Translations under genes and position numbers: made by a program
Source: Thalassovita litoralis
GTDB lineage: Bacteria; Pseudomonadota; Alphaproteobacteria; Rhodobacterales; Rhodobacteraceae
Length of the DNA: 64,000 nt
Assembly (NCBI RefSeq): GCF_900182725.1
Contig: NZ_FXTO01000016.1
Coordinates: 1 to 64,000 of the forward strand
Direction of reading: 5' to 3'
Shown here: positions 1 to 64,000 of the stretch, piece by piece
How the letters are laid out: every line of letters begins with the position of its first letter
Numbering within the stretch: the stretch's first letter is position 1
The notes under the pieces: generated by a model
Databases searched by the model: none
Told to the model about the DNA's origin: nothing
What the model saw: only the letters and a program-made list of their open reading frames with translations

Positions 1-31
1 AACTGGGGCAACCGCCCCAAAAGGAGGAGTC

Positions 32-439
32 ATGCGTATTGCTTACGCGTATCTCAAACAACAAACGTGGCTGTATCGCCGCAACTATCCCAAGGTCCTG
101 CAACCTGTGCTGGGTCAGGCGCTGAAACAGTCCCTCAAAACCGGGGATGCCAAGGAAGCCAAGGTCCGGGCGGCGGAGGTTAACGCCCTCTATGAGACAA
201 TCGTGGCGAAAGCCCGTGAAGGTATCGTTCAGGGCCGCCCTGAGCCGGTTAAGGTCGCTCCCCCGGATAAGCAGTCCTTCTTTGGTAAGCAACGAATGAC
301 GGCAATGTCCGCACTGCGGACCTTGAACTACCCTGCGCAGACTGTCCGCTTTAGGCGCTTTTTTAGGCGCTTTACCACGCAGAACGCAGAGCTGGGGGGA
401 TACGCGGTAGCAGCAAGATCGGGCAAGCAATCCAACTAG
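32..439 (+). pseudogene. Truncated tyrosine-recombinase (phage integrase) N-terminal fragment
   Basis: The first 60 or so residues (YLKQQTWLYRRNYPKVL, then LKTGDAKEAKVRAAEVN) resemble the N-terminal DUF6538-type segment found ahead of the catalytic domain in many proteobacterial tyrosine recombinases. The frame stops after 135 codons and shows no R-H-R-Y catalytic domain, so it cannot act as a recombinase. The last 50 residues match nothing I know and contain a perfect 12-bp tandem duplication (350-361 and 362-373) that encodes a repeated Arg/Phe stretch. The ATG at 32 has a strong AGGAGGAG ribosome site. It is probably the relic of an integrated element. A small expressed protein cannot be excluded. 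Confidence 0.55.
350..373. repeat. 12-bp perfect tandem duplication
   Basis: TTTAGGCGCTTT occurs twice back to back in the 3' part of the truncated integrase frame. The unit is a multiple of three, so the frame is kept. It looks like slippage in a decaying gene. Confidence 0.8.
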
Positions 440-459
440 CCCCGACCTTGGGCCGGTAA

Positions 460-1206
460 TCAAGCCAGCATCCCGCCGTCTGCGTCGTCGCCTGCTTCTT
501 CCATCAGGCGGGTGAAATCCGGCACAGTGACGTGGCGCTTGCCTTCCAGATGAATCACCCCATCGCGTTTCAGCGCGGAAATCTGGCGGCTGACCGTTTC
601 CAGCGTCAGGCCCAGATAATCCGCCATCGCCTCGCGCGTCAGGGGCAGGTCGAACACCAGCGCCCCCTGCGTCGGGCGCAGGTTCAGAGAGGCGTCCCGC
701 CGTGCGATGATCGACAGCAAGGATGCGATTTTTTCGCGGGCGGTTTTCCGGCCCAGCACCAGCATCCATTCGCGGGCCGCATCCAGTTCATCCAGCGTCA
801 TTTCCAGCAACCGCTGCGCGATATGCGGGGTGCGCTCCATCATCTGTTCAAATGGTTTCTTGCGGAAACAGCACATCACCAGATCGGTTGTCGCCACCAC
901 ATCATAGGCCGACCCTTCGCGCCCCGGACGCCCCACGAAATCCGATGGCAGCAGCAGGCCGACCATCTGGGTGCGCCCATCCTCCATCGTTTGGGTCAGC
1001 GTGGCGATGCCAGACACGACCGAGCCGACAAAATCCATTTTGTCGCCGGACCAGATCACCGTTTGGCCAGCTTCAAAGCTGCGGTAATACTTGATCTCTT
1101 CCAGCCGCTCTAATTCATCGGTTTCGCACCGGGCACAAACAGCCCTGTGGCGAATGGGGCATTCCTCACAATTATGATTGTGAGAGACTGTCTCTTCCTT
1201 CAGCAT
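460..1206 (-). CDS. fnrL: Crp/Fnr-family oxygen-sensing regulator FnrL
   Basis: This is a 248-residue Crp/Fnr regulator. Cysteines at 13, 16, 24 and 27, plus Cys112/113 in the sensor domain, supply the ligands expected for an oxygen-labile [4Fe-4S] cluster. The C-terminal helix-turn-helix carries ETVSR, the FNR-type recognition element for TTGAT half sites. FnrL of Rhodobacterales switches on haem, respiratory and photosynthetic genes when oxygen falls. It is divergent from hemN, and a near-perfect FNR box lies in the 67-bp gap. This points to control of hemN and perhaps of itself. The placement next to hemN is typical for the group. Confidence 0.95.
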   Translation of the reverse strand: MLKEETVSHNHNCEECPIRHRAVCARCETDELERLEEIKYYRSFEAGQTVIWSGDKMDFVGSVVSGIATLTQTMEDGRTQMVGLLLPSDFVGRPGREGSAYDVVATTDLVMCCFRKKPFEQMMERTPHIAQRLLEMTLDELDAAREWMLVLGRKTAREKIASLLSIIARRDASLNLRPTQGALVFDLPLTREAMADYLGLTLETVSRQISALKRDGVIHLEGKRHVTVPDFTRLMEEAGDDADGGMLA

Positions 1207-1223
1207 GTCGGTCCGTCGCGCGC

Positions 1224-1237
1224 TTGATCTGGGTCAA
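1224..1237. promoter_or_regulatory. FNR/FnrL binding site between fnrL and hemN
   Basis: TTGATCTGGGTCAA matches the FNR consensus TTGAT-N4-ATCAA at nine of ten fixed positions, with G in place of A at the start of the right half site. It lies 18 bp from the fnrL start and 37 bp before the hemN ATG. A site this close to both starts could activate hemN and repress or tune fnrL. Confidence 0.8.
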
Positions 1238-1273
1238 GGATGACCCGTCCTGTTTCCCCTAAAGGCTAGGCCT

Positions 1274-2629
1274 ATGGAAACGAAAACGCAACTTGCAAAA
1301 CTGGGGCTGTTTGACGCGAAGGTACCTCGTTACACGAGTTACCCAACGGCGCCTCACTTCTCGAACGATGTCGCTCCGGGCGATTTCTCTAACTGGATCA
1401 AGGAGATACCGCCGGGGTCCGATATTTCGCTCTATGTGCATGTGCCTTTTTGTCGCCGCCTGTGCTGGTTTTGCGCCTGTCGCACACAAGGCACCCAAAG
1501 CGAATCCCCTGTCCGCGCTTATTTGGAAACCCTGAAGGCCGAACTGCACCTTCTGAAACGCGATTTGCCCGAAGGTGTGCGCCTGAATCGGCTGCATTGG
1601 GGCGGCGGCACGCCCACGCTGCTGACCGCCGATATGATGACGGATCTGACCGGGGCCATCATGGATGTGGCACCTTTTGCGGAAGGTTATGAATTTTCGG
1701 TTGAAATCGACCCGAATGAAATTGACGATTCCCGTCTGGCCGCGCTGGCCGCTGCGGGGATGAATCGCGCCTCGATCGGGGTGCAGGATTTCGACGACGA
1801 GATTCAGAAAACCATTGGCCGAATACAAGGCTACGACGTCACGCGCGACGCCATCGAAGCCATCCGATCCCACGGTGTCTACAGCCTGAACGCAGATATC
1901 CTGTATGGGTTGCCACACCAGTCCAAGGAACGAATCACCGAAAGCGTGCAAAAACTTTTGTCGCTGAATCCTGATCGTGTGGCCCTATATGGCTATGCCC
2001 ATGTGCCGTGGATGGCCAAACGTCAGCAGTTGATCCCGTCAGACGCATTGCCCACTCCGCAGGAACGGCTGGACCTGTTTGAAACGGCACGCCGCCTGTT
2101 CGTCTGGGATAACTACGCAGAAATCGGGATTGACCATTTCGCCACCCAATCCGACGGCCTGACCATTGCGCAGAAAACCGGCAAACTGCGCCGGAATTTC
2201 CAAGGCTATACCGACGACATGTCCGAGGTTCTGGTTGGTATCGGCGCATCCTCGATTTCGCGGTTCCCGCAGGGCTATGCGCAAAATGCCCCCTCGACCG
2301 GGGTTCACACCGGCGCAATCCGCGAGGGGCGCTTTTCCACGGCACGGGGGCACAAGTTTTCGCCCGAGGATAAACTGCGCGGTCGCATCATAGAAATGCT
2401 GATGTGTGATTTCCGCACCTACGACGACGAGCTAAAAGACAACTACGGCCTGTCGCAATCTGCGCTGAACACCATGTATGACGTGGCAAAGACAGAATTC
2501 GCCGGGATGGTCGAACAAACCCCGGACGGGCTGTTTATTCCGCCCCACGCCCGGCCTTTGACGCGGATGATCGCCCGTGCTTTCGACGCTTACGATCTGT
2601 CGAAAGCCGGTCATTCGTCAGCTATCTGA
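1274..2629 (+). CDS. hemN: Oxygen-independent coproporphyrinogen III oxidase HemN
   Basis: A radical-SAM enzyme of 451 residues. It decarboxylates two propionates of coproporphyrinogen III to give protoporphyrinogen IX without oxygen, in the cytoplasm. Cys60, Cys64, Cys67 and Cys69 (CRRLCWFCAC) form the HemN-type CxxxCxxCxC cluster motif, followed by the GGGTPT SAM-binding stretch. The N-terminal YTSYPTAPHF segment is typical of true HemN rather than the shorter HemW proteins. It is transcribed away from fnrL across an FNR box, so expression is probably induced at low oxygen. Confidence 0.95.
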   Translation: METKTQLAKLGLFDAKVPRYTSYPTAPHFSNDVAPGDFSNWIKEIPPGSDISLYVHVPFCRRLCWFCACRTQGTQSESPVRAYLETLKAELHLLKRDLPEGVRLNRLHWGGGTPTLLTADMMTDLTGAIMDVAPFAEGYEFSVEIDPNEIDDSRLAALAAAGMNRASIGVQDFDDEIQKTIGRIQGYDVTRDAIEAIRSHGVYSLNADILYGLPHQSKERITESVQKLLSLNPDRVALYGYAHVPWMAKRQQLIPSDALPTPQERLDLFETARRLFVWDNYAEIGIDHFATQSDGLTIAQKTGKLRRNFQGYTDDMSEVLVGIGASSISRFPQGYAQNAPSTGVHTGAIREGRFSTARGHKFSPEDKLRGRIIEMLMCDFRTYDDELKDNYGLSQSALNTMYDVAKTEFAGMVEQTPDGLFIPPHARPLTRMIARAFDAYDLSKAGHSSAI

Positions 2630-2654
2630 GGCAAAACGTAAAAGGGGGCGAACC

Positions 2655-3563
2655 ATGAAGATCGCCACCTTCAACCTGCAAAACCTGCGCCTGCGCGGCC
2701 CCCATTTGGATGGCGCGCGCGACGCAGATGTTCCCGAAGATCAGGGGCCAGAGGCCCGTGCGCTGGATTCGCTGGATCGTCGGCTCAGCGCGCGCGTGAT
2801 CCGCGATGCAGATGCCGATGTGTTCGCCCTGCAAGAGGTATTCGATCAACCCACGCTGGATTATTTCCACGATCACTATCTGCTTCCTATCGGGACACGC
2901 TATCCCTACCGTCTGTGCCTGCCCGGCAATGATGGGCGCGGGCTGGACGTTGCGGTGATGTCGCGCCTGCCGTTACTGAACCCGCTCAGCCATGCGCAGG
3001 ACACGCCTGCCTCTTTGGGTCTGCGCCTGCCCGATATGCCCTCGGACCAACCCGTCTTTCGACGCGATGTATTGCGCGTCACGGTCGGCGCACTGACGCT
3101 TTATATCTGCCATCTGAAAGCCCCCTACCCGGAAACCGACCGCACATGGACCATCCGGCGGGCCGAGGCACTGGCCCTGCGCCACATCGTTCAGCGCGAC
3201 CAGACAGACCCACGGGCGCTATGGTTGATCCTTGGTGATCTGAACGAACCGATCCGCAGCCCATCTCGCCCTCGTGTGCTGTCTGAACTGGAAACCATCG
3301 CCACCGATCTGCTGACCCGCCTGCCCCATCAGGATCGCTGGTCGTGGCACAATCCACATGATCACAGCTATGGCCACCCTGATGCGCTGCTGGCCAGCCC
3401 TGCATTTGCCCGACGGTTCCCTGATGCGTGCCCTGGGATTTTACGACAGGGCATGGGGCTGGAAACCCACCGCAACCCCGGCCCGCATCTGCCGCAGGTC
3501 GGACATCACCGCCCTCACGCCAGTGATCACGCCGCAGTGGTAATTGAATTACCCGGCCTGTAG
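2655..3563 (+). CDS. Endonuclease/exonuclease/phosphatase (EEP) family hydrolase
   Basis: A 302-residue EEP-fold protein. The conserved order is visible: FNLQNL near the N-terminus, ALQEV with the metal-binding Glu near residue 60, GDLNEP mid-protein, and SDHAAVVIEL at the C-terminus. The fold covers nucleases, sphingomyelinases and inositol phosphatases, so the substrate cannot be named. There is no signal peptide, which suggests a cytoplasmic role. I chose the ATG at 2655 because it follows a purine-rich AAAGGGGGCG site and begins directly with MKIATFNLQNL. The same frame is open back to 2577, inside hemN, but that extension has no family similarity. Confidence 0.8.
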   Translation: MKIATFNLQNLRLRGPHLDGARDADVPEDQGPEARALDSLDRRLSARVIRDADADVFALQEVFDQPTLDYFHDHYLLPIGTRYPYRLCLPGNDGRGLDVAVMSRLPLLNPLSHAQDTPASLGLRLPDMPSDQPVFRRDVLRVTVGALTLYICHLKAPYPETDRTWTIRRAEALALRHIVQRDQTDPRALWLILGDLNEPIRSPSRPRVLSELETIATDLLTRLPHQDRWSWHNPHDHSYGHPDALLASPAFARRFPDACPGILRQGMGLETHRNPGPHLPQVGHHRPHASDHAAVVIELPGL

Positions 3564-3644
3564 ATACGGGCTGACACAGGGCTTTCCCCATATCGTCCAA
3601 CAGCTATGCCGGGGATATTCGGGGACAAAATGAAGGGGCAAAAT

Positions 3645-4550
3645 ATGCGGATCGTTTTCATGGGGACACCCGAGTTTTCCGTGCCAGTGCTGGATGCGCT
3701 GGTGAAAGCCGGACATGAGATTGCAGCGGTTTATTGCCAGCCCCCCCGCCCCGCAGGGCGCGGGAAAAAGGATCGCCCCACCCCGGTTCATGCGCGGGCT
3801 TTGGATCTGGGGCTGGAGGTGCGCCACCCTGTTTCCCTGAAAGGGGCAGAGGAGCAAGCGGCGTTTTCCGGGCTGGCGGCAGATGTTGCGGTTGTCGTAG
3901 CCTATGGGTTGATCCTGCCGCAGGCGGTGCTGGACGCCCCGAAACATGGTTGCCTGAACATTCATGCGTCTTTGCTGCCGCGCTGGCGCGGTGCGGCGCC
4001 TATTCATCGCGCGATCATGGCCGGGGATGCAGAAACCGGGGTTTGTATCATGCAGATGGAGGCCGGGCTGGACACTGGCCCCGTATTGCTGCGCCGGGCA
4101 ACGCCCATCGGAGCCGAGGAGACAACAGCGCAATTGCATGACCGCCTGTCCAAGATGGGGTCCACCCTGATTGTCGAGGCTTTAACCCAACTAGAGGCTT
4201 TGACACCAGAAACGCAGCCGGAGGCGGGCGTGACCTATGCCCATAAGATCGACAAGGTCGAAGCGGCCGTGGATTGGTCGGCCCCGGCTGAAGAGGTGGA
4301 TCGTAAAATCCGGGGTTTGTCGCCGTTTCCGGGGGCTTGGGTCGATATTGATGGCGGGCGGCTGAAACTGTTGGCCTCGCGGTTGGTTCACGGGACAGGC
4401 GCACCGGGCGAGGTTCTGGATGATATGCTGACCGTGGCCTGCGGAACCGGCGCGGTTCAGATTTTGCGCTTGCAACGGGCTGGAAAGGGGGCGCAGGATG
4501 CCAATGAATTCCTGCGCGGGATGCCCTTGCCCAAGGGAACCCGCCTGTAA
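3645..4550 (+). CDS. fmt: Methionyl-tRNA formyltransferase
   Basis: The product, 301 residues, formylates the amino group of Met-tRNA(fMet) using 10-formyl-tetrahydrofolate, so that ribosomes can start with fMet. The signature [18 protein letters not shown] and the [17 protein letters not shown] stretch are classic Fmt. The N-terminus [16 protein letters not shown] supports the ATG at 3645 (ribosome site GAAGGGG) over an in-frame ATG at 3606. In many bacteria def is directly beside fmt. Here the deformylase genes lie 15 kb away as a tandem triplet. Confidence 0.95.
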
Positions 4551-4563
4551 ACCGGAGGGGGCG

Positions 4564-4800
4564 ATGTTTCCCACCCTGATCGGAACGGTCGTAATTGCCG
4601 GGATCGTCGGCTATGCCTCGGAGCGGACGGGTTTCACGCGCAATGGCTATATCCCGTCGATCATCATCTGCGTGGGCGGCGCTTTTCTGTTCTATTTTTT
4701 GCGGGTCATGTTCAGCTTGCGCTTTGGCGCGCCGGGGGTGGATGCCATCATTTCAGCCGTCGGGGCGCTGATCATCGTCCCGACCCGGTTCCGTAAATAG
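4564..4800 (+). CDS. Small membrane protein, GlsB/YeaQ/YmgE-like
   Basis: A 78-residue protein with three hydrophobic segments (about residues 2-16, 29-47 and 57-73) rich in Gly, Ile and Val. Size and pattern recall the GlsB/YeaQ/YmgE stress-response membrane proteins, and the next gene is a second protein of similar size and type. The ATG at 4564 follows a GGAGGGGG ribosome site right after the fmt stop, so it is probably co-transcribed with fmt. The family assignment is moderate and the molecular function is unknown. Confidence 0.65.
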   Translation: MFPTLIGTVVIAGIVGYASERTGFTRNGYIPSIIICVGGAFLFYFLRVMFSLRFGAPGVDAIISAVGALIIVPTRFRK

Positions 4801-4809
4801 GAGGATGCG

Positions 4810-5046
4810 ATGGGCATTATCTGGCTGGTGATCATAGGCGCGGCAGCAGGATTTCTGGCAACGCGGCTGATGCGGGTGGAGGCCGATATTATCACAACAG
4901 TCGTGATTGGTATGGCCGGGGCGCTGATCGGGGGCTTTGTGCTGCGGTTTCTGCTCAGCATGATGGGCGCTTTTGCCGGGCTGGTCGGGGCGGTTCTGGG
5001 GTCTTTGCTTCTGATCTGGCTTTGGCAGACCTATGTGAAAAAATAG
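4810..5046 (+). CDS. Small membrane protein, GlsB/YeaQ/YmgE-like
   Basis: A 78-residue, three-helix membrane protein beginning MGIIWLVIIGAAAGFLATRL. This is the GlsB/YeaQ/YmgE pattern of a first helix followed by Gly-rich helices (GMAGALIGGFVL, GLVGAVLGSLLL). It starts 9 bp after the preceding small membrane protein and has its own AGGAGGA ribosome site. The pair could form one complex in the inner membrane. No enzymatic motif is visible. Confidence 0.65.
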   Translation: MGIIWLVIIGAAAGFLATRLMRVEADIITTVVIGMAGALIGGFVLRFLLSMMGAFAGLVGAVLGSLLLIWLWQTYVKK

Positions 5047-5077
5047 CAGATCGTTGCGCCCGTGGCGGGCGTTGCGA

Positions 5078-5102
5078 TCGGATATTTTTTCCAAGAAAGA
5101 GC
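5078..5102. repeat. Recurrent intergenic element, copy 1 (GGATATTTTTTCCAAGAAAG)
   Basis: The core GGATATTTTTTCCAAGAAAG resembles three other intergenic stretches here, near 35258, 49221 and 53591. It lies just after a small membrane-protein gene and before the convergent TRIC-channel gene. Its role is unknown. Confidence 0.55.
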
Positions 5103-5133
5103 CGCTGGGCCGGTGCTTCTGATCCAGTGTCGG

Positions 5134-5757
5134 CTATTGCCGTGGCGGACGGCTTTTGTAGACTGGCAAACGCCAACCGAACGCCAAAGACCCCGCCCGC
5201 AGCGCCCATGTGGTCAAGGCGCAGGCAGTCAGGGCGACCAGCGCGGAATGATCCAGTGCCTGAGCAATCAGGGCCGCGGCGGACCCGGCAAAAGCGGCGG
5301 TGACATACAGTTCGCCCTGTTTCAGGACCAGCGGCACCTCGTTACACACAACATCACGCATCAGGCCGCCGAACGTGCCGGTGATAATGCCCATGATCAG
5401 AACGATAGGGGCAGGTTGGTTCAGGCTAAGGGCCAGACTGACCCCGGCGGGCACCGCCACAGCCAACGCCAGACTGTCGAGCCACAGCAAAGCGCGATAG
5501 CGGCTTTCCAACAGATGCGCGGTGAAGAAAACCAGCAGCGCGGCACTGGCCGTCACACCGATATAGGCAGGCTGGGCAATCCAGAATACGGCGTCACGGT
5601 TCAACAGGACGTCGCGCAGCGTACCACCACCCACGGCGGTCAGACTGGCGATAAAGGCGAAGCCCACCAGATCAAGCTGCGCACGGGACGCCGCCAATGC
5701 GCCAGTCAGCGCAAACACCGCGACCGAGGCATAATCCAGCAAGGCCAGCGCCGTCAT
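5134..5757 (-). CDS. TRIC-type / UPF0126 (YadS-like) membrane channel protein
   Basis: A 207-residue integral membrane protein with about seven hydrophobic helices. It has the two-fold repeat typical of the bacterial trimeric intracellular cation (TRIC) channel family: [10 protein letters not shown] in the first half and [13 protein letters not shown] in the second, each a Gly-rich stretch ending in Arg-Asp. Family members conduct monovalent cations, but the physiological role in bacteria is unclear. Its ATG overlaps the rnhA stop by four bases, so the two are translationally coupled at the 3' end of the ispH operon. Confidence 0.85.
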
Positions 5758-6221
5758 TGTCCGGCTTTCGTGGGCTTAAACGGGGTCATGCCTGCGCGGG
5801 CCAGCTCATCCGCGCGTTCGTTTTCCGGGTGCCCGGCGTGGCCTTTGACCCATTCCCACGTCACATTATGGCGGCGCTGCGCCTCGTCCAGACGTCGCCA
5901 CAGTTCAACGTTTTTAACGGGCTTCTTGTTTGACGTTTTCCAGCCATTTTTCTTCCAGCCGAAAATCCAGCCGGTGACGCCATTTTTCACATAGGCGCTG
6001 TCCGTCACCACAGTAATAACCGAGGGCTTAGCCAGCGTTTCCAGCGCATTGATGGCGGCCAACAGTTCCATCCGGTTGTTGGTGGTGTCCGCCTCTCCGC
6101 CAGATAATTCACGTTCTTTCACCACGGCATCGCCGTCCATCGCGCGCAGCAGGACGCCCCAGCCGCCGGGGCCGGGATTGCCGGAGCAAGCTCCGTCGGT
6201 ATATGCGTATAAATCAGGCAT
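5754..6221 (-). CDS. rnhA: Ribonuclease HI
   Basis: A 155-residue endonuclease that cuts the RNA strand of RNA-DNA hybrids, removing primers and R-loops. All four metal-binding acids are visible: Asp9 ([14 protein letters not shown]), Glu52 (NNRMELLA), Asp74 (VTDSAYV) and Asp138 (NERADELA), with His128 in the flexible loop. Its start overlaps the end of the methyltransferase gene, and its stop overlaps the TRIC-channel start. Confidence 0.96.
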
Positions 6222-6807
6222 GGGAGGCTACGCTTATCCAATCAGACTCGGCCCCGTCCAGTCCCTTGTCGCGTCCCGGCGTTATTTTCGTGACGGTAAA
6301 ACCCGCCGCAGCCAGCAGGGACGACACTTCTTCGGGGGTGTAGTAGGTATAAAACCGCCCCAGCCGATCACGTTTTTCGCCCATGCCGGTTTTCAATGCC
6401 AAATGAAACCGCCCCTTTGGTTTCAGGGCATGGTGGATGGCGGCCAGATGTCGGGGCATCGCTGCCCGTGGGGCATGAAGCAGGCTGAAGTTGGCCCAGA
6501 CCCCATGATAAATGGCGGTATCCGTCAGATCATCGAACGTGGCCTGCCTGGCTGTGACCCCATCAATTTGTCCCGCGCGGGCCACCATTTCGGCAGAAGC
6601 ATCGACCGCCGTAACATGCAGGCCAGCCCGGACCATATGCCTGGCGAAATTCCCCGGCCCACATCCCAGGTCCAGCACTTGCCCCCCTGCGGGCACAGCA
6701 TCCATGAAGGATTGCAAAAACGGGTCGGGCTGATCGCTGGCGGTGACACGGGCATATTCATCTGCCTGTGCGTCGTAAATGCGAATGGTTTCAGGGTCGA
6801 TCGTCAT
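6214..6807 (-). CDS. Class I SAM-dependent methyltransferase
   Basis: A Rossmann-fold methyltransferase of 197 residues. Motif I is [15 protein letters not shown], followed by the acidic strand AVDASAEM. The substrate cannot be read from the sequence. The ATG at 6807 ([18 protein letters not shown]) is preferred over an upstream in-frame start because the extension is unlike the family and would run into the preceding gene. It overlaps both neighbours, DUF3429 and rnhA, so the five genes ispH to TRIC form one compact operon. Confidence 0.85.
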
Positions 6808-7255
6808 AAGGCCGCCGTGATCAGAAGACAGGTAACAGTGGCAAGCGTCAGCGGCAGTCGCAAGGACATCCACCAATCTGGGGTCAAACGGTAACGAGTG
6901 AACAGCGCATCCAGCACCAGACTGGCCAGAAAACCGATAGACAGGTTCAGCGCCGCACTACGCGCCCCGCCCCCTGTCATGGCAAATGCCCACACCGCAG
7001 GAAGCACCGCCAACACATACCCCAATGAGGCCTTGCCATCACGGGCGCGGGCGGCAAAGCCCCACAGGATCCCAGAGGTAAAGCTAGCATCACCGCGCCA
7101 AAGAATATCCCCACATACGGCCCTGTGAACCGGGCAGACAGGGTGCGCACACTCCAGACGGCCAATGGATCGGACAGGGTTGTCAGGGCGCTCCATAAAA
7201 AGGGGATCACCCCCGCAACGCCCAGGAATAGCGGCGCACGGGGAATCTGTGTCAT
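6804..7255 (-). pseudogene. DUF3429 membrane protein with a one-base frameshift
   Basis: Two overlapping frames together spell one DUF3429-like membrane protein. The N-terminal half starts at 7255 ([19 protein letters not shown] to GIFFGAVML). The C-terminal half in the next frame continues FTSGILWGFAARARDG to the stop at 6804. The break sits at an AAA run at 7080-7082 (TTT on the coding strand). Adding one T would give a continuous chain of about 150 residues reading FFGAVMLAFTSGILWGF, which is the expected family motif. Either the gene is inactivated or the base was lost in sequencing. It overlaps the ispH stop by four bases. Function unknown. Confidence 0.8.
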
Positions 7256-8214
7256 GCGCTGGCCTGACCGGGAGTACGAAGCACGCGCGGCACTTTGAAT
7301 TCCACGTTTTCCTTGGCGGTTTCGACCTCGGAAATGGTTACGGCATATCGGTCGCGCAGGGCGTTGATGACCTCGTCCACCAACAATTCGGGGGCCGAAG
7401 CCCCGGCGGTGATCCCGATTGCGCCGATCCCGTCCAGCGCACGCCAATCAATATCCGTGGCCCGCTGCACCAGTTGCGCATAGGCACAGCCGTGGCGCGA
7501 CGCGACCTCGACCAGACGGCGCGAGTTCGAGGAGTTTGGCGCACCGACCACCAGCATCGCGTCAATCTTGCCCGCCATCGCCTTTACCGCCTCTTGTCGG
7601 TTGGTGGTGGCATAACAGATGTCTTCCTTGTGCGGTCCCTGAATGGCCGGAAAGCGGGCCTGAAGGGCGGCGACGATGTCCTTGGTATCGTCAATGGACA
7701 GGGTGGTTTGGGTAACAAACGCCAGATTATCCGGGTCACGCACCTGAACCACGGCCACATCGGCGACGGTTTCCACCAGCAGCACCTCGCCTTCGGGCAA
7801 CTGGCCCATCGTGCCGATGGTTTCGGGGTGTCCAGCGTGACCGATCATAACGATCTGAAGCCCATTATCCGAATGACGTTCAGCTTCGATATGAACCTTG
7901 GATACCAAGGGACAGGTAGCATCGACAAAGATCATATCGCGCCGTGTCGCCTCGGCCGGGACAGATTTGGGAACCCCGTGGGCGGAAAAAATGACCGGGC
8001 GATCGTCAGGGCAATCTTCCAGTTCTTCCACGAAGACCGCGCCCAGATCACGCAGCCCGTCGACCACGAATTTGTTATGCACGATTTCATGCCGAACATA
8101 GACGGGCGCGCCCCATTTCTGGATTGCCATTTCAACGATCTTGATGGCGCGGTCCACGCCTGCGCAAAATCCACGGGGGGCGGCAAGGTAAACGGTAAGC
8201 GGCGGTTTTGTCAT
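7252..8214 (-). CDS. ispH: 4-hydroxy-3-methylbut-2-enyl diphosphate reductase IspH
   Basis: The last enzyme of the non-mevalonate (MEP) isoprenoid pathway, reducing HMBPP to IPP and DMAPP. Of 320 residues, Cys17 (PRGFCAGV), Cys101 ([11 protein letters not shown]) and Cys200 ([10 protein letters not shown]) are the three iron-sulfur ligands, and the SNSRRL stretch binds the diphosphate. The ATG at 8214 gives the usual N-terminus just before [12 protein letters not shown]. The frame is open further upstream without family similarity. It is the first gene of the overlapping minus-strand operon. Confidence 0.96.
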
Positions 8215-8343
8215 TCGGGGTCTCCTGCTTCTGGCCAGAGGTAAGCCGAAGGGTGCGCGGGGTCCAGCCCAGAGCCTCACGCAGAGGTGTATTGTTGCGG
8301 GACTGTAGCTGTGTTGATCTTGATGGAAAAGGGAAGGTCAAAA

Positions 8344-8778
8344 ATGAAACGGTTTTGCTTTGCGCTGACCTTGGTTGCTGCGCCCGGATGGGCGGATGAG
8401 GCTGGGTTTCTGCCCTATCGTGATGCGGTATCGGTTGCTGCCGGGCAGACTGTATATGCGGACAACTGCGCGTCCTGTCATGGCGCAAACCTTGAAGGGC
8501 AGGAAAACTGGCGCGAACGCGATGCCGAAGGGTATTTACCCGCACCGCCACATGATCCGTCCGGGCATACATGGCACCATCCCGATGCGCAGCTTTTCCA
8601 GATCACGAAGCTTGGGATCGAGAAGCTGGTGGGCAATGGCTATCAGTCACATATGACGGGATTTAATGACGTTCTGACCGATGAGCAAATCGTCTCGGTC
8701 TTGGCCTATATCAAAAGCACATGGCCCGCCAAAGTGATCGAAATTCATAACGGCATCAATCAGGACGCCGGGGGATAA
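8344..8778 (+). CDS. Periplasmic class I cytochrome c
   Basis: A 144-residue protein with a short N-terminal signal peptide (about residues 1-17, ending GWADE) and one haem-binding CASCH motif (Cys42, Cys45, His46). Met104 in SHMTGF is the likely sixth ligand. It is a small mono-haem electron carrier of the periplasm; the partner is unknown. The ATG at 8344 follows the ribosome site GGGAAGG. It is divergent from ispH and ends at a bidirectional terminator. Confidence 0.88.
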   Translation: MKRFCFALTLVAAPGWADEAGFLPYRDAVSVAAGQTVYADNCASCHGANLEGQENWRERDAEGYLPAPPHDPSGHTWHHPDAQLFQITKLGIEKLVGNGYQSHMTGFNDVLTDEQIVSVLAYIKSTWPAKVIEIHNGINQDAGG

Positions 8779-8792
8779 GCCATTATACAAAT

Positions 8793-8824
8793 AAAAAACC
8801 GGGACGCATCGCCCCGGTTTTTTT
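8793..8824. terminator. Bidirectional intrinsic terminator
   Basis: AAAAAACCGGG and CCCGGTTTTTT form an A/T-flanked hairpin between the convergent cytochrome c and NYN-domain genes. It can end transcription from both sides. Confidence 0.85.
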
Positions 8825-8832
8825 GCATGTCA

Positions 8833-9402
8833 TCAATGCGAAGAATAGACACCTTCGCGTTCCGGCGTGATTTCGCGCGGGGGACGACCGATCACCTCTT
8901 TCAGCTCGTCCAACTCGATGAAATTATCGGCCTGACGGCGCAGTTCATCGGCAATCATCGGCGGCTGACTGCGGATCGTGGACACGACCGACACCCGAAC
9001 GCCCTGACGTTGCAGGCTTTCGACCAGCGGGCGGAAGTCGCCATCGCCCGAAAACAGCACGATATGATCAACGCGCGGGGCCAGTTCCATAGCATCCACG
9101 GTCAATTCGATATCCATGTTGCCTTTGACTTTGCGACGGCCTTGGCTGTCGGTGTATTCCTTGGCCGGTTTCGTGACCATCGTGAAACCGTTGTAATGCA
9201 GCCAGTCCACAAGAGGACGGATAGGTGAATATTCGTCGTTTTCTAATAAAGCTGTGTAGTAAAAGGCCCGCAACAGTTTGCCGCGACGCATGAATTCCTG
9301 ACGCAGCAGCTTGTAGTCGATATCAAACCCCAAAGCTTTGGCCGCAGCATATAAATTCGATCCGTCGATGAACAGCGCCAGCCGCTCGTCTTTGTAGAAC
9401 AT
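8833..9402 (-). CDS. NYN-domain (LabA/DUF88-like) protein
   Basis: A 189-residue PIN-like NYN-domain protein. The acidic active-site residues appear in order as FIDGSNLY, MDIELTVDAM and FSGDGDF, as in LabA/DUF88 proteins that are thought to be metal-dependent RNases. The end is a short basic/acidic tail. The ATG at 9402 starts MFYKDERLALFIDG. The frame is open back to 9627, but that stretch overlaps folK and has no similarity. It is divergent from folK. Confidence 0.85.
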   Translation of the reverse strand: MFYKDERLALFIDGSNLYAAAKALGFDIDYKLLRQEFMRRGKLLRAFYYTALLENDEYSPIRPLVDWLHYNGFTMVTKPAKEYTDSQGRRKVKGNMDIELTVDAMELAPRVDHIVLFSGDGDFRPLVESLQRQGVRVSVVSTIRSQPPMIADELRRQADNFIELDELKEVIGRPPREITPEREGVYSSH

Positions 9403-9543
9403 CAAAAAATCCCTTCCGATTGCGAGACCTGCCTGTCCGTGAGTGTGTGAGTGTAATAGGGAGCAGCAGAGCTCTGAATAAGAATTAAGTTTATCGGAAA
9501 CAGTGCGCAAGTGGGTTAGTTCACTCGAAAGGATAGGGCGCGA

Positions 9544-10110
9544 ATGACAATTGATCAAGAGATCGTGCTGGCGCTGGGATCGAATCAAAGCTTTGGCGCC
9601 CAAGGTCCGGGCGATCTGCTGCGACACGCGCTAGAGCTATTGACCAAAGCAGGCCTGCGCATTCTGCGCCAAAGCAGGTTCTACAAAACCCCGTGCTTCC
9701 CGGCGGGGGCAGGACCGGATTACGTCAATGCTGTCGTCACCGCGGCAACCGCCCTGCCCCCAGCAGAGCTTTTGGAATGCCTGCACCGGGTCGAGGCCGA
9801 ACTGGGCCGCGAACGTCAGACGCGTTGGGCGGCGCGGACCGTCGATATTGACCTGATCGCCTATGGACAAAGGGTTTTGCCGGATCGGGACACCTTTGAT
9901 CACTGGCGCAACCTGCCCCTGTCGCGCCAGATGCAAGACGCCCCGGATCAGTTGATTTTGCCCCACCCCCGTATGCAGGACCGCGCCTTTGTTCTGGTGC
10001 CGATGCGGGACGTCGCGCCGGACTGGTTTCATCCTGTTCTGGGACGTACCGTTGCTCAAATGTGCGAGAGCTTGCCGAAAGAGAGTTTGCAAGAGGTCGA
10101 AGCAATTTGA
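9544..10110 (+). CDS. folK: 2-amino-4-hydroxy-6-hydroxymethyldihydropteridine pyrophosphokinase
   Basis: HPPK transfers pyrophosphate from ATP to 6-hydroxymethyl-dihydropterin in folate synthesis. The 188-residue chain shows LALGSNQ at the N-terminus, the RFYKTPCF loop, ARTVDIDLIAYG with the magnesium-binding Asp pair, and HPRMQDRAFVLVPM. It lies 78 bp ahead of rpoZ. No folB or folP neighbours are present, so folK stands alone here, upstream of the rpoZ-rsh pair. Confidence 0.93.
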   Translation: MTIDQEIVLALGSNQSFGAQGPGDLLRHALELLTKAGLRILRQSRFYKTPCFPAGAGPDYVNAVVTAATALPPAELLECLHRVEAELGRERQTRWAARTVDIDLIAYGQRVLPDRDTFDHWRNLPLSRQMQDAPDQLILPHPRMQDRAFVLVPMRDVAPDWFHPVLGRTVAQMCESLPKESLQEVEAI

Positions 10111-10188
10111 TAATTGGCTTGTCAATCCCCATATTTCACAATAGAAAGCGCCTTTCAGACAACCCGCCTCGATGATTGGAGTGCTCAT

Positions 10189-10548
10189 ATGGCCCGCGTG
10201 ACCGTTGAAGACTGCGTAGACAAGGTTCCGAACCGGTTCGAACTGGTAATGCTTGCCGCACATCGTGCGCGCGAAGTGTCCGCTGGTGCCCAGATCACGG
10301 TGGACCGCGACAATGACAAGAACCCGGTGGTGGCCCTGCGTGAAATCGCAGAAGAAACCCAATCGGCGGATGAATTGCGCGAACGTCTGATCGAAAGCAA
10401 TCAGACCCAGATCGAAGTCGACATGCCCGAAGATGACAACATGGCGCTTCTGATGGGTGGCGGCGAAGCGGCGGACAAACCCGCCGAGGACGATATGTCC
10501 GAAGAAATGCTGCTGCGTCAGCTTATGGAAGCACAAGGGCAGAGCTAA
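10189..10548 (+). CDS. rpoZ: RNA polymerase omega subunit
   Basis: Omega (119 residues) helps assemble beta-prime and forms part of a ppGpp-binding site on RNA polymerase. [30 protein letters not shown] is the family N-terminus (residues 1 to about 30). The ATG at 10189 is chosen for this; the same frame is open upstream to 10114. It is followed at 33 bp by the (p)ppGpp synthetase/hydrolase gene, the usual rpoZ-rsh arrangement in alphaproteobacteria. Confidence 0.96.
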
Positions 10549-10581
10549 CGGCTCGGCATCAGTCACGGGAAGCGGATTATT

Positions 10582-12714
10582 ATGATCGCGGTTGAAGATC
10601 TGATCGCCCTTGTCCGCAATTATAACCCAAAGACAAACGAAGACCTGATCCGGGCGGCCTATGACTTTGGCCGCCTGATGCACGAAGGGCAGTTTCGCCA
10701 TTCCGGTGAACCGTATTTCACCCATCCGGTTGCCGTTGCCGCAATCTTGACGGAACAGCGGCTGGACGATGCAACCATCATCACAGCCCTGCTGCACGAC
10801 ACAATCGAAGATACGAAAGCGTCCTACCCCGAACTGGAAAAGCGGTTCGGCAAAGATGTGGCCGATCTGGTTGATGGTGTGACCAAGCTTACCAATCTTC
10901 AGCTCTCCAGCTCCGAAACCAAGCAGGCCGAAAACTTCCGCAAGCTGTTCATGGCGATGTCCAAGGATCTGCGGGTGATCTTGGTCAAGCTGGCGGATCG
11001 TCTGCACAACATGCGCACCATCAAAGCAATGCGCCCGGACAAGCAGATTCAGAAAGCCCGCGAAACGATGGAAATCTTCGCCCCGCTGGCAGGCCGGATG
11101 GGGATGCAATGGATGCGCGAAGAACTGGAGGACTTGTCCTTCAAGGTGCTGAATCCCGAAGGTCGGGCCAGCATCATGCGCCGTTTTGTGATGCTGCAAA
11201 AAGAAACCGGGGATGTGATCCACCGCATCACCGGCGACATGCGGCAAGAACTGGAAGAGGCGGGGATCGAAGCGCAAGTCTTTGGACGCGCGAAAAAACC
11301 CTATTCGATCTGGCGCAAGATGGAAGAAAAGGACATGGGATTTTCCCGCCTTTCCGACATCTACGGCTTCCGCGTCATCACCAACTCGGAAATAGATTGC
11401 TACCGTGCGCTGGGGGTGATCCACCAGCGCTGGCGGGCCGTGCCGGGGCGGTTCAAGGATTACATCAGCCAACCCAAATCGAACGGCTATCGGTCGATCC
11501 ATACCACGGTTTCCGGGCGCGATGGCAAGCGGGTCGAGGTACAGATTCGCACCCGCCAAATGCATGACGTGGCCGAAACCGGGGTGGCGGCGCATTGGTC
11601 CTATCGGGACGGCGTGCGCAGCAAGAACCCCTTTGCCGTCGATCCGGCAAAATGGCTGACCAACCTGACCGAACAAATGGGCGGCGAAGAAGACCACGAC
11701 GCGTTCATGGAAGCTGTGAAGCTGGAAATGTACTCGGACAAGGTGTTCTGCTTCACCCCCAAGGGCGAGGTGGTGAAGCTGCCCAAGGGCGCGACACCGA
11801 TTGATTTTGCCTATGCCATTCACACCCGGATCGGGAATGCCTGTGTGGGGGCCAAGGTGGACGGGATGCGTGTCCCGCTGTGGACGCGGGTCAAAAACGG
11901 TCAGTCCGTTGAGATCATCACCGCCGAAGGCCAGACGCCACAGGCGACATGGCTGGAAATCGCAACGACGGGCAAGGCGAAATCCGCCATTCGCCGGGCG
12001 TTGCGGGCTGTGGATCGGGAGCGGTTCATCAAACTGGGGCGGGAACTGGCGCGCTCGGCCTTTGAGCATGTGGGCAAAAAGGCCACCGATAAGGCACTGG
12101 ATACTGCCGCCCGGCACCTGCGAATCGATGAACGAGACGAGGTTCTGGCCCGTTTGGGCAGCGCGGAACTGACGGCATCCGAGGTCATTCACGCGGTTTA
12201 CCCCGAACTCAGCTCCCGCGAGGGGGATGAGGTAGAGCCGCACCGCGCCGTTGTGGGCCTGTCCCCCGATCAGCGGTTTGATCTGGCCAAATGCTGCCAA
12301 CCCCTGCCGGGGGAACGGATCGTTGGCATCACCTATCGCGGCAAGGGCGTGGTGGTTCACGCCATCGACTGCGAAGCACTGGCCGAATACGAAGATCAGC
12401 CGGAACGCTGGATGGACCTGCATTGGCACGCTGGCAAACACCCGGCGGTGCATACCGCCACGCTGGATTTGACCATTGGCAACGATGCCGGGGTACTGGG
12501 GCGGATTTGCACATTGATCGGCGAACAGAAGGCCAATATCTCGGACCTACATTTTGTTGATCGTAAACCGGATTTTTACCGGCTACTGGTGGATATCGAA
12601 CTGCGGGATGCGGAACATCTGCATTCGCTGATGTCTGCACTGGAAGCGGAAAGCGATGTCGCCGCCGTTCAGCGCCATCGCGATCCTTCGCGGTCAGGTA
12701 TGCAGGCAGGGTAA
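10582..12714 (+). CDS. rsh: Bifunctional (p)ppGpp synthetase/hydrolase (RelA/SpoT homologue)
   Basis: The 710-residue Rsh makes and degrades the stringent-response alarmone. The N-terminal hydrolase domain keeps the HD residues (His48, LLHDTIEDT with His72-Asp73), so it should be active. The synthetase domain follows, with KPYSIWRKM, SDIYGFRVI and YRSIHTTV. It is followed by a TGS domain (VVKLPKGATPIDFAYAIHT) and a C-terminal ACT domain near residues 635-705. This is the single long RSH typical of alphaproteobacteria. It probably shares a transcript with rpoZ and the DUF2062 gene. Confidence 0.96.
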   Translation: MIAVEDLIALVRNYNPKTNEDLIRAAYDFGRLMHEGQFRHSGEPYFTHPVAVAAILTEQRLDDATIITALLHDTIEDTKASYPELEKRFGKDVADLVDGVTKLTNLQLSSSETKQAENFRKLFMAMSKDLRVILVKLADRLHNMRTIKAMRPDKQIQKARETMEIFAPLAGRMGMQWMREELEDLSFKVLNPEGRASIMRRFVMLQKETGDVIHRITGDMRQELEEAGIEAQVFGRAKKPYSIWRKMEEKDMGFSRLSDIYGFRVITNSEIDCYRALGVIHQRWRAVPGRFKDYISQPKSNGYRSIHTTVSGRDGKRVEVQIRTRQMHDVAETGVAAHWSYRDGVRSKNPFAVDPAKWLTNLTEQMGGEEDHDAFMEAVKLEMYSDKVFCFTPKGEVVKLPKGATPIDFAYAIHTRIGNACVGAKVDGMRVPLWTRVKNGQSVEIITAEGQTPQATWLEIATTGKAKSAIRRALRAVDRERFIKLGRELARSAFEHVGKKATDKALDTAARHLRIDERDEVLARLGSAELTASEVIHAVYPELSSREGDEVEPHRAVVGLSPDQRFDLAKCCQPLPGERIVGITYRGKGVVVHAIDCEALAEYEDQPERWMDLHWHAGKHPAVHTATLDLTIGNDAGVLGRICTLIGEQKANISDLHFVDRKPDFYRLLVDIELRDAEHLHSLMSALEAESDVAAVQRHRDPSRSGMQAG

Positions 12715-12733
12715 GCAGGAAGGAACCTTTCCC

Positions 12734-13396
12734 TTGGTGTTCAAACGTCGGGACAGAAGGCCGGTCTGGAAGATCGTGCTAGAATTCTTCTGGCCTCGCG
12801 GGGGATGGGGACGCGCTGCAAAATACGTCAAACACCGCCTGCACCGCCTGCCGGATTCGCCTGAAAAAATTGCGCGGGGCATTTTTGCCGGGGTTTTCAC
12901 GACCTTTACGCCGTTCTACGGGATGCACTTTGTCGTGGCGGGAACAATCGCCTTTATCCTGCGCGGGAATATCATTGCGGCACTGCTTGGGACGTTCTTT
13001 GGCAATCCGCTGACCTATGTGCCGATCGGCGTTATCAGCATGAAAACCGGGTATTTCCTGCTGGGTCGGCATGGCGGCGACGATCACGAGGTTCACCGAT
13101 CACTGGCGGGCAAGTTTCTGGACGCTGGCGAAAACCTGAAAGATAACCTGCTTTCTGTGTTCACGGGCAAGCCTGTGGAATGGCACGAATTGCAGGTGTT
13201 CTATGACGAGGTGTTCTTTCCCTACATGATCGGCGGGATACTTCCGGGGATTGTGACGGGACTGGTTGCATATTACATCAGCGTCCCCCTGATCCGGGCC
13301 TATCAGCACCGCCGCAAAGGCGCGCTGAAAGCAAAGATTGCCTCGCTGAAGAAAAAAAAGCACAGGCAGGCTGACGAAGCCCCCAAAGCGGACTAG
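12734..13396 (+). CDS. DUF2062 membrane protein
   Basis: An inner-membrane protein of about 220 residues with a DUF2062 domain. Its core runs from [19 protein letters not shown] through [21 protein letters not shown], with a C-terminal helix pair and a Lys-rich cytoplasmic tail. I placed the start at TTG 12734 (reading M-VFKRRD), 9 bp after an AGGAAGGA ribosome site. GTG at 12737 is equally possible. Family function is not established. It begins 19 bp after rsh, so it is probably co-transcribed. Confidence 0.82.
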
Positions 13397-13440
13397 GGTC
13401 CGCATTACGGGGTCACGGATTCAAATCGAAGGAGAAGGCG

Positions 13441-14190
13441 ATGAAGCCTTTGAACAAACTGCGCCTTGGTGTGAATATCGACCATGTGGCGACGGTTCGG
13501 AATGCGCGGGGCGGGGCTTATCCCGATCCGTTGCGTGCGGCCAAACTGGCACAAGAGGCCGGGGCCGATGGCATTACCGCGCATCTGCGCGAAGACCGCC
13601 GCCATATTTCGGACGCGGATATTGATGGTCTGATGGACGTGCTGTCGATCCCATTGAATTTTGAAATGGCGGCCACGCAGGAAATGCAGCAAATCGCGCT
13701 GCGGCATAAACCCCATGCGGTGTGTATCGTTCCCGAAAAACGCGAAGAGCGCACAACCGAAGGTGGACTAGAAGTCGCCCGCGAAGAAAACAAGCTGGCG
13801 CATTTCATTGCCCCCTTGCGCGAAGCAGGGTGCCGGGTGTCGATCTTTATCGCGGCGGACCAGAAACAAATCGACGCCGCCGCGCGGATTGGTGCGCAGG
13901 TGATCGAACTGCACACCGGCGCCTATTGCGACGCCCACGCCGAAGGTCGGTTTGAAGCACGCGATGCTGAACTGGTGTCATTGCGGGACATGTCGGCCTA
14001 TGCCAATTCGCTGGGGCTGGAAGTCCATGCTGGTCACGGGCTGACCTATGACACGGTGCAACCCATCGCCGCCTTCCCCGAAGTGATGGAACTGAACATC
14101 GGCCATTTTATCATTGGCGAGGCGATTTTCCGCGGCCTGACCCCGACCATCCATGAAATGCGCCGCCTGATGGACGAGGCGCGGGCGTGA
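13441..14190 (+). CDS. pdxJ: Pyridoxine 5'-phosphate synthase
   Basis: PdxJ condenses 1-deoxyxylulose 5-phosphate with 3-amino-2-oxopropyl phosphate to give PNP, the B6 precursor. The 249-residue TIM barrel shows [47 protein letters not shown] and [12 protein letters not shown]. It opens a run pdxJ - KptA-like - acpS with four-base overlaps between stops and starts, followed by lepB - rnc - DMT transporter. Confidence 0.96.
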
Positions 14191-14504
14191 CAGTCGTTGA
14201 CCCAAGCCTAAAGGCGGCCCCGCCGCCCGATACGCTGTATTATGGGACCAGCGCCACCCTGACGACCACAGCCCTGATCGAAGGGTTGTTGCCGGGGGCG
14301 CAATCGCATGTCCGTTTGTTTACCAATCCCGCGTCGGCCCGCAAGGCAAGCGACGGGAACGGCAAACAGGTGGTTTTCACAGTGTACGCACGGGCCGCCT
14401 ATGACGAAGGGCAACCGTTCTGGGTTCTGGAAAACGGTGTTTGGCTGACCACTGCGGTAGAGCGGGATTGCCTGTATCTGCCGCCAGTGCGGGGGGCCGA
14501 ATGA
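14187..14504 (+). CDS. KptA/Tpt1-like ADP-ribosyltransferase half-domain protein
   Basis: This 105-residue protein aligns by eye with the C-terminal half of RNA 2'-phosphotransferase KptA. It has TLYYGTS where KptA has LYHGT, then [32 protein letters not shown] and [10 protein letters not shown]. KptA removes the 2'-phosphate from spliced tRNA in an NAD+-dependent reaction. The whole N-terminal winged-helix domain is absent, and the His of the HGT motif is Tyr, so canonical activity is unlikely. It is translationally coupled to pdxJ and acpS by four-base overlaps. The similarity is clear, the function unknown. Confidence 0.65.
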
Positions 14505-14902
14505 TCCTGGGTATTGGCACCGATCTGGCGAATATCGACCGTATCGCCGGAACGCTGGATCGGTTCGGGGATCGGTTTCGCAACCGCGTCTTTACCGAAA
14601 CGGAACAGCGTAAAGCAGAACGCCGCAAGGACGTGGCCGGAACCTATGCCAAGCGCTGGGCCGCAAAAGAGGCATGTTCCAAAGCCTTGGGAACCGGGCT
14701 GCGGATGGGGATTTCGTGGAAGGACATGGCCGTCAGCAATCTGCGCACCGGCCAGCCCGTGATGGAGGTTACTGGCTGGGCGCGGGAACGGCTGGATCAG
14801 ATGACGCCGCCGGGACACGAAGCGATCATTCACGTTACTTTGACTGACGATCACCCTTGGGCGCAGGCCTTCGTGGTGATCGAAGCCCGCCCATTGCCTT
14901 GA
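14501..14902 (+). CDS. acpS: Holo-[acyl-carrier-protein] synthase
   Basis: AcpS transfers 4'-phosphopantetheine from CoA to apo-ACP. The 133-residue chain has [14 protein letters not shown] with the metal-binding Asp8, and [14 protein letters not shown] with its catalytic Glu. The ATG at 14501 overlaps the stop of the KptA-like gene. An upstream in-frame start at 14441 lies inside that gene and is not needed. Confidence 0.95.
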
Positions 14903-14956
14903 CACCCACGACGCGGCCCCGCATGTAGCGGACAACGGATTGCAGGAGAATTGCCG

Positions 14957-15787
14957 ATGGCCAAGAAGGACAAAAAAGACAGCGGTCTGGTCGAAACCAT
15001 CAAGACCGTGGTCTATGCCCTGCTGATTGCAGGCGTGTTCCGCACCCTGTTTTTCCAACCGTTCTGGATTCCGTCCGGGTCGATGAAAGACACGCTTCTG
15101 ATCGGGGACTTCCTGTTTGTGAACAAGATGGCCTATGGGTATTCCTATGCCTCTTGTCCCACGGTGCGTCTGGGCGGTTTCGTGATCGACGCCAAGGATA
15201 TTTGCGGGTTTATCGACGGTGATAATACCCGGATCATGGCGTCCGACCCCGAACGCGGTGATGTGATCGTCTTCCGCCATCCGGTGTCTGGCATGGATTA
15301 CGTCAAACGCCTGATCGGGCTGCCCGGCGATACGGTGCAGGTGAAACAAGGGCTGCTGTATATCAACAACAAACCCGTTCAGGTGGCAGATGCAGGCGTG
15401 TTCGAGGAATTGGCCGAACCACAGGGGCCGCAAGGGCTGCGCCCGCGCTGTGAAAATGGCCCCGTCGGCACGGGTGGCATTTGCAAAAAATCGCGCCAGA
15501 CAGAAACGCTGCCCAATGGCGTCAGCCATGATGTGCTGAATATCGGCAATCAGCAATCGGATCATACGCCGGTCTATACCGTTCCGGCTGGGCATTATTT
15601 CTTCATGGGGGATAACCGCGACAATTCGACCGACAGCCGCGTACCGCAAACCGTGGGCGGCGTGGGCTATGTGCCGTTTGAAAACCTGATCGGTCGGGCA
15701 GACCGGATCATGTTCTCCTCGGCGGGGCGGTCGCTGTTTGCTTTCTGGACGTGGCGGTCTGATCGTTTCTTCAAGGGGATCGAGTGA
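14957..15787 (+). CDS. lepB: Signal peptidase I
   Basis: LepB cleaves signal peptides of exported proteins at the outer face of the inner membrane. One N-terminal membrane helix (about residues 15-36) is followed by the catalytic Ser42 in [10 protein letters not shown] and Lys117 in [23 protein letters not shown] is the conserved box E. The protein has 276 residues. The ATG at 14957 follows AGGAGAA; a TTG six bases upstream is less likely. Its end overlaps rnc, forming the classic lepB-rnc pair. Confidence 0.95.
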
Positions 15788-16473
15788 AAATTTCAGCGGA
15801 TCTGAAGGCCTTCGAGGGCCGGATTGGGCATCAGTTCACCCGGCCCGAACTGCTGCTGCGCGCGGTGACGCATTCTTCGGTGTCCTCGCCATCGCGGCAG
15901 GATAACCAGCGGCTTGAGTTTATGGGCGACCGTGTTCTGGGGCTGGTGATGGCCGAGGCGCTGCTGTCAAAAGACAAAGGCGCATCCGAAGGACAACTGG
16001 CCCCGCGGTTTAACGCGCTGGTGCGCAAGGAAACCTGCGCCGATGTCGCGCGGCAAATCGGCTTGGGCGAGGTGCTGAAACTGGGGCGGTCTGAAATGCT
16101 GTCTGGCGGGCGGCGCAAAGAGGCGCTTTTGGGTGACGCGATGGAGGCCGTGATTGCCGCAGTCTATCTGGACGGTGGCCTTGATGCGGCGCGGAGACTG
16201 ATCCTGACCCATTGGGGCAAACGGATCGACAAGGTGGATACCGATGCCCGCGATGCAAAAACCAGCCTGCAAGAATGGGCGCAGGCACGGGGACAACAAC
16301 CGCCAACCTATACCGAACAGGCCCGCAGTGGCCCCGATCACGCCCCGGTTTTCACCATCGCTGTCACCTTGCAAACGGGTGAAACGGCGCAGGCACAGGC
16401 CGGATCCAAACGACAGGCAGAACAGGCCGCCGCCAAGACGTTGCTGGACCGCCTGTCGGCTGACAACGGTTGA
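15784..16473 (+). CDS. rnc: Ribonuclease III
   Basis: RNase III cuts double-stranded RNA in rRNA processing and regulation. The signature [14 protein letters not shown] and the [16 protein letters not shown] helix carry the metal-binding acids. A C-terminal double-stranded RNA-binding domain follows from [12 protein letters not shown] to the end. It has 229 residues and a GTG start that overlaps the lepB stop by four bases. In many relatives era follows at once; here a DMT transporter is inserted between. Confidence 0.95.
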
Positions 16474-17351
16474 CCGCGTTGCACGCGACCGGAAATGGAC
16501 GTGGAGCCGCCTTTATGGTGCTGGCGATGGCGGCCTTTGCTATCGAAGATGTGCTGTATAAATCCGCCAGTCAGATATTCCCGGCTGGCCTGTCGCTGAT
16601 CCTGTTCGGGGGCATCGGAACGGTGCTGTTCGCGGGATTGTCCCTGTCGCGCCGCGAACGGATATTGCATCCGGCGATGCTCAGCAAACCGCTGCTGATC
16701 CGCACAGGTTTTGAATTGGGCGGGCGTTTGTTTTACGCGCTGGCCCTGGCGCTGACGCCGCTGGCCAGCACCTCGGCCATTTTACAGGCAACGCCGCTGG
16801 TTGTGGCGCTTGGGGCGGTGTTCGTCTTTGGTGAAACCGTGGGCTGGCGGCGCTGGCTGGCGATGGCGGTCGGGTTTGGGGGTGTCTTGCTGATCCTGCG
16901 CCCGGCACCGGGCAGTTTTGAACCCGCGTCGATCTTTGCCGTGCTGGGGATGATCGGATTCGCCGGGCGTGATCTGGCAACCCGCGCCAGCCCCGCCACG
17001 ATGTCGATGGCGCAGCTTGGCACGCTGGGATTTGGCGTGGTGACAAGCGCGGGGATCGTTCTGGCGCTGGTGTCAGGGGATACGTTGCAAATACCGCCCG
17101 TGCCGGTGGTGCTGCGGCTGGCGGGGGCCGCGATTGTGGGCGTTGTCGCTTACGGCGCCCTGACGCAGGCGATGCGCTGCGGTGAAATCGGGTTCGTGGC
17201 ACCATTCCGCTACACAAGACTGGTTTTCGCCCTTATCCTTGCAGTTGTGATCTTCGCGGAACGCCCGGACCAGTTGACGCTGATCGGCGGCGCTGTGATC
17301 GTCGGAAGCGGCCTATATTCGTTGTTGCGCCAACAACGCAAGGCGGGCTAG
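16470..17351 (+). CDS. DMT-superfamily (EamA) transporter
   Basis: A 293-residue inner-membrane protein with about ten hydrophobic helices arranged as two EamA repeats. These proteins export or import small metabolites, and the substrate cannot be told. The start is TTG at 16470, overlapping the rnc stop by four bases. Its location between rnc and era suggests it is carried in the same transcript rather than functionally linked to RNA processing. Confidence 0.85.
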
Positions 17352-17405
17352 CGGTCCGTTCCGTTTTCCGCTAAGAGCCAGAGCTTGATGCATGGAGAGA
17401 CACCT

Positions 17406-18314
17406 ATGACCACGCGCGCGGGCTTTGTTGCCCTGATTGGCGAACCGAATGCCGGTAAATCCACATTGACCAATCGCATGGTCGGGGCGAAGGTTTCGAT
17501 CGTAACGCATAAGGTGCAAACCACCCGCGCCCGCATTCGCGGCGTCGCGCTGGAAGGCGACGCGCAATTGGTGTTCGTGGACACTCCCGGCCTGTTCACC
17601 CCGCGCCGCCGTCTGGACCGGGCAATGGTTGCCGCCGCATGGGGCGGGGCCGCAGATGCCGATGTGATCGTCCTGCTGGTCGAAGCCCATCGCGGGATCA
17701 CCGAAGGGGTAGAACGCATTCTGGACGGGTTGGGCGATCTGGGTCAGGGCCGCACCATCGCGCTGGCCATCAACAAAATCGACCGGGTCAAGGCCGAGGT
17801 TCTGCTGGCGCTGTCACAATCCCTGAACGAACGGTTCACCTTTGCCAAAACCTTTATGATTTCGGCGGAACGCGGCTATGGCGTGGATGATCTGCGCGAA
17901 TGGCTGGCAGGCGAAATGCCCGAAGGTCCGTGGCTCTATCCCGAAGACCAGATCGCCGATTTGCCCCTGCGCATGATCGCCGCCGAAATCACCCGCGAAA
18001 AGCTGACCCTGCGCCTGCATCAGGAATTGCCCTATCAGTTGACCGTCGAAACCGAGAAATGGGAAGAGCGCAAGGATGGGTCGGCCCGGATTGATCAGGT
18101 CGTCTATGTCAGCCGGGATGGCCACAAAGGCATCGTTCTGGGCAAGCGTGGCGAAACGATCAAAGCAGTCAGCCAAGCCGCGCGGCAAGAACTGGAAGAC
18201 TTCCTTGGCCGCCGTATCCACTTGTTCCTTCAGGTAAAAGTCCGCGAAAACTGGCAGGAAGAAGCTGAACGTTATTCCGAAATGGGTCTGGATTTCCGCG
18301 ACGGTAATAGCTAA
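17406..18314 (+). CDS. era: GTPase Era
   Basis: Era binds the 3' end of 16S rRNA during 30S assembly. The 302-residue chain has G1 GEPNAGKST, G3 DTPGLF, G4 NKID and a C-terminal KH domain around GIVLGKRGETIKAVSQAARQ. The ATG at 17406 (MTTRAGFVALIGE) follows a GGAGAGA ribosome site and replaces an upstream in-frame ATG at 17385. It closes the lepB-rnc-era run. Confidence 0.95.
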   Translation: MTTRAGFVALIGEPNAGKSTLTNRMVGAKVSIVTHKVQTTRARIRGVALEGDAQLVFVDTPGLFTPRRRLDRAMVAAAWGGAADADVIVLLVEAHRGITEGVERILDGLGDLGQGRTIALAINKIDRVKAEVLLALSQSLNERFTFAKTFMISAERGYGVDDLREWLAGEMPEGPWLYPEDQIADLPLRMIAAEITREKLTLRLHQELPYQLTVETEKWEERKDGSARIDQVVYVSRDGHKGIVLGKRGETIKAVSQAARQELEDFLGRRIHLFLQVKVRENWQEEAERYSEMGLDFRDGNS

Positions 18315-18414
18315 CGCGCGACCCCTTACAGGCCCAAGGCAGTCCCCCTTGGCAACGCAGTCACAAATGATCCCCACCGGCTTCTTTCTGATTGCCAATA
18401 CTCCCGCCGGAGGC

Positions 18415-18461
18415 CCGGAAAATTTCAAATTTTCCGGTCAAAATTCTTTGTACGAATTTTG
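18415..18461. repeat. Double-palindrome intergenic element, copy 1
   Basis: Two adjacent inverted repeats. The first has perfect 11-bp arms CCGGAAAATTT / AAATTTTCCGG around a single C (18415-18437). The second has 8-bp arms CAAAATTC / GAATTTTG with a 7-base loop (18439-18461). The same architecture, with related bases, recurs at 46297-46343. It lies between the convergent era and deformylase-like genes. Confidence 0.75.
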
Positions 18462-18472
18462 CAATCCCCGCC

Positions 18473-18967
18473 TTACCGGAATTTCCGCGCCTTACGGATC
18501 AGCATGTCGCGCTTCATCTTCGACAGATGATCAAAATACATCTTGCCATTCAGATGGTCGATCTGATGCTGAACGCTGGTCGCCCACAGCCCAACAAAAT
18601 CCCGCTCTTCAACCTCTCCTGCCTCGTTCAGAAATCGGACCGTCACCGCGCGGGGCCGTTCGATCCGGGCGTGGACGCCGGGCAGGTTCGGGCTGGCCTC
18701 GTCATGGGGACGGAACTGAACGCTGGAATGCAGCACTTCGGGATTCGCCATGCGCACCGCCTGCCCGCGCGCTTCGGACGCATCCACAACGGCCAGGCGC
18801 TGCATGACGCCGATCTGCACCGCAGCCAGCCCGACACCGGGCATGGCTTCCATCGTGTCGATCATATCGGCCCAGATTGCCCTTGTTTCATCGGTAATCA
18901 TCTCAACCGGATCGGCCACGGTACGCAGCCGCTTGTCCGGCCAGGGGATACATTTCCGAACGGTCAT
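18473..18967 (-). CDS. Peptide deformylase-like protein with degenerate active site
   Basis: A 164-residue deformylase fold protein with an intact motif 1 (GVGLAAVQIG). The other two motifs are changed. EGCLS, whose Cys binds the metal, reads EASPN (Cys to Ser92). HEIDH reads HQIDH, so the general base Glu is Gln135, encoded CAG. Both residues are essential in known deformylases, so this copy should not deformylate peptides. The frame is fully open and starts inside the stop of the preceding def gene, which argues it is maintained. A role as a binding or regulatory partner is inference. Confidence 0.85.
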   Translation of the reverse strand: MTVRKCIPWPDKRLRTVADPVEMITDETRAIWADMIDTMEAMPGVGLAAVQIGVMQRLAVVDASEARGQAVRMANPEVLHSSVQFRPHDEASPNLPGVHARIERPRAVTVRFLNEAGEVEERDFVGLWATSVQHQIDHLNGKMYFDHLSKMKRDMLIRKARKFR

Positions 18968-19461
18968 TTCTGCGCCTCCAGATAAGCGCCTTCGATACGG
19001 GCGCGATCGCTATCCCCGATCCGGTCAAAGATCACACACCCGTCCAGATGGTCATATTCATGCAAGGCGCAACGCGCCTCGAACCCGGTCAATTCGCGCC
19101 GGATCATTGCGCCATCCAAACCCCGCCAACGCAGCAGCACAGATACCGGGCGCTCAACCTCAACCGGCGCATTCGGGATCGACAGGCAGCCTTCTTCTCC
19201 TGTCGCAGTTTCCGCGGACAGGGATATGATTTCCGGGTTTATACAAACCTCGGGCGTTGGGTTGCCCTCTTTCCAGCCGCAGTCCATCACAAACATGCGC
19301 TTCATGACGCCAACCTGCGGGGCTGCCAGCCCGCGCCCCGGCGCATCATACATGGTTTCCAACATCGCCGCCGCCAAATCCGAAACATCCTCGTCCCCGA
19401 CTGGGGCACAGACCTGCGACAAACGGGGATCGGGCCATTTCAGGATTGGCAGAATGCTCAT
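18964..19461 (-). CDS. def: Peptide deformylase (second copy)
   Basis: A complete 165-residue deformylase. Motif 1 is GRGLAAPQ, with Arg at the usually hydrophobic position; motif 2 is EEGCLSIP with Cys92; motif 3 is HEYDH with His134, Glu135 and His138. All catalytic residues are therefore present. It removes the formyl group from nascent proteins. It overlaps both def neighbours by four bases, forming a coupled three-gene operon with an identical order of motifs but only moderate sequence identity between copies. Confidence 0.92.
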   Translation of the reverse strand: MSILPILKWPDPRLSQVCAPVGDEDVSDLAAAMLETMYDAPGRGLAAPQVGVMKRMFVMDCGWKEGNPTPEVCINPEIISLSAETATGEEGCLSIPNAPVEVERPVSVLLRWRGLDGAMIRRELTGFEARCALHEYDHLDGCVIFDRIGDSDRARIEGAYLEAQK

Positions 19462-19976
19462 GTCCGCGCCCGTTCGCGTTTCAATTTCTGCATTTTGCGG
19501 GTGATCATCTGGCGCTTCAGCGGTTTCAGATAATCAATGAACAGCTTGCCGTTCAAATGGTCGATTTCGTGCTGAACACATGTCGCCCACAGACCTGCAA
19601 AATCTTCTTGCTGCTCTTTACCGTTCCGGTCGATCCATTTCACGGTCACTTCGGCTGGGCGGGTCACTTCGGCGTATTGCTCGGGGATGGACAGGCAGCC
19701 TTCTTCATAAACGCTGGTCTGATCCGACGCAGCGACCACCTCGGGGTTGAACATGATCAACGGTCGCGGGGTTTCGCCCTGTTCTTTCACGCAATCCAGC
19801 ACGATCAGGCGATCCAGCACACCGATTTGCGGCGCCGCCAAACCAACGCCCGGCGCGTCATACATGGTTTCCAACATGTCGTCAGCCAATGTACGCAAAT
19901 CATCAGACAGGTCTGGCACAGCAGCACAGACCTTTTTCAGGCGGGGATCGGGATGGATCAGGATCGGACGTATCAT
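19458..19976 (-). CDS. def: Peptide deformylase (first copy, canonical)
   Basis: The first gene of the tandem triplet, 172 residues. It carries GVGLAAPQIG, EEGCLSIP (Cys94) and QHEIDHLNG (His136, Glu137, His140), as in housekeeping type 1 deformylases. This is the copy most likely to do the bulk of N-formyl removal. Upstream is an AT-rich 257-bp gap shared with the divergent PatB-type gene. Confidence 0.95.
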   Translation of the reverse strand: MIRPILIHPDPRLKKVCAAVPDLSDDLRTLADDMLETMYDAPGVGLAAPQIGVLDRLIVLDCVKEQGETPRPLIMFNPEVVAASDQTSVYEEGCLSIPEQYAEVTRPAEVTVKWIDRNGKEQQEDFAGLWATCVQHEIDHLNGKLFIDYLKPLKRQMITRKMQKLKRERART

Positions 19977-20113
19977 ATTCGAGGATTTAGGATATGGTCA
20001 CAGCCCGCGCAATGGGCCAAAATTTTGCACTCTCCACAAGGGCAATACGCTAAAAGTCACATTATCCCGATTTATCGACATAAATCAGATAAATTTCCCA
20101 TATTATAATTAAT

Positions 20114-20134
20114 ATACGGAATTATCTTCCGTAT
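20114..20134. promoter_or_regulatory. Inverted repeat in AT-rich gap, possible operator
   Basis: ATACGGAA and TTCCGTAT form perfect 8-bp arms around TTATC. It lies in an unusually AT-rich stretch (about 20030-20160) between the divergent def and PatB-type genes, 100 bp before the latter. It could be a protein-binding site. No poly-T tract follows, so it is not a standard terminator. Confidence 0.45.
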
Positions 20135-20233
20135 TGATAAAATATGTGAAAAATACTCCCATCACAAGTCTTGCTTGTCCACCCCACAACAATCCGCATA
20201 GGCTGCCCACAAGCCGACCCTAAGGAGATCCCA

Positions 20234-21403
20234 ATGAAGTTTGACGAAATCATCAACCGCACTGGCAGCCATTCCGTGAAATGGGACATGATGGAAAATC
20301 TGTATGGCGTCCCTGCAAGCGAAGGCATCGCGATGTGGGTTGCCGATATGGATTTCCGTGCGCCGCAATGCGTTCAGGATGCGATTGGGAAAATGCACGA
20401 ACATGGCATTTACGGCTATTACGGTGACGATAGCAGCTATCGCGCCGCGATTTGCTGGTGGATGCAGAACCGGCATGGCTGGACCCTCGACCCCGAGGCA
20501 ATCTTTACCACTCATGGGCTGGTGAATGGCACCGCGATGTGTGTCGACACCTTCACCCAACCCGGCAACGGGGTGGTTTTGATGACGCCGGTCTACCATG
20601 CCTTTGCCAAGGTGATCCGCGCCAACAACCGCCGCGTGGTGGAGTGCGATCTGATCAATAACGACGGTCGCTACGAAATGGATTTCGACGCGTGGGATGC
20701 GCAACTGGACGGGTCCGAAAAAATGATGATTCTGTGTTCGCCGCATAACCCCGGCGGGCGTGTCTGGACGCGTGCAGAACTGGACGGCGTGGCCGCCTTT
20801 GCCAAACGCCACGACCTGATCCTTGTCTCGGATGAAATTCATCACGATCTGGTATTCCCCGGCGCACAGCATACCCCGATGGCGCTGATCAACGGGATCG
20901 AGGATCGGCTGATCATGATGACGGCAACCACAAAGACCTTTAACATTGCAGGCAGCCATTCCGGCAATGTGATCATACCCAACCCTGAACTGCGCCAGAA
21001 ATTCGGGGCGCGGATGATGGGGCTGGGCCTGTCGCCCAATTCGTTCGGGCTGCATATGGCCGAAGCGGCCTATTCCCCCGAAGGCGCGGCTTGGGTGGAT
21101 GACCTTGTCACCTATCTGGATGGGAACCGCCAGATTTTCGACGCCGGGATCAATGCTATCCCCGGACTGAAATCCATGCCGCTAGAGGCAACTTATCTGG
21201 CATGGGTCGATTTCGCCGGAACTGGCATGAGCCGCGAAGAATTCACTGACCGCGTTGAAAAAGGCGCAAAAATCGCCGTGAACCACGGGCCGACCTTTGG
21301 ATCGGGTGGCGACAATTTCCTGCGCTTCAATCTGGCGACCCCGCGCACGGTGGTGGAACAGGCAGTGGATCGGATGCAGGCGGCCTTTGCCGATTTGCAA
21401 TAA
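20234..21403 (+). CDS. MalY/PatB-family PLP-dependent C-S lyase (aminotransferase fold)
   Basis: A fold-type I PLP enzyme of 389 residues. MWVADMDF near residue 40, SPHNPGGRVW, LVSDEIHHDLVF with the pyridine-binding Asp, and TATTKTFNIAGSHSG with the Schiff-base Lys are the MalY/PatB pattern. These enzymes usually cleave cystathionine or other cysteine S-conjugates to pyruvate, ammonia and a thiol. The exact substrate is not determined. ATG 20234 follows AAGGAGA; the frame is open to 20171 without similarity. An intrinsic terminator follows. Confidence 0.87.
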   Translation: MKFDEIINRTGSHSVKWDMMENLYGVPASEGIAMWVADMDFRAPQCVQDAIGKMHEHGIYGYYGDDSSYRAAICWWMQNRHGWTLDPEAIFTTHGLVNGTAMCVDTFTQPGNGVVLMTPVYHAFAKVIRANNRRVVECDLINNDGRYEMDFDAWDAQLDGSEKMMILCSPHNPGGRVWTRAELDGVAAFAKRHDLILVSDEIHHDLVFPGAQHTPMALINGIEDRLIMMTATTKTFNIAGSHSGNVIIPNPELRQKFGARMMGLGLSPNSFGLHMAEAAYSPEGAAWVDDLVTYLDGNRQIFDAGINAIPGLKSMPLEATYLAWVDFAGTGMSREEFTDRVEKGAKIAVNHGPTFGSGGDNFLRFNLATPRTVVEQAVDRMQAAFADLQ

Positions 21404-21429
21404 ACGCCACATGATGCAGAAAAAACAAT

Positions 21430-21453
21430 AGCGCCCTGATCGGGGCGCTTTTA
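21430..21453 (+). terminator. Intrinsic terminator after the PatB-type gene
   Basis: AGCGCCC and GGGGCGCT form a GC-rich hairpin followed by TTTT, 26 bp after the stop codon. Confidence 0.8.
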
Positions 21454-21475
21454 TCGTCTCTATATCTGGAACAGC

Positions 21476-21832
21476 TTACAGGAAACGCTCTTCCAGCAGC
21501 CCAGAAACATCCGGGTGATCCATGACAAAATCCAGCGGCGCTTTTGTATGGACTGCGGTCAATCGCTTGAATTCGTAAATCATCTGTCCACCCTCCTCGG
21601 CCGAGGCGACGATAAGACATTGATACAGATGAAAGCCCCGCTCATACAGATCGACAAAGCCGCGCAAATTGGGGGCGTCCGCCATATCCAGCGCGAATCC
21701 CGTATCCCAGAAACGTAGCACCCGAAATGCTTTGCCGTTTGCCTCGACCATCATCCGGCTGGACCGTTTCAAATTCACCGTCCGCACAGCATCCAATCCG
21801 GCCTGCAATTCCTTTGACACATAGGTTGTCAT
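21476..21832 (-). CDS. Conserved hypothetical protein, possible PilZ-like fold
   Basis: A 118-residue soluble protein that I do not recognise with confidence. It contains KRSSRMMVEANG followed by FWDTGFALD, loosely like the Arg-rich and D-x-S/G-x-x-G elements of PilZ domains, then a hydrophobic/basic C-terminal half. No signal peptide or membrane helix is visible. It stands alone on the minus strand, convergent with the PatB-type gene, and its codon use matches its neighbours. The PilZ idea is a guess. Confidence 0.6.
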   Translation of the reverse strand: MTTYVSKELQAGLDAVRTVNLKRSSRMMVEANGKAFRVLRFWDTGFALDMADAPNLRGFVDLYERGFHLYQCLIVASAEEGGQMIYEFKRLTAVHTKAPLDFVMDHPDVSGLLEERFL

Positions 21833-22102
21833 GGTCCCGGCTCCCTTCTCCGGTTCGCGTTTCCTGCTTTTAGCATGACGCGGGAATGCCTCACGTCAAG
21901 TTATGCTTTTATGACGCAACGCAGCATGTGGCAGCGCCTTATCCACAAGGCTTGTGATCGCATCGCCCCCGGCCTCGCATCGGCCAACCCCTTCTAAAGA
22001 CACAGAATCGGCTGCATGTGCAGCGATGCACTGGCCCTGCGCGGCGGCAGCGGTTTCCCCACGCCGCCCGCTTCGCTACACAAGCGCAGCAGGAGGACGA
22101 TC

Positions 22103-23077
22103 ATGGGTTATCTGGAACACGGAAAATGGCAGGTTGGTGGATATGACACCACGAAAACCGGCGGCGCATTTGTTCGCTCGAATACCAGTTTCCGAAACTG
22201 GGTCACCCCAGACGGACGCCCCGGCCCCACTGGCAAAGACGGCTTTGTCGCTGAAAGCGGTCGGTATCACCTCTATGTCTCATACGCCTGCCCTTGGGCG
22301 CATCGCACCCTGATTTTCCGGGCGCTGAAGGGGCTTCGGGATCACATAGCGGTTTCCGTCGTCCATCCCGACATGCTTGAGGATGGCTGGACCTTCGATA
22401 CAGATTTTCCGGGCGCAACCGGGGACACACTGCACCGCTTGCCGTTTCTACGCGATCTGTACACTCGCGCCCAACCGGATATTTCAGGCCGGGTCACGGT
22501 GCCGGTTTTGTGGGACACGCGACGCAACACCATCGTATCTAACGAAAGCGCCGAAATCATCCGCATGTTTAACAGCGCCTTTAACGGGCTGACGGGGGAT
22601 ATGCAGGATTTCTACCCCGCCGAACTGCGCCCACAGATCGACAGGTTGAATGCCCGCATATACGACACCGTGAACAATGGCGTTTACAAATCCGGCTTTG
22701 CCACCACCCAAGCCGCCTATGATGCGGCTGTGCATCCCCTGTTTGATACGCTGGACTGGCTGGAATCCCATCTGACCAGAAACCGCTATCTGTTGGGCGA
22801 TACGATCACCGAGGCCGATTGGCGACTGTTCCCAACCTTGATCCGCTTCGATCCGGTCTATCATCTGCATTTCAAATGCAACCGCCGCCGGATCGTGGAT
22901 TACCCCAATCTTTGGGCCTATACGCGGGAATTGTATCAATGGCCCGGCGTATCGGAAACGGTACATCTGGACCATATCGTGCGCCACTATCATTTTAGCC
23001 ACAGCACGATTAACCCGCACCGGATTATCCCGATCAATCCGCAAATCGACTATACTGCCCCGCACGGGCGCGGCTGA
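22103..23077 (+). CDS. Glutathionyl-hydroquinone reductase (Xi-class glutathione transferase)
   Basis: A 324-residue GST of the Xi class (YqjG/ECM4 type). The catalytic Cys63 lies in SYACPWAHRTL. The thioredoxin-like domain has VPVLWDTRRNTIVSNESAEIIRMF. The all-helical domain ends with ITEADWRLFPTLIRFDPVYHLHFKCN, the family signature. Such enzymes reduce glutathionyl-hydroquinones with a second GSH. ATG 22103 follows AGGAGGACG; the open frame upstream to 22016 is unlikely coding. The 270-bp gap before it shows no gene. Confidence 0.92.
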   Translation: MGYLEHGKWQVGGYDTTKTGGAFVRSNTSFRNWVTPDGRPGPTGKDGFVAESGRYHLYVSYACPWAHRTLIFRALKGLRDHIAVSVVHPDMLEDGWTFDTDFPGATGDTLHRLPFLRDLYTRAQPDISGRVTVPVLWDTRRNTIVSNESAEIIRMFNSAFNGLTGDMQDFYPAELRPQIDRLNARIYDTVNNGVYKSGFATTQAAYDAAVHPLFDTLDWLESHLTRNRYLLGDTITEADWRLFPTLIRFDPVYHLHFKCNRRRIVDYPNLWAYTRELYQWPGVSETVHLDHIVRHYHFSHSTINPHRIIPINPQIDYTAPHGRG

Positions 23078-23083
23078 CCCTAC

Positions 23084-23446
23084 TTAGGCGCGCGATCCGT
23101 AATGTTCCACCATTGCCGCCAGATCCTCGGGCGGGACGTTCGTGGGCAGGAATGCGCAGGTGTTAGAAACAAGCTGGAAAATCGACCCGTCAGAGAAAAA
23201 GCTGGTATTCGTCACGAACATCACGCGCGCATTCGGATGGCGATAGTTGGCATAATCCGCAATGGCAAAGGCACTGCCCTGTCCCAGCACCAGATTTAAC
23301 ACGATCACCTGAACCGGATGAGCGTGCAGAAAAGCCAACGCCTGATCCTGAGTATGGGTCAGCGTCACCTTGGCCCCCTGCCGTTGCAGGCAATTGGCCC
23401 AGACCCCACCCAGATCGGGGTCGGGTTCGACGATCAACACATCCAT
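23084..23446 (-). CDS. Receiver-like protein lacking the phosphoacceptor aspartate
   Basis: A 120-residue stand-alone domain built like a response-regulator receiver: MDVLIVEPDPDLGG, then QVIVLNLVLGQGS, then VMFVTNTSFF, then CAFLPTNVPPEDL. The phosphorylated Asp is Asn51 (VLNLVL). The acidic pocket is reduced to Glu7/Asp9, and the conserved Lys before the last proline is Thr. It therefore cannot be controlled by normal aspartyl phosphorylation. It probably acts by protein-protein contact, but that is inference. It is convergent with the GST gene. Confidence 0.75.
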   Translation of the reverse strand: MDVLIVEPDPDLGGVWANCLQRQGAKVTLTHTQDQALAFLHAHPVQVIVLNLVLGQGSAFAIADYANYRHPNARVMFVTNTSFFSDGSIFQLVSNTCAFLPTNVPPEDLAAMVEHYGSRA

Positions 23447-23603
23447 ATTATTCTCCGATTCATGCGCCGGATGCCCCCCACCGCACTTATTCAGAAATTA
23501 GCCATATTCCCTAACAAAAGGTTAACGCCTCAGCGGGGGCTTGTACTTTGAGCGGAAATCCGTTCAACAATCCCGCAAAAGCGGCAAACTGGGAACCGAA
23601 ACG

Positions 23604-24542
23604 GTGCAAAACGACAAACGGGATCACGGTGGTGGGCTTGATGCAGCCGCTGCGCAATACGGGGGCGACCGGGCGGATTGGATTGACCTGTCAACCGGCA
23701 TCAATCCGGTTCCCTATCCTATCAGCCCCCTGCCCCCGGACTGCTGGACCGCCCTGCCTGATGCAACGGCACAAGACGCGCTGATCCAGGCCGCCCGCCG
23801 GTTCTGGCACATCCCGGACGATGCTACGGTATTGGCGGCCCCCGGCGCATCAGGCCTGATTGCACGCATTCCCGCGCTGCGCCCTGCGGGCAAGGTAGAT
23901 ATCCCCCAGCCCACATATAACGAACATTGGGCCGCCTTTCGGGCAGCCGGGTGGCAACAGGCAACCGATACCCCGGACGCCCGCGTTTTGGTGCATCCCA
24001 ACAATCCCACAGGCGACTGGCACAGCCCCAATATGCTAACCACCCCGCTGACCGTAGTGGACGAAAGCTTTTGCGACATCGCGCCGGATCGGTCGATGAT
24101 TGCCCAAACGCCCCGCCCCGGTCTGATCATTCTGAAAAGTTTCGGAAAATTCTGGGGGCTGGCCGGGTTGCGGCTGGGATTTGCCATTGGCCACCCCGAT
24201 GACATCAACAGGCTGGCGCAAATGATGGGGCCGTGGCCAGTATCCGGCCCGGCCCTGCACATTGGCACCCAAGCCCTGCAAGATACCGAATGGGCAAACA
24301 CCACCCGCCTGCGCCTGACGACCGACGCAGACAGGCTGGACCGCCTGATGACCGACGCGGGGGCCGCGCTGCATGGCGGCACACCGCTGTTTCGGCTGTA
24401 CCATGTCGACAATGCCGCCCAATGGCAGGACCGACTGGCCCGCCACCATATCTGGACCCGCATATTTCCCTATTCCCACCACCTGCTGCGGCTGGGCCTG
24501 CCCGCCCCACAGCACTGGCCCAGACTGGAGGCCGCGCTATGA
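23604..24542 (+). CDS. cobC: L-threonine-O-3-phosphate decarboxylase CobC
   Basis: A PLP-dependent aminotransferase-fold enzyme of 312 residues. It makes (R)-1-amino-2-propanol phosphate, the linker of the cobalamin nucleotide loop. [10 protein letters not shown] near the start, [20 protein letters not shown] and the Schiff-base stretch [15 protein letters not shown] are the CobC/CobD-type pattern. The GTG at 23604 is the most plausible start, though the frame is open to 23541. It overlaps cobD by four bases. No cobalamin riboswitch is visible upstream. Confidence 0.88.
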
Positions 24543-25447
24543 CCCTTTTCTTTGCCATGTTACTGGACGCCGCTTTGGGGGAACCCAAATGGCTGTGGGA
24601 TCGTCTACCGCATCCAGCCATCTTGATGGGACGCGCAATTGCGTGGTGCGATGATCGGTTTAACACTGGCCCCTTTCGCCTGCTGCGTGGTGTCGGGGTG
24701 ATGACAGCTCTGGCGGCTGGCGCACTCCTTCTGGGAGAGGCTTTGTCCTTCCTTGGTCCTGTCATTGAAATCCTGATCGCTGCAATCCTTTTGGCCCAAC
24801 GCTCCTTGGTTCAGCATGTGCAGGCCGTCGGCGATGCGCTGCGCCTGTCCGTTGGTGATGGCCGCCGCGCCGTTGCGATGATCGTCGGGCGCGATACCGC
24901 AGAAATGGATGGCCCTGCCGTAACCCGCGCCGCTATTGAATCCGCTGCGGAAAACCTGTCAGACGGGGTGATTGCCCCGGCCTTCTGGTTTCTGATCGGC
25001 GGACTTCCGGGGCTGCTGCTGTATAAAATCACCAATACAGCCGACAGCATGATTGGCCACCGCACCCCGCGCCACGCAGAATTCGGCTGGGCCGCCGCCC
25101 GATTGGATGACCTGCTGAACCTGATCCCGGCCCGCCTGACTGCCCTGCTGATCGCCCTGCCCCATCACGTCCTGCGCGACTGGCCCGCCATCCGGGCCGA
25201 GGCACGCCAGCACCGTTCCCCGAATGCAGGCTGGCCCGAGGCCGCAATGGCCCGCGCCCTGAACGTGGCACTGTCCGGCCCGCGTTCCTATAACGGGCAA
25301 ATGCAGGACCATCCTTGGGTGCATCCGCTGGGCAACCATCATCCCGGCCCGCACCAGATCGACGCCGCTGTTTCTGCACTCTGGCGGGCATGGGCGCTTG
25401 CGCTGGCGGGTGGGTTGGTTCTGGGGCTTTTAGGGTGTCTGCTCTGA
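24539..25447 (+). CDS. cobD: Adenosylcobinamide-phosphate synthase CobD/CbiB
   Basis: An inner-membrane enzyme of 302 residues that attaches aminopropanol (phosphate) to adenosylcobyric acid. [18 protein letters not shown] at the N-terminus, [32 protein letters not shown] and the PSYNG-like PRSYNGQ stretch are family hallmarks. Four to five membrane helices are visible. The ATG at 24539 overlaps the cobC stop, which is the usual cobC-cobD coupling. No other cobalamin genes are in the window. Confidence 0.93.
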
Positions 25448-25526
25448 AGATGGGTTTCTGATCTTCGCACCGCCTTTGCTTCCTGTTAGGCTTTGCCCAA
25501 ACCATTTCAAAACCCCCGAGGATTTC

Positions 25527-26699
25527 ATGAAACTTTGCCTGCCTCTTGCCGCCCTGCTTTTTTCAGCCACGACAGCGTTGGCCGCGCCGACGTGCGGCGG
25601 CAGTTTTTCGGGGTTTGTACAGGGTTTGGCCGACGAAGCCCGCGCCAAGGGGCATGATGCAGCCACCGTCAAACGCTTCTTTTCCGGCACCCGCCAAGAT
25701 GGCGCCGTGCTAAAAGCCGACCGCGCCCAAGGTGTGTTTCAACTGGATTTCACCACCTTTGCCCGCCGCCTGATTTCCAACGACCGGATGAAACGCGGCC
25801 TGTCCAACGCCAAAAAATACGATGCCGTTTTTAACCGTGTCGAACGTGACTATGGCGTATCGCGGGGCGTGCTACTGGCCTTTTGGGCCTTTGAAACCGA
25901 TTACGGCGCGTTTCAGGGGGATTTCAACACCCTGAACGCGCTGGTCACACTGGCCCATGACTGCCGCCGCCCCCACCTGTTCCGCCCACAGGTTTTCGCC
26001 GCGCTGGAATTGTACAAACACGGCGATTTTGACCCGGCCACCACCACCGGCGCGTGGGCCGGGGAAATCGGCATGGTGCAAATGCTGCCACAGGATATTC
26101 TGGACAATGGCGTTGATGGCGATGGGGATGGGCATGTCCGCCTGAAAAGCTCGGCCCCCGATGCGCTGCTGTCGGGCGCAAAGATGCTGAAACATCTGGG
26201 CTGGAAGGCTGGACAACCGTGGTTGCAGGAAATCACCGTTCCCGCCAACATGGATTGGTCTAAAACCGGCATCGACACCACCCTGCCCCTGTCACAATGG
26301 GAAGCAATGGGCATCCACCCCCGCACGGGGCAATGGGCCGCCAATCTACCCGGTTCCGTGATCCTGCCACAGGGGCACAAAGGCCCGGCTTTTCTAGCCT
26401 ATCCGAATTTCCATGTCTATTTTGAATGGAACCAAAGCTTTACCTATGTGTTGACCGCCGGGTATTTCGCCACGCGCCTGATGGGCGCGCCGGTCTTTGA
26501 TGCGGGCAATCCCGATCCGGGCCTGTCCGGGGCGCAAATGAAACAGCTTCAGCGCAAACTGGAAGCGCGCGGCCATCATGTCGGCAAGGTGGACGGGATA
26601 TTGGGGGCCAACACCCGCAAGGCCGTCCAGATCGAACAGAAACATCTGGGCCTGCCCGCCGACGCATGGCCCACCACTGAACTACTGGGGAAACTCTGA
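25527..26699 (+). CDS. Lytic murein transglycosylase (MltB-like) with peptidoglycan-binding domain
   Basis: A 390-residue periplasmic enzyme with a signal peptide (about residues 1-20, LLFSATTALAAP). The SLT_2/MltB catalytic domain has LLAFWAFETDYGAF containing the catalytic Glu, and GAWAGEIGMVQMLP. The C-terminus is a PG_binding_1 domain (QLQRKLEARGHHVGKVDG to the end). It cleaves the glycan strand of peptidoglycan to 1,6-anhydro products. It is coupled to the following MOSC gene by a one-base stop/start overlap. Confidence 0.93.
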   Translation: MKLCLPLAALLFSATTALAAPTCGGSFSGFVQGLADEARAKGHDAATVKRFFSGTRQDGAVLKADRAQGVFQLDFTTFARRLISNDRMKRGLSNAKKYDAVFNRVERDYGVSRGVLLAFWAFETDYGAFQGDFNTLNALVTLAHDCRRPHLFRPQVFAALELYKHGDFDPATTTGAWAGEIGMVQMLPQDILDNGVDGDGDGHVRLKSSAPDALLSGAKMLKHLGWKAGQPWLQEITVPANMDWSKTGIDTTLPLSQWEAMGIHPRTGQWAANLPGSVILPQGHKGPAFLAYPNFHVYFEWNQSFTYVLTAGYFATRLMGAPVFDAGNPDPGLSGAQMKQLQRKLEARGHHVGKVDGILGANTRKAVQIEQKHLGLPADAWPTTELLGKL

Positions 26700-27244
26700 T
26701 GCAAGCCACCACCGCCCAACTGCGCACCGCACTGGATCACGTTCGTGCCGCCCCCACAGATAATGCACCGATTGCATCGCTCTGTCGCCGCCCCGGCTTT
26801 GGCCAACGCGAATTTCTGACGGAACTGCCCCTGACCGTTGATCAGGGCATCCCCGGCGACCGCTGGCTGAGCGCCCCGTGGATGAAATTGCCGGATGGGT
26901 CGCCCGATCCGCGCATTCAGGTTTCCATCCTGCCGACCCGTGTTCTGGATGCGGTCTGGCTGGACCGTGACGCCCAACCCCACCCCGGCGATCCCATCGT
27001 GGCTGATCTGGATTGTTCCTACGGCAATCTGCCCATCGGCAGCCGCCTGCAAGCAGGCACCGCCGTGCTAGAGGTATCAGACGTCTTCAATGACGCCTGC
27101 GTGAAATGGAAAGCCCGCTATGGCAATGCCGCAAAGGACTGGATCACCGAACGCGAAAACGTTCACCTACGGCTGCGCGGATTGCTGTGCAAGATCGTGC
27201 AGGATGGCGTTTTGCGCCAAACGGATCATTTGGTGAAACTCTGA
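26699..27244 (+). CDS. MOSC-domain protein
   Basis: A 181-residue protein with a MOSC (molybdenum cofactor sulfurase C-terminal) domain. It shows LTVDQGIPGDRW, a conserved hydrophobic core, and FNDACVKWKARYG with the invariant Cys that may bind sulfur or molybdenum cofactor. Stand-alone bacterial MOSC proteins such as YiiM and YcbX reduce N-hydroxylated compounds or bind molybdopterin. The substrate here is unknown. Its start overlaps the transglycosylase stop (TGATG), and it is convergent with smc. Confidence 0.85.
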   Translation: MQATTAQLRTALDHVRAAPTDNAPIASLCRRPGFGQREFLTELPLTVDQGIPGDRWLSAPWMKLPDGSPDPRIQVSILPTRVLDAVWLDRDAQPHPGDPIVADLDCSYGNLPIGSRLQAGTAVLEVSDVFNDACVKWKARYGNAAKDWITERENVHLRLRGLLCKIVQDGVLRQTDHLVKL

Positions 27245-27301
27245 TTGCGGGACGGCGGGCGGGGCGATGTTGCCGCGTAGCGGTGACAAGCGGCCCTGCC
27301 G

Positions 27302-30300
27302 TCACGCCACCAACTGTTCTGCCTTTTTCAGATCGACAGATACCAACTGACTGACGCCTTGTTCCTGCATGGTCACGCCGAACAGGCGATCCATACGGGC
27401 CATTGTCACGGCATGGTGCGTGATGATCAGGAACCGCGTATCGGTGCGGCGGCACATTTCATCCAGCAAATCGCAGAACCGCGTCACGTTGGCATCGTCC
27501 AGCGGCGCATCTACCTCGTCCAGCACACAGATCGGGGCGGGATTGGCAAGGAACACCGCAAAGATCAGCGCCATCGCGGTCAAGGTCTGTTCTCCACCCG
27601 ACAGCAGCGACAGGGTGGACAGTTTCTTGCCCGGCGGCTGGCACATGATTTCCAGACCGGCCTCCAGCGGGTCATCGGATTCCACCAAAACCAGATTGGC
27701 CTCGCCCCCGCCGAACAGGTGCCGGAACAAGGTGCTGAAATTGCCGTTCACCTGTTCAAACGCGGTCAGCAGCCTTTCGCGCCCTTCCCGGTTCAGGCTG
27801 GCGATACCCTGACGCAGCGCCTTGATCGCCTCCTCCAGATCCGCCTTTTCAGTCAGCAGCGTGCCATGTTCGGCCCGCACCTCTTGCGCGTCCTCTTCGG
27901 CCCGCAGGTTCACTGCGCCCAATGCGTCGCGCTGGCGTTTCAGCCGGTTCACATCCGCCTCAATCGCGTCCGAGGCAGGCATCGACTCGGGGTCCGCACC
28001 CAGCGTTTCCAGCAGTTGCGCCGGGCTGACCTCTTGTTCTTCTGAAATCCGCTCGACCGCCACTGCCACGGTTTCCCGCGCAGCATCGGCCCGCGCTTCG
28101 GATCGCGCCCGTGCTTCGCGGGCTTCGCTGGCCTGCCGTTCGGCATCGCGTTCCGCCTGTTCCGCGGCACGCCCTGCGGTTTCCGCCTCGGCCAGCTTAT
28201 CCGCAGCGACCCGGCGGCGCTCTTCGGCTTTTTCAATCGCCTCGCCCAATTCTTCGCGCTGAATCGCGATTTCTTCGGGGACGGCGCTGGCCTCCATCAA
28301 CTCGTCTTCAGATGCGGCCTTACGCTCTTCCAGTTCGGTGCTGCGGGTCGAGGCCGTTTCCAGCCGGTGCCGCCAACCGCTTAGTTCCTTAGTCACTTCC
28401 TGCGACCGGCGCAGGCGGGCTTCGCCCTCGCGGCGCAATTCATCATGGGCAGATCGGCGCGACATCATCATGATCCGCGCGGCCTCGACCGTCATTTTCA
28501 CATCTTCGACCGACGCGCGTGCAGCGTCCAGATCGTCCAGATCGTCCACGCCCCGCTGCGCCTCGGACACCCGCGCCCGCGCTTCCATCGCGTCTTCTTC
28601 GTGGCGCGACACCGACAGGCCCAACGCCTCTAGCTTTGATTGCGACAGGTTCCGATCCGCCTCGGCCCGGCTTAGCTTGCGATTGGCTTCGTTCACCAGA
28701 CGATCCGCATCGCGCCGCGCCTGCCGCGCGGCCTGATCTGCATGGGTCAGATGAGTCAGCCGATCCGCCAGCGCATCATGCGCCTGCCGCGCAGCATCGG
28801 CGCGGGCAGTGGCCTGTTCCATCTGCTGCTTCAGTTCTTCCAAGCGGTTCAACTGCTGCAACCGCAGCGCGGCTGCCGATGGCGCATCTTCGGCCCACGC
28901 CCGATAGCCATCCCAACGCCACAGGTCGCCTTCCAGACTGACCAACCGCTGACCGGGTTTCAGCAGCGGTTGCAACCGCAAGGCATCTTCGGCCTCGACC
29001 AGACCGATCTGTGCCATCCGCCGCGCCAGCACGTCCGGCACCGACACATGCGCCGACAGTGCCGTTACACCGCCCGGCAGCGGCTGGGTTTCGTCATAAT
29101 CCGGCAGAACCGCCCAGCCTGAAGGCCCGTCTTCGTCCACCTCGGGGGCGCGCAAATCATCGGCCAGCGCCGCGCCAAGGGCTTTTTCAAAGCCCTGCTC
29201 CACCTGCAAGCGGTCCATGATCTGTCCGCCTTCGGCGGTGTCGCGCTGCAACAGCTTGGCCAGCGCCGTCACCTCGGCCCGCAGGGCGTTCAATTCGCCC
29301 TCGGCCTCGGACCGCTCGGCCCGGACATCGGCTTCGCGGGCTTGGGTGTCGGCCCGCGCTGCCTCGGCCTCGATCAGGGTTTCTTCGGCATGGGCGGCGG
29401 TTTCCACCGCAATCGCCTCTTGCTCTTGCGCGGCTTCAAATTCAATCGCCGCAGCGTCCAGCGCCTCTTGCGCGGCGGCCACGGCATCGCGGGCTTTCAC
29501 CGCTTCCCCTTCGGCGCGGGACAGGGTTTTGCGGCTGTCTTCCAGCATCCGGTGGGCAGATTGGTGACGGGCCGCCAAACGCGCCACATCTTCGGTGCGT
29601 TCGGACAAATCCGCCTCGCGGTCCTGCAACACCGCTGCCGCCTCGTGCGAAGCATCTGCTGCGGCTTCCAGCTTCTCGGCATGGCCTTCGCCCGCCTTGA
29701 GCAGCTCTCGCGCTTCCCATTCCAGCCGCTCGATCATTTCGCCCGCGTCACGGTTCAGCCCCGCCTCGCGTTCAATATCGCGGGCCAGTTGCACGATCCG
29801 GTTGCGCAGCGTTTCAATCGCCTGCACGGCGCGGGCTTCCTGATCCGTCAGGGCATCGCGCTGCACCTGAAGCCGCTGCAATACGGCAGCGGCAATCGCT
29901 TCTTCCTCGCGCAGCGGCGGCAGGGCATCGTCCAGTTCGACCCGCAGCGCCTCGGCCTTGCGGGCGGTGGTTTCCGCAGTCGCCGCAGCCGTAACCCGTT
30001 CACGCAGTTCCGCCTCAGCCACCAATCGCGCCTCGTCAGCCTCGCGCCAGCGGCGGTACAGCAACATCCCTTCGGCGCGGCGCAGTTCTTCGCCAATCGC
30101 CCGATACCGCGCGGCCTGCCGGGCCTGCCGCTCCAACTGCGCCAACTGTCCGGCCAATTGTTCGACCACATCATCGACCCGCGCCAGATTTTGCTCGGCA
30201 CCTTTCAGCTTCAGTTCGGCCTCGTGCCGCCGTTGGTACAGGCCGGAAATCCCGGCGGCTTCTTCCAGAATGCGGCGGCGGTTTTTCGGCTTGGCGTTGA

Positions 30301-30757
30301 TCAGTTCGGAAATCTGCCCCTGCCGCACCAGCGCCGGGGAATGCGCCCCGGTCGAGGCATCGGCGAACAACATCTGCACGTCACGCGCCCGCACGTCCTT
30401 GGCGTTGACCTTATAGGCACTGCCAACGTCACGAGTGATCCGCCGCACGATTTCAAGCTGATCGTCATCGTTGAACCCAGCCGGGGCCAGGCGGTCGGAA
30501 TTGTCGATGACCAGCGACACCTCGGCATAATTGCGGGCCGAACGGGTTGCAGCACCGGCAAAAATCACGTCCTCCATCCCGCCACCGCGCATAGCGGTGG
30601 GACGGTTTTCACCCATCACCCAGCGCAGCGCCTCCAGCAGGTTCGACTTGCCACAGCCATTCGGCCCCACGACCCCGGTCAGCCCTTCTTTGATCAAAAG
30701 GTCCGTCGGGTCCACGAAGCTTTTGAAGCCGGACAGTCTGAGTTTCGTGAAATACAA
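27302..30757 (-). CDS. smc: Chromosome segregation protein SMC
   Basis: SMC organises and segregates the chromosome as an ATP-dependent dimer with ScpA and ScpB. Of 1151 residues, Walker A is VVGPNGCGKSNLL (about 29-41). Two long Ala/Glu/Arg-rich coiled coils flank a hinge near residues 500-620. The C-terminal head has the LSGGEQTLTAMAL signature and Walker B ICVLDEVDAPLDD. The length fits the family. scpA/scpB are not in the window. Strong Ala/Glu/Arg bias explains the long open frames on the opposite strand. Confidence 0.96.
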   Translation of the reverse strand: MYFTKLRLSGFKSFVDPTDLLIKEGLTGVVGPNGCGKSNLLEALRWVMGENRPTAMRGGGMEDVIFAGAATRSARNYAEVSLVIDNSDRLAPAGFNDDDQLEIVRRITRDVGSAYKVNAKDVRARDVQMLFADASTGAHSPALVRQGQISELINAKPKNRRRILEEAAGISGLYQRRHEAELKLKGAEQNLARVDDVVEQLAGQLAQLERQARQAARYRAIGEELRRAEGMLLYRRWREADEARLVAEAELRERVTAAATAETTARKAEALRVELDDALPPLREEEAIAAAVLQRLQVQRDALTDQEARAVQAIETLRNRIVQLARDIEREAGLNRDAGEMIERLEWEARELLKAGEGHAEKLEAAADASHEAAAVLQDREADLSERTEDVARLAARHQSAHRMLEDSRKTLSRAEGEAVKARDAVAAAQEALDAAAIEFEAAQEQEAIAVETAAHAEETLIEAEAARADTQAREADVRAERSEAEGELNALRAEVTALAKLLQRDTAEGGQIMDRLQVEQGFEKALGAALADDLRAPEVDEDGPSGWAVLPDYDETQPLPGGVTALSAHVSVPDVLARRMAQIGLVEAEDALRLQPLLKPGQRLVSLEGDLWRWDGYRAWAEDAPSAAALRLQQLNRLEELKQQMEQATARADAARQAHDALADRLTHLTHADQAARQARRDADRLVNEANRKLSRAEADRNLSQSKLEALGLSVSRHEEDAMEARARVSEAQRGVDDLDDLDAARASVEDVKMTVEAARIMMMSRRSAHDELRREGEARLRRSQEVTKELSGWRHRLETASTRSTELEERKAASEDELMEASAVPEEIAIQREELGEAIEKAEERRRVAADKLAEAETAGRAAEQAERDAERQASEAREARARSEARADAARETVAVAVERISEEQEVSPAQLLETLGADPESMPASDAIEADVNRLKRQRDALGAVNLRAEEDAQEVRAEHGTLLTEKADLEEAIKALRQGIASLNREGRERLLTAFEQVNGNFSTLFRHLFGGGEANLVLVESDDPLEAGLEIMCQPPGKKLSTLSLLSGGEQTLTAMALIFAVFLANPAPICVLDEVDAPLDDANVTRFCDLLDEMCRRTDTRFLIITHHAVTMARMDRLFGVTMQEQGVSQLVSVDLKKAEQLVA

Positions 30758-30955
30758 AGGCGGTCTGATCCCGTGATTCCAAGCTGGCCCTGATCCTGTG
30801 ACGCCTTGGCCCCCCGTGTCAACGCGAAGCCCCCGGATATGGCAGAAAGCAATAACTTATCCACAAGATATTGCAAAAATCCGCCGATCAGCGCGGCTTG
30901 ACCCCGGCACGGGCACAGCCCACAAAGACAAAAGCCACCAACCGGACCCGTACCA

Positions 30956-31408
30956 ATGCCGCTGACCATTACCGCAGAAAGCCCGCAAACACAGGATGCC
31001 CATGACCTGATAGCCGGATCAGAGCAGGCGCTGCGGGCGGTTTACAGCGCGGACGAATGTTTCACCTTCACCGCACGGGAACTGGATGCGCCGAACATCA
31101 CCTTTTGGGTGGCACGAAGCGGGACAACCCCGCTGGGCTGTGTCGCACTGGTGGATTGCGGCACATATGGCGAGGTGAAGCGCCTGTTCGTCACACCAAA
31201 CGCACGGGGAACCGGCGCAGCCCACGCCTTGATGTCGGCACTGGAAACACACGCAACCGCCTTGGGTTTGCCATCGGTAAAGCTGGAAACCGGGGACAAG
31301 CTGGTTGCCGCCGTCAAGCTGTATCACAAGCTGGGCTATCGCGAATGCGGTCCCTTTGGGGCGTATGGTTTACACCCCGCCAGCCTGTTCATGGCCAAAA
31401 CCCTGTAG
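30956..31408 (+). CDS. GNAT-family N-acetyltransferase
   Basis: A 150-residue acetyltransferase. LFVTPNARGTGAAHALMSALE is the acetyl-CoA pyrophosphate-binding loop (family R/Q-x-x-G-x-G/A), followed by SVKLETGDKLVAAVKLYHKLGYRECGPFGAY. That ending is typical of the group acetylating small amines or amino acids. The acceptor is unknown. The gene is separated from smc by a 198-bp divergent gap that holds no other feature I can name. Confidence 0.85.
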   Translation: MPLTITAESPQTQDAHDLIAGSEQALRAVYSADECFTFTARELDAPNITFWVARSGTTPLGCVALVDCGTYGEVKRLFVTPNARGTGAAHALMSALETHATALGLPSVKLETGDKLVAAVKLYHKLGYRECGPFGAYGLHPASLFMAKTL

Positions 31409-31419
31409 ACGCGGACGGG

Positions 31420-31581
31420 TTACTTGGCCTTCTTTTCAGCGGCTTGCTTCATCCGTTCCAGCAGATCGGCCTTCACCGGCTTCTTGCCATAGGGCGTTTT
31501 TGTCGTCCCCGGTTCGTTGTGTTCCTTATGGCGCGGCTTATTCGATCCCGGACGCGCCCCGCCCATTTTGCTGTAATCCAT
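31420..31581 (-). CDS. Small basic hypothetical protein
   Basis: A 53-residue, Lys/Gly-rich soluble protein (MDYSKMGGARPGSNKP, then KADLLERMKQAAEKKAK). I do not recognise a family. The C-terminal 20 residues look helical. The ATG at 31581 follows a purine-rich AGGTGCGAC stretch; the frame is open to 31752 without coding character. It is convergent with the GNAT gene 12 bp away, so a short RNA-binding or stress peptide is possible, but this is only inference. Confidence 0.55.
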   Translation of the reverse strand: MDYSKMGGARPGSNKPRHKEHNEPGTTKTPYGKKPVKADLLERMKQAAEKKAK

Positions 31582-31766
31582 CTGTCGCACCTTTCTGCCA
31601 ACTCCTGCCGCACATGCCCCAGCATCCGGTGCCGCGCAAGCCCCTGTCGTTATTTCGCTGGTCATGGAGAAGCGTGCCTTCGCTTTTCCGTTCGGTTTTA
31701 TGCGCAGCTCTGCGCTTGTCAGTTTGCGGCTGTGGTCATATGATTTGACCAAAACGAGCGTGAAAT

Positions 31767-32534
31767 ATGCCCTTTCAGAAAGTCCAACCCGAAAAGCTGT
31801 CTGCCGCCGTCACCCGGCAGATCGAATTGCTGATCCTGCGTGGCATCCTGCGCCCCGGTGAACGGCTGCCGTCTGAACGGGAATTGTCTGACCGGCTGGG
31901 CGTGTCGCGCCCGTCCCTGCGCGAGGCGATTGCGGAACTACAAAACAAGGGTTTGCTGACATCCAAGGCCGGGGCCGGGATATATGTGGCGGATGTGTTG
32001 GGATCGGCCTTTTCCGATGCGCTGGTCAAACTGTTCGCCGCCCATGACGAAGCGGTGTTCGATTACATTTCGTTCCGGCGCGACATGGAAGGATTGGCCG
32101 CAGAACGGGCGACCCGGCTGGCCTCGGACACGGATCTGAAAGTGATCCAAACCATTTTCGACAAGATGGAAACCGCCCATTCAAAACGCGATCCGGGGGA
32201 CGAGGCGCGACTGGATGCGGATTTCCATCTGGCAATTATCGAAGCCAGCCATAACGTGATCATGCTGCATATGATGCGCTCCATGTACCAACTGCTGCGC
32301 GAAGGCGTGTTTTACAATCGTCAGGTCATGTTCAAACAACGCACCACGCGGGACACCCTGCTGAATCAACACCGGGCGATCAACGTGGCCTTGCAAGCCC
32401 GCGACCCCGCAGGCGCCCGCGCGGCGGTCGAGGCGCATCTGGATTATGTAAAAGCATCGCTGACCGATCAGCAGAAGGCGGAACAAAACGAAAAAATAGC
32501 CCTGCAACGATTCCAACACGAAAAGGCGCGATAA
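31767..32534 (+). CDS. FadR/PdhR-type GntR transcriptional regulator
   Basis: A 255-residue regulator. The winged helix-turn-helix is residues 5-75 (LRPGERLPSERELSDRLGVSRPSLREAIAEL). A FadR-C-type (FCD) ligand domain follows, with DADFHLAIIEASHNVIMLHMM carrying the metal-binding Asp/His, and LNQHRAINVAL. The long first helix and overall pattern are like PdhR/LldR. It is a single gene, with no adjacent pathway to suggest the effector. A bidirectional terminator separates it from the atp operon. Confidence 0.9.
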   Translation: MPFQKVQPEKLSAAVTRQIELLILRGILRPGERLPSERELSDRLGVSRPSLREAIAELQNKGLLTSKAGAGIYVADVLGSAFSDALVKLFAAHDEAVFDYISFRRDMEGLAAERATRLASDTDLKVIQTIFDKMETAHSKRDPGDEARLDADFHLAIIEASHNVIMLHMMRSMYQLLREGVFYNRQVMFKQRTTRDTLLNQHRAINVALQARDPAGARAAVEAHLDYVKASLTDQQKAEQNEKIALQRFQHEKAR

Positions 32535-32550
32535 ACCGTTCCGTCAAACG

Positions 32551-32580
32551 AAAAAACCCGCGCCAAAGCGCGGGTTTTTT
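32551..32580. terminator. Bidirectional terminator between the GntR regulator and atpF
   Basis: AAAAAACCCGCGC and GCGCGGGTTTTTT are perfect 13-bp arms with a four-base loop, ending both convergent transcription units. Confidence 0.93.
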
Positions 32581-32600
32581 GTTCGGGAATATCCCAAAGA

Positions 32601-33158
32601 TCAGTGCAGCTTCGCGTTCACTTCGGCGATGGCAGCATCAATCAGTTTGTTGCCTTCCGCCGCAGTCATCTGCTGCGCGATCACGTCATTTGCTGCGCCA
32701 ATGGCGATAGCAATAGCCTGATCACGAACATCGCGGACTGCGGAAGCCTCTGCCGAAGCGATCTGCTCCTCGGCAGCTTTCACGCGGCGCGCGATGCTTT
32801 TTTGCAGATCGGCCTTTGCCTGCTCAGCGGCCAGTGCGGCCTCTTCCTTGGCGTGGGCTACGATACGGTCGGCCTGATCCTGAACCTCTTTGTGCTTACG
32901 CTCGTAAGAGGCCAGCAACGCCTGTGCTTCTTCGCGCAGGGTGCGGGCTTCGTCCAGTTCAGACTTGATGTCCTCGGCCCGCTTGTCCAGCATCTTGCCC
33001 AACATGCCGGGTACTTTGAAGTACATCAGCACCAGAATGAACAGGATGAAGGCCAGCGTCACGATGAAGTTCGTGTTGTGCAGCGAAAAGAACGGACCCG
33101 AGGCAGCAAAAGCCGGGCTTGCGGCGGTCAGGGCCAGAAGAGTAGCAAGTTTACGCAT
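32601..33158 (-). CDS. atpF: F0F1 ATP synthase subunit b
   Basis: This 185-residue peripheral-stalk subunit has one N-terminal membrane helix (about residues 32-50, FIVTLAFILFILVLMYF) and a long charged coiled coil. The first 19 residues look like a cleavable signal (LATLLALTAASPAFAAS). Together with b' it links F0 to F1. It is the last gene of the F0 operon. The F1 genes (atpHAGDC) are elsewhere, the usual split in alphaproteobacteria. Confidence 0.95.
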   Translation of the reverse strand: MRKLATLLALTAASPAFAASGPFFSLHNTNFIVTLAFILFILVLMYFKVPGMLGKMLDKRAEDIKSELDEARTLREEAQALLASYERKHKEVQDQADRIVAHAKEEAALAAEQAKADLQKSIARRVKAAEEQIASAEASAVRDVRDQAIAIAIGAANDVIAQQMTAAEGNKLIDAAIAEVNAKLH

Positions 33159-33163
33159 ATCCC

Positions 33164-33703
33164 TTATCCCTTGATCCGGGCAGCAACAGCCGCGTCCACA
33201 GTGTTCGCATCAGCTTCGCCACCCAAGGCAGCGACGATTTCAGCGGTGGTGTCCTTGGCCACGACTTTGACGCTTTCCAGTGCATTCGCACGGATTGCGG
33301 CAATGGCCTTTTCACCTTCGGCCACTTTCGCGGCGATCTCGGCGTCGGCCTTAGCGGTCGCGGCGTCCAGATCGGCCTGAATTTCGGCCTTGGTTTCGGC
33401 GACGATGCGCTGCGCTTCTGCACGGGCATCGGCCAGCGCCTTGTTATAAGCGCCTTCAGCTTCGACCGCCTTCGCCTTCAGCTCTTCGGCTGCGGCGATG
33501 TCGTTCGTGATTGTCCCCTGACGCTCGGCCAGAACCGCAGCAATGCGGGGCAGCGCGATGCGCGACAGGACGAAATAGATCACGACCAGCGTGACCAGAA
33601 GCCAGAAAATCTGGTTGCCCCAGTTCGTAAAGTCCAACTGCGGCATGCCGGGTGCAGCGGCCTCAGCGGCGTGACCTGCGGCTTCGTGCGTTTCAGTCGC
33701 CAT
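33164..33703 (-). CDS. atpX: F0F1 ATP synthase subunit b'
   Basis: This 179-residue second b-type stalk subunit is found in photosynthetic and related alphaproteobacteria. A Gly/Ala/His-rich N-terminus is followed by one membrane helix ([20 protein letters not shown]) and a long Ala/Glu/Lys coiled coil. It lies 5 bp ahead of atpF, and a b/b' heterodimer is expected. Confidence 0.93.
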
Positions 33704-33784
33704 GTCGTCCTCCTTGGGAACTTCCGGTTACACCGGGCAGACGCGACTGCGCCCACCCGGCCGTAAGGATGTGTTCCGTAAGGA

Positions 33785-34009
33785 TTAGACGGCGAACATC
33801 AGCAGCAGAGCGACGAGGAACGAGAAGATCCCCAGAGCTTCTGCGAATGCGATGCCGATGAACAGGGTTGCAGTCTGCGAAGCAGCTGCCGACGGGTTGC
33901 GCAGTGCGCCTGCCAGGTAGTTACCTGCAACGTTACCCACACCGATAGCGGCTGCGCCCGAACCGATTGCTGCCAGGCCTGCGCCGATGTGTGCCAGATC
34001 GCCTTCCAT
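33785..34009 (-). CDS. atpE: F0F1 ATP synthase subunit c
   Basis: The 74-residue rotor-ring proteolipid has two membrane helices. The first is Gly-rich ([17 protein letters not shown]), the polar loop has RNPSA, and the second carries the ion-binding Glu57 ([10 protein letters not shown]). The lack of a Na+-type ligand set suggests proton use. It lies in the F0 operon between atpB and atpX. Confidence 0.96.
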
Positions 34010-34062
34010 GATGTATCTCCTTACGATTGGAAGTTAGTATAAGTAGGGTTGAGTGTCGGACC

Positions 34063-34827
34063 TTAGTGCGACGGATGCAGCGCATCCTTCAGGTACACGC
34101 AGGTCAGAATGGTGAACACGTAGGCCTGAATGAAGGCCACCAGAACCTCCAGACCGTACATTGCGGTGATCGCGACCACCGAAACCGGGCTGACGGCAGC
34201 AATGGCTGCGAAGCCCGCGAAAACCTTGATCACGGCGTGGCCTGCCATCACGTTGCCAGCAAGACGAATGCTGTGGCTGACGGGACGGACGAAGTACGAG
34301 ATCAGTTCGATGATGGCCAAGATCGGGCGCAGCGCCAGCGGAGCCGACGACACCCAGAACAGGCCAAGGAAACCCGCGCCGTTTTTCACAAAGCCCGTGA
34401 TGGTCACCGTCAGGAACACTAGCAGCGCCAGAACCACGGTCACAGCGAAATGCGATGTGGTGGTGAAGCTCATCGGCAGCAGGCCAAGGAAGTTGGCGAA
34501 GACGATGAACATGAACAGGGTCATGATATAGGGGAAGAATTTCACGGCATCTTTGCCAGCGACATCTTCGACCATTTTATAGATGAAACCATAGGCCAGT
34601 TCGCCAACCGACTGGCTGCGCGAAGGAACAATCGCGCGGCGCGACGTACCCAGAACCATCATGGCGATGATCGCGACGACGGCCAGCGCCATCCACAGGG
34701 TCACGTTGGTGATGGTGTACCATGCAATCGTGTCACCGCCGAACAGCGGCTTCACAATGAACTGGTCCATCGGGTGGAAAACCAGACCGCCGCTTTCGGC
34801 ACCATGCGCTTCAGTCGCCACGTTCAT
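34063..34827 (-). CDS. atpB: F0F1 ATP synthase subunit a
   Basis: The 254-residue stator membrane subunit forms the proton half-channels. Five to six membrane helices are visible. The essential Arg lies in [14 protein letters not shown], and the [15 protein letters not shown] tail is typical. Its ATG overlaps the atpI stop, so translation is coupled. Confidence 0.96.
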
Positions 34828-35153
34828 ACCCTCTCGTTCTTCTTGGCCTCTGCGGCCAGATTTGTCTCTTGGACCTCTTTCGCGGTTCGGATCATCGTCT
34901 GTATCCCCGCCGCAAGGCCCAGCAATGTGAAAATGACAAGGAAGATCGGGATCGTCCCGAACAGGCCATCCAGCCCGTATCCTATGCCAAAGCCGATCCC
35001 CAGACCGGCAACCAGTTCAATCACCATCCGCCATGCCTGATTGGCCATCGAATAGTGTTCGTCCGCGCGGGGCTTCGGGGACTGGGCAGCTTTTGCCGCT
35101 GCGATCCGGGCTTCCAGACGCTCCATATCGCGTTGCTGGTCGGGATCGGTCAC
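34824..35153 (-). CDS. atpI: ATP synthase assembly protein AtpI
   Basis: A 109-residue small membrane protein with two helices (about [19 protein letters not shown] and [17 protein letters not shown]). It is the AtpI type that opens F0 operons and helps c-ring assembly. I chose GTG at 35153, giving a (M)TDPDQQRD start as in relatives. GTG at 35183 would add ten residues. It is the first gene of the atpIBEXF unit. Confidence 0.88.
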
Positions 35154-35254
35154 GCGCAAAACCCCCTTGGGACGAATGGGCACTTGCTACGGTGCAGCGC
35201 GACCTGAGTCAAGCGCCCATTCCCAAAAGGAAACCACACGCTAAGCCGTTGGAA

Positions 35255-35280
35255 TTTTGAGTATTTTTTGCAAGATGAAA
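35255..35280. repeat. Recurrent intergenic element, copy 2 (GAGTATTTTTTGCAAGATGA)
   Basis: GAGTATTTTTTGCAAGATGA lies in the 209-bp gap between the divergent atpI and arsR-type genes. It shares the AG/AT-TATTT-GCAAGATGA core with copies near 5078, 49221 and 53586. A hairpin with arms GCCAT-GGTTG and CAACC-ATGGC follows at about 35296-35325. Confidence 0.5.
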
Positions 35281-35392
35281 TCAAGTGGAGCGCACGCCAT
35301 TTGGGTTGTTAGCGCAACCGATGGCGATTTTGCATATTCAACCTGTCGGTTTATCTTTATGAAAGCCGGAACAAGGAAAGGCATCCCGACCC

Positions 35393-35737
35393 ATGACCCC
35401 TGCTGTCGATCTGGACACGATTTTTGCCGCGCTGGCCGACCCGACCCGGCGGGCGATCCTGTCCATGCTGCTGGAGGATGACATGGCCGTAACGGATGTG
35501 GCCGAACCGTTCGAGATGTCGCTGGCGGCGATTTCAAAGCACCTGACCATTCTGGCGAACGCCGGGCTGATCAGTCAGGACAAACGCGGGCGGGTCAAAT
35601 GGTGCAAGCTGGAACCCGACGCGCTGCGCGAGGCAAGTATATGGATGCAAAGCTTCGGCCAGTTCGAGGCGGTGAATCTGGACGCCTTTGAACGGTTTCT
35701 GCAATCCGAGCTGGACATTGCCCCGACACAGGACTGA
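35393..35737 (+). CDS. ArsR-family winged-helix regulator
   Basis: A 114-residue ArsR-type repressor. The fold is seen in IFAALADPTRRAILSML, MAVTDVAEPFEMSLAAISKHLTILANAGLI and DKRGRVKWCKLEPD. It has no CxC metal motif of ArsR/SmtB, and the subfamily with this DPTRR-SKHL sequence usually regulates a neighbouring SRPBCC or other enzyme gene. Here the only neighbour is a convergent DMT transporter. Target unknown. Confidence 0.87.
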   Translation: MTPAVDLDTIFAALADPTRRAILSMLLEDDMAVTDVAEPFEMSLAAISKHLTILANAGLISQDKRGRVKWCKLEPDALREASIWMQSFGQFEAVNLDAFERFLQSELDIAPTQD

Positions 35738-35754
35738 ACGCGGTTGACCGCGCC

Positions 35755-36636
35755 TTAGCGGTCACCTTTCAGCAACATCGTCAGCGCCACAACGCTTAGC
35801 GCCACGCCAATCAGCACCAGCGCGGGCGGGGTGCCGTGGCCCATCAGAAATTCCCAGACCAGCACCCAACTGGGCGTCAGATAGGTATAAGCCATCACCT
35901 TGGCCGAAGGCAGGCGCAGCGATGCGTATTGCAGCAACACGAAGGTCACGGCGCTGGCAAAGATAGCGACATACAGGATCGTCACCCAGACAATACCGGG
36001 CAGGTTGGCCCAATCCGTCGCGCGAATGTCATTCCACCCCCACAGGGTAATCACAATCCAACACGCGACCAGCATCCCAAAGGTAAAGACCACGGCGGGT
36101 TCACCCCGGTTCAGCTTGCGCACCATCGGCGTATAAATCGCATGGGCGACGCATCCCCAGAAATAAATCACCTCGCCCGTGCCCATGTGGAAATTCAGCA
36201 GCGCCCCCAGATCGGCGCGGAAAATCACCCAGACCGCCCCAGCCCCGCCAATGGCCAGCGCCGCCGCCATCCAGCGGGTCGTGATCTGGCGCAGCATCAC
36301 ATAGCCCGCGATGGCGGTCATGATCGGGGTCAGGGTAAACACCGCCGCCGCCGAAACGGGTTGCGCTGTTTTCAGACCTTCAAACATCAGCACGAAATAG
36401 ATGGCAAAGATGCCGCCCAGTGCAAAATAGCGCCAGGGGGCGTGCAATGCGCTGCGCGGGATGCCGGTGGTTGCAAGGGCCGCAACCCCGACCAACACCC
36501 CGGCAATGGCAAAGCGCACTGAATTCAACGCCGTGGGTGCGATATGCGGCGCGGCCAGAACGCCCAGCGAAAACGATCCGGCCACCAGCGCCGAAAAGAG
36601 CAACATGGCCGCATGGCCCCGCATTGCCGGATTCAT
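35755..36636 (-). CDS. DMT-superfamily (EamA) transporter
   Basis: A 293-residue membrane protein with about ten helices and two EamA repeats (ALNSVRFAIAGVLVG, then YTYLTPSWVLVWEFLMGHG). It is likely an exporter of amino acids or other metabolites. It ends 17 bp from the ArsR-type gene and begins two bases from the stop of the downstream-facing LysR gene, so it is probably co-transcribed with that regulator. Confidence 0.85.
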   Translation of the reverse strand: MNPAMRGHAAMLLFSALVAGSFSLGVLAAPHIAPTALNSVRFAIAGVLVGVAALATTGIPRSALHAPWRYFALGGIFAIYFVLMFEGLKTAQPVSAAAVFTLTPIMTAIAGYVMLRQITTRWMAAALAIGGAGAVWVIFRADLGALLNFHMGTGEVIYFWGCVAHAIYTPMVRKLNRGEPAVVFTFGMLVACWIVITLWGWNDIRATDWANLPGIVWVTILYVAIFASAVTFVLLQYASLRLPSAKVMAYTYLTPSWVLVWEFLMGHGTPPALVLIGVALSVVALTMLLKGDR

Positions 36637-36637
36637 A

Positions 36638-37513
36638 TCAGTTCCAGCCCTTAGCGCGATCTTTGAGGAAATTCAGAAACGCCTGAACCTTGGTGGTGCG
36701 GTGCAACGCCATATGTGTCACCAGCCAAAGCGGCGACCCCCAATCGTCATGCGGGGGGCATATTTCCACCAACCCGTCATGTTGTTCAGCCTCCCACCGA
36801 TTCAGGAATCCGATGCCGATACCTTCCAGCACGGCAAGGGAATTGGCCCGCAAATCTGTGCTGCGGAAAATAATGTTTTCGGGCGGCACCGCGTCCCATA
36901 GCCAGCGATGAAACGGAACACGAGTATCACGGTTGTCTGATCCGATAAACTCGTGCTGCGGGTATTCCTCGGGGCCTTGCGGCACGCCCTTGCGTTCGAC
37001 ATAGCTGGCGGCGGCATACAGCCCGATGCGCTGACGCAGCATCGGCTGCACCACGTTATCGGGGTCTTGCGGGGCGCTGCCCGCGCGGATGGCAACATGT
37101 GCCTCGCCGTATTCCAGCCGGAACACGCGTTCGCCAGTCAGATAGCGGACAACCACATCAGGATAGTCGCGCCGAAAATCCGCCAAGACCGGCAGCATCA
37201 GCGGCGCCAGCGCCGGTAGCGATGTAATCACCAATTCGCCCGAAACATCCTGCCCACGGCCCTTGATCCGCCCGGCCAGTTGGCTGAACTGATCGTCCGC
37301 CCCCTGCGCAACCCGCAGCAAATCCTGCCCGGCTTCGGTCGGGGTATAGCCGCGCGCATGGCGCTGAAACAGTTTTACCCCCAGCCGCGATTCCAGCGCG
37401 TCGATGTGGCGGATAACCGTGGCATGATGCACGCCCAGCACATCGGCGGCCCCGCTGACGGTTCCCATACGCGCAACCTGATAGGCCGTGCGAATCTCGT
37501 CCCAGTTATCCAT
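36638..37513 (-). CDS. LysR-family transcriptional regulator
   Basis: A 291-residue LysR regulator. The N-terminal helix-turn-helix (MDNWDEIRTAYQVARMGTVSGAADVLGVHHATVIRHIDALE) is followed by the type 2 periplasmic-binding-like effector domain. ATG 37513 fits the family; the frame is open upstream to 37795, over the azoreductase gene. It is divergent from that gene, so it probably regulates it in response to quinones or electrophiles, by analogy with similar pairs. It may also drive the DMT transporter. Confidence 0.9.
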   Translation of the reverse strand: MDNWDEIRTAYQVARMGTVSGAADVLGVHHATVIRHIDALESRLGVKLFQRHARGYTPTEAGQDLLRVAQGADDQFSQLAGRIKGRGQDVSGELVITSLPALAPLMLPVLADFRRDYPDVVVRYLTGERVFRLEYGEAHVAIRAGSAPQDPDNVVQPMLRQRIGLYAAASYVERKGVPQGPEEYPQHEFIGSDNRDTRVPFHRWLWDAVPPENIIFRSTDLRANSLAVLEGIGIGFLNRWEAEQHDGLVEICPPHDDWGSPLWLVTHMALHRTTKVQAFLNFLKDRAKGWN

Positions 37514-37522
37514 TCCATTCCC

Positions 37523-37532
37523 CACATATGTG
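37523..37532. promoter_or_regulatory. Palindrome in the LysR-azoR divergent region, candidate operator
   Basis: CACATATGTG is a perfect 10-bp palindrome, followed by two CACTG direct repeats (37533-37550). It lies 10 bp from the LysR start and about 100 bp from the azoR start, where a LysR-type protein would be expected to bind. This is inference from position. Confidence 0.35.
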
Positions 37533-37634
37533 CACTGACAAACATTCACTGTGAAATTGGGCGGATTGCGTTCGCCCACGCAAGAGATATCTGTGATGAC
37601 AGAAAACAGCAACACCCCGAAGTGGACCCAAACA

Positions 37635-38228
37635 ATGACCAAAATTCTGCGTATCGATTCCAGCATCAAAACCGAAGGTTCGATTTCCCGCCAACTGACC
37701 GATGACATCATGGCCCGCGTGGTGGCGGCCCATCCCGATGCCGAAGTAACCACCCGCGATCTGGGTGCGAACCCGCTGCCTGTGACCGATGCCAATTGGC
37801 TGGTGGCGGTGAATACCCCCGCAGATCAACGCACCCCGGAACAGGCAGATATCGCCGCGCTGTCCGATGCCTTGATTGCAGAACTGAAAGCCGCCGATGT
37901 GGTGGTGATCGGGCTGCCGATCTATAACTTTTCGCTGCCCTCGCAATTGAAAAGCTGGCTGGACCAGATGGCCCGCGCCGGTGAAACCTTCCGCTATACC
38001 GAAGCTGGCCCCGAAGGGCTGGTGAAAAACACCCGTGCCATCGTGGCCTATTCGTCGAACGGCACCCGCTTGGGTTCGGACATTGACTTTGCCTCGGGCT
38101 ACCTGCGGCACATGCTGGGGTTCTTCGGGATCACCGACATGCAGGTGGTGGCATCGGATCATTATGCAATTGACGCCGACTCTTCGCTGAAATCCGCGAA
38201 TGACGGCATTGCTTCGCTGGCCGCGTAA
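37635..38228 (+). CDS. azoR: FMN-dependent NADH:quinone oxidoreductase / azoreductase
   Basis: A flavodoxin-fold enzyme of 197 residues. TKILRIDSSIKTEGSISRQL, GLPIYNFSLPSQLKSWLDQ, and GETFRYTEAGPEGLVKN are AzoR hallmarks. It reduces quinones and azo dyes with NADH using FMN. The ATG at 37635 gives the family N-terminus; ATG 37596 would add 13 residues. It is divergent from its probable LysR regulator and has a terminator after it. Confidence 0.9.
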   Translation: MTKILRIDSSIKTEGSISRQLTDDIMARVVAAHPDAEVTTRDLGANPLPVTDANWLVAVNTPADQRTPEQADIAALSDALIAELKAADVVVIGLPIYNFSLPSQLKSWLDQMARAGETFRYTEAGPEGLVKNTRAIVAYSSNGTRLGSDIDFASGYLRHMLGFFGITDMQVVASDHYAIDADSSLKSANDGIASLAA

Positions 38229-38263
38229 ACAGTTTTCCGGTTTTCCAACAGCGCCAGCAACGG

Positions 38264-38295
38264 GGGGCGGTCCAGCCGGGCCGCCCCTTTGTTTT
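38264..38295 (+). terminator. Intrinsic terminator after azoR
   Basis: GGGGCGG and CCGCCCC form a hairpin with inner CC/GG pairs, followed by TTTGTTTT. The remaining 200 bp before ffh hold no gene, and no SRP RNA signature is seen there. Confidence 0.75.
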
Positions 38296-38495
38296 ATGGT
38301 GGTTTAGCTTGACTCGGGGCGCGGGCAGGACTAAACGCGCCCTACCAATCCGGGAGTCGTCATGTCTTCCGGTCCCATGCCTTAGGCTGGGATCGCCCCC
38401 CGTCAGCGCGTTGCGCCCACGGGGGACATTGGCATTTGGGCCGGTCTTGCTTACCTGTAAGGCCATATCGAAACGGGGTTAAAGGAGCCGCGGGA

Positions 38496-40022
38496 ATGTT
38501 TGAAAATCTATCCGAACGCCTTGGCAGCGTCTTTGACCGCCTGACGAAACAGGGCGCACTGTCTGACGAGGACGTGAAAACCGCCCTGCGCGAAGTGCGC
38601 GTGGCGCTGCTGGAAGCGGACGTTTCGCTGCCCGTGGCCCGCGATTTCGTAAAAAAGGTACAGGAACAGGCCACCGGCCAGGCCGTCACCAAATCCATCA
38701 CTCCCGGCCAGCAGGTCGTGAAGATCGTTCACGATGCGCTGGTGGACGTGCTGCGCGGCGAAGGCGAACCCGGTGCGCTGAAAGTGGACAGCCCCCCCGC
38801 GCCGATCCTGATGGTCGGCTTGCAGGGGTCCGGTAAAACCACGACCACGGGTAAGCTGGCCAAACGCCTGAAAGAACGCGATGGCAAGCGGGTTCTGCTG
38901 GCGTCTTTGGATATTTACCGCCCGGCCGCCATGCAGCAGTTGCAGGTTCTGGGTCAGCAAATCGGTGTGGATACCCTGCCCATCGTGGCCGGCGAAAGCG
39001 CGGTGCAGATCGCCAAGCGGGCCAAAACGCAAGCCTCTCTTGGCGGCTATGACGTCTATATGCTGGACACCGCTGGCCGGTTGCAGATCGACGAAACCCT
39101 GATGAAAGAAGTGCAGGACGTGCGCGATGCGGTGAACCCGCGCGAAACCCTGCTGGTGGTTGATGGTCTGACAGGTCAGGTCGCCGTCGAGGTGGCCGAG
39201 GAATTCGATGCCAAGATCGGGATCAGCGGCGTTGTCCTGACCCGGATGGACGGTGATGGGCGCGGCGGTGCGGCGCTGTCGATGCGGGCCGTGACTGGCA
39301 AGCCGATCAAATATGTCGGTCTTGGCGAAAAGATGGACGCGCTGGAAACCTTTGAGCCAGAGCGCGTCGCGGGCCGTATTCTGGGCATGGGCGACATTGT
39401 CGCGCTGGTCGAAAGGGCACAGGAAACCATCGAGGCCGAACAGGCCGAGCGGATGATGAAGCGCTTCAAAAAAGGTCAGTTCAACATGAACGACCTGAAG
39501 ATGCAGCTTGAACAGATGCTGAAAATGGGCGGCATGGAATCCATCATGGGCATGATGCCCGGCATGGGCAAAATGGCCGCGCAGGTCAAAGAAGCCGGGT
39601 TCGACGACAAAATCCTGAAACGCCAGATCGCGCTGATCCAGTCGATGACCAAAATGGAACGCGCCAACCCGCAGCTTTTGCAGGCCAGCCGCAAAAAGCG
39701 GATCGCCGCCGGTGCGGGCATGGAAGTCAGCGAACTGAACAAACTGCTGAAAATGCAGCGCCAGATGGCCGACATGATGAAGAAAATGGGCAAGATGGGC
39801 AAAGGCGGAATGCTGAAACAGGCGATGAAGGGCCTGATGGGCAAGGGCGGAGCGCCTGCCGAAATGGCCGGAATGGACCCGTCGCAGATGGACCCCAAGG
39901 CGCTGGAAGCAGCGGCCAAGGCGATGGGCGGCAAACTGCCCGGCGGTTTGGGCGGGCTGGGTGGTCTGGGCGGCGGCATGGGCCTGCCCGGCGGCCTGAG
40001 CGGTTTCGGCAAGAAGAAGTAA
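38496..40022 (+). CDS. ffh: Signal recognition particle GTPase Ffh
   Basis: The 508-residue SRP54 homologue carries ribosome-nascent chains to FtsY. It has an N domain (MFENLSERLGSVFDRL), a G domain with GLQGSGKTTTTGKLA, DTAGRLQID and the RILGMGDIV end, and a Met-rich M domain (about residues 310-450). A long Gly/Met/Pro tail follows and is longer than in E. coli. It opens the ffh - chorismate mutase - rpsP - rimM - trmD - rplS cluster typical of Rhodobacterales, here with extra genes inserted. Confidence 0.96.
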   Translation: MFENLSERLGSVFDRLTKQGALSDEDVKTALREVRVALLEADVSLPVARDFVKKVQEQATGQAVTKSITPGQQVVKIVHDALVDVLRGEGEPGALKVDSPPAPILMVGLQGSGKTTTTGKLAKRLKERDGKRVLLASLDIYRPAAMQQLQVLGQQIGVDTLPIVAGESAVQIAKRAKTQASLGGYDVYMLDTAGRLQIDETLMKEVQDVRDAVNPRETLLVVDGLTGQVAVEVAEEFDAKIGISGVVLTRMDGDGRGGAALSMRAVTGKPIKYVGLGEKMDALETFEPERVAGRILGMGDIVALVERAQETIEAEQAERMMKRFKKGQFNMNDLKMQLEQMLKMGGMESIMGMMPGMGKMAAQVKEAGFDDKILKRQIALIQSMTKMERANPQLLQASRKKRIAAGAGMEVSELNKLLKMQRQMADMMKKMGKMGKGGMLKQAMKGLMGKGGAPAEMAGMDPSQMDPKALEAAAKAMGGKLPGGLGGLGGLGGGMGLPGGLSGFGKKK

Positions 40023-40025
40023 TCC

Positions 40026-40586
40026 ATGACCCTGACCAACGCCCCTATTCTGGAAACCGATCGCCTGATCCTGCGCGGCCCGCTGCATGACGATGCCGCG
40101 CCGCTGATGGATTTCCTGTGCGACCGCGACCGGGCCGAGGGCTTTGGCGCCTATGACAATCGCAGCGACGCATGGCGGTGGTTCGCGCTGAACGTGGGTC
40201 ACTGGCATTTTCACGGCTATGGCTATTTCACCATCGTGGACAAGGCCAGCAACGCCGCCGCCGGGATCGCGGGCATCTGGAACCCACATGGCTGGCCCGA
40301 ACCGGAACTGGGCTGGGTGGTGTTCGACGGGTTCGAGGGCAAGGGCATCGCCTATGAGGCCGCCTTGCGCGCCCGCGAATGGGCCTATGCGGCTGATGGG
40401 CTGGGGTTCAGCACGCTAACCTCGAATATCGTGCCGGGGAATGATCGTTCGATTGCGCTGGCGGAACGGCTGGGCGCATGGTTTGAACGCAAATATCAGA
40501 ACGTCCATATGGGCGAGGATCTGCTGTACCGGCACCCCAGCCCGACGGATCTGGAATCTGACGGTTCGGTGGAGGCATATGCCTGA
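40026..40586 (+). CDS. RimJ/RimL-type GNAT acetyltransferase (tandem copy 1)
   Basis: A 186-residue GNAT of the RimJ/RimL group. ILETDRLILRGP opens the fold, WPEPELGWVVFDGFEGKGIAYEAALRAREWA is the acetyl-CoA site, and NDRSIALAERLGAWFERKY the C-terminal strand. It starts three bases after ffh and overlaps the next gene by one base. It shares LETxRLILRGP, WPEPEL and SIxLAERLGA with that gene, so they are paralogues from a tandem duplication. Acceptor substrate unknown. Confidence 0.88.
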   Translation: MTLTNAPILETDRLILRGPLHDDAAPLMDFLCDRDRAEGFGAYDNRSDAWRWFALNVGHWHFHGYGYFTIVDKASNAAAGIAGIWNPHGWPEPELGWVVFDGFEGKGIAYEAALRAREWAYAADGLGFSTLTSNIVPGNDRSIALAERLGAWFERKYQNVHMGEDLLYRHPSPTDLESDGSVEAYA

Positions 40587-41191
40587 TGCCTGCGACAGCC
40601 ATCCCCACTCTTGAAACTCAGCGCCTGATCCTGCGCGGCCCCGAGCCGGAGGATTACCCGAATTTCAAATCGACCTTCACCAGCTATCGCGCCCGTTTCA
40701 TGGGCGGGCCGCTGAACGATTATGAAACATGGATGCTCTATGCCGCTGAAATCGGCCATTGGCAGATCCGGGGCTATGGCATGTGGATGATCCACGACAA
40801 GCAAACGGACAAACCGCTGGGCATGGCCGGGGGCTGGAAACCGGCGAAATGGCCGGAACCAGAACTGGCATGGATCATCTGGCCGGAAACCGCAGGCAAG
40901 GGATACGCGCTGGAGGCCACCAACGCCGCGCGCCAATACCTGTATGACACGCTGGGCTGGGAAACTGCGGTGTCCTATGTGGACCCGAAAAATCTGGATT
41001 CGATCCGTCTGGCCGAACGTCTGGGCGCGAAACGCGACGACGCTGCCGCCACCGTGGATGGCAACGATTTCGTCTATCGCCACCCCACCCGCGACCAGTT
41101 GCGCAACACCCAGCTGGCCCACGGGATTCAGATGGAAATCGCCAACTACGCCGATCCGCTGTTCAAACCGAAAGGGATGCCCATTGACTGA
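40586..41191 (+). CDS. RimJ/RimL-type GNAT acetyltransferase (tandem copy 2)
   Basis: A 201-residue paralogue of the preceding GNAT. TLETQRLILRGPEPEDY, WPEPELAWIIWPETAGKGYALEATNAAR and LDSIRLAERLGAKRDD are the matching blocks. Its C-terminus is longer by a helical tail. Translation is coupled on both sides: a one-base overlap (TGATG) with copy 1, and an eight-base overlap with the chorismate mutase start. It may acetylate a ribosomal protein given the context, but there is no direct evidence. Confidence 0.87.
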   Translation: MPATAIPTLETQRLILRGPEPEDYPNFKSTFTSYRARFMGGPLNDYETWMLYAAEIGHWQIRGYGMWMIHDKQTDKPLGMAGGWKPAKWPEPELAWIIWPETAGKGYALEATNAARQYLYDTLGWETAVSYVDPKNLDSIRLAERLGAKRDDAAATVDGNDFVYRHPTRDQLRNTQLAHGIQMEIANYADPLFKPKGMPID

Positions 41192-41480
41192 CGCTGTAAC
41201 CCGCGCCGCCGAGGTGCTGAAAGAACACCGCGAAAGCATCGACCGTCTGGACGCCATCCTTGTCTATACGCTGGGGGAACGGTTCAAGCACACGCAGGCC
41301 GTGGGCAAGCTGAAGGCCACCCATGACCTGCCGCCCTCGGACCCGGACCGCGAAGCCAAACAAATCGCCCGTCTGGAAGAGCTGGCCCAACAGGCCGATC
41401 TGGACCCCGAATTCGCTAAAAGCTTTCTGCAATTCATCATTCAGGAAGTGATCCAACACCACCGGAAGCATCAGGCCTGA
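41184..41480 (+). CDS. AroQ-type chorismate mutase
   Basis: A 98-residue all-helical mutase that converts chorismate to prephenate for Phe/Tyr synthesis. Helix 1 reads HRESIDRLDAILVYTLGERFKHTQAVGKLK with the catalytic Arg and Lys, and the last helix ends FLQFIIQEVIQHHRKHQ. The start is TTG at 41184 inside the end of the GNAT gene. A chorismate mutase between ffh and rpsP is common in this order. Confidence 0.87.
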   Translation: MTDAVTRAAEVLKEHRESIDRLDAILVYTLGERFKHTQAVGKLKATHDLPPSDPDREAKQIARLEELAQQADLDPEFAKSFLQFIIQEVIQHHRKHQA

Positions 41481-41551
41481 TCTGCCGGTTCCGTGAATAC
41501 CAGAAATAACCGGGAATGCCCCGGTCAACGCCATCAAAGGAGACCTTAACA

Positions 41552-41917
41552 ATGGCAATGAAAATCCGTCTGGCCCGTGGCGGCTCGAAAAAACGCCCGT
41601 TCTACCGCGTTGTGGCTGCTGACAGCCGCATGGCACGCGATGGCCGCTTCATCGAGAAGCTGGGCACCTACAACCCGCTGCTGCCGAAAGACAGCGAAGA
41701 GCGCGTAAAACTGGACATGGAGCGCGTGCAGTACTGGCTGGGCCAAGGCGCACAGCCGACCGACCGTGTGGCCCGCTTCCTGGAAGCTGCCGGTGTTGTC
41801 GCCAAGAAAGAGCGCAACAACCCGAAAAAAGGCACCCCCGGCAAAGCAGCCGTGGACCGCGCCGAAGCCAAAGCTGCAAAAGCAGCCGAAGCCGCAGAAG
41901 CAGCTGCCGAAGAATAA
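41552..41917 (+). CDS. rpsP: 30S ribosomal protein S16
   Basis: S16 (121 residues) begins [19 protein letters not shown], with [14 protein letters not shown] and an Ala/Lys/Glu-rich C-terminal tail longer than in E. coli, as in other alphaproteobacteria. ATG 41552 is preferred over an in-frame start at 41516. Strong AAGGAGA site. A terminator hairpin follows before rimM. Confidence 0.96.
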
Positions 41918-41951
41918 GATGTCCGGCCTTTGGGCCACATCTGCCGGAATT

Positions 41952-41981
41952 GGGGCGCTCTTTGAAGCGCCCCTTTTCTTT
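41952..41981 (+). terminator. Intrinsic terminator between rpsP and rimM
   Basis: GGGGCGCT and AGCGCCCC form 8-bp arms with a six-base loop followed by TTTTCTTTT. It probably lowers expression of rimM-trmD relative to rpsP. Confidence 0.88.
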
Positions 41982-42056
41982 TGTCGCACGGGATGAATTG
42001 CCCGCCCCGCAGGGACGCGCTATCACGGGCTGAAACGGACAATCAGGCAGGACGAC

Positions 42057-42575
42057 ATGGACAATCCCGACGAACTGATCTGTGTAGGCACCATCGCCGG
42101 AGCCTTCGGAGTACGGGGCGAGGTGCGGCTGAAAAGCTTTACCGCCGATCCCGAAGCGATCGAGGACTATAACCCGCTTGTCACCGAAGATGGCAGCCTC
42201 AGCTTCGAGGTGGGGATCATTGGCCCGATCAAGAACGGGCTGTCAGTACGGCTGTCCAGCGTCACCACCAAGGAAGACGCGGACGCGCTAAAGGGCGTCA
42301 ACCTGTATGCGCCACGGTCCCGCCTGCCATCGCTGCCGGATGATGAATTTTACTATGCCGATCTGATCGGGGTGGCGGTCTATGACACCGGCGGCACCCT
42401 GCTGGGGCAGGTAAAGGCGGTGCATGACCACGGCGCAGGTGACTTGCTGGAAATCCACGGGGCGGGATTGCGGGACTCGGTCCTGTTGCCCTTCACCAAA
42501 GCCGCCGTCCCCACGGTGGACCTGACCGCGGGCCGTATCATCGCCGACCCACCCGAGGGGCTGTTTGACGCATGA
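42057..42575 (+). CDS. rimM: Ribosome maturation factor RimM
   Basis: RimM (172 residues) helps 30S head assembly by binding S19. [21 protein letters not shown] is the N-terminal signature, followed by the PRC-barrel half with [21 protein letters not shown] and [13 protein letters not shown]. It overlaps the next gene by four bases; normally trmD would follow, but two unrelated genes intervene here. Confidence 0.95.
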
Positions 42576-43399
42576 CGCGGGTGATCGTTCATGCCGGGTT
42601 TCATAAAACCGGCACGACCAGCATTCAGGCTTTTCTGGAACGCAACGCGAAGCTGCTAAAACCCTATACGGCCATTTATTTGAAAACCGATCTTGGCCGA
42701 GCGCGCTATTTGGGGCGCTGGTATGGGCAACGATCGGTATTCTGGCGCCGCTGGCTGTTCCGGCGGGGGTTCCGGGAATTTTTGCAAACGGTTCCGGATA
42801 CGCCGGTAATCGTGATTTCGCGCGAAAGTTTTTCTGGAATGATGCTGGGGTTTCGCGGCTCACACTTGCGCCCACCCCGGCAATACGCGCCTATGGCAAT
42901 CCCGCTGGCGCGGGAAATCATCCGCGAATGCCGCCGCCGGTTCGGGCCAGATGTGCGGATTGAATTTCTGTACACCACACGACAGACGCAGCCGTTTTTG
43001 AGCAGCATCTGGCGTCATGTTCTGCGTACCAGCCGCCTGACGCAGGATTTTGCAACGTTCCGCGCAGCATTCACCCCACCCCCGGATTTACACGCAGATG
43101 CCATGCAGATCGCCACCGCCATCGCCCCTGTGCCGATCCATACCGCCGCGTTAGAGGATTATGCCAATCATCCCCTTGGCCCCGGCCAAGCCATCGCCGA
43201 ACTGCTGGATTTGCCCGACGATGTGCGCCAACGGCTAAAACCTGTCGCACGCCACAATCCGGGCCAGTCAGACACGCTTAGCGCCTGTTTTCTGGACATG
43301 AACCGGGGCCATCTGCGCGGCAATGCCCTGAAACAGGCGAAACATGACCTGGCGATGGCCGAACGCCCTGCGGAAACCCGGCGCAAAGCGGCAAAATGA
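42572..43399 (+). CDS. Sulfotransferase-like P-loop protein
   Basis: A 275-residue protein opening with [19 protein letters not shown], the 5'-phosphosulfate-binding loop of sulfotransferases. [11 protein letters not shown] is the likely 3'-phosphate-binding Arg/Ser strand near residue 78. The rest is divergent and basic, without a recognised acceptor motif. It could transfer sulfate from PAPS to a glycan, lipid or other acceptor; this is family-level inference. The start overlaps the rimM stop by four bases, an unusual insertion in a ribosomal gene run. Confidence 0.7.
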
Positions 43400-43437
43400 T
43401 ATTGGCGGACGCGGCGACACCCCGCTAAACCCCATTC

Positions 43438-43560
43438 ACGACCAAAGCACCCAGATCCCACGGCACAAAATCCATCCGCCCGCCCCTGCAACCACAGGCT
43501 CTGATGGCCGAACTGCGCCGGATCAAGGATGCAATGCTGGCGGATGACAGCAGCACATGA
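43438..43560 (+). pseudogene. Partial duplicate of the trmD N-terminal extension
   Basis: An open stretch without a standard start reads SHGTKSIRPPLQPQALMAEL, then RRIKDAMLADDSST and a stop. It closely matches the N-terminal extension of TrmD encoded at about 44560-44615 (SYGRKSIRLTLQPQDLMAE). About 40 of 45 bases are identical between 43468-43512 and 44573-44617. It looks like a duplicated 5' piece of trmD left upstream of the intervening gene. A short functional peptide using an unusual start is less likely. Confidence 0.5.
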
Positions 43561-43608
43561 CCGGCTTTGTCACTTCGCCGCTTTCGGGGGGCGCGGTAGA
43601 CTGCGGGC

Positions 43609-44514
43609 ATGGCTTTTGAAAGATACTCAATCTCTGGCATTTTGAGTTTCGCGGCTCCGCTGTTCAGCGCCCCGGTTCTGGCGGGCTGGGCCGTGGCCCC
43701 GTGGGCAGTATTGCCGGTCTTTGCGACGCTGCTCGGCGCACAAACCACGCTGACCCGACGTATGCCGGGCCGAACCGGGGCCGCGATTGCATCCGCTTTG
43801 GCCGTACTGATCATCAATGCCGCGCTGGTGGGGATGCTGATGGGGCTGGGCCGGGGGTTGGCCGTGTTAACCGGGTCACTGCCAATGCCGATCTGGGGGC
43901 CGGTGCTGATCTGCGCCGGGGCGGCGGGGTTCGCGATCTGGCGCTATCGCTGGACACCGGAACAGGCGGAAATGGACGCCCTACTGGACCAGATGACCGC
44001 CACCATTACGGATATGGCCTCGCTGCCAGAAATTGACACACCACACCCCCCGCCACAAATCCTGAAGACGCTGGCCCTGCTGCGGAACCAGCCCTGCCCC
44101 GATCTGGATACGCTGGCAGCCGGATTATACGATGCGCTGGACAGCGATGCCTTTGACTGGCTGTACGATCTGGACCTGACGCCAGATGACCCATTGCGCG
44201 TGTCCGGGCGGCAGGACATGCTGCTTCTGCGACTGCTGGCCATTCCCCGGTTGCGACATGTCCAATCCGAACTGGGCGGGACCGGGATCATGACCGAACG
44301 AGCCTTGGTCAGCCCCCACCCCGCCGTGCGCCAAGAGGTCCGCGCCCTGATGGACCAGATGATAACCGAAGACTGCGAGTCGGACTGCTTCCCCCTGCTG
44401 CACGATCTGGAAGCTGCCGAGGCCAGCTTTCCGATGGAATTTGACGGGCTGACTGCGGCTCTGCGAGCGCATATCGCAAAACAACGCTTGGCGGAGACGG
44501 GGGGAACCGGGTAA
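43609..44514 (+). CDS. Unknown membrane-anchored protein
   Basis: A 301-residue protein I do not recognise. Three hydrophobic segments occupy about residues 14-40, 57-80 and 92-108 (VAPWAVLPVFATLLG, LAVLIINAALVGMLMG, GPVLICAGAAGFAIWRY). A 190-residue acidic, helical cytoplasmic domain follows, with PHPPPQILKTLALL and repeated Asp/Glu-Leu patterns. There is no catalytic motif. It lies between a partial trmD duplicate and trmD itself, and its stop is 10 bp from the trmD start, so it is likely co-transcribed. The composition is like its neighbours. Confidence 0.65.
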   Translation: MAFERYSISGILSFAAPLFSAPVLAGWAVAPWAVLPVFATLLGAQTTLTRRMPGRTGAAIASALAVLIINAALVGMLMGLGRGLAVLTGSLPMPIWGPVLICAGAAGFAIWRYRWTPEQAEMDALLDQMTATITDMASLPEIDTPHPPPQILKTLALLRNQPCPDLDTLAAGLYDALDSDAFDWLYDLDLTPDDPLRVSGRQDMLLLRLLAIPRLRHVQSELGGTGIMTERALVSPHPAVRQEVRALMDQMITEDCESDCFPLLHDLEAAEASFPMEFDGLTAALRAHIAKQRLAETGGTG

Positions 44515-44524
44515 GACCCGCGCC

Positions 44525-45337
44525 ATGAACGATACCCCTACGCAGCCCCCGGCCCGGTCTTATGGCCGCAAATCCATCCGCCTGACCCTGCAACCGCAGG
44601 ACCTGATGGCCGAAGATGCACCGATTGCGGGCGTCTGGACCGCGCGGATCATCACGCTATTCCCGCAGGCCTTTCCGGGGGTGCTGGGCGAAAGCCTGAC
44701 TGGCAAAGCCCTGAAAGAGGGTAAGTGGCAGTTGGAAACCACTGATTTACGGCGCTTTGGCGTGGGCAAGCACCGGAACGTTGACGACACCCCCGCCGGG
44801 GGCGGCGCGGGGATGGTGCTGCGGCCCGATGTGCTGGGGAATGCGATTGACCATGTGCAGCGCAACACGCGGGGGAACTGCCCGCTGGTTTATCTGTCGC
44901 CGCGCGGGCGACGGTTCGATCAACGGCTGGCGCGATCCTGGGCGGACTGCGACGGCGTGACCATGCTGTGCGGCCGGTTTGAGGGGGTGGATCAGCGGGT
45001 ACTGGATCATTACGACATTCAGGAAGTGTCCTTGGGCGATTTTGTCCTGACCGGCGGGGAAATCGCCGCGCAGGCGATGATTGACGCCACGGTGCGGCTG
45101 CTGCCCTCGGTTCTGGGCAATGCCGAAAGCATCGAAGAAGAAAGCCATTCCAACGGGTTGCTGGAACATCCGCAATACACCCGCCCCGCTGAATGGCAGG
45201 GTCGCGCGATCCCGGATGTCCTGATGTCCGGCCACCACGGCAAAGTCGCCGAATGGCGGCAACACATGGCCGAGGAAATCACCCGCGCCCGCCGCCCCGA
45301 TATGTGGGCGGAATACGAGAAAACAAAGGGCAAGTAA
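44525..45337 (+). CDS. trmD: tRNA (guanine-N1)-methyltransferase TrmD
   Basis: TrmD methylates G37 of tRNAs reading CNN codons, preventing +1 frameshifts. Of 270 residues, about 38 form an N-terminal extension (PPARSYGRKSIRLTLQPQ) before the usual start WTARIITLFPQAFPG. The SPOUT knot has DDTPAGGGAGMV, YLSPRGRRFDQ and DFVLTGGEIAAQAMIDA. The extension is found in related Rhodobacterales. The 273 bp to rplS hold no convincing gene. Confidence 0.96.
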   Translation: MNDTPTQPPARSYGRKSIRLTLQPQDLMAEDAPIAGVWTARIITLFPQAFPGVLGESLTGKALKEGKWQLETTDLRRFGVGKHRNVDDTPAGGGAGMVLRPDVLGNAIDHVQRNTRGNCPLVYLSPRGRRFDQRLARSWADCDGVTMLCGRFEGVDQRVLDHYDIQEVSLGDFVLTGGEIAAQAMIDATVRLLPSVLGNAESIEEESHSNGLLEHPQYTRPAEWQGRAIPDVLMSGHHGKVAEWRQHMAEEITRARRPDMWAEYEKTKGK

Positions 45338-45610
45338 CGCGCCTTTGTGCCTTGCTTTGCTGGCCGATCTCTCTTACACACCCCCAAGTTCCGAGCGGGA
45401 AACCGACTCGGACGCTTTGGTTATTTGCCTTCGGGATACCGGGCTTCCTTCTGCCCGTCCCTGCCCCGAAATCCGCGCCGATGCCAAAGCCCCCAAGGAA
45501 AGACGACCTGAACTCTGGCGGGCGCTGCGGCGGACCCGGTCGAAGGCACAGAGCTATGAGGACGTGACAAACCTTTGCGGACCAAACCGCAAGCAGATAG
45601 GAGCAAAGCG

Positions 45611-45988
45611 ATGGATCTGATCGCACAACTGGAGGCGGAGCAAATTGCCGCCTTGGGGAAAACCATCCCCGATTTCAAAGCGGGTGACACCATCCGCGTT
45701 GGCTACAAAGTGACCGAAGGGTCGCGTAGCCGTGTGCAGGACTACGAAGGCGTTTGCATCAGCCGTAAAAACGGTTCGGGCATTGCCGGGTCTTTCACCG
45801 TTCGCAAGATTTCGTTCGGCGAAGGTGTGGAACGTGTGTTCCCGCTGTATTCGACCAACATCGACAGCATCACCGTTGTTCGTCGTGGCCGCGTGCGTCG
45901 CGCCAAACTGTACTACCTGCGGACCCGTCGCGGTAAATCCGCCCGTATCGCAGAAGTCACCAACTACAAGCCCAAAGCTGAGGCATAA
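45611..45988 (+). CDS. rplS: 50S ribosomal protein L19
   Basis: L19 (125 residues) sits at the 30S-50S interface. [22 protein letters not shown] at the N-terminus, [23 protein letters not shown] and the basic [25 protein letters not shown] are diagnostic. ATG 45611 is preferred over an in-frame start at 45575. It is followed at 11 bp by rpmE. Confidence 0.96.
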
Positions 45989-45999
45989 GGAATTCACCG

Positions 46000-46221
46000 A
46001 TGAAAGAAGGTATCCACCCCGACTATCACTTCATCGAAGTGAAAATGACCGATGGCACCATGATCACCATGCGCTCCACCTGGGGCGCCGAGGGCGACAC
46101 CATGTCACTGGACATCGACCCCACCGTACACCCGGCATGGACCGGCGGCACCTCGCGTCTGCTGGACGCTGGCGGCCGTGTGTCGAAGTTCAAAAACAAA
46201 TACGCCGGTCTGGGCTTCTGA
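46000..46221 (+). CDS. rpmE: 50S ribosomal protein L31, zinc-free (C-) type
   Basis: A 73-residue L31 ([18 protein letters not shown], then [29 protein letters not shown]). It has no cysteines at all, so it is the C- form that does not need zinc, as is normal in this order. It is the last gene of the rplS-rpmE unit, followed by a strong terminator. Confidence 0.95.
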
Positions 46222-46245
46222 TCCCAACCGCGTTTTATGTTACCG

Positions 46246-46276
46246 AAAGCCCCGCCTTTGGCGGGGTTTTCTTTTT
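46246..46276 (+). terminator. Intrinsic terminator after rpmE
   Basis: CCCCGCC and GGCGGGG form a stem with a three-base loop, flanked by AAAG and followed by TTTTCTTTTT. Confidence 0.88.
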
Positions 46277-46296
46277 GGTCCGCAATGGATCGGGTG

Positions 46297-46343
46297 CCGA
46301 AAACTTTCAAAGTTTTCCGACAAAATTCTTTGAAAGAATTTTG
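46297..46343. repeat. Double-palindrome intergenic element, copy 2
   Basis: Two adjacent palindromes: GAAAACTTT / AAAGTTTTC around a single C (46299-46317), then perfect 11-bp arms CAAAATTCTTT / AAAGAATTTTG around a single G (46321-46343). Order and spacing match copy 1 at 18415-18461, and the second palindrome shares CAAAATTC and GAATTTTG. It lies 20 bp after the rpmE terminator. Confidence 0.75.
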
Positions 46344-46498
46344 CTGCCCGCGCGGCGTATCTTGGCCCTTCCATATTTCTGCAACAGATGCCAATGAAGC
46401 GACAAAACAGGCAACAATGCTTTGAAATATCGGACCAGCCACCATATCCTGTGGCCGCGCAGCCGAAACAAGGCAAGTTATAGCGGGATAGGGGTGCA

Positions 46499-47308
46499 AT
46501 GGCGCATATTATCGTCGTCGGGAATGAAAAGGGCGGGGCGGGAAAATCCACCGTGTCGATGCATGTGGCCACGGCGCTGGCCCGCATGGGGAAACGCGTG
46601 GCCGTACTGGACTTGGATCTGCGTCAGAAAACCTTTGCCCGGTATGTGCATAACCGTGCGCAATTCCTGCAAAACTCGGAACTGGACCTGCCCAGCCCCA
46701 GCTATCACGACCTGCCCCAGATTGATCAGGAGCAACTGAAACCGGGCGAAAACCCCTATGACCACCGCCTGTCCAAGGCCATTGCAGAGATCGAGCCGGA
46801 AAACGATTTCATCCTGATTGATTGCCCCGGATCACATACGCGGCTTAGTCAGGTGGCGCATTCGCTGGCGGATACGCTAATCACGCCATTGAATGACAGT
46901 TTCGTGGATTTCGACCTGCTGGCCCATGTGGATACGGACGGCAACAAGATCATGGGACCGTCGGTTTATTCGGAAATGGTGTGGAATGCCCGCCAGTTAC
47001 GGGCGCAGGCCGGGCTGAAGCCGATTGACTGGGTTGTCCTGCGTAACCGTCTGGGGGCGCAGCAGATGGTGAACAAGGAAAAGATGGAAAAGGCGCTGGA
47101 GGCGCTGGCCAAACGGATCGGATTCCGCGTGGTCCCCGGCTTCCATGAGCGTGTCATTTTCCGCGAATTGTTCCCGCGTGGTCTGACCCTGCTGGACCTG
47201 CGTGACATCGGCGTGAAACAGTTGAACATTTCCAATGTCGCCGCGCGTCAGGAATTACGTGACCTGATGAAATCGCTGAACCTGCCGGGGATCGAGGTTA
47301 ATTTCTGA
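46499..47308 (+). CDS. mipZ: Division-plane positioning ATPase MipZ
   Basis: A 269-residue ParA/MinD-type ATPase with a deviant Walker A (GNEKGGAGKSTVSMHVA, two lysines) and FILIDCPGSHTRLSQVAHSLADTLITPLNDSFVDFDLL. These features are characteristic of MipZ. It forms a gradient from ParB-bound origins and keeps FtsZ at mid-cell in alphaproteobacteria without Min. It stands as a single gene after the repeat-containing 277-bp gap. Confidence 0.93.
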   Translation: MAHIIVVGNEKGGAGKSTVSMHVATALARMGKRVAVLDLDLRQKTFARYVHNRAQFLQNSELDLPSPSYHDLPQIDQEQLKPGENPYDHRLSKAIAEIEPENDFILIDCPGSHTRLSQVAHSLADTLITPLNDSFVDFDLLAHVDTDGNKIMGPSVYSEMVWNARQLRAQAGLKPIDWVVLRNRLGAQQMVNKEKMEKALEALAKRIGFRVVPGFHERVIFRELFPRGLTLLDLRDIGVKQLNISNVAARQELRDLMKSLNLPGIEVNF

Positions 47309-47328
47309 CCCCGGCCTCGGCCCATGCC

Positions 47329-47766
47329 TCAGCCCATTCGGGCCAGTTTCCACAACGCTTGCCGCAAGATGCGGTTTTCTTCGTCGCTCAGGGTGGCGGA
47401 TAGTTTTGCATCATATTTTTCTGCCACCTGCCGCAAATCGCGATAGGCCGCCTCGCCTGCTGTGGTCAGGGCCAGATGTTCAACCCGGCGATCCTTGTCA
47501 TCTGTATCGCGGGTCAGGAAGCGGCGATCGGCCAGCCGTTGCACCGCGCGGCTGATCTTGGTCTTGTGCATCTTGGACCGCTGGCCGATTTCCTTGGCGG
47601 TCATTTGGCCGTACATGCCCAAGTGAAACAAAACCCGCCATTCTGTGCGCAGCATCCCATAGCGATTCTTGTAAACACGCTGAAATTCCAGCCCGCTTTC
47701 TTCGGCAGCTTGATTCAGCAGGTACGGCAGGAATTGTTGCAGGGGAAAGTCATCATTTTTTTCCAT
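47329..47766 (-). CDS. MarR-family regulator, probable repressor of the homogentisate genes
   Basis: A 145-residue MarR protein. The winged helix is visible in YGQMTAKEIGQRSKMHKTKISRAVQRLADRRFLTRDTDDKDRRVEHLALT. It is divergent from hmgA with a 73-bp gap that holds an inverted repeat, so it is likely an aromatic-responsive repressor of hmgA-fahA. This is inferred from position. Confidence 0.9.
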   Translation of the reverse strand: MEKNDDFPLQQFLPYLLNQAAEESGLEFQRVYKNRYGMLRTEWRVLFHLGMYGQMTAKEIGQRSKMHKTKISRAVQRLADRRFLTRDTDDKDRRVEHLALTTAGEAAYRDLRQVAEKYDAKLSATLSDEENRILRQALWKLARMG

Positions 47767-47787
47767 TTCGGGGTCTCCTTACCTTGT

Positions 47788-47805
47788 TGGTTACAAAAAC
47801 AACCA
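47788..47805. promoter_or_regulatory. Candidate MarR operator upstream of hmgA
   Basis: TGGTT-ACAAAAAC-AACCA is an inverted repeat with 5-bp arms in the marR-hmgA divergent region, 35 bp before the hmgA ATG. Position and symmetry suit a MarR dimer. No direct evidence. Confidence 0.4.
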
Positions 47806-47839
47806 TTAACCCCGCAACTAATTTAACGGAGGACGCGCG

Positions 47840-49195
47840 ATGAAAGATCAGATTCTTGCCGATGGCGTTGTACAAGCGCCCAACACCGGCGGCACCACAC
47901 CGGGATATATGCCCGGTTTTGGCAATGATTTTGAAACCGAGGCGCTGCCGGGCGCCTTGCCCCAAGGCATGAACAGCCCGCAGAAATGCGAATATGGCCT
48001 GTATGGTGAACAGCTTTCGGGAACGGCGTTCACCGCAAACCCGCCGGAACGGACGTGGTGCTATCGTATCCGCCCGAGCGTGAAACATTCGCACCGCTAC
48101 ACCAAGATTGACCTGCCGTATTGGAAATCCGCCCCCAATGTGGACCCGGATGTGACCAGTCTGGGCCAATATCGCTGGGACCCGGTGCCGCATACCGAGG
48201 ACAAGCTGACATGGCTGACCGGGATGCGCACCATGACCACAGCGGGCGATGTGAATACCCAGGTCGGCATGGCCAGCCATGTCTATCTTGTGACCGCGTC
48301 CATGGTGGATGAATATTTCTTCTCGGCGGACAGCGAATTGCTGGTGGTGCCGCAAGAAGGCCACCTGCGGTTCTTTACCGAACTGGGCATCATTGATCTG
48401 GAACCCAAGGAAATCGCGATTATCCCCCGCGGTCTGGTCTATAAGGTCGAAGTGCTGGAAGGTCCGTGCCGTGGCTTTGTTTGTGAAAACTACGGGCAAA
48501 AGTTTGAACTGCCGGGCCGTGGCCCGATTGGTGCGAACTGCATGGCCAATCCGCGCGATTTCAAAGCCCCTGTCGCGGCGTTCGAGGACAAGGAAACACC
48601 ATCGAAAGTCACCGTGAAATGGTGCGGTCAGTTCCATGAAACCCAGATCGGCCAGTCGCCGCTGGACGTGGTGGCATGGCACGGCAATTACGCGCCCTAT
48701 AAATACGACCTGCGCACATACTGCCCGGTCGGCGCGATCCTGTTCGACCACCCGGACCCCAGCATCTTTACCGTGCTGACCGCGCCCTCGGGCGTGCCGG
48801 GGACCGCGAATATTGACTTCGTGCTGTTCCGTGAACGCTGGATGGTGGCCGAAAACACCTTCCGTCCGCCGTGGTATCACAAGAACATCATGTCGGAACT
48901 GATGGGCAATATTTACGGCCAGTACGACGCCAAACCGCAGGGTTTCATCCCCGGCGGGATGTCGCTGCACAACATGATGCTACCACACGGGCCGGACAAA
49001 AACGCCTTCGAGGGGGCGTCGAACGCCAATCTTGGGCCGGATAAGCTGGACAATACCATGTCCTTCATGTTCGAAACACGGTTCCCGCAACACCTGACCG
49101 GCTTTGCTGCCGATGAAGCCCCGTTGCAGGATGACTATATCGACTGCTGGACCGATCTGGAGAAGAAATTCGACGGAACCCCCGGCAAGAAGTAA
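47840..49195 (+). CDS. hmgA: Homogentisate 1,2-dioxygenase
   Basis: A non-haem iron enzyme of 451 residues that opens the ring of homogentisate to maleylacetoacetate in Tyr/Phe breakdown. [20 protein letters not shown] at the N-terminus is diagnostic. The iron ligands lie in [16 protein letters not shown] (His, Glu) and [15 protein letters not shown] (His). fahA follows after 100 bp. The maleylacetoacetate isomerase (maiA) and hydroxyphenylpyruvate dioxygenase (hpd) genes are not adjacent. Confidence 0.96.
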
Positions 49196-49212
49196 GGGGT
49201 GCTGCCCCTTTT
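49194..49212 (+). terminator. Short hairpin after hmgA
   Basis: AAGGGG-TGCTG-CCCCTT followed by TT overlaps the hmgA stop region. The core GGGGTGCTGCCCCTTTTG is repeated exactly at 50645-50662, after fahA. It is probably a weak terminator or RNA-end hairpin. Confidence 0.5.
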
Positions 49213-49220
49213 GACTTCAC

Positions 49221-49247
49221 CCCGGAGTATTTCTGGCAAGATGAACA
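49221..49247. repeat. Recurrent intergenic element, copy 3 (GGAGTATTTCTGGCAAGATG)
   Basis: CCC directly followed by GGAGTATTTCTGGCAAG and ATGAA, in the hmgA-fahA gap just after a GGGG/CCCC hairpin. This is the fullest form of the element also seen near 5078, 35255 and 53586. Confidence 0.6.
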
Positions 49248-49295
49248 AAATGGTGCAGGATGACAGGAAACCTGCACCGAACCAAAGGACTGACA

Positions 49296-50552
49296 ATGTC
49301 ATTGATGAAAAGCTGGGTGGCCTCGGCCAATAGCGCCGACTGCCCGTTTCCGCTGAACAACCTGCCCTATGGCGTGTTTGAAACCGCCGAACTGGACCCG
49401 CGCTGTGGGGTGGCCATTGGCGATATGATTCTGGACTGTCGCGCCGCCGAAGAAACCGGCCTGATCGCGCTGGCTGATCTGCCGCTGTTTGACGTGCCGT
49501 TCTGGAACGAAGTCATGGAAGAAGGCCCCGATCTGTGGGCCGCCCTGCGCGCCCGTCTGATCGAAATTCTGGCCGAAGGCAGCGCCGATCAGGCAGCCGC
49601 CACGGCGCTGTTGGTGCCGCAGGCCGATGCCGAACTGCACATGCCGTTCCTGATCGCGGAATATACTGACTTCTATGCCGGGAAGAACCACGCCTTTAAC
49701 GTTGGCACCATGTTCCGTGGCCCGGAAAACGCACTGCCGCCGAACTGGTTGCATATCCCCATCGGCTATAACGGGCGGGCGTCTTCCGTGGTGGTCAGCG
49801 GCACCGACGTGCGCCGTCCGTGGGGCCAGTTGAAAGGCCCGAATGATGACGCCCCGCGCTTTGCCCCCTGTCAGCGTTTCGATCTGGAACTGGAAATGGG
49901 TGCGATTGTCGGGACCGGGTCTTACGGGCCGATCACCGTGCAGGAAGCTGACGACAATATCTTTGGCTATGTGCTGCTGAATGACTGGTCCGCACGCGAC
50001 ATTCAGGCGTGGGAATATCAACCGCTAGGGCCGTTTCAGGCCAAGGCGACCGCCACCACCATCAGCCCCTGGATCGTGACCAAGGCGGCGCTGGAACCTT
50101 TCCGCACCGATACCCCGGCGCGGGAAAAGGAACTGCTGCCGCATCTGCGCGATTGCGGTCCGATGCTGTATGATATTGATCTGTCGGTCACACTGGCCCC
50201 GGCGGGCAAGATGGCCACAACCATCGCACAGACCAATTACAAGGAAATGTACTATTCCGCAGCGCAACAACTGGCGCATCACACCACCAGCGGCTGCCCG
50301 ATGAATGCGGGCGATTTGTTGGGGTCCGGGACGATTTCGGGCGCGGAAAAATCCGAACGTGGTTCGTTGCTTGAACTGAGCTGGGGCGGTCAGGAACCGT
50401 TGGAACTGGACACCGGCGAAACCCGCAGCTTCCTTGAGGACGGAGACACCCTGACCCTGCATGGTGCGGCCAAGGGCGATGGCTACACCATCGGCTTCGG
50501 TGATTGTGCTGGCACGGTACTGGCCGCGCTGGACGATCCGTATAAGCGATAA
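49296..50552 (+). CDS. fahA: Fumarylacetoacetase
   Basis: FAH hydrolyses fumarylacetoacetate to fumarate and acetoacetate, the last step of homogentisate breakdown. The 418-residue chain has FPLNNLPYGVF at the start, EYTDFYAGKNHAFNVG, and LELEMGAIVG with the metal-binding Glu pair. It also has LNDWSARDIQAWEYQPLGPF, then the AEKSERGSLLELSWGG stretch. ATG 49296 is the best start (AAAGGAC ribosome site). It is co-directional with hmgA and likely in the same operon. Confidence 0.96.
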   Translation: MSLMKSWVASANSADCPFPLNNLPYGVFETAELDPRCGVAIGDMILDCRAAEETGLIALADLPLFDVPFWNEVMEEGPDLWAALRARLIEILAEGSADQAAATALLVPQADAELHMPFLIAEYTDFYAGKNHAFNVGTMFRGPENALPPNWLHIPIGYNGRASSVVVSGTDVRRPWGQLKGPNDDAPRFAPCQRFDLELEMGAIVGTGSYGPITVQEADDNIFGYVLLNDWSARDIQAWEYQPLGPFQAKATATTISPWIVTKAALEPFRTDTPAREKELLPHLRDCGPMLYDIDLSVTLAPAGKMATTIAQTNYKEMYYSAAQQLAHHTTSGCPMNAGDLLGSGTISGAEKSERGSLLELSWGGQEPLELDTGETRSFLEDGDTLTLHGAAKGDGYTIGFGDCAGTVLAALDDPYKR

Positions 50553-50644
50553 GCCACATCTTCTGTGTGGATCGGAAAAGCCGGGGGATGCCAGTCATTC
50601 CCCGACTTGACCTTTTTGTACCCCGGTGATGGTTTATCCTTGCC

Positions 50645-50662
50645 GGGGTGCTGCCCCTTTTG
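50645..50662 (+). terminator. Short hairpin after fahA
   Basis: GGGG-TGCTG-CCCC followed by TTTTG, identical over 18 bases to the hairpin after hmgA. It is 93 bp after the fahA stop and just before the decarboxylase promoter region. Confidence 0.5.
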
Positions 50663-50666
50663 TTAT

Positions 50667-50678
50667 TTAACATGTTAA
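50667..50678. promoter_or_regulatory. 12-bp palindrome upstream of the decarboxylase, candidate operator
   Basis: TTAACATGTTAA is a perfect palindrome 24 bp before the decarboxylase ATG, in an AT-rich stretch. The GntR gene two genes downstream makes it a reasonable target site. This is inference. Confidence 0.4.
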
Positions 50679-50701
50679 CTGAATTATACAGGGGGAGCAT
50701 C

Positions 50702-52117
50702 ATGCGCTGGAGCGATTTTCCGAAATGGGGCAAATGGGCAGCCGACTGGGCGGCTCAATATCATGCGGGCCTGCGGGATCGTCCGGTGCGCGCCCAGACC
50801 AAACCCGGCGAGGTGCTGGCCGCCCTGCCCGCCAGCCCACCCGACGCGCCCCAACCAATCGAGGACGTGATCGCCGATTTTGAGCGGATCGTGGTGCCGG
50901 GGATTACCCATTGGCAGCACCCTAGGTTCTTTGCCTATTTCCCGTCCAATGCCTCGCCCGCTGCGGTGCTGGCGGACAATCTGGTTACGGCGATGGCACC
51001 GCAATGTATGCTGTGGCAGACCTCGCCCGCCGCGACGGAAATGGAAACCCGGATGATGGACTGGCTGCGGCAAGGTTTGGGCCTGCCGGACGGGTTTGCC
51101 GGGGTGATTCAGGATTCCGCTTCGTCCGCGACGCTGGCGGCGGTGCTGGTTATGCGCGAGCGGGCGCTGAACTGGGATGGTAATGCCCACGGCCTGCCGG
51201 GGCAAAAACCCCTGCGGGTCTATTGCTCGGACGAGGTGCATACATCGGTGGATCGGGCGATCTGGGTAGCGGGGATCGGTCAGGCCAATCTGGTACGCAT
51301 CCCCACCCAAGGCCCGCTTCGGTCCATGAACGTGGCCGCGCTGGAGACACAAATTCAGGCCGATCTGGACGCGGGGTATTTGCCTGCGGGGATCGTGGCC
51401 TGTGTGGGCGGCACCGGGACCGGCGCCTGTGATGACATCGCCGCGACATGCACTGTGGCACGGAAATATGGCCTGTATACCCATGTCGATGCTGCATGGG
51501 CCGGTTCGGCCATGATCTGCCCGGAATACCGCAGCCTGTGGGCTGGTGTGGATCAGGCGGATTCAATCGTGTTCAACCCGCATAAATGGCTGGGAACGCA
51601 GTTCGATCTGTCCGCCCATTTCGTGAAATCGCCCGAAGCATTGACGCAAACCTTGGCTATTCAGCCCGAATACCTCAAAACCCACGGCGCGGACGGAATC
51701 ATCAACTATTCCGAATGGTCGGTGCCGCTGGGCCGCCGGTTCCGGGCGCTGAAACTGTGGTTCCTGATCCGCGCTTATGGGCTGGACGGGCTGCGCCAGA
51801 TGATCCGCAACCATGTAACATGGGCGCAAGCGCTGGCTGAAAAGCTGCGCACCGTGCCGGATATGGAAATCGTGACAGACCCGGTGCTGTCGCTGTTTAC
51901 CTTCCGCTGGGTGCCAACGGGGCGCGATGCCGATCAGGCCACGCTGGACCTGCTGACCGCAATCAATGACGATGGGCGGATTTACCTGACCCAGACCCGG
52001 ACACAGGGCAAACTGGTCATCCGCTTTCAGGCGGGGCAGTTTGACTGTACCGAGGATGACATAAACACCGCCTTTGATGTAATCACTGAAACCGCCGCTA
52101 AACTGAAGGACGCCTGA
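50702..52117 (+). CDS. Group II PLP-dependent (aromatic) L-amino-acid decarboxylase
   Basis: A 471-residue enzyme of the aromatic-amino-acid decarboxylase group. HPRFFAYFPSNASP, IQDSASSATLAAVLV, DEVHTSVDRA (stacking His180), HVDAAWAGSA (Asp263) and FNPHKWLGTQFD (Schiff-base Lys295) are all present. Tyr324 in QPEYLKTHG is kept at the loop position where Tyr means decarboxylation and Phe would mean aldehyde formation. It probably turns an aromatic amino acid into its amine. The substrate is not fixed by sequence. An HpaI-type aldolase gene follows. Confidence 0.88.
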   Translation: MRWSDFPKWGKWAADWAAQYHAGLRDRPVRAQTKPGEVLAALPASPPDAPQPIEDVIADFERIVVPGITHWQHPRFFAYFPSNASPAAVLADNLVTAMAPQCMLWQTSPAATEMETRMMDWLRQGLGLPDGFAGVIQDSASSATLAAVLVMRERALNWDGNAHGLPGQKPLRVYCSDEVHTSVDRAIWVAGIGQANLVRIPTQGPLRSMNVAALETQIQADLDAGYLPAGIVACVGGTGTGACDDIAATCTVARKYGLYTHVDAAWAGSAMICPEYRSLWAGVDQADSIVFNPHKWLGTQFDLSAHFVKSPEALTQTLAIQPEYLKTHGADGIINYSEWSVPLGRRFRALKLWFLIRAYGLDGLRQMIRNHVTWAQALAEKLRTVPDMEIVTDPVLSLFTFRWVPTGRDADQATLDLLTAINDDGRIYLTQTRTQGKLVIRFQAGQFDCTEDDINTAFDVITETAAKLKDA

Positions 52118-52118
52118 C

Positions 52119-52886
52119 ATGCCCGCTCCCGTAAACACATTCAAAGCAGCGCTGACCCGTGGCGATATGCAATATGGCTGCTGGGCGGGGTTCGGCGATG
52201 CCTATGCCACTGAAATCCTGTCGACCGCCGGGTTTGACTGGTTGGTGATCGACGGCGAACACGCCCCAAACGACATCCGCAGCATCATGCAGCAATTGCA
52301 GGTGCTGGATGGGAAACACTCGCATCCGGTGGTGCGCCTGCCCGTGGGCAATGACTGGCTGATCAAACAGGCGTTGGACATCGGGGCGCAAACCCTGCTG
52401 ATTCCGATGGTCGAAACCGCAGATCAGGCCCGTGAACTGGTACGCGCCTGCCGTTACCCACCTGCAGGCATTCGCGGCGCGGGCGCGGCGCTGGCGCGGG
52501 CATCGCGGTTTTCTGAAATCGGGGATTACGTGCAAACCGCGAATGACCAAATCTGCCTGCTGGTACAGGTGGAAACCCGCAAAGGGGTGGAGGCGCTGGA
52601 CGAAATCCTGACGCTGGACGGCGTGGATGGCGTGTTCATCGGCCCCGCCGATCTGGCCGCCGATCTGGGCCACCCCGGCAACAGCAACCACGAGGACGTG
52701 CGGGCCGTGATCCGCGATTGTCTGGGCCGGATTGCAGCCTCGGACAAGGCAGCAGGCATACTGTCGGGCAATGACGCGGTATCGGCTGAATACCGGGACT
52801 GGGGCGCACAGTTTCTGGCCGTGGGCATTGACGTCGTGATGCTGGCACAGGCCGCACGGGCCAAAATGGCGCATTGGAAGGGCTGA
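52119..52886 (+). CDS. HpcH/HpaI-family class II aldolase
   Basis: A 255-residue metal-dependent aldolase. WLVIDGEHAPNDI contains the catalytic His, VRLPVGNDWLIKQALDIGAQTLLIPMVE the Arg and metal-binding Glu, and GVFIGPADLAADLG the conserved loop. HpaI cleaves 4-hydroxy-2-oxoheptane-1,7-dioate to pyruvate and succinic semialdehyde in homoprotocatechuate breakdown. Relatives cleave or form other 2-oxo-hydroxy acids. No other hpa genes are here. It begins one base after the decarboxylase stop. Confidence 0.88.
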   Translation: MPAPVNTFKAALTRGDMQYGCWAGFGDAYATEILSTAGFDWLVIDGEHAPNDIRSIMQQLQVLDGKHSHPVVRLPVGNDWLIKQALDIGAQTLLIPMVETADQARELVRACRYPPAGIRGAGAALARASRFSEIGDYVQTANDQICLLVQVETRKGVEALDEILTLDGVDGVFIGPADLAADLGHPGNSNHEDVRAVIRDCLGRIAASDKAAGILSGNDAVSAEYRDWGAQFLAVGIDVVMLAQAARAKMAHWKG

Positions 52887-52893
52887 CACAGGC

Positions 52894-53544
52894 ATGGCGG
52901 GCCAGACTGACATCATCATTCAGGCCGTTCTGGGCGCCATTGAAACCGGCGATCTGAACCCCGGCGACATGATCGAAGAAACCGGGCTAAGCACCGCACA
53001 CAATGTTTCCCGCACCCCGGTGCGGGAGGCGCTGATCCAGTTGGAAACCGCCGGGTTGATCCGGCGCCTTCCCCGTAAGGGGGCCGTGGTATTCAAACCC
53101 ACGCTAGAGGAGTTTCTGGCGATTCTGGAGGTTCACGCCAAACTGGAAGGTCAGGCCGCCGGGTTGGCCGCACGACGATTGTCCCCGGCCCATCGCACCA
53201 CACTGGAAGCCGCAGTTCAGGCCTGTGAACGGCACGCGGCGGAACTGGGCGATGCGGAACCCGACCGATATTACCAACTGAACATGGATTTCCACCGTGT
53301 CGTGGCCGAAGCAGCGGGCAATCCATTCCTGTTGGATATGATCAAGATGAACGCCCGCAAGCTGATGGCCTATTACCGGGCGCGGTATCATTATGCCGGT
53401 GTAATCGAGGTATCGGCCCGCGATCACCGGGAAATCGCCGACCTGATCTATGCCCGCCAATCCGAAGCCGCCGAAGCGGCAATGGCGCGACATGTGCAAT
53501 TCGATCACGTCACCGCGCTGGACCTGCTGGCTGCTTTGGGCTGA
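52894..53544 (+). CDS. GntR-family (FCD) transcriptional regulator
   Basis: A 216-residue regulator with an N-terminal winged helix (NPGDMIEETGLSTAHNVSRTPVREALIQLETAGLI) and a C-terminal FCD effector domain with metal-binding histidines (MDFHRVVAEAAGNPFL, DHREIADLI). It is co-directional and only 7 bp after the aldolase, so it probably controls the decarboxylase-aldolase unit. A recurrent intergenic element follows. Confidence 0.9.
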   Translation: MAGQTDIIIQAVLGAIETGDLNPGDMIEETGLSTAHNVSRTPVREALIQLETAGLIRRLPRKGAVVFKPTLEEFLAILEVHAKLEGQAAGLAARRLSPAHRTTLEAAVQACERHAAELGDAEPDRYYQLNMDFHRVVAEAAGNPFLLDMIKMNARKLMAYYRARYHYAGVIEVSARDHREIADLIYARQSEAAEAAMARHVQFDHVTALDLLAALG

Positions 53545-53585
53545 ACGCACGCAATGGGGGCTGCCGCCCCCGGCCCTTTCGGGCC

Positions 53586-53613
53586 TCCCCCGCGGATATT
53601 TTGGCCAAGAAAG
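53586..53613. repeat. Recurrent intergenic element, copy 4 (GGATATTTTGGCCAAGAAAG)
   Basis: CCCCCGC followed by GGATATTTTGGCCAAGAAAG. It is preceded by GC-rich hairpin sequence (GGGGGCTGCCGCCCCC at 53556-53571 and GGCCC-TTTC-GGGCC). It lies between the convergent GntR and glutamine amidotransferase genes. Confidence 0.55.
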
Positions 53614-53618
53614 AACCG

Positions 53619-54329
53619 TTAGGTCTGTTCAAAAAACCGCGCCAGTGATTCTGCGAAAGCTTCGGTATCAGCCGGGGCGTTGAGCGATGCACGGGCAGTA
53701 TTCAGCACATCCTGCGGCAGTTTTTCGGTCATTTCCTCGGTCAGGGCCGCGATGAAATCAGCAGACATTTCCGGGTGGTATTGCGTGGTATAGACATGGT
53801 TCCCAATCGCAAACGCCCCCGATTGGCAGGCCGGATTGGCCGATAGCGGCTGCGCGCCGTCCGGCAGGCGCGTCACCTGTTCCACATGCGCAGCATAAAG
53901 GCTGAGCGTATCCGGCAACGCCTGCATCCACGGTTTGCGGTGGGTCAGCGTGGTTTCGGTACGTCCGAACACCCAGCCACCGGGATTGGTTCCGACTTGC
54001 CCGCCCAAGGCCAGCGCAATCGCCTGATGGCCGAAACAGGCCCCAAACAGCGGGATGCCCCGCGCCACAACGTCCCGGATCATCGCCATCAACCGTGCGA
54101 CCCACGGTTCCGGATCGTGAACCGAGGCAGGGCTGCCAGTGATCATCACACCATCAAACAGCGCCGGATCGTCAGGGAAATCGCCATCCTTGACGGAAAA
54201 CACCTGCGTTTCCCAATCCGGGCGCACCAGATGCAGCAGGGCTGTAAACTTATCCCCATCCTTGGGGTGTTGCTGCGCGAATGGGCTTTCGTCCGTATTC
54301 GTTACCAAAATTGCAATGCGCATCGCCAT
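53619..54329 (-). CDS. Class I glutamine amidotransferase, possible gamma-glutamyl hydrolase
   Basis: A stand-alone class I amidotransferase domain of 236 residues with triad Cys98 (GACFGHQ), His185 and Glu187 (QYHPEM). No synthase partner domain is fused. Single-domain proteins with GxCFGHQ include gamma-glutamyl peptidases. It faces a P450 and a glutamine-synthetase-like ligase across a 74-bp AT-rich divergent gap. I therefore infer that it may remove the gamma-glutamyl group at the end of the pathway, as PuuD does. A biosynthetic glutaminase role is the alternative. Confidence 0.82.
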   Translation of the reverse strand: MAMRIAILVTNTDESPFAQQHPKDGDKFTALLHLVRPDWETQVFSVKDGDFPDDPALFDGVMITGSPASVHDPEPWVARLMAMIRDVVARGIPLFGACFGHQAIALALGGQVGTNPGGWVFGRTETTLTHRKPWMQALPDTLSLYAAHVEQVTRLPDGAQPLSANPACQSGAFAIGNHVYTTQYHPEMSADFIAALTEEMTEKLPQDVLNTARASLNAPADTEAFAESLARFFEQT

Positions 54330-54403
54330 GATCCCGGATTTTTCTTTACATATTTATAAGCCTTATTAATATACATAACAAGTTAACGGCAAGAGGTGCA
54401 AGC

Positions 54404-55660
54404 ATGACGATCTGGACTCCGACTGATGACGGGTTTGCGGACCTGACCAGCCACGACACGTTTGCGCGGGGAGCGCCACATAACACCTTTGCCCGGCTGC
54501 GGCGCGATGATCCGGTGCATTGGACCGATTGGGACGCTGGACAGGGGTTCTGGTCTATCACCCGCCACGAAGACATCACCGAAATGAACCGCCAGCCGCA
54601 GATTTTTTCCTCGGCCCGCGGGATTCGGATGGAAGACCAGACCTACGAGGAATATCTGGCCCGCCGCACCTTTCAGGAAACCGATCCGCCCGAACATATG
54701 CAGACCCGGATCAAGGTTGCCAAAGCGTTTTCCAAACCCGTTGTCGCAGAGTTTGAACAGGACATTCGCGGCCTGTGTGACGAAATTCTGGATATCGCGC
54801 TGGAAAAGGGTGAATTTGACGCGACCAAGGAAATCGCCCGGCAGCTACCGATGCGGATGCTGGGCCGTATCCTTGGCACCCCGGACGAAGATCTGCCCTG
54901 GCTGGTGGAAAAGGGCGACGCGCTGATCGCCAACACAGATCCGGATTTCACCGATCACGTTCTGGATCAGATGACCACCGATGAATTTCGGATGATGCCA
55001 TTCAATTCCCCCGCCGGGGCGGAATTGTATCAATATGCCAAGGATCTAATGGCGAAAAAGGCGGCCGCAGGGGATACCAATGGGGTGCTGCATCTGATCC
55101 TGCAACCAAGCAAGGATGGCAGCGTCATCACCGAAGAAGAATTCCGCAACTTCTTCTGCCTGTTGGTGGCGGCGGGGAATGACACCACCCGCTATTCGAT
55201 TGCCGCCGGGATGCAGGCGCTGTGCCATCAGCCCGAATTGCTGGGCCAAATGCAGACCGAAGACATCTGGGACACCGCCCCTGATGAAATCATCCGCTGG
55301 GCCACCCCGGCGCTGTATTTCCGCCGCACCGCCACGCAGGATGTGGACATGCACGGCAAAACCATCAAGGCCGGGGACAAGGTATTGTACTGGTTTTCCT
55401 CGGCCAACCGGGATGAAACCGTTTTCGACGATCCGTTCCGGGTGAACCTGAAACGCACCCCGAACAAACACCTGTCCTTTGGTCAGGGTGGCCCGCATGT
55501 CTGTCTGGGCATGTGGCTGGCGCGTCTGGAAGTGCGCGTATTGTTTCAGGAACTATCTAAACGACTCAAATCTATAGAGGCCACAGGCCCGCATAAATTC
55601 CTGCGCTCGAACTTCGTGGGCGGGATCAAGGAACTGCCCGTCCGGGTGGTTCCCAAATAG
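54404..55660 (+). CDS. Cytochrome P450
   Basis: A soluble 418-residue bacterial P450. The I-helix is LLVAAGNDTTRYS with Gly258, Asp260 and Thr261. The K-helix ExxR is Glu295-Arg298. The haem loop is FGQGGPHVCLG with Cys367 as thiolate ligand. The I-helix wording resembles the CYP108/125/142-like clades. It oxidises a C-H bond using electrons from a ferredoxin, and a suitable [2Fe-2S] ferredoxin gene is two genes downstream. It starts the run P450 - GS-like - ferredoxin. The substrate is unknown; from context an amine or a gamma-glutamylated amine is proposed. Confidence 0.92.
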   Translation: MTIWTPTDDGFADLTSHDTFARGAPHNTFARLRRDDPVHWTDWDAGQGFWSITRHEDITEMNRQPQIFSSARGIRMEDQTYEEYLARRTFQETDPPEHMQTRIKVAKAFSKPVVAEFEQDIRGLCDEILDIALEKGEFDATKEIARQLPMRMLGRILGTPDEDLPWLVEKGDALIANTDPDFTDHVLDQMTTDEFRMMPFNSPAGAELYQYAKDLMAKKAAAGDTNGVLHLILQPSKDGSVITEEEFRNFFCLLVAAGNDTTRYSIAAGMQALCHQPELLGQMQTEDIWDTAPDEIIRWATPALYFRRTATQDVDMHGKTIKAGDKVLYWFSSANRDETVFDDPFRVNLKRTPNKHLSFGQGGPHVCLGMWLARLEVRVLFQELSKRLKSIEATGPHKFLRSNFVGGIKELPVRVVPK

Positions 55661-55672
55661 GGAGCAAACTGA

Positions 55673-56962
55673 ATGAACACCCGCCTGCGTGCGTTATTTT
55701 GCGATCATCTGTCGATCATGCGGGGCAAATACCTGCCCGGTTCAAAGATCGGAGATGATTCAACCCGGTTCTGCCGATCCACCTTTGGGGTGCATTACGA
55801 CAAGGATCTGCTGCCCGCCCCCGGTGCCATGATGATGGAAGGGCTGCCGGATATGGAACTGGTCTGGAAGGCCGAGGAAATCCGGGACAGTTGGGAACGC
55901 GCCACGAAAATCGTGGTGGGTGATCTGTACGACGACGAAGGCCGCCCCCTGCCGCTGTGTGGCCGTGGGGCGCTGAAACGGGCAGTCGCCGATTGGGGCG
56001 CGATGGGGCTGACGCCCAAGGTGGGGCTGGAACTGGAAGCCTTTGCCATGATGTCCGATGAAAACGGGCGACTGGTGCCTTATGACACCCCCGGCGCCCA
56101 TGTTTACGGCACCGGCCCCTTTACCGATCCGCTGCGGTTCAACGATGCAATCTGGGAAAAAGCGGACGAGCTGGGGTTCCGGCTAGACATGATCACCAGC
56201 GAATATGACAGCCCGCAATTTGAATATACCCTGACTTTTGATAACGCGGTCAAAGCTGTGGATGACATCGTGCTGTTCCGCCTGATGGCGCGGGAGATCG
56301 CGCTGGAACATGGGATTGTCCTATCCTTCCTGCCCAAACCGATTGCCGAAGTCGGCGGGTCCGGGATGCACGTCAATTTTTCGTTCAGCGATCAGAATGG
56401 CGCGAATGTCGTGGCGCAGGGCGAAAAGGGCGGCCCGGATCACATGAGCGACATCGCCCGTGGCTGCATTTCCGGGCTGCTGAAACACCATAAGGGGCTG
56501 GCCGGACTAATTGCGCCCACGGCCAATTCTTATCAGCGGCTTCAGCCCGGTTCACTGTCGGGGTTCCTGTGCAACTGGGGCGGCGATCACCGCAATGTCA
56601 CCACGCGGATTTCATCCGAAGGCGGCGTAAAGGCGCGGATGGAACACCGCACGGCAGACGCGTCCTCGAACCCCTATACCGCTGTGGCGGCGGTGCTACA
56701 GGCCGCGCGTCTGGGGGTTGTAAACAAGTACGATCTGCCGCCACGCGAAACCGGGGACGGGTTTGAAAAATGGGACGCCAAGGAAAGCACCGCCATTGAT
56801 CTAAAAGGCGCGATTGCAGACCTGAAGGCCGATACCATTCTGACCGAAGCGGTGGGCGCGGAACTGGTGGCGAACCACGTCTTTATGAAAGAAAAAGAAG
56901 TCAAGAAAACCAAAGACCTGGAAGGCGATCAACTGCGCGACTTCTATGTTTGGCATGTGTGA
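55673..56962 (+). CDS. Glutamine synthetase-like gamma-glutamyl-amine ligase
   Basis: A GS-fold enzyme of 429 residues. The acid cluster GLELEAF (Glu120, Glu122), EYDSPQFEYTL, SGMHVNFSF (His233), TANSYQRLQPGS and MEHRTADASSNPY (Arg326) are the catalytic blocks. It opens with FCDHLSIMRGKYLP, like the PuuA/IpuC-type ligases that join glutamate to amines, rather than a housekeeping GlnA. It begins 12 bp after the P450 and ends 9 bp before the ferredoxin. The amine substrate is not known. A role as an ordinary glutamine synthetase is less likely. Confidence 0.85.
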   Translation: MNTRLRALFCDHLSIMRGKYLPGSKIGDDSTRFCRSTFGVHYDKDLLPAPGAMMMEGLPDMELVWKAEEIRDSWERATKIVVGDLYDDEGRPLPLCGRGALKRAVADWGAMGLTPKVGLELEAFAMMSDENGRLVPYDTPGAHVYGTGPFTDPLRFNDAIWEKADELGFRLDMITSEYDSPQFEYTLTFDNAVKAVDDIVLFRLMAREIALEHGIVLSFLPKPIAEVGGSGMHVNFSFSDQNGANVVAQGEKGGPDHMSDIARGCISGLLKHHKGLAGLIAPTANSYQRLQPGSLSGFLCNWGGDHRNVTTRISSEGGVKARMEHRTADASSNPYTAVAAVLQAARLGVVNKYDLPPRETGDGFEKWDAKESTAIDLKGAIADLKADTILTEAVGAELVANHVFMKEKEVKKTKDLEGDQLRDFYVWHV

Positions 56963-56971
56963 GGGAAAAAG

Positions 56972-57286
56972 ATGAAAGTCACTTGGATTCTGCCTGATGG
57001 CGGCGAAATCAGCGCCGATGTGGCCGATGGCGTAAACATGATGGCCGCCGCCGTTGAACACAACATCCCCGGTATCACCGGGGAATGCGGCGGCAACCTT
57101 AGCTGTGCCACCTGTCATGTCTATGTTGCGGATGATTGGACCGGCAAAACCGGCAGCCCCGACGATTTCGAGGATGCAATGCTGGACGTGGCCGAGGCCG
57201 AGCGCAAAGACTGTTCCCGCCTGAGCTGCCAAATCGTAGCCAACGCCGCATTGGATGGCTTGGTTTTGGTTGTGCCTGCGGCCTAA
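56972..57286 (+). CDS. Putidaredoxin-type [2Fe-2S] ferredoxin
   Basis: A 104-residue vertebrate/putidaredoxin-type ferredoxin. The cluster ligands are Cys39, Cys45 and Cys48 (GECGGNLSCATCHV) and Cys86 (RLSCQI). MLDVAEAERKDCSRLSCQ is the typical C-terminal stretch that docks with P450 and reductase. It is the natural electron donor for the P450 two genes upstream. No ferredoxin reductase gene is in the window, so a housekeeping one must serve. A bidirectional terminator follows. Confidence 0.93.
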   Translation: MKVTWILPDGGEISADVADGVNMMAAAVEHNIPGITGECGGNLSCATCHVYVADDWTGKTGSPDDFEDAMLDVAEAERKDCSRLSCQIVANAALDGLVLVVPAA

Positions 57287-57308
57287 GCCCACCCAACCAC
57301 ATCACGAA

Positions 57309-57343
57309 AAAAGCGCCCGACCGTTCCCCGGCCGGGCGCTTTT
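57309..57343. terminator. Bidirectional terminator after the ferredoxin
   Basis: AAAAGCGCCCG and CGGGCGCTTTT are perfect 11-bp arms between the convergent ferredoxin and aminotransferase genes. Confidence 0.92.
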
Positions 57344-57363
57344 CTGTTCAGCTCAGCCCCGAA

Positions 57364-58716
57364 TTACAGACTGGCAAACCCTGCTTTCAGGGCGGACAGG
57401 ATCACCTGCACATCGTCCGAGGTCAGCACCAACGGCGGCGACAGGATGATGTTGGGGCCGGACACCCGCACCATCGCACCGGATTGATAGGCGACTTCCT
57501 GCACCTGACCGATGGATTTCTTATCAATCGGGGCCTTGGTCGTGCGATCAGACACCAGTTCCACCGCGCACATCAGCCCATGACCGCCACGCACATCACC
57601 GATCACGTCAAACTGTTCTTGCAGCGCCAACAGACCGGCGTGCAATTCCGCCCCCCGCGCGGCTGCGTTTTCCGGCACGTTCAGGCGCTTGGTTTCCGCC
57701 AGACAGGCCAACGCCGCCGCTGCGCCGACCGGGTGGCCGGAATAGGTGTAACCGTGGCCAATCGCGGCCTTGCCGGTTTCGTCTTTTTCAAACACCTCGA
57801 CCACCTTATCGGCGATCATCACCGCGCCGAACGGGAAATAGCCGTTGGTGATGGCCTTGGCGGTACACATCAGATCGGGCTGCACACCCCAATGGCGGCT
57901 GCCGGTCCAGCTTCCGGTGCGGCCAAAGGCGGTGATCACCTCGTCCGCGATCAGCAGAATACCGTTTTTCGAGCAAATCTCGCGCACACCGGGCATGAAG
58001 CTTTCGTGCGGCGGGATCACACCGCCCGCGCCCAAAATCGGTTCCATGATAAAGGCCGCGATGGTGTTGGCCCCTTGGAACGCGATTTCATCCTCCAGCG
58101 CGGACAGGCAAAGCTGCGCCAGTTTCGCCGGATCGGTTTCGTTGAACGGGTTGCGATAGGTATAGGGCGCCGGGATATGATGGCAGCCCGCCAACAGCGG
58201 TTCATAGGCGGTACGGAAATTGGCATTCCCGTTGACCGACGCGCCGCCAAAATGGGTGCCGTGATAGCCCTTTTTCAGCGACAGGAACTTGGTCCGCCCC
58301 GCTTCGCCGCGAATCTTGTGGTACTGCCGCGCCAGACGCAGCGCGGTTTCCACGGAATCGCTGCCGCCCGAGGTATAGAACGCGCGGGTCAGCCCATCGG
58401 GGGCAAAGAAATCCCGCAATTCTTCGGACAGTTCGATCACCGCATCGTTCGATGTACCGCGGAAAATCGAATAATAGGGCAGACGATCAAGCTGCGCCGC
58501 GATGGCGTCTTTGATCGGCTGACAGGAAAAGCCCAGATTGACGTTCCACAGACCGCCGACACCATCCACAACCTCGTGTCCATCCACATCAGTGATCCGC
58601 ACCCCCTGCGCCCCGGTCACGATGGTCGGGGGATTGGCCAGACTGTCGGCGGGATGTGCCATCGGATGCCAGACCGAGCGGGCATTCATTTCTTTCAGGA
58701 AATTGCTGTCTTTCAT
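57364..58716 (-). CDS. Class III omega-aminotransferase
   Basis: A PLP enzyme of 450 residues. YTSGGSDSVETALRLARQYH, LLIADEVITAFGRTG (Asp258) and CTAKAITNGYFPFGAV (Schiff-base Lys287) are class III hallmarks, and WHPMAHP at the N-terminus is seen in omega-amino acid:pyruvate and GABA aminotransferases. In the proposed pathway it would take the amino group from the omega-amino acid released after gamma-glutamyl hydrolysis, the role of PuuE. It reads towards the ferredoxin and follows the IclR gene with a 39-bp gap. Confidence 0.9.
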   Translation of the reverse strand: MKDSNFLKEMNARSVWHPMAHPADSLANPPTIVTGAQGVRITDVDGHEVVDGVGGLWNVNLGFSCQPIKDAIAAQLDRLPYYSIFRGTSNDAVIELSEELRDFFAPDGLTRAFYTSGGSDSVETALRLARQYHKIRGEAGRTKFLSLKKGYHGTHFGGASVNGNANFRTAYEPLLAGCHHIPAPYTYRNPFNETDPAKLAQLCLSALEDEIAFQGANTIAAFIMEPILGAGGVIPPHESFMPGVREICSKNGILLIADEVITAFGRTGSWTGSRHWGVQPDLMCTAKAITNGYFPFGAVMIADKVVEVFEKDETGKAAIGHGYTYSGHPVGAAAALACLAETKRLNVPENAAARGAELHAGLLALQEQFDVIGDVRGGHGLMCAVELVSDRTTKAPIDKKSIGQVQEVAYQSGAMVRVSGPNIILSPPLVLTSDDVQVILSALKAGFASL

Positions 58717-58755
58717 GGGGGTACTCCGTGTTGCGGCCCAATCAGGCCGAAGCGG

Positions 58756-59535
58756 TTAGTGCGGAAGATCGCGGTTAAAGCTGTCAGGCGGGAAGCCCCC
58801 CAACAGACGGGTCAGGTCCAGCGCGTGTTGTTTCACCGCGCGTCGTATTTTCAGGCGTTGTTCCGGCGTCATACGCGGCACCGGGGCCGCAACAGCCACC
58901 GCCCCAATCACCGCTTGGCTGGCGTCAAAGATCGGAACGGCGTGGGAATGCACGTCTTCTTCGAAGCCCCCAACATTTTCAGCGATGCCTGTGGCGTGAA
59001 TTTCTGTCAGCATATCCCGAATACGATCCGGGTCCGTCACCGTATCAGACGTGCGCACCGCCAATGGGCGGGACAAGACCATATCCACGAAATCCGGCGC
59101 GGAAAACGCCAGCACCGACAATCCAGACGATGTGCCGTGGAAATTCAGAATATCCGCATCCTCCATCGTGACGCGGGTGCCGTGATGGGGGCTATAGGCA
59201 TAGGCCAGCGTCACCAGACGATCCCCCTGAAGCAGCGATACATGGGCGGTTTCTTCTGTCACGTCGGACAGGCTGCGCAGCACTTGCTGGCATAAATCCC
59301 GCATCGGAACAGCCGCTTCACGCAATGATGCAAGCCGCAAAAAAGCAGGGCCAAGCCGATATTCCCGCCCCGAACCGGCCTGCTCCACGAATCCCTGTTC
59401 GGCCAGTTCGGTCATCAGCCGATGTACAGTCGCCTTGTTCATACCGGACAGGCGCGCCAGTTCGCTTAGCCCGATCAAGGGCTGGGTGCGATTAAAGAAA
59501 TCCAGCAATGACAAAGCCTTGGATACGGTTCCCAT
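58756..59535 (-). CDS. IclR-family transcriptional regulator
   Basis: A 259-residue regulator: helix-turn-helix LSELARLSGMNKATVHRLMTELAEQGFVEQ, then the IclR effector domain ending VGAVAVAAPVPRMTPEQ. ATG 59535 gives the family N-terminus MGTVSKALSLLDFF; a TTG at 59580 would add 15 residues. It is divergent from the transporter operon and upstream of the aminotransferase, with an inverted repeat between. It is likely the switch for the whole uptake and degradation cluster. Confidence 0.9.
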   Translation of the reverse strand: MGTVSKALSLLDFFNRTQPLIGLSELARLSGMNKATVHRLMTELAEQGFVEQAGSGREYRLGPAFLRLASLREAAVPMRDLCQQVLRSLSDVTEETAHVSLLQGDRLVTLAYAYSPHHGTRVTMEDADILNFHGTSSGLSVLAFSAPDFVDMVLSRPLAVRTSDTVTDPDRIRDMLTEIHATGIAENVGGFEEDVHSHAVPIFDASQAVIGAVAVAAPVPRMTPEQRLKIRRAVKQHALDLTRLLGGFPPDSFNRDLPH

Positions 59536-59609
59536 GTACGCGGCAATCCTGTGTTTCGGGTCTTTTTCAGGCAAATGCAAAACGTGATTTAGTTGCCATG
59601 TTAATTTTG

Positions 59610-59636
59610 TTGACAGACTAACAGCCCATCTGTCAA
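59610..59636. promoter_or_regulatory. Candidate IclR operator
   Basis: TTGACAGA-N11-TCTGTCAA is a perfect 8-bp inverted repeat midway between the divergent IclR and substrate-binding protein genes. IclR-type dimers bind such palindromes. The left arm begins TTGACA and could also serve as a -35 box. Confidence 0.55.
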
Positions 59637-59697
59637 TCTAAAAAAGAACCGATGGTTTGAATAATGAACCGCACTCTAACACAGGGAGACAACCAAT

Positions 59698-60639
59698 ATG
59701 AAGACCAAAACCGTTTTGGGTGGCGTGCTGACCGTTGCCATGATGGCAATGTCGGGCGCAGCCGTGGCCGAATATCCTGAAAAGCCCGTCAGCTTCATCG
59801 TTCCGTGGCCCCCCGGTGATCTGGAAGACGTGCTGACCCGCATGATCGCCGAAGATTTTCAGGCCGAATATGGCGTATCGGCAGCCGTAGTGAACAAACC
59901 CGGCGGCGGTGGCGGCCCCTTCCCCGGCGCGATTGAGGTGGCGAATGCCCCGGCAGATGGCTACACGATCGGGTCTTTCGTGATCGGCGTGCCAGTCATG
60001 GGCCACCAGATCGGCATCGAAGATCTGGCCCCGGCCAAATTCGACCCGCTGGGCATTTTCCTGACCTATCCGTTCGTCATCGCCACCAGCGCCGACGCGC
60101 CTTATTCGTCGATGGCGGAACTGGCCGAATACGCCAAATCGAACGACGTGGCCCTGGGTCACTTCGGTGACGTTCTGACCCCGACCCAAGTGACCAAGGC
60201 CTATGCCGTGAATGCGGGCTTTGAGTGGGGTTCAGATGCGGCGTTTGATGCGCTCGACTGCAACACGCTGGCATCGGGCGATGCGGATGTGATCAACACC
60301 ACGCTGCAACTGATCCTGCCCTGTCTGGACAGCGTGAAGGTGCTGACCTCGATCACCGATACGCGTATCCCGCTGGTCCCCGATGCGCCCACCATTGGCG
60401 AACTGGACCCGTCGCTGAATATCGCACTGTGGAACGGCCTGTTCGTCACCAAAGACACCCCGCAGGACGTGCGCGATAAGATCATCGCCGTGGCCCAGAA
60501 AACCGTGCAAAGCGACCGGGCGCAGGCTGTGGCCAAGGAAACCGGCGCGCTGGTCTACTGGCAAGGGGCCGATGACGCGGCAGCGCGTGTTGCCAAGGAC
60601 ATCGAAACCGTGGCTCACATCGGCAAGTTGCTAGAGTGA
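59698..60639 (+). CDS. Tripartite tricarboxylate transporter substrate-binding protein (TctC/Bug)
   Basis: A 313-residue periplasmic Bug-type receptor with a signal peptide (about residues 1-24, MMAMSGAAVAEYP). The mature N-terminus YPEKPVSFIVPWPPGDLEDVLTRM, NKPGGGGG and the end DIETVAHIGKLL are typical of TctC. It captures a small, usually carboxylate-bearing ligand. Two cysteines (in DALDCNTL and LPCLDSV) could form a disulfide. A terminator separates it from tctB, likely giving more receptor than membrane subunits. Confidence 0.92.
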   Translation: MKTKTVLGGVLTVAMMAMSGAAVAEYPEKPVSFIVPWPPGDLEDVLTRMIAEDFQAEYGVSAAVVNKPGGGGGPFPGAIEVANAPADGYTIGSFVIGVPVMGHQIGIEDLAPAKFDPLGIFLTYPFVIATSADAPYSSMAELAEYAKSNDVALGHFGDVLTPTQVTKAYAVNAGFEWGSDAAFDALDCNTLASGDADVINTTLQLILPCLDSVKVLTSITDTRIPLVPDAPTIGELDPSLNIALWNGLFVTKDTPQDVRDKIIAVAQKTVQSDRAQAVAKETGALVYWQGADDAAARVAKDIETVAHIGKLLE

Positions 60640-60650
60640 CATCGTCATAA

Positions 60651-60684
60651 AAGGGCCGGGCGTTCTGAATGCCCGGCCTTTTTT
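60651..60684 (+). terminator. Terminator/attenuator between tctC and tctB
   Basis: GGCCGGGC and GCCCGGCC with a nine-base loop, followed by TTTTTT. Partial readthrough would set a high receptor-to-permease ratio. Confidence 0.85.
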
Positions 60685-60738
60685 GTGCCTGCGGGGGCGC
60701 GGCCCCTGCCCTTCCTTTCCACGCTGTAATGGATTGTC

Positions 60739-61269
60739 ATGGATAACGAAGAGCTTTCCCGGCATATCGGGCGGCGCAGCGGTCAAATCCTGTTCGCACT
60801 GGCCTTTGTCGCGCTATCGGCGCTGTTGCTAAGCCAGATCGGCGCTGAAACCAAATGGGTGAAGCGAACCAAGTTTTTCGCCCAACCCCGGTTCTGGCCC
60901 GCTGTCGGGCTGGGCGGGATGGTGTTGTTTGGCGGGCTGCACCTGTGGCGACTGCCCCGGCGCAAAATTGACCGGCTGGATTGGCGCGAGGGCATGATCT
61001 GGCTGCAAGTGCTGGAATATGCGCTGTGGTTCATGGCCTATGTCTGGCTGGTGCCGCTGGTGGGCTATCTGCCCGTGACGGTGGTGTTCCTGCCGCTGAT
61101 GGTGTGGCGGATGGGCTACCGGGACAAACGGCTGCTGTGGGTTTCGGCGGGTTTGGGTGTCTGCATCGTGCTGCTGTTCAAAACCTTCCTGAACGTGAAA
61201 ATCCCCGGCGCGGTTCTGTATGAATACCTGCCCGGCGCGATGCGCAGCTTCTTTATTCTGAATTTCTGA
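60739..61269 (+). CDS. Tripartite tricarboxylate transporter small membrane subunit (TctB)
   Basis: A 176-residue protein with four hydrophobic helices (about residues 12-33, 53-66, 86-120 and 135-150), the TctB layout. It is 11 bp ahead of tctA. With tctA it forms the permease of a sodium- or proton-driven TTT system. The start at 60739 is the first ATG after the terminator. Confidence 0.87.
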   Translation: MDNEELSRHIGRRSGQILFALAFVALSALLLSQIGAETKWVKRTKFFAQPRFWPAVGLGGMVLFGGLHLWRLPRRKIDRLDWREGMIWLQVLEYALWFMAYVWLVPLVGYLPVTVVFLPLMVWRMGYRDKRLLWVSAGLGVCIVLLFKTFLNVKIPGAVLYEYLPGAMRSFFILNF

Positions 61270-61280
61270 GGGCAAGACAC

Positions 61281-62900
61281 ATGGACCTTCTTCTTTCCGG
61301 TCTGGAGATTCTGGCCCGCTGGGACGTGGTGATCGCGCTGCTGGTCGGTTCGGTCGGCGGGGTGCTGATCGGGGCAATTCCCGGTGTTGGCCCGGCTGTG
61401 GCGATTGCAATCCTGCTGCCAGCGACCTTTTCGATGGACCCGATTGTGGGCCTGACCGTGCTGCTGGGGATTTACGGCAGTTCGATGTATGGCGGCGCGA
61501 TCCCGGCTATCCTGATCAACACCCCCGGCACGGCGGTCAACGCGCTGACCACCTATGACGGGTTCCCGATGACATCGCGGGGCGAGGCCCGACGCGCCCT
61601 GTCGCTGGCCTATTCCGCATCGTTCTTTGGCGGGGTGTTTTCCGTCATCTGCCTGATGCTGTTTTCGCCGGTTCTGGCAAAAGTCGCCCCCATGTTCGGG
61701 TCGCGCGAGATTTTTCTGGCGGCCCTGCTGGGCATCATTCTGGTGATCACGGCCCATCGCGGGCAAACCCTAATTGCTGCCGCGCTGGCCAGTTTCGGCA
61801 TCTGGCTGAACACAATCGGGCTGGAGCCTGTCAAATACACCAAACGCTACACCTTTGATCAGGCGTTTCTGTCATCGGGCGTGAACCTGATCGTGGTGGT
61901 GCTGGGCCTGTTCGCGCTGTCCCAAGCGTTTTACCTGTTGCAGGGCGAGGACGAAAAAACCCGCATTACAAAACTAAAAGGCGGGCTGTTTCAGGGTTTG
62001 CGTGAACTGGCGCGGCATCCGCGTGTGGCGGGTGTATCGGCCAGCTTCGGGGTGCTGATGGGGATGATCCCCGGCGTGGGCGAATTTACCGCTCAATTCA
62101 TGAGCTACACCTACGCGCAGAAAACCTCGAAGCAACCGGATTCCTTTGGGCATGGATCCTCCGAAGGGCTGATCGCCGCCGAAACCGCCAACAACGCCGT
62201 GCCCGCCGCCGCGATGGTGCCGCTGCTGGCGCTGGGTATCCCCGGCGAGGCGCTGACCGCCATGATGCTGTCGGTGTTCTATGTGCATAACGTGGTGCCG
62301 GGGCCGCAACTGTTCCAGAACGATATGCCGTTTGTTGTGGCACTGTATCTGGCATTGCTGATCCTGAACGTGATGGTTCTGGTCTTTCTGTTGTTTTCCA
62401 CCAACCAGTTGATCAAGGTGGTGAAAATTCCCAACCGCTTTCTGGGCGTGGTTATCTTGGTGCTTAGCTTCGTGGGCGTCTATTCGCTGCGTAATTCCGT
62501 GACCGATTGCGTTCTGGCCGCTGTGTTCGGCGTGTTGGGCTTTGTCCTGAAACGCCTGTCGCTGCCGGTGGTGCCGATCATTCTGGGCATGGTTCTGGGC
62601 GGCATCATGGAAGTGAAGCTGCGGTCTGGAATGGCCCGCGTCAAAACCCCGCTGGATTTCATTGACCGCCCCATTGCCGCGATCCTGTTCGTGATGATCC
62701 TGATCGTTCTGGGGCTGCATATCCGCCGTGTCTGGCTGGATCACAAACACCTGAAGGAGGCCAAATGGTCGAACAAGCACTCATCGACGCGCTTCGGGGC
62801 GCATCTGTCCCGCCGCAAAAGCTTCTTATTGGCGGAACGTGGCAAGAAGCGGCGGGCGGAACGCTCGATGTTCACTCGCCCATCGACGGACAAAGACTGA
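61281..62900 (+). CDS. Tripartite tricarboxylate transporter large membrane subunit (TctA)
   Basis: A 539-residue permease with 11-12 helices. GAIPGVGPAVAIAILLPATFSMDP, YGSSMYGGAIPAILINTPGTA and FGVLMGMIPGVGEFTAQFMSYTYAQK are the TctA signatures. The family usually ends near 500 residues. The last 45 residues here are Arg/Lys/Ser-rich and overlap the aldehyde dehydrogenase gene by 136 bp in another frame, so the natural stop seems lost or the tail is nonfunctional. Confidence 0.9.
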   Translation: MDLLLSGLEILARWDVVIALLVGSVGGVLIGAIPGVGPAVAIAILLPATFSMDPIVGLTVLLGIYGSSMYGGAIPAILINTPGTAVNALTTYDGFPMTSRGEARRALSLAYSASFFGGVFSVICLMLFSPVLAKVAPMFGSREIFLAALLGIILVITAHRGQTLIAAALASFGIWLNTIGLEPVKYTKRYTFDQAFLSSGVNLIVVVLGLFALSQAFYLLQGEDEKTRITKLKGGLFQGLRELARHPRVAGVSASFGVLMGMIPGVGEFTAQFMSYTYAQKTSKQPDSFGHGSSEGLIAAETANNAVPAAAMVPLLALGIPGEALTAMMLSVFYVHNVVPGPQLFQNDMPFVVALYLALLILNVMVLVFLLFSTNQLIKVVKIPNRFLGVVILVLSFVGVYSLRNSVTDCVLAAVFGVLGFVLKRLSLPVVPIILGMVLGGIMEVKLRSGMARVKTPLDFIDRPIAAILFVMILIVLGLHIRRVWLDHKHLKEAKWSNKHSSTRFGAHLSRRKSFLLAERGKKRRAERSMFTRPSTDKD

Positions 62901-64000
62901 CCACGATCGGGCGGGCGGATAAATCCGATGTAGACCGCGCCGTAGCGGCGGCACGGGCTGCATTCGACGATGGACGCTGGTCGCGTATGGCCCCGGCAGG
63001 CCGCAAGAAAGTGCTGCATAAAATCGCGGACATCATCGAACGCGACGCCTTGGCACTGACGGTTCTGGGGGTGCGCGACAACGGCACCGAAATCAACATG
63101 GCCCTAAAAGCCGAAGCCGGATCAGCCGCCGGGACGTTCCGGTATTATGCCGAAGCGATTGACAAGGTGTACGGCGAAATCGCCCCCACCGATCCGTCGG
63201 TTCTGGGGTTGGTTCATCGCGAAGCGGTGGGCGTGGTCGGGGCCATCGTGCCGTGGAATTTCCCGCTGATGATCGGCGCGTGGAAACTGGCCCCGGCCTT
63301 GGCTGCGGGCAATTCCGTGGTGCTGAAACCCGCCGAAACCGCCAGCCTGTCATTGCTGCGTCTGGCCGAGATTTGCACCGAGGCGGGCCTGCCCGATGGG
63401 GTTCTGAATGTCGTCACCGGATACGGCCACGAAACAGGCGCGGCGTTGGCCCTGTCGATGGATGTGGATGTGCTGGTCTTTACCGGGTCGGGCATGACCG
63501 GACGGCGGTTACTGGAATATTCCGCGCAATCGAACCTGAAACGGGTCTATCTGGAACTGGGGGGCAAATCGCCCAATATCGTCTTTGCCGACGCGCCCGA
63601 TCTGGATCAGGCGGCCAAAGTCTCCGCGATGGGGATTTTCCGCAATTCCGGGCAGGTCTGCGTTGCCGGATCGCGGTTGCTGGTGGAACGCTCGATCCAT
63701 GACGAATTCGTGGACCGCATGGCGCACCACGCCAAGGCGCTGAAAGTGGGCGACCCGCTGGATCTGGGCAGCCAGATCGGCGCGGTAAATTCAGACCGCC
63801 AACTGGCGGGCAATCTGGGGTTCGTTGACGATGCGGTACGCGATGGGGCGCAGATCGCCCTTGGCGGCAGTCGCATTCTGGAATCCACGGGCGGCTATTA
63901 CATGGAACCCACCATCGTGACCGGGGTCGACCCGTCGCACAAACTGGCCCAGCAAGAGGTATTCGGCCCGGTTCTGGCCGTGATGCCCTTTGATACCGAA
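62765..64000 (+). CDS. PuuC-like NAD(P)-dependent aldehyde dehydrogenase (3' end beyond window)
   Basis: 412 codons are present, open to the window edge; the family has about 495. PWNFPLM (Asn165), LELGGKS (catalytic Glu264) and GQVCVAG (nucleophile Cys299) give a complete active site. The stretch SNLKRVYLELGGKSPNIVF and ADAPDLDQA closely follows PuuC, the gamma-glutamyl-aminobutyraldehyde dehydrogenase. The ATG follows a perfect AGGAGG. It would oxidise the aldehyde made by the P450 step. It is the last visible gene of the transporter operon. Confidence 0.9.
   Translation, partial: MVEQALIDALRGASVPPQKLLIGGTWQEAAGGTLDVHSPIDGQRLTTIGRADKSDVDRAVAAARAAFDDGRWSRMAPAGRKKVLHKIADIIERDALALTVLGVRDNGTEINMALKAEAGSAAGTFRYYAEAIDKVYGEIAPTDPSVLGLVHREAVGVVGAIVPWNFPLMIGAWKLAPALAAGNSVVLKPAETASLSLLRLAEICTEAGLPDGVLNVVTGYGHETGAALALSMDVDVLVFTGSGMTGRRLLEYSAQSNLKRVYLELGGKSPNIVFADAPDLDQAAKVSAMGIFRNSGQVCVAGSRLLVERSIHDEFVDRMAHHAKALKVGDPLDLGSQIGAVNSDRQLAGNLGFVDDAVRDGAQIALGGSRILESTGGYYMEPTIVTGVDPSHKLAQQEVFGPVLAVMPFDTE

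Follow-up and report, generated by a model that had tools for sequence, protein, structure and literature searches.

A clade-wide conserved pseudo-deformylase, dead by its sequence, beside a working peptide deformylase in Rhodobacterales

Clustered peptide deformylase (PDF) genes have been reported for 98.1% of Rhodobacterales reference species, with three such genes in 62.5%, in a survey that calls the rationale for clustering elusive (PMC12690207, Mol Biol Evol 2025; this and all other papers given by PMC number are cited from excerpts). PDFs classed as type 3 comprise the second PDFs of S. aureus and S. pneumoniae and the trypanosomatid PDFs (PMC12690207, PMC5591237). At the ribosome, the C-terminal helix of E. 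coli PDF docks on uL22 (L149, K150, R153 and K157) and 23S rRNA (K160 and R163) (PMC12690207), and PDF, docking by this helix, competes there with methionine aminopeptidase (MAP; PMC8712518); a phage PDF works without its C-terminal region (PMC5591237), so that the tail cannot be a general requirement of PDFs. In B. subtilis, defA lies in an operon with fmt and protects against H2O2, and DefA inhibits the kinase PtkA; the inactive E133A form of DefA still works, the C-terminal helix is needed, and N-formyl-Met peptides have been proposed to assist (PMC11194573).

The window analysed here, a whole stretch of 64,000 nucleotides from Thalassovita litoralis, carries three def genes, numbered here as copies 1 to 3. 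The third, as far as sequence can tell, encodes a pseudo-deformylase, dead and kept, which is conserved across the clade beside a working deformylase and probably has a non-catalytic job in protein synthesis.

Three def genes and a replaced active site

The initial annotation had described three def genes overlapping by four bases each, an arrangement confirmed here as open reading frames on the same strand; they are the only PF01327 matches in the whole 4.1 Mb genome. The features are as follows.

19458..19976, minus strand: def copy 1, 172 aa, PF01327 score 183 bits
18964..19461, minus strand: def copy 2, 165 aa, PF01327 score 168 bits
18473..18967, minus strand: def copy 3, pseudo-deformylase by sequence, 164 aa, PF01327 score 132 bits
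19458..19461, minus strand: overlap of copies 1 and 2, 4 nt, ATGA
18964..18967, minus strand: overlap of copies 2 and 3, 4 nt, ATGA
18677..18706, minus strand: motif II region of copy 3, residues 88-97, HDEASPNLPG (computed from the start codon at 18967)
18554..18571, minus strand: motif III of copy 3, residues 133-138, QHQIDH (computed from the start codon at 18967)
18476..18526, minus strand: basic C-terminal tail of copy 3, residues 148-164, LSKMKRDMLIRKARKFR, equivalent to the E. coli ribosome-docking helix

Copy 1 has all the catalytic motifs (GVGLAAPQ, EGCLS and HEIDH) and a basic C-terminal tail; copy 2 also has intact motifs (GRGLAAPQ, with Arg in motif I, EGCLS and HEYDH), together with an acidic C-terminal tail from which the docking residues have been lost, and the EGCLS and HExDH signatures first assigned to both copies are thus present. 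In copy 3 motif I agrees with the enzyme pattern (G-phi-G-phi-A-A-x-Q; GVGLAAVQ), and the enzyme's motif II (EGCLS, with the metal-ligand Cys) and motif III (HExxH, with the catalytic Glu) are replaced by EASPN and HQIDH; the earlier description of an intact, coupled frame with the metal Cys changed to Ser and the catalytic Glu to Gln holds. In E. coli PDF numbering, anchored on the motifs and used from here on, copy 3 differs from the E. coli enzyme by Cys90 to Ser, Leu91 to Pro, Ser92 to Asn and Glu133 to Gln. Leu91 to Pro, beside the metal ligand, and Cys129 to Ser are two fixed changes beyond those noticed at first, and Gln50, Glu88 and both metal His residues are kept. The PF01327 score of copy 3 (131.7 bits) compares with a cut-off of 22.8, and its score against the TIGR00079 'equivalog' model (127.7) exceeds the cut-off of 103.95, so that this model would name copy 3 a deformylase.

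An AlphaFold2 model of copy 3, built with 27 orthologues (pLDDT 90.5, pTM 0.86), has a C-terminal helix at 150-161, and its top structural matches in the PDB are bacterial PDFs, with Burkholderia 5j46 first; against E. coli PDF entries the TM-score is 0.93-0.94 and the rmsd falls as low as 1.2 A. The closest solved chain by sequence is likewise Burkholderia 5j46, an ordinary PDF (E 6e-43), with no member of the copy 3 family, judged by score, in the best 60 of 79 matches among solved chains.

Copy 3 is defined in the counts by Ser90 together with Gln133, and the non-circular checks are 60 loci picked by similarity (30 top-ranked, the window included, and 30 from the low-scoring tail) and a tree made without the motif columns. 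Conservation of Ser and Gln across relatives, proposed as a check in the initial annotation, is complete among the similarity-chosen loci: the Ser90/Gln133 protein, with the Ser/Pro/Gln set, is present in 60/60, the window's own counted, and the replacement set recurs in 5/5 still more distant copy 3 orthologues. Ser90, Pro91, Ser129 and Gln133 are each found in 65/65 similarity-chosen copy 3 proteins, as are His132, His136 and Gln50, and position 92 is Asn in 54 and Cys in 11. Another set, of 80 named loci, was chosen by patterns containing part of motif II and the AMPG stretch that starts motif I, for which reason the motif, cleft and tail statistics are taken from the similarity-chosen loci. 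The complete Ser-Pro-Gln set occurs in 144 of 395 distinct proteins, a number that includes pattern-chosen loci (the selection patterns touch motif II, not motif III), and Ser90, Pro91 or Gln133 occurs in 0 of the other 251, where only two copy 2 proteins, damaged in different ways, depart from Cys-Leu-Glu. Identical sequences, proteins aligned over fewer than 120 residues and proteins with a gap at motif III were removed before counting, among them a split copy 3 from one genome (G310). PDFs picked from Alphaproteobacteria outside the family (20, seven of them second copies) had Cys and Glu in 20/20, with no dead second copy. The recurrence of the set in all 60 similarity-chosen loci is far beyond chance, and the active site of copy 3 reads as replaced and not decayed.

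The formyl oxygen is held by the backbone NH of Leu91 together with Gln50, and a Pro at position 91 is without a backbone NH. With the metal thiolate, the catalytic Glu and the Leu91 NH all exchanged, copy 3 should not deformylate by the known mechanism. In Salmonella, a C90S PDF gave no growth rescue under zinc, with Cys90 stated to be required for activity (PMC7683392), and DefA of B. subtilis is inactivated by E133A (PMC11194573); a docking study presents Leu91 and Gln50 merely as hydrogen-bonding positions (PMC4964514). By analogy with the C90S and E133A mutants of these other PDFs, deformylation by copy 3 through the known mechanism is very unlikely. As to whether copy 3 acts as a decoy for actinonin-like hydroxamate inhibitors, we infer that this is unlikely, because hydroxamates bind the metal, which is probably absent from copy 3.

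A new active site, formed by Ser, Pro and Gln with the two His residues and serving another chemistry or another metal, possibly even deformylation under special conditions, is improbable, given the joint loss of the metal thiolate and the catalytic Glu, the lack of a backbone NH at Pro91 and a gene context that suggests no other substrate. The invariance of the replacement set and the retention of both metal His residues in the 65 similarity-chosen proteins would suit such an enzyme, as would the argument that PDFs with deviant motifs might have activity with different cofactors (PMC12690207).

Proteins of the copy 3 family contain a mean of 1.0 Cys, compared with 3.6 for copy 1. Ser at positions 90 and 129, both Cys in copy 1, and the low Cys count may hint at indifference to redox conditions or NO.

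Distribution, phylogeny and selection

In a first sample, the copy 3 query found an orthologue in 33/37 genomes of the window's family, and named orthologues come from Thalassovita, Roseovarius, Ruegeria, Salipiger, Pararhodobacter and others (Rhodobacterales). A profile of 27 copy 3 orthologues gave a match at E <= 0.001 in 390/390 sampled genomes of the window's order; the best match reached the copy 3 level (E <= 1e-60) in about 378 of these, counted by eye, and in the remaining 12 it lay at the level of an ordinary deformylase (1e-44 to 1e-52), nine of them having a single PDF, two having copies 1 and 2, and one (G310) having the split copy 3. Copy 3 is absent from 11/390 genomes in eight genus codes, with the gene kept in congeners of two of them, a scatter which indicates that it is dispensable. 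The split gene of G310 (L134/L137/L145) runs over two frames, through a sequencing error or early loss.

Outside the family, no copy 3 orthologue was seen, on reading by eye, in 380 alphaproteobacterial genomes (from a class-wide sample of 385), since the best match there (7.3e-52) does not surpass what copy 1 of the window scores (3.6e-52); 20 of these genomes were without any match. In a tree of 95 proteins, the 24 copy 3 rows form one clade (SH-aLRT 100), placed among alphaproteobacterial PDFs, and the clade appears again with SH-aLRT 100 when the columns of motifs I, II and III are left out (quick method, 129 columns).

Copy 2 is fast-evolving and patchy, and is missing from many relatives. 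Two of 76 copy 2 proteins (L073 and L168) are without catalytic residues, and differently so (ENALS with QQVMDH in one case, HKLDH in the other); this damage has the look of real decay, in contrast to copy 3. Median pairwise dN/dS, a further check proposed at the outset, places copy 3 (0.22, 196 pairs) near copy 1 (0.21, 202 pairs) and below copy 2 (0.39, 148 pairs), as computed from NG86 counts for pairs with dS < 1.5 in 22 genomes holding all three copies; because 12 of the 22 are pattern-chosen, one of these (L073) has a damaged copy 2 that has possibly raised the copy 2 figure, and synonymous divergence is large, more weight can be put on how the copies compare than on the values themselves. 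In 61 similarity-chosen loci, pairwise identity averages 0.71 among copy 1 proteins and 0.63 among copy 3 proteins; where all three genes are present (38 loci), the mean is 0.73 for copy 1, 0.52 for copy 2 and 0.64 for copy 3. Copy 3 is thus under a little less constraint than copy 1 and under markedly more than the intact-motif copy 2; it is under purifying selection.

Constraint is also evident in the cleft, for which we take 23 positions after E. coli PDF structures. Across the 61 similarity-chosen loci, copy 3 has a mean cleft entropy of 0.50 bits versus 1.22 elsewhere, with 0/10000 column permutations as low, and copy 1 has 0.19 versus 0.97. For the 38 loci with all three genes, the cleft and elsewhere values are 0.14 and 0.86 in copy 1, 0.91 and 1.55 in copy 2, and 0.47 and 1.13 in copy 3, with 0, 35 and 3 of 10000 permutations as low, respectively; since in copy 2, too, the cleft varies less than the rest of the protein, cleft constraint does not set copy 3 apart. 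The order of constraint (copy 1, then copy 3, then copy 2) suggests that the copy 3 cleft still does something.

Whether copy 3 is randomly decayed in relatives, a question raised with the initial annotation, is answered by the same substitutions throughout the family; their uniformity, together with dN/dS, rules out random decay. An inert leftover of duplication, kept by operon position only, is a highly improbable account of copy 3, because every examined orthologue has the same substitutions, dN/dS is about 0.2, the cleft is conserved and the frame is open in all examined genomes but one. The 11 absences from 390 genomes, in eight genus codes, point the other way, as does copy 2, which shows that decay does yield dead copies (2/76).

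The C-terminal tail, the gene neighbourhood and possible roles

A net tail charge of at least +3, counted from position 146, is found in 77/77 copy 1, 65/65 copy 3 and 1/42 copy 2 proteins of the similarity-chosen loci; the copy 3 tail carries +5 to +9 in 65/65, charge alone being no proof of ribosome binding. Among the positions that contact the ribosome in E. coli, 150, 157 and 160 are Lys or Arg in 114/114 copy 3 proteins, 153 is Met in 106/114 (and mostly Met in copy 1 too), 163 is Lys or Arg in 21 of the 114 and absent in 54, and 149 is variable; copy 1 has a tail 5-6 residues longer than copy 3. The dead copy 3 would thus have kept most of the docking tail that the intact-motif copy 2 has lost. 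As the phage PDF is active without its C-terminal region, copy 2 may well be active, and is perhaps an off-ribosome deformylase.

The shared substitutions, the single clade, purifying selection, the constrained cleft, the retained tail and the clustering with def and, in relatives, fmt form the basis on which copy 3 is regarded as a conserved pseudo-deformylase. The initial annotation held that the protein is kept for a non-catalytic job: that it is kept, intact and dead by sequence with the same substitutions family-wide, has stood up, and the job is something we infer. The basic tail and the constrained cleft fit the ribosome or formyl-peptide binding then suggested. Our tentative reading is that copy 3 docks where nascent chains leave the ribosome, keeps hold of formyl-Met N-termini that it does not cut, or does both. 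At the tunnel exit it would bind uL22 by its basic tail, competing there with active PDF and MAP, and/or its cleft would hold formyl-Met N-termini uncut; docking or holding of this kind would decide at what time, or from which nascent chains, the formyl group comes off.

A signalling role is conceivable and unlikely, in which copy 3 would be a sensor of formyl-peptides or of stress and the regulator of a non-ribosomal protein, like DefA with PtkA; the precedent is DefA, which inhibits PtkA without need of deformylase activity (PMC11194573), and the exchange of both cleft Cys residues for Ser, with few Cys in the protein as a whole, could suit a redox-indifferent protein, but DefA is catalytically competent, so the parallel with copy 3 extends to role only.

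The gene neighbourhood bears on ribosome docking and formyl-Met holding, and on a further alternative. The 80 named loci have the orders def1-def3-fmt (45), def1-def2-def3-fmt (30), def1-def2-def3 (4, with no fmt within the stretch available) and def3-fmt (1), the usual def1-(def2)-def3-fmt thus accounting for 75/80. Copy 3, as measured from its aligned start, overlaps copy 2 in 33/34 loci and copy 1 in 22/45, and fmt directly follows copy 3 in 8/8 congeners of the first sample. In the window's genome the linkage of copy 3 to fmt has been lost, with fmt located as follows.

3606..4550, plus strand: fmt (methionyl-tRNA formyltransferase), open reading frame from 3606, family match from 3645

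Comparison with two congeners shows an inversion of about 14.8 kb (window positions of about 3.6-18.4 kb), one of whose breakpoints falls between copy 3 and fmt; a search for inverted repeats between the two breakpoint regions gave only matches of 8-9 nt, at E 0.8 or worse. Past the copy 3 stop, at 18370-18475 on the minus strand, lie two AT-rich hairpins and a GC-rich element (GGCCTCCGGCGGGAGTATT), the 17-nt core of which has 8 copies in the genome (reversed control, 0); hairpins and element are possibly a terminator or an intergenic repeat.

Close packing of the genes, with these overlaps, and the status of copies 1 and 3 as the usual pair, copy 2 being optional, would also suit a copy 3 that complexes with copy 1 (or copy 2) and stabilises or allosterically tunes it, as a prozyme-type paralogue. 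We consider such a partnership distinctly unlikely, as type-1 bacterial PDFs are known as monomers, and as copy 1 occurs without copy 3 in 11/390 genomes, where its motifs and tail look unchanged.

Extended to the whole cluster, the reading of copy 3 as a docking and holding protein leads to a possible, if doubtful, three-part system of Rhodobacterales, in which a catalyst that docks on the ribosome (copy 1) and an optional catalyst lacking the docking tail (copy 2) would be joined by copy 3, which would dock, read formyl-Met N-termini without cutting them and control nascent-chain deformylation. Were this true, copy 3 would be a pseudo-deformylase dedicated to the translation machinery, a kind for which we are aware of no description. 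That a PDF dead by sequence retains its cleft and ribosome tail throughout an entire order of abundant bacteria, with an intact enzyme and mostly also fmt encoded beside it, points to a layer of regulation.

Relation to described deformylases

Some alphaproteobacterial 'peptide deformylase-like' entries in UniProt carry a caution on missing residues. Because copy 3 passes TIGR00079, lists that call every PF01327 or TIGR00079 match an active deformylase mislead for this clade. Among the matches listed in literature searches on Rhodobacterales, pseudo-, inactive and -like deformylases, in which subscription journals are little covered, there was no report of a uniformly dead member, and excerpts from papers among those listed for Roseobacter and Rhodobacter deformylases contained nothing on peptide deformylase.

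Canonical type-1 bacterial PDFs (PF01327, TIGR00079) share with copy 3 the fold, motif I with its Gln, Glu88, the metal His residues and the basic tail; copy 3 differs from them in the change of the metal Cys to Ser, of Leu91 to Pro and of the catalytic Glu to Gln. Like copy 3, type 3 PDFs are motif-deviant, weak or inactive accessory PDFs (PMC12690207, PMC5591237), with which the comparison is by description; unlike them, copy 3 presents one uniform set of substitutions across a whole order, and where type 3 is defined by substitutions in motifs I and II and by a place in the type 3 clade of the PDF tree, copy 3 deviates in motif II and not in motif I, and falls among alphaproteobacterial PDFs in a tree free of type 3 sequences. 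DefA of B. subtilis resembles copy 3 as an accessory PDF whose gene accompanies fmt and whose role needs no deformylase activity, but it is catalytically competent and its target is a tyrosine kinase (PMC11194573).

The clustered accessory PDFs of Rhodobacterales (PMC12690207) are the same clusters as the def copies described here. The excerpts of that survey contain no mention of a cluster member that is uniformly dead and keeps the ribosome tail; the def clusters are thus already published, and what is apparently new is that one member is uniformly dead by sequence, a finding that answers in part, and in concrete terms, the survey's question of why two or three PDF genes cluster in Rhodobacterales.
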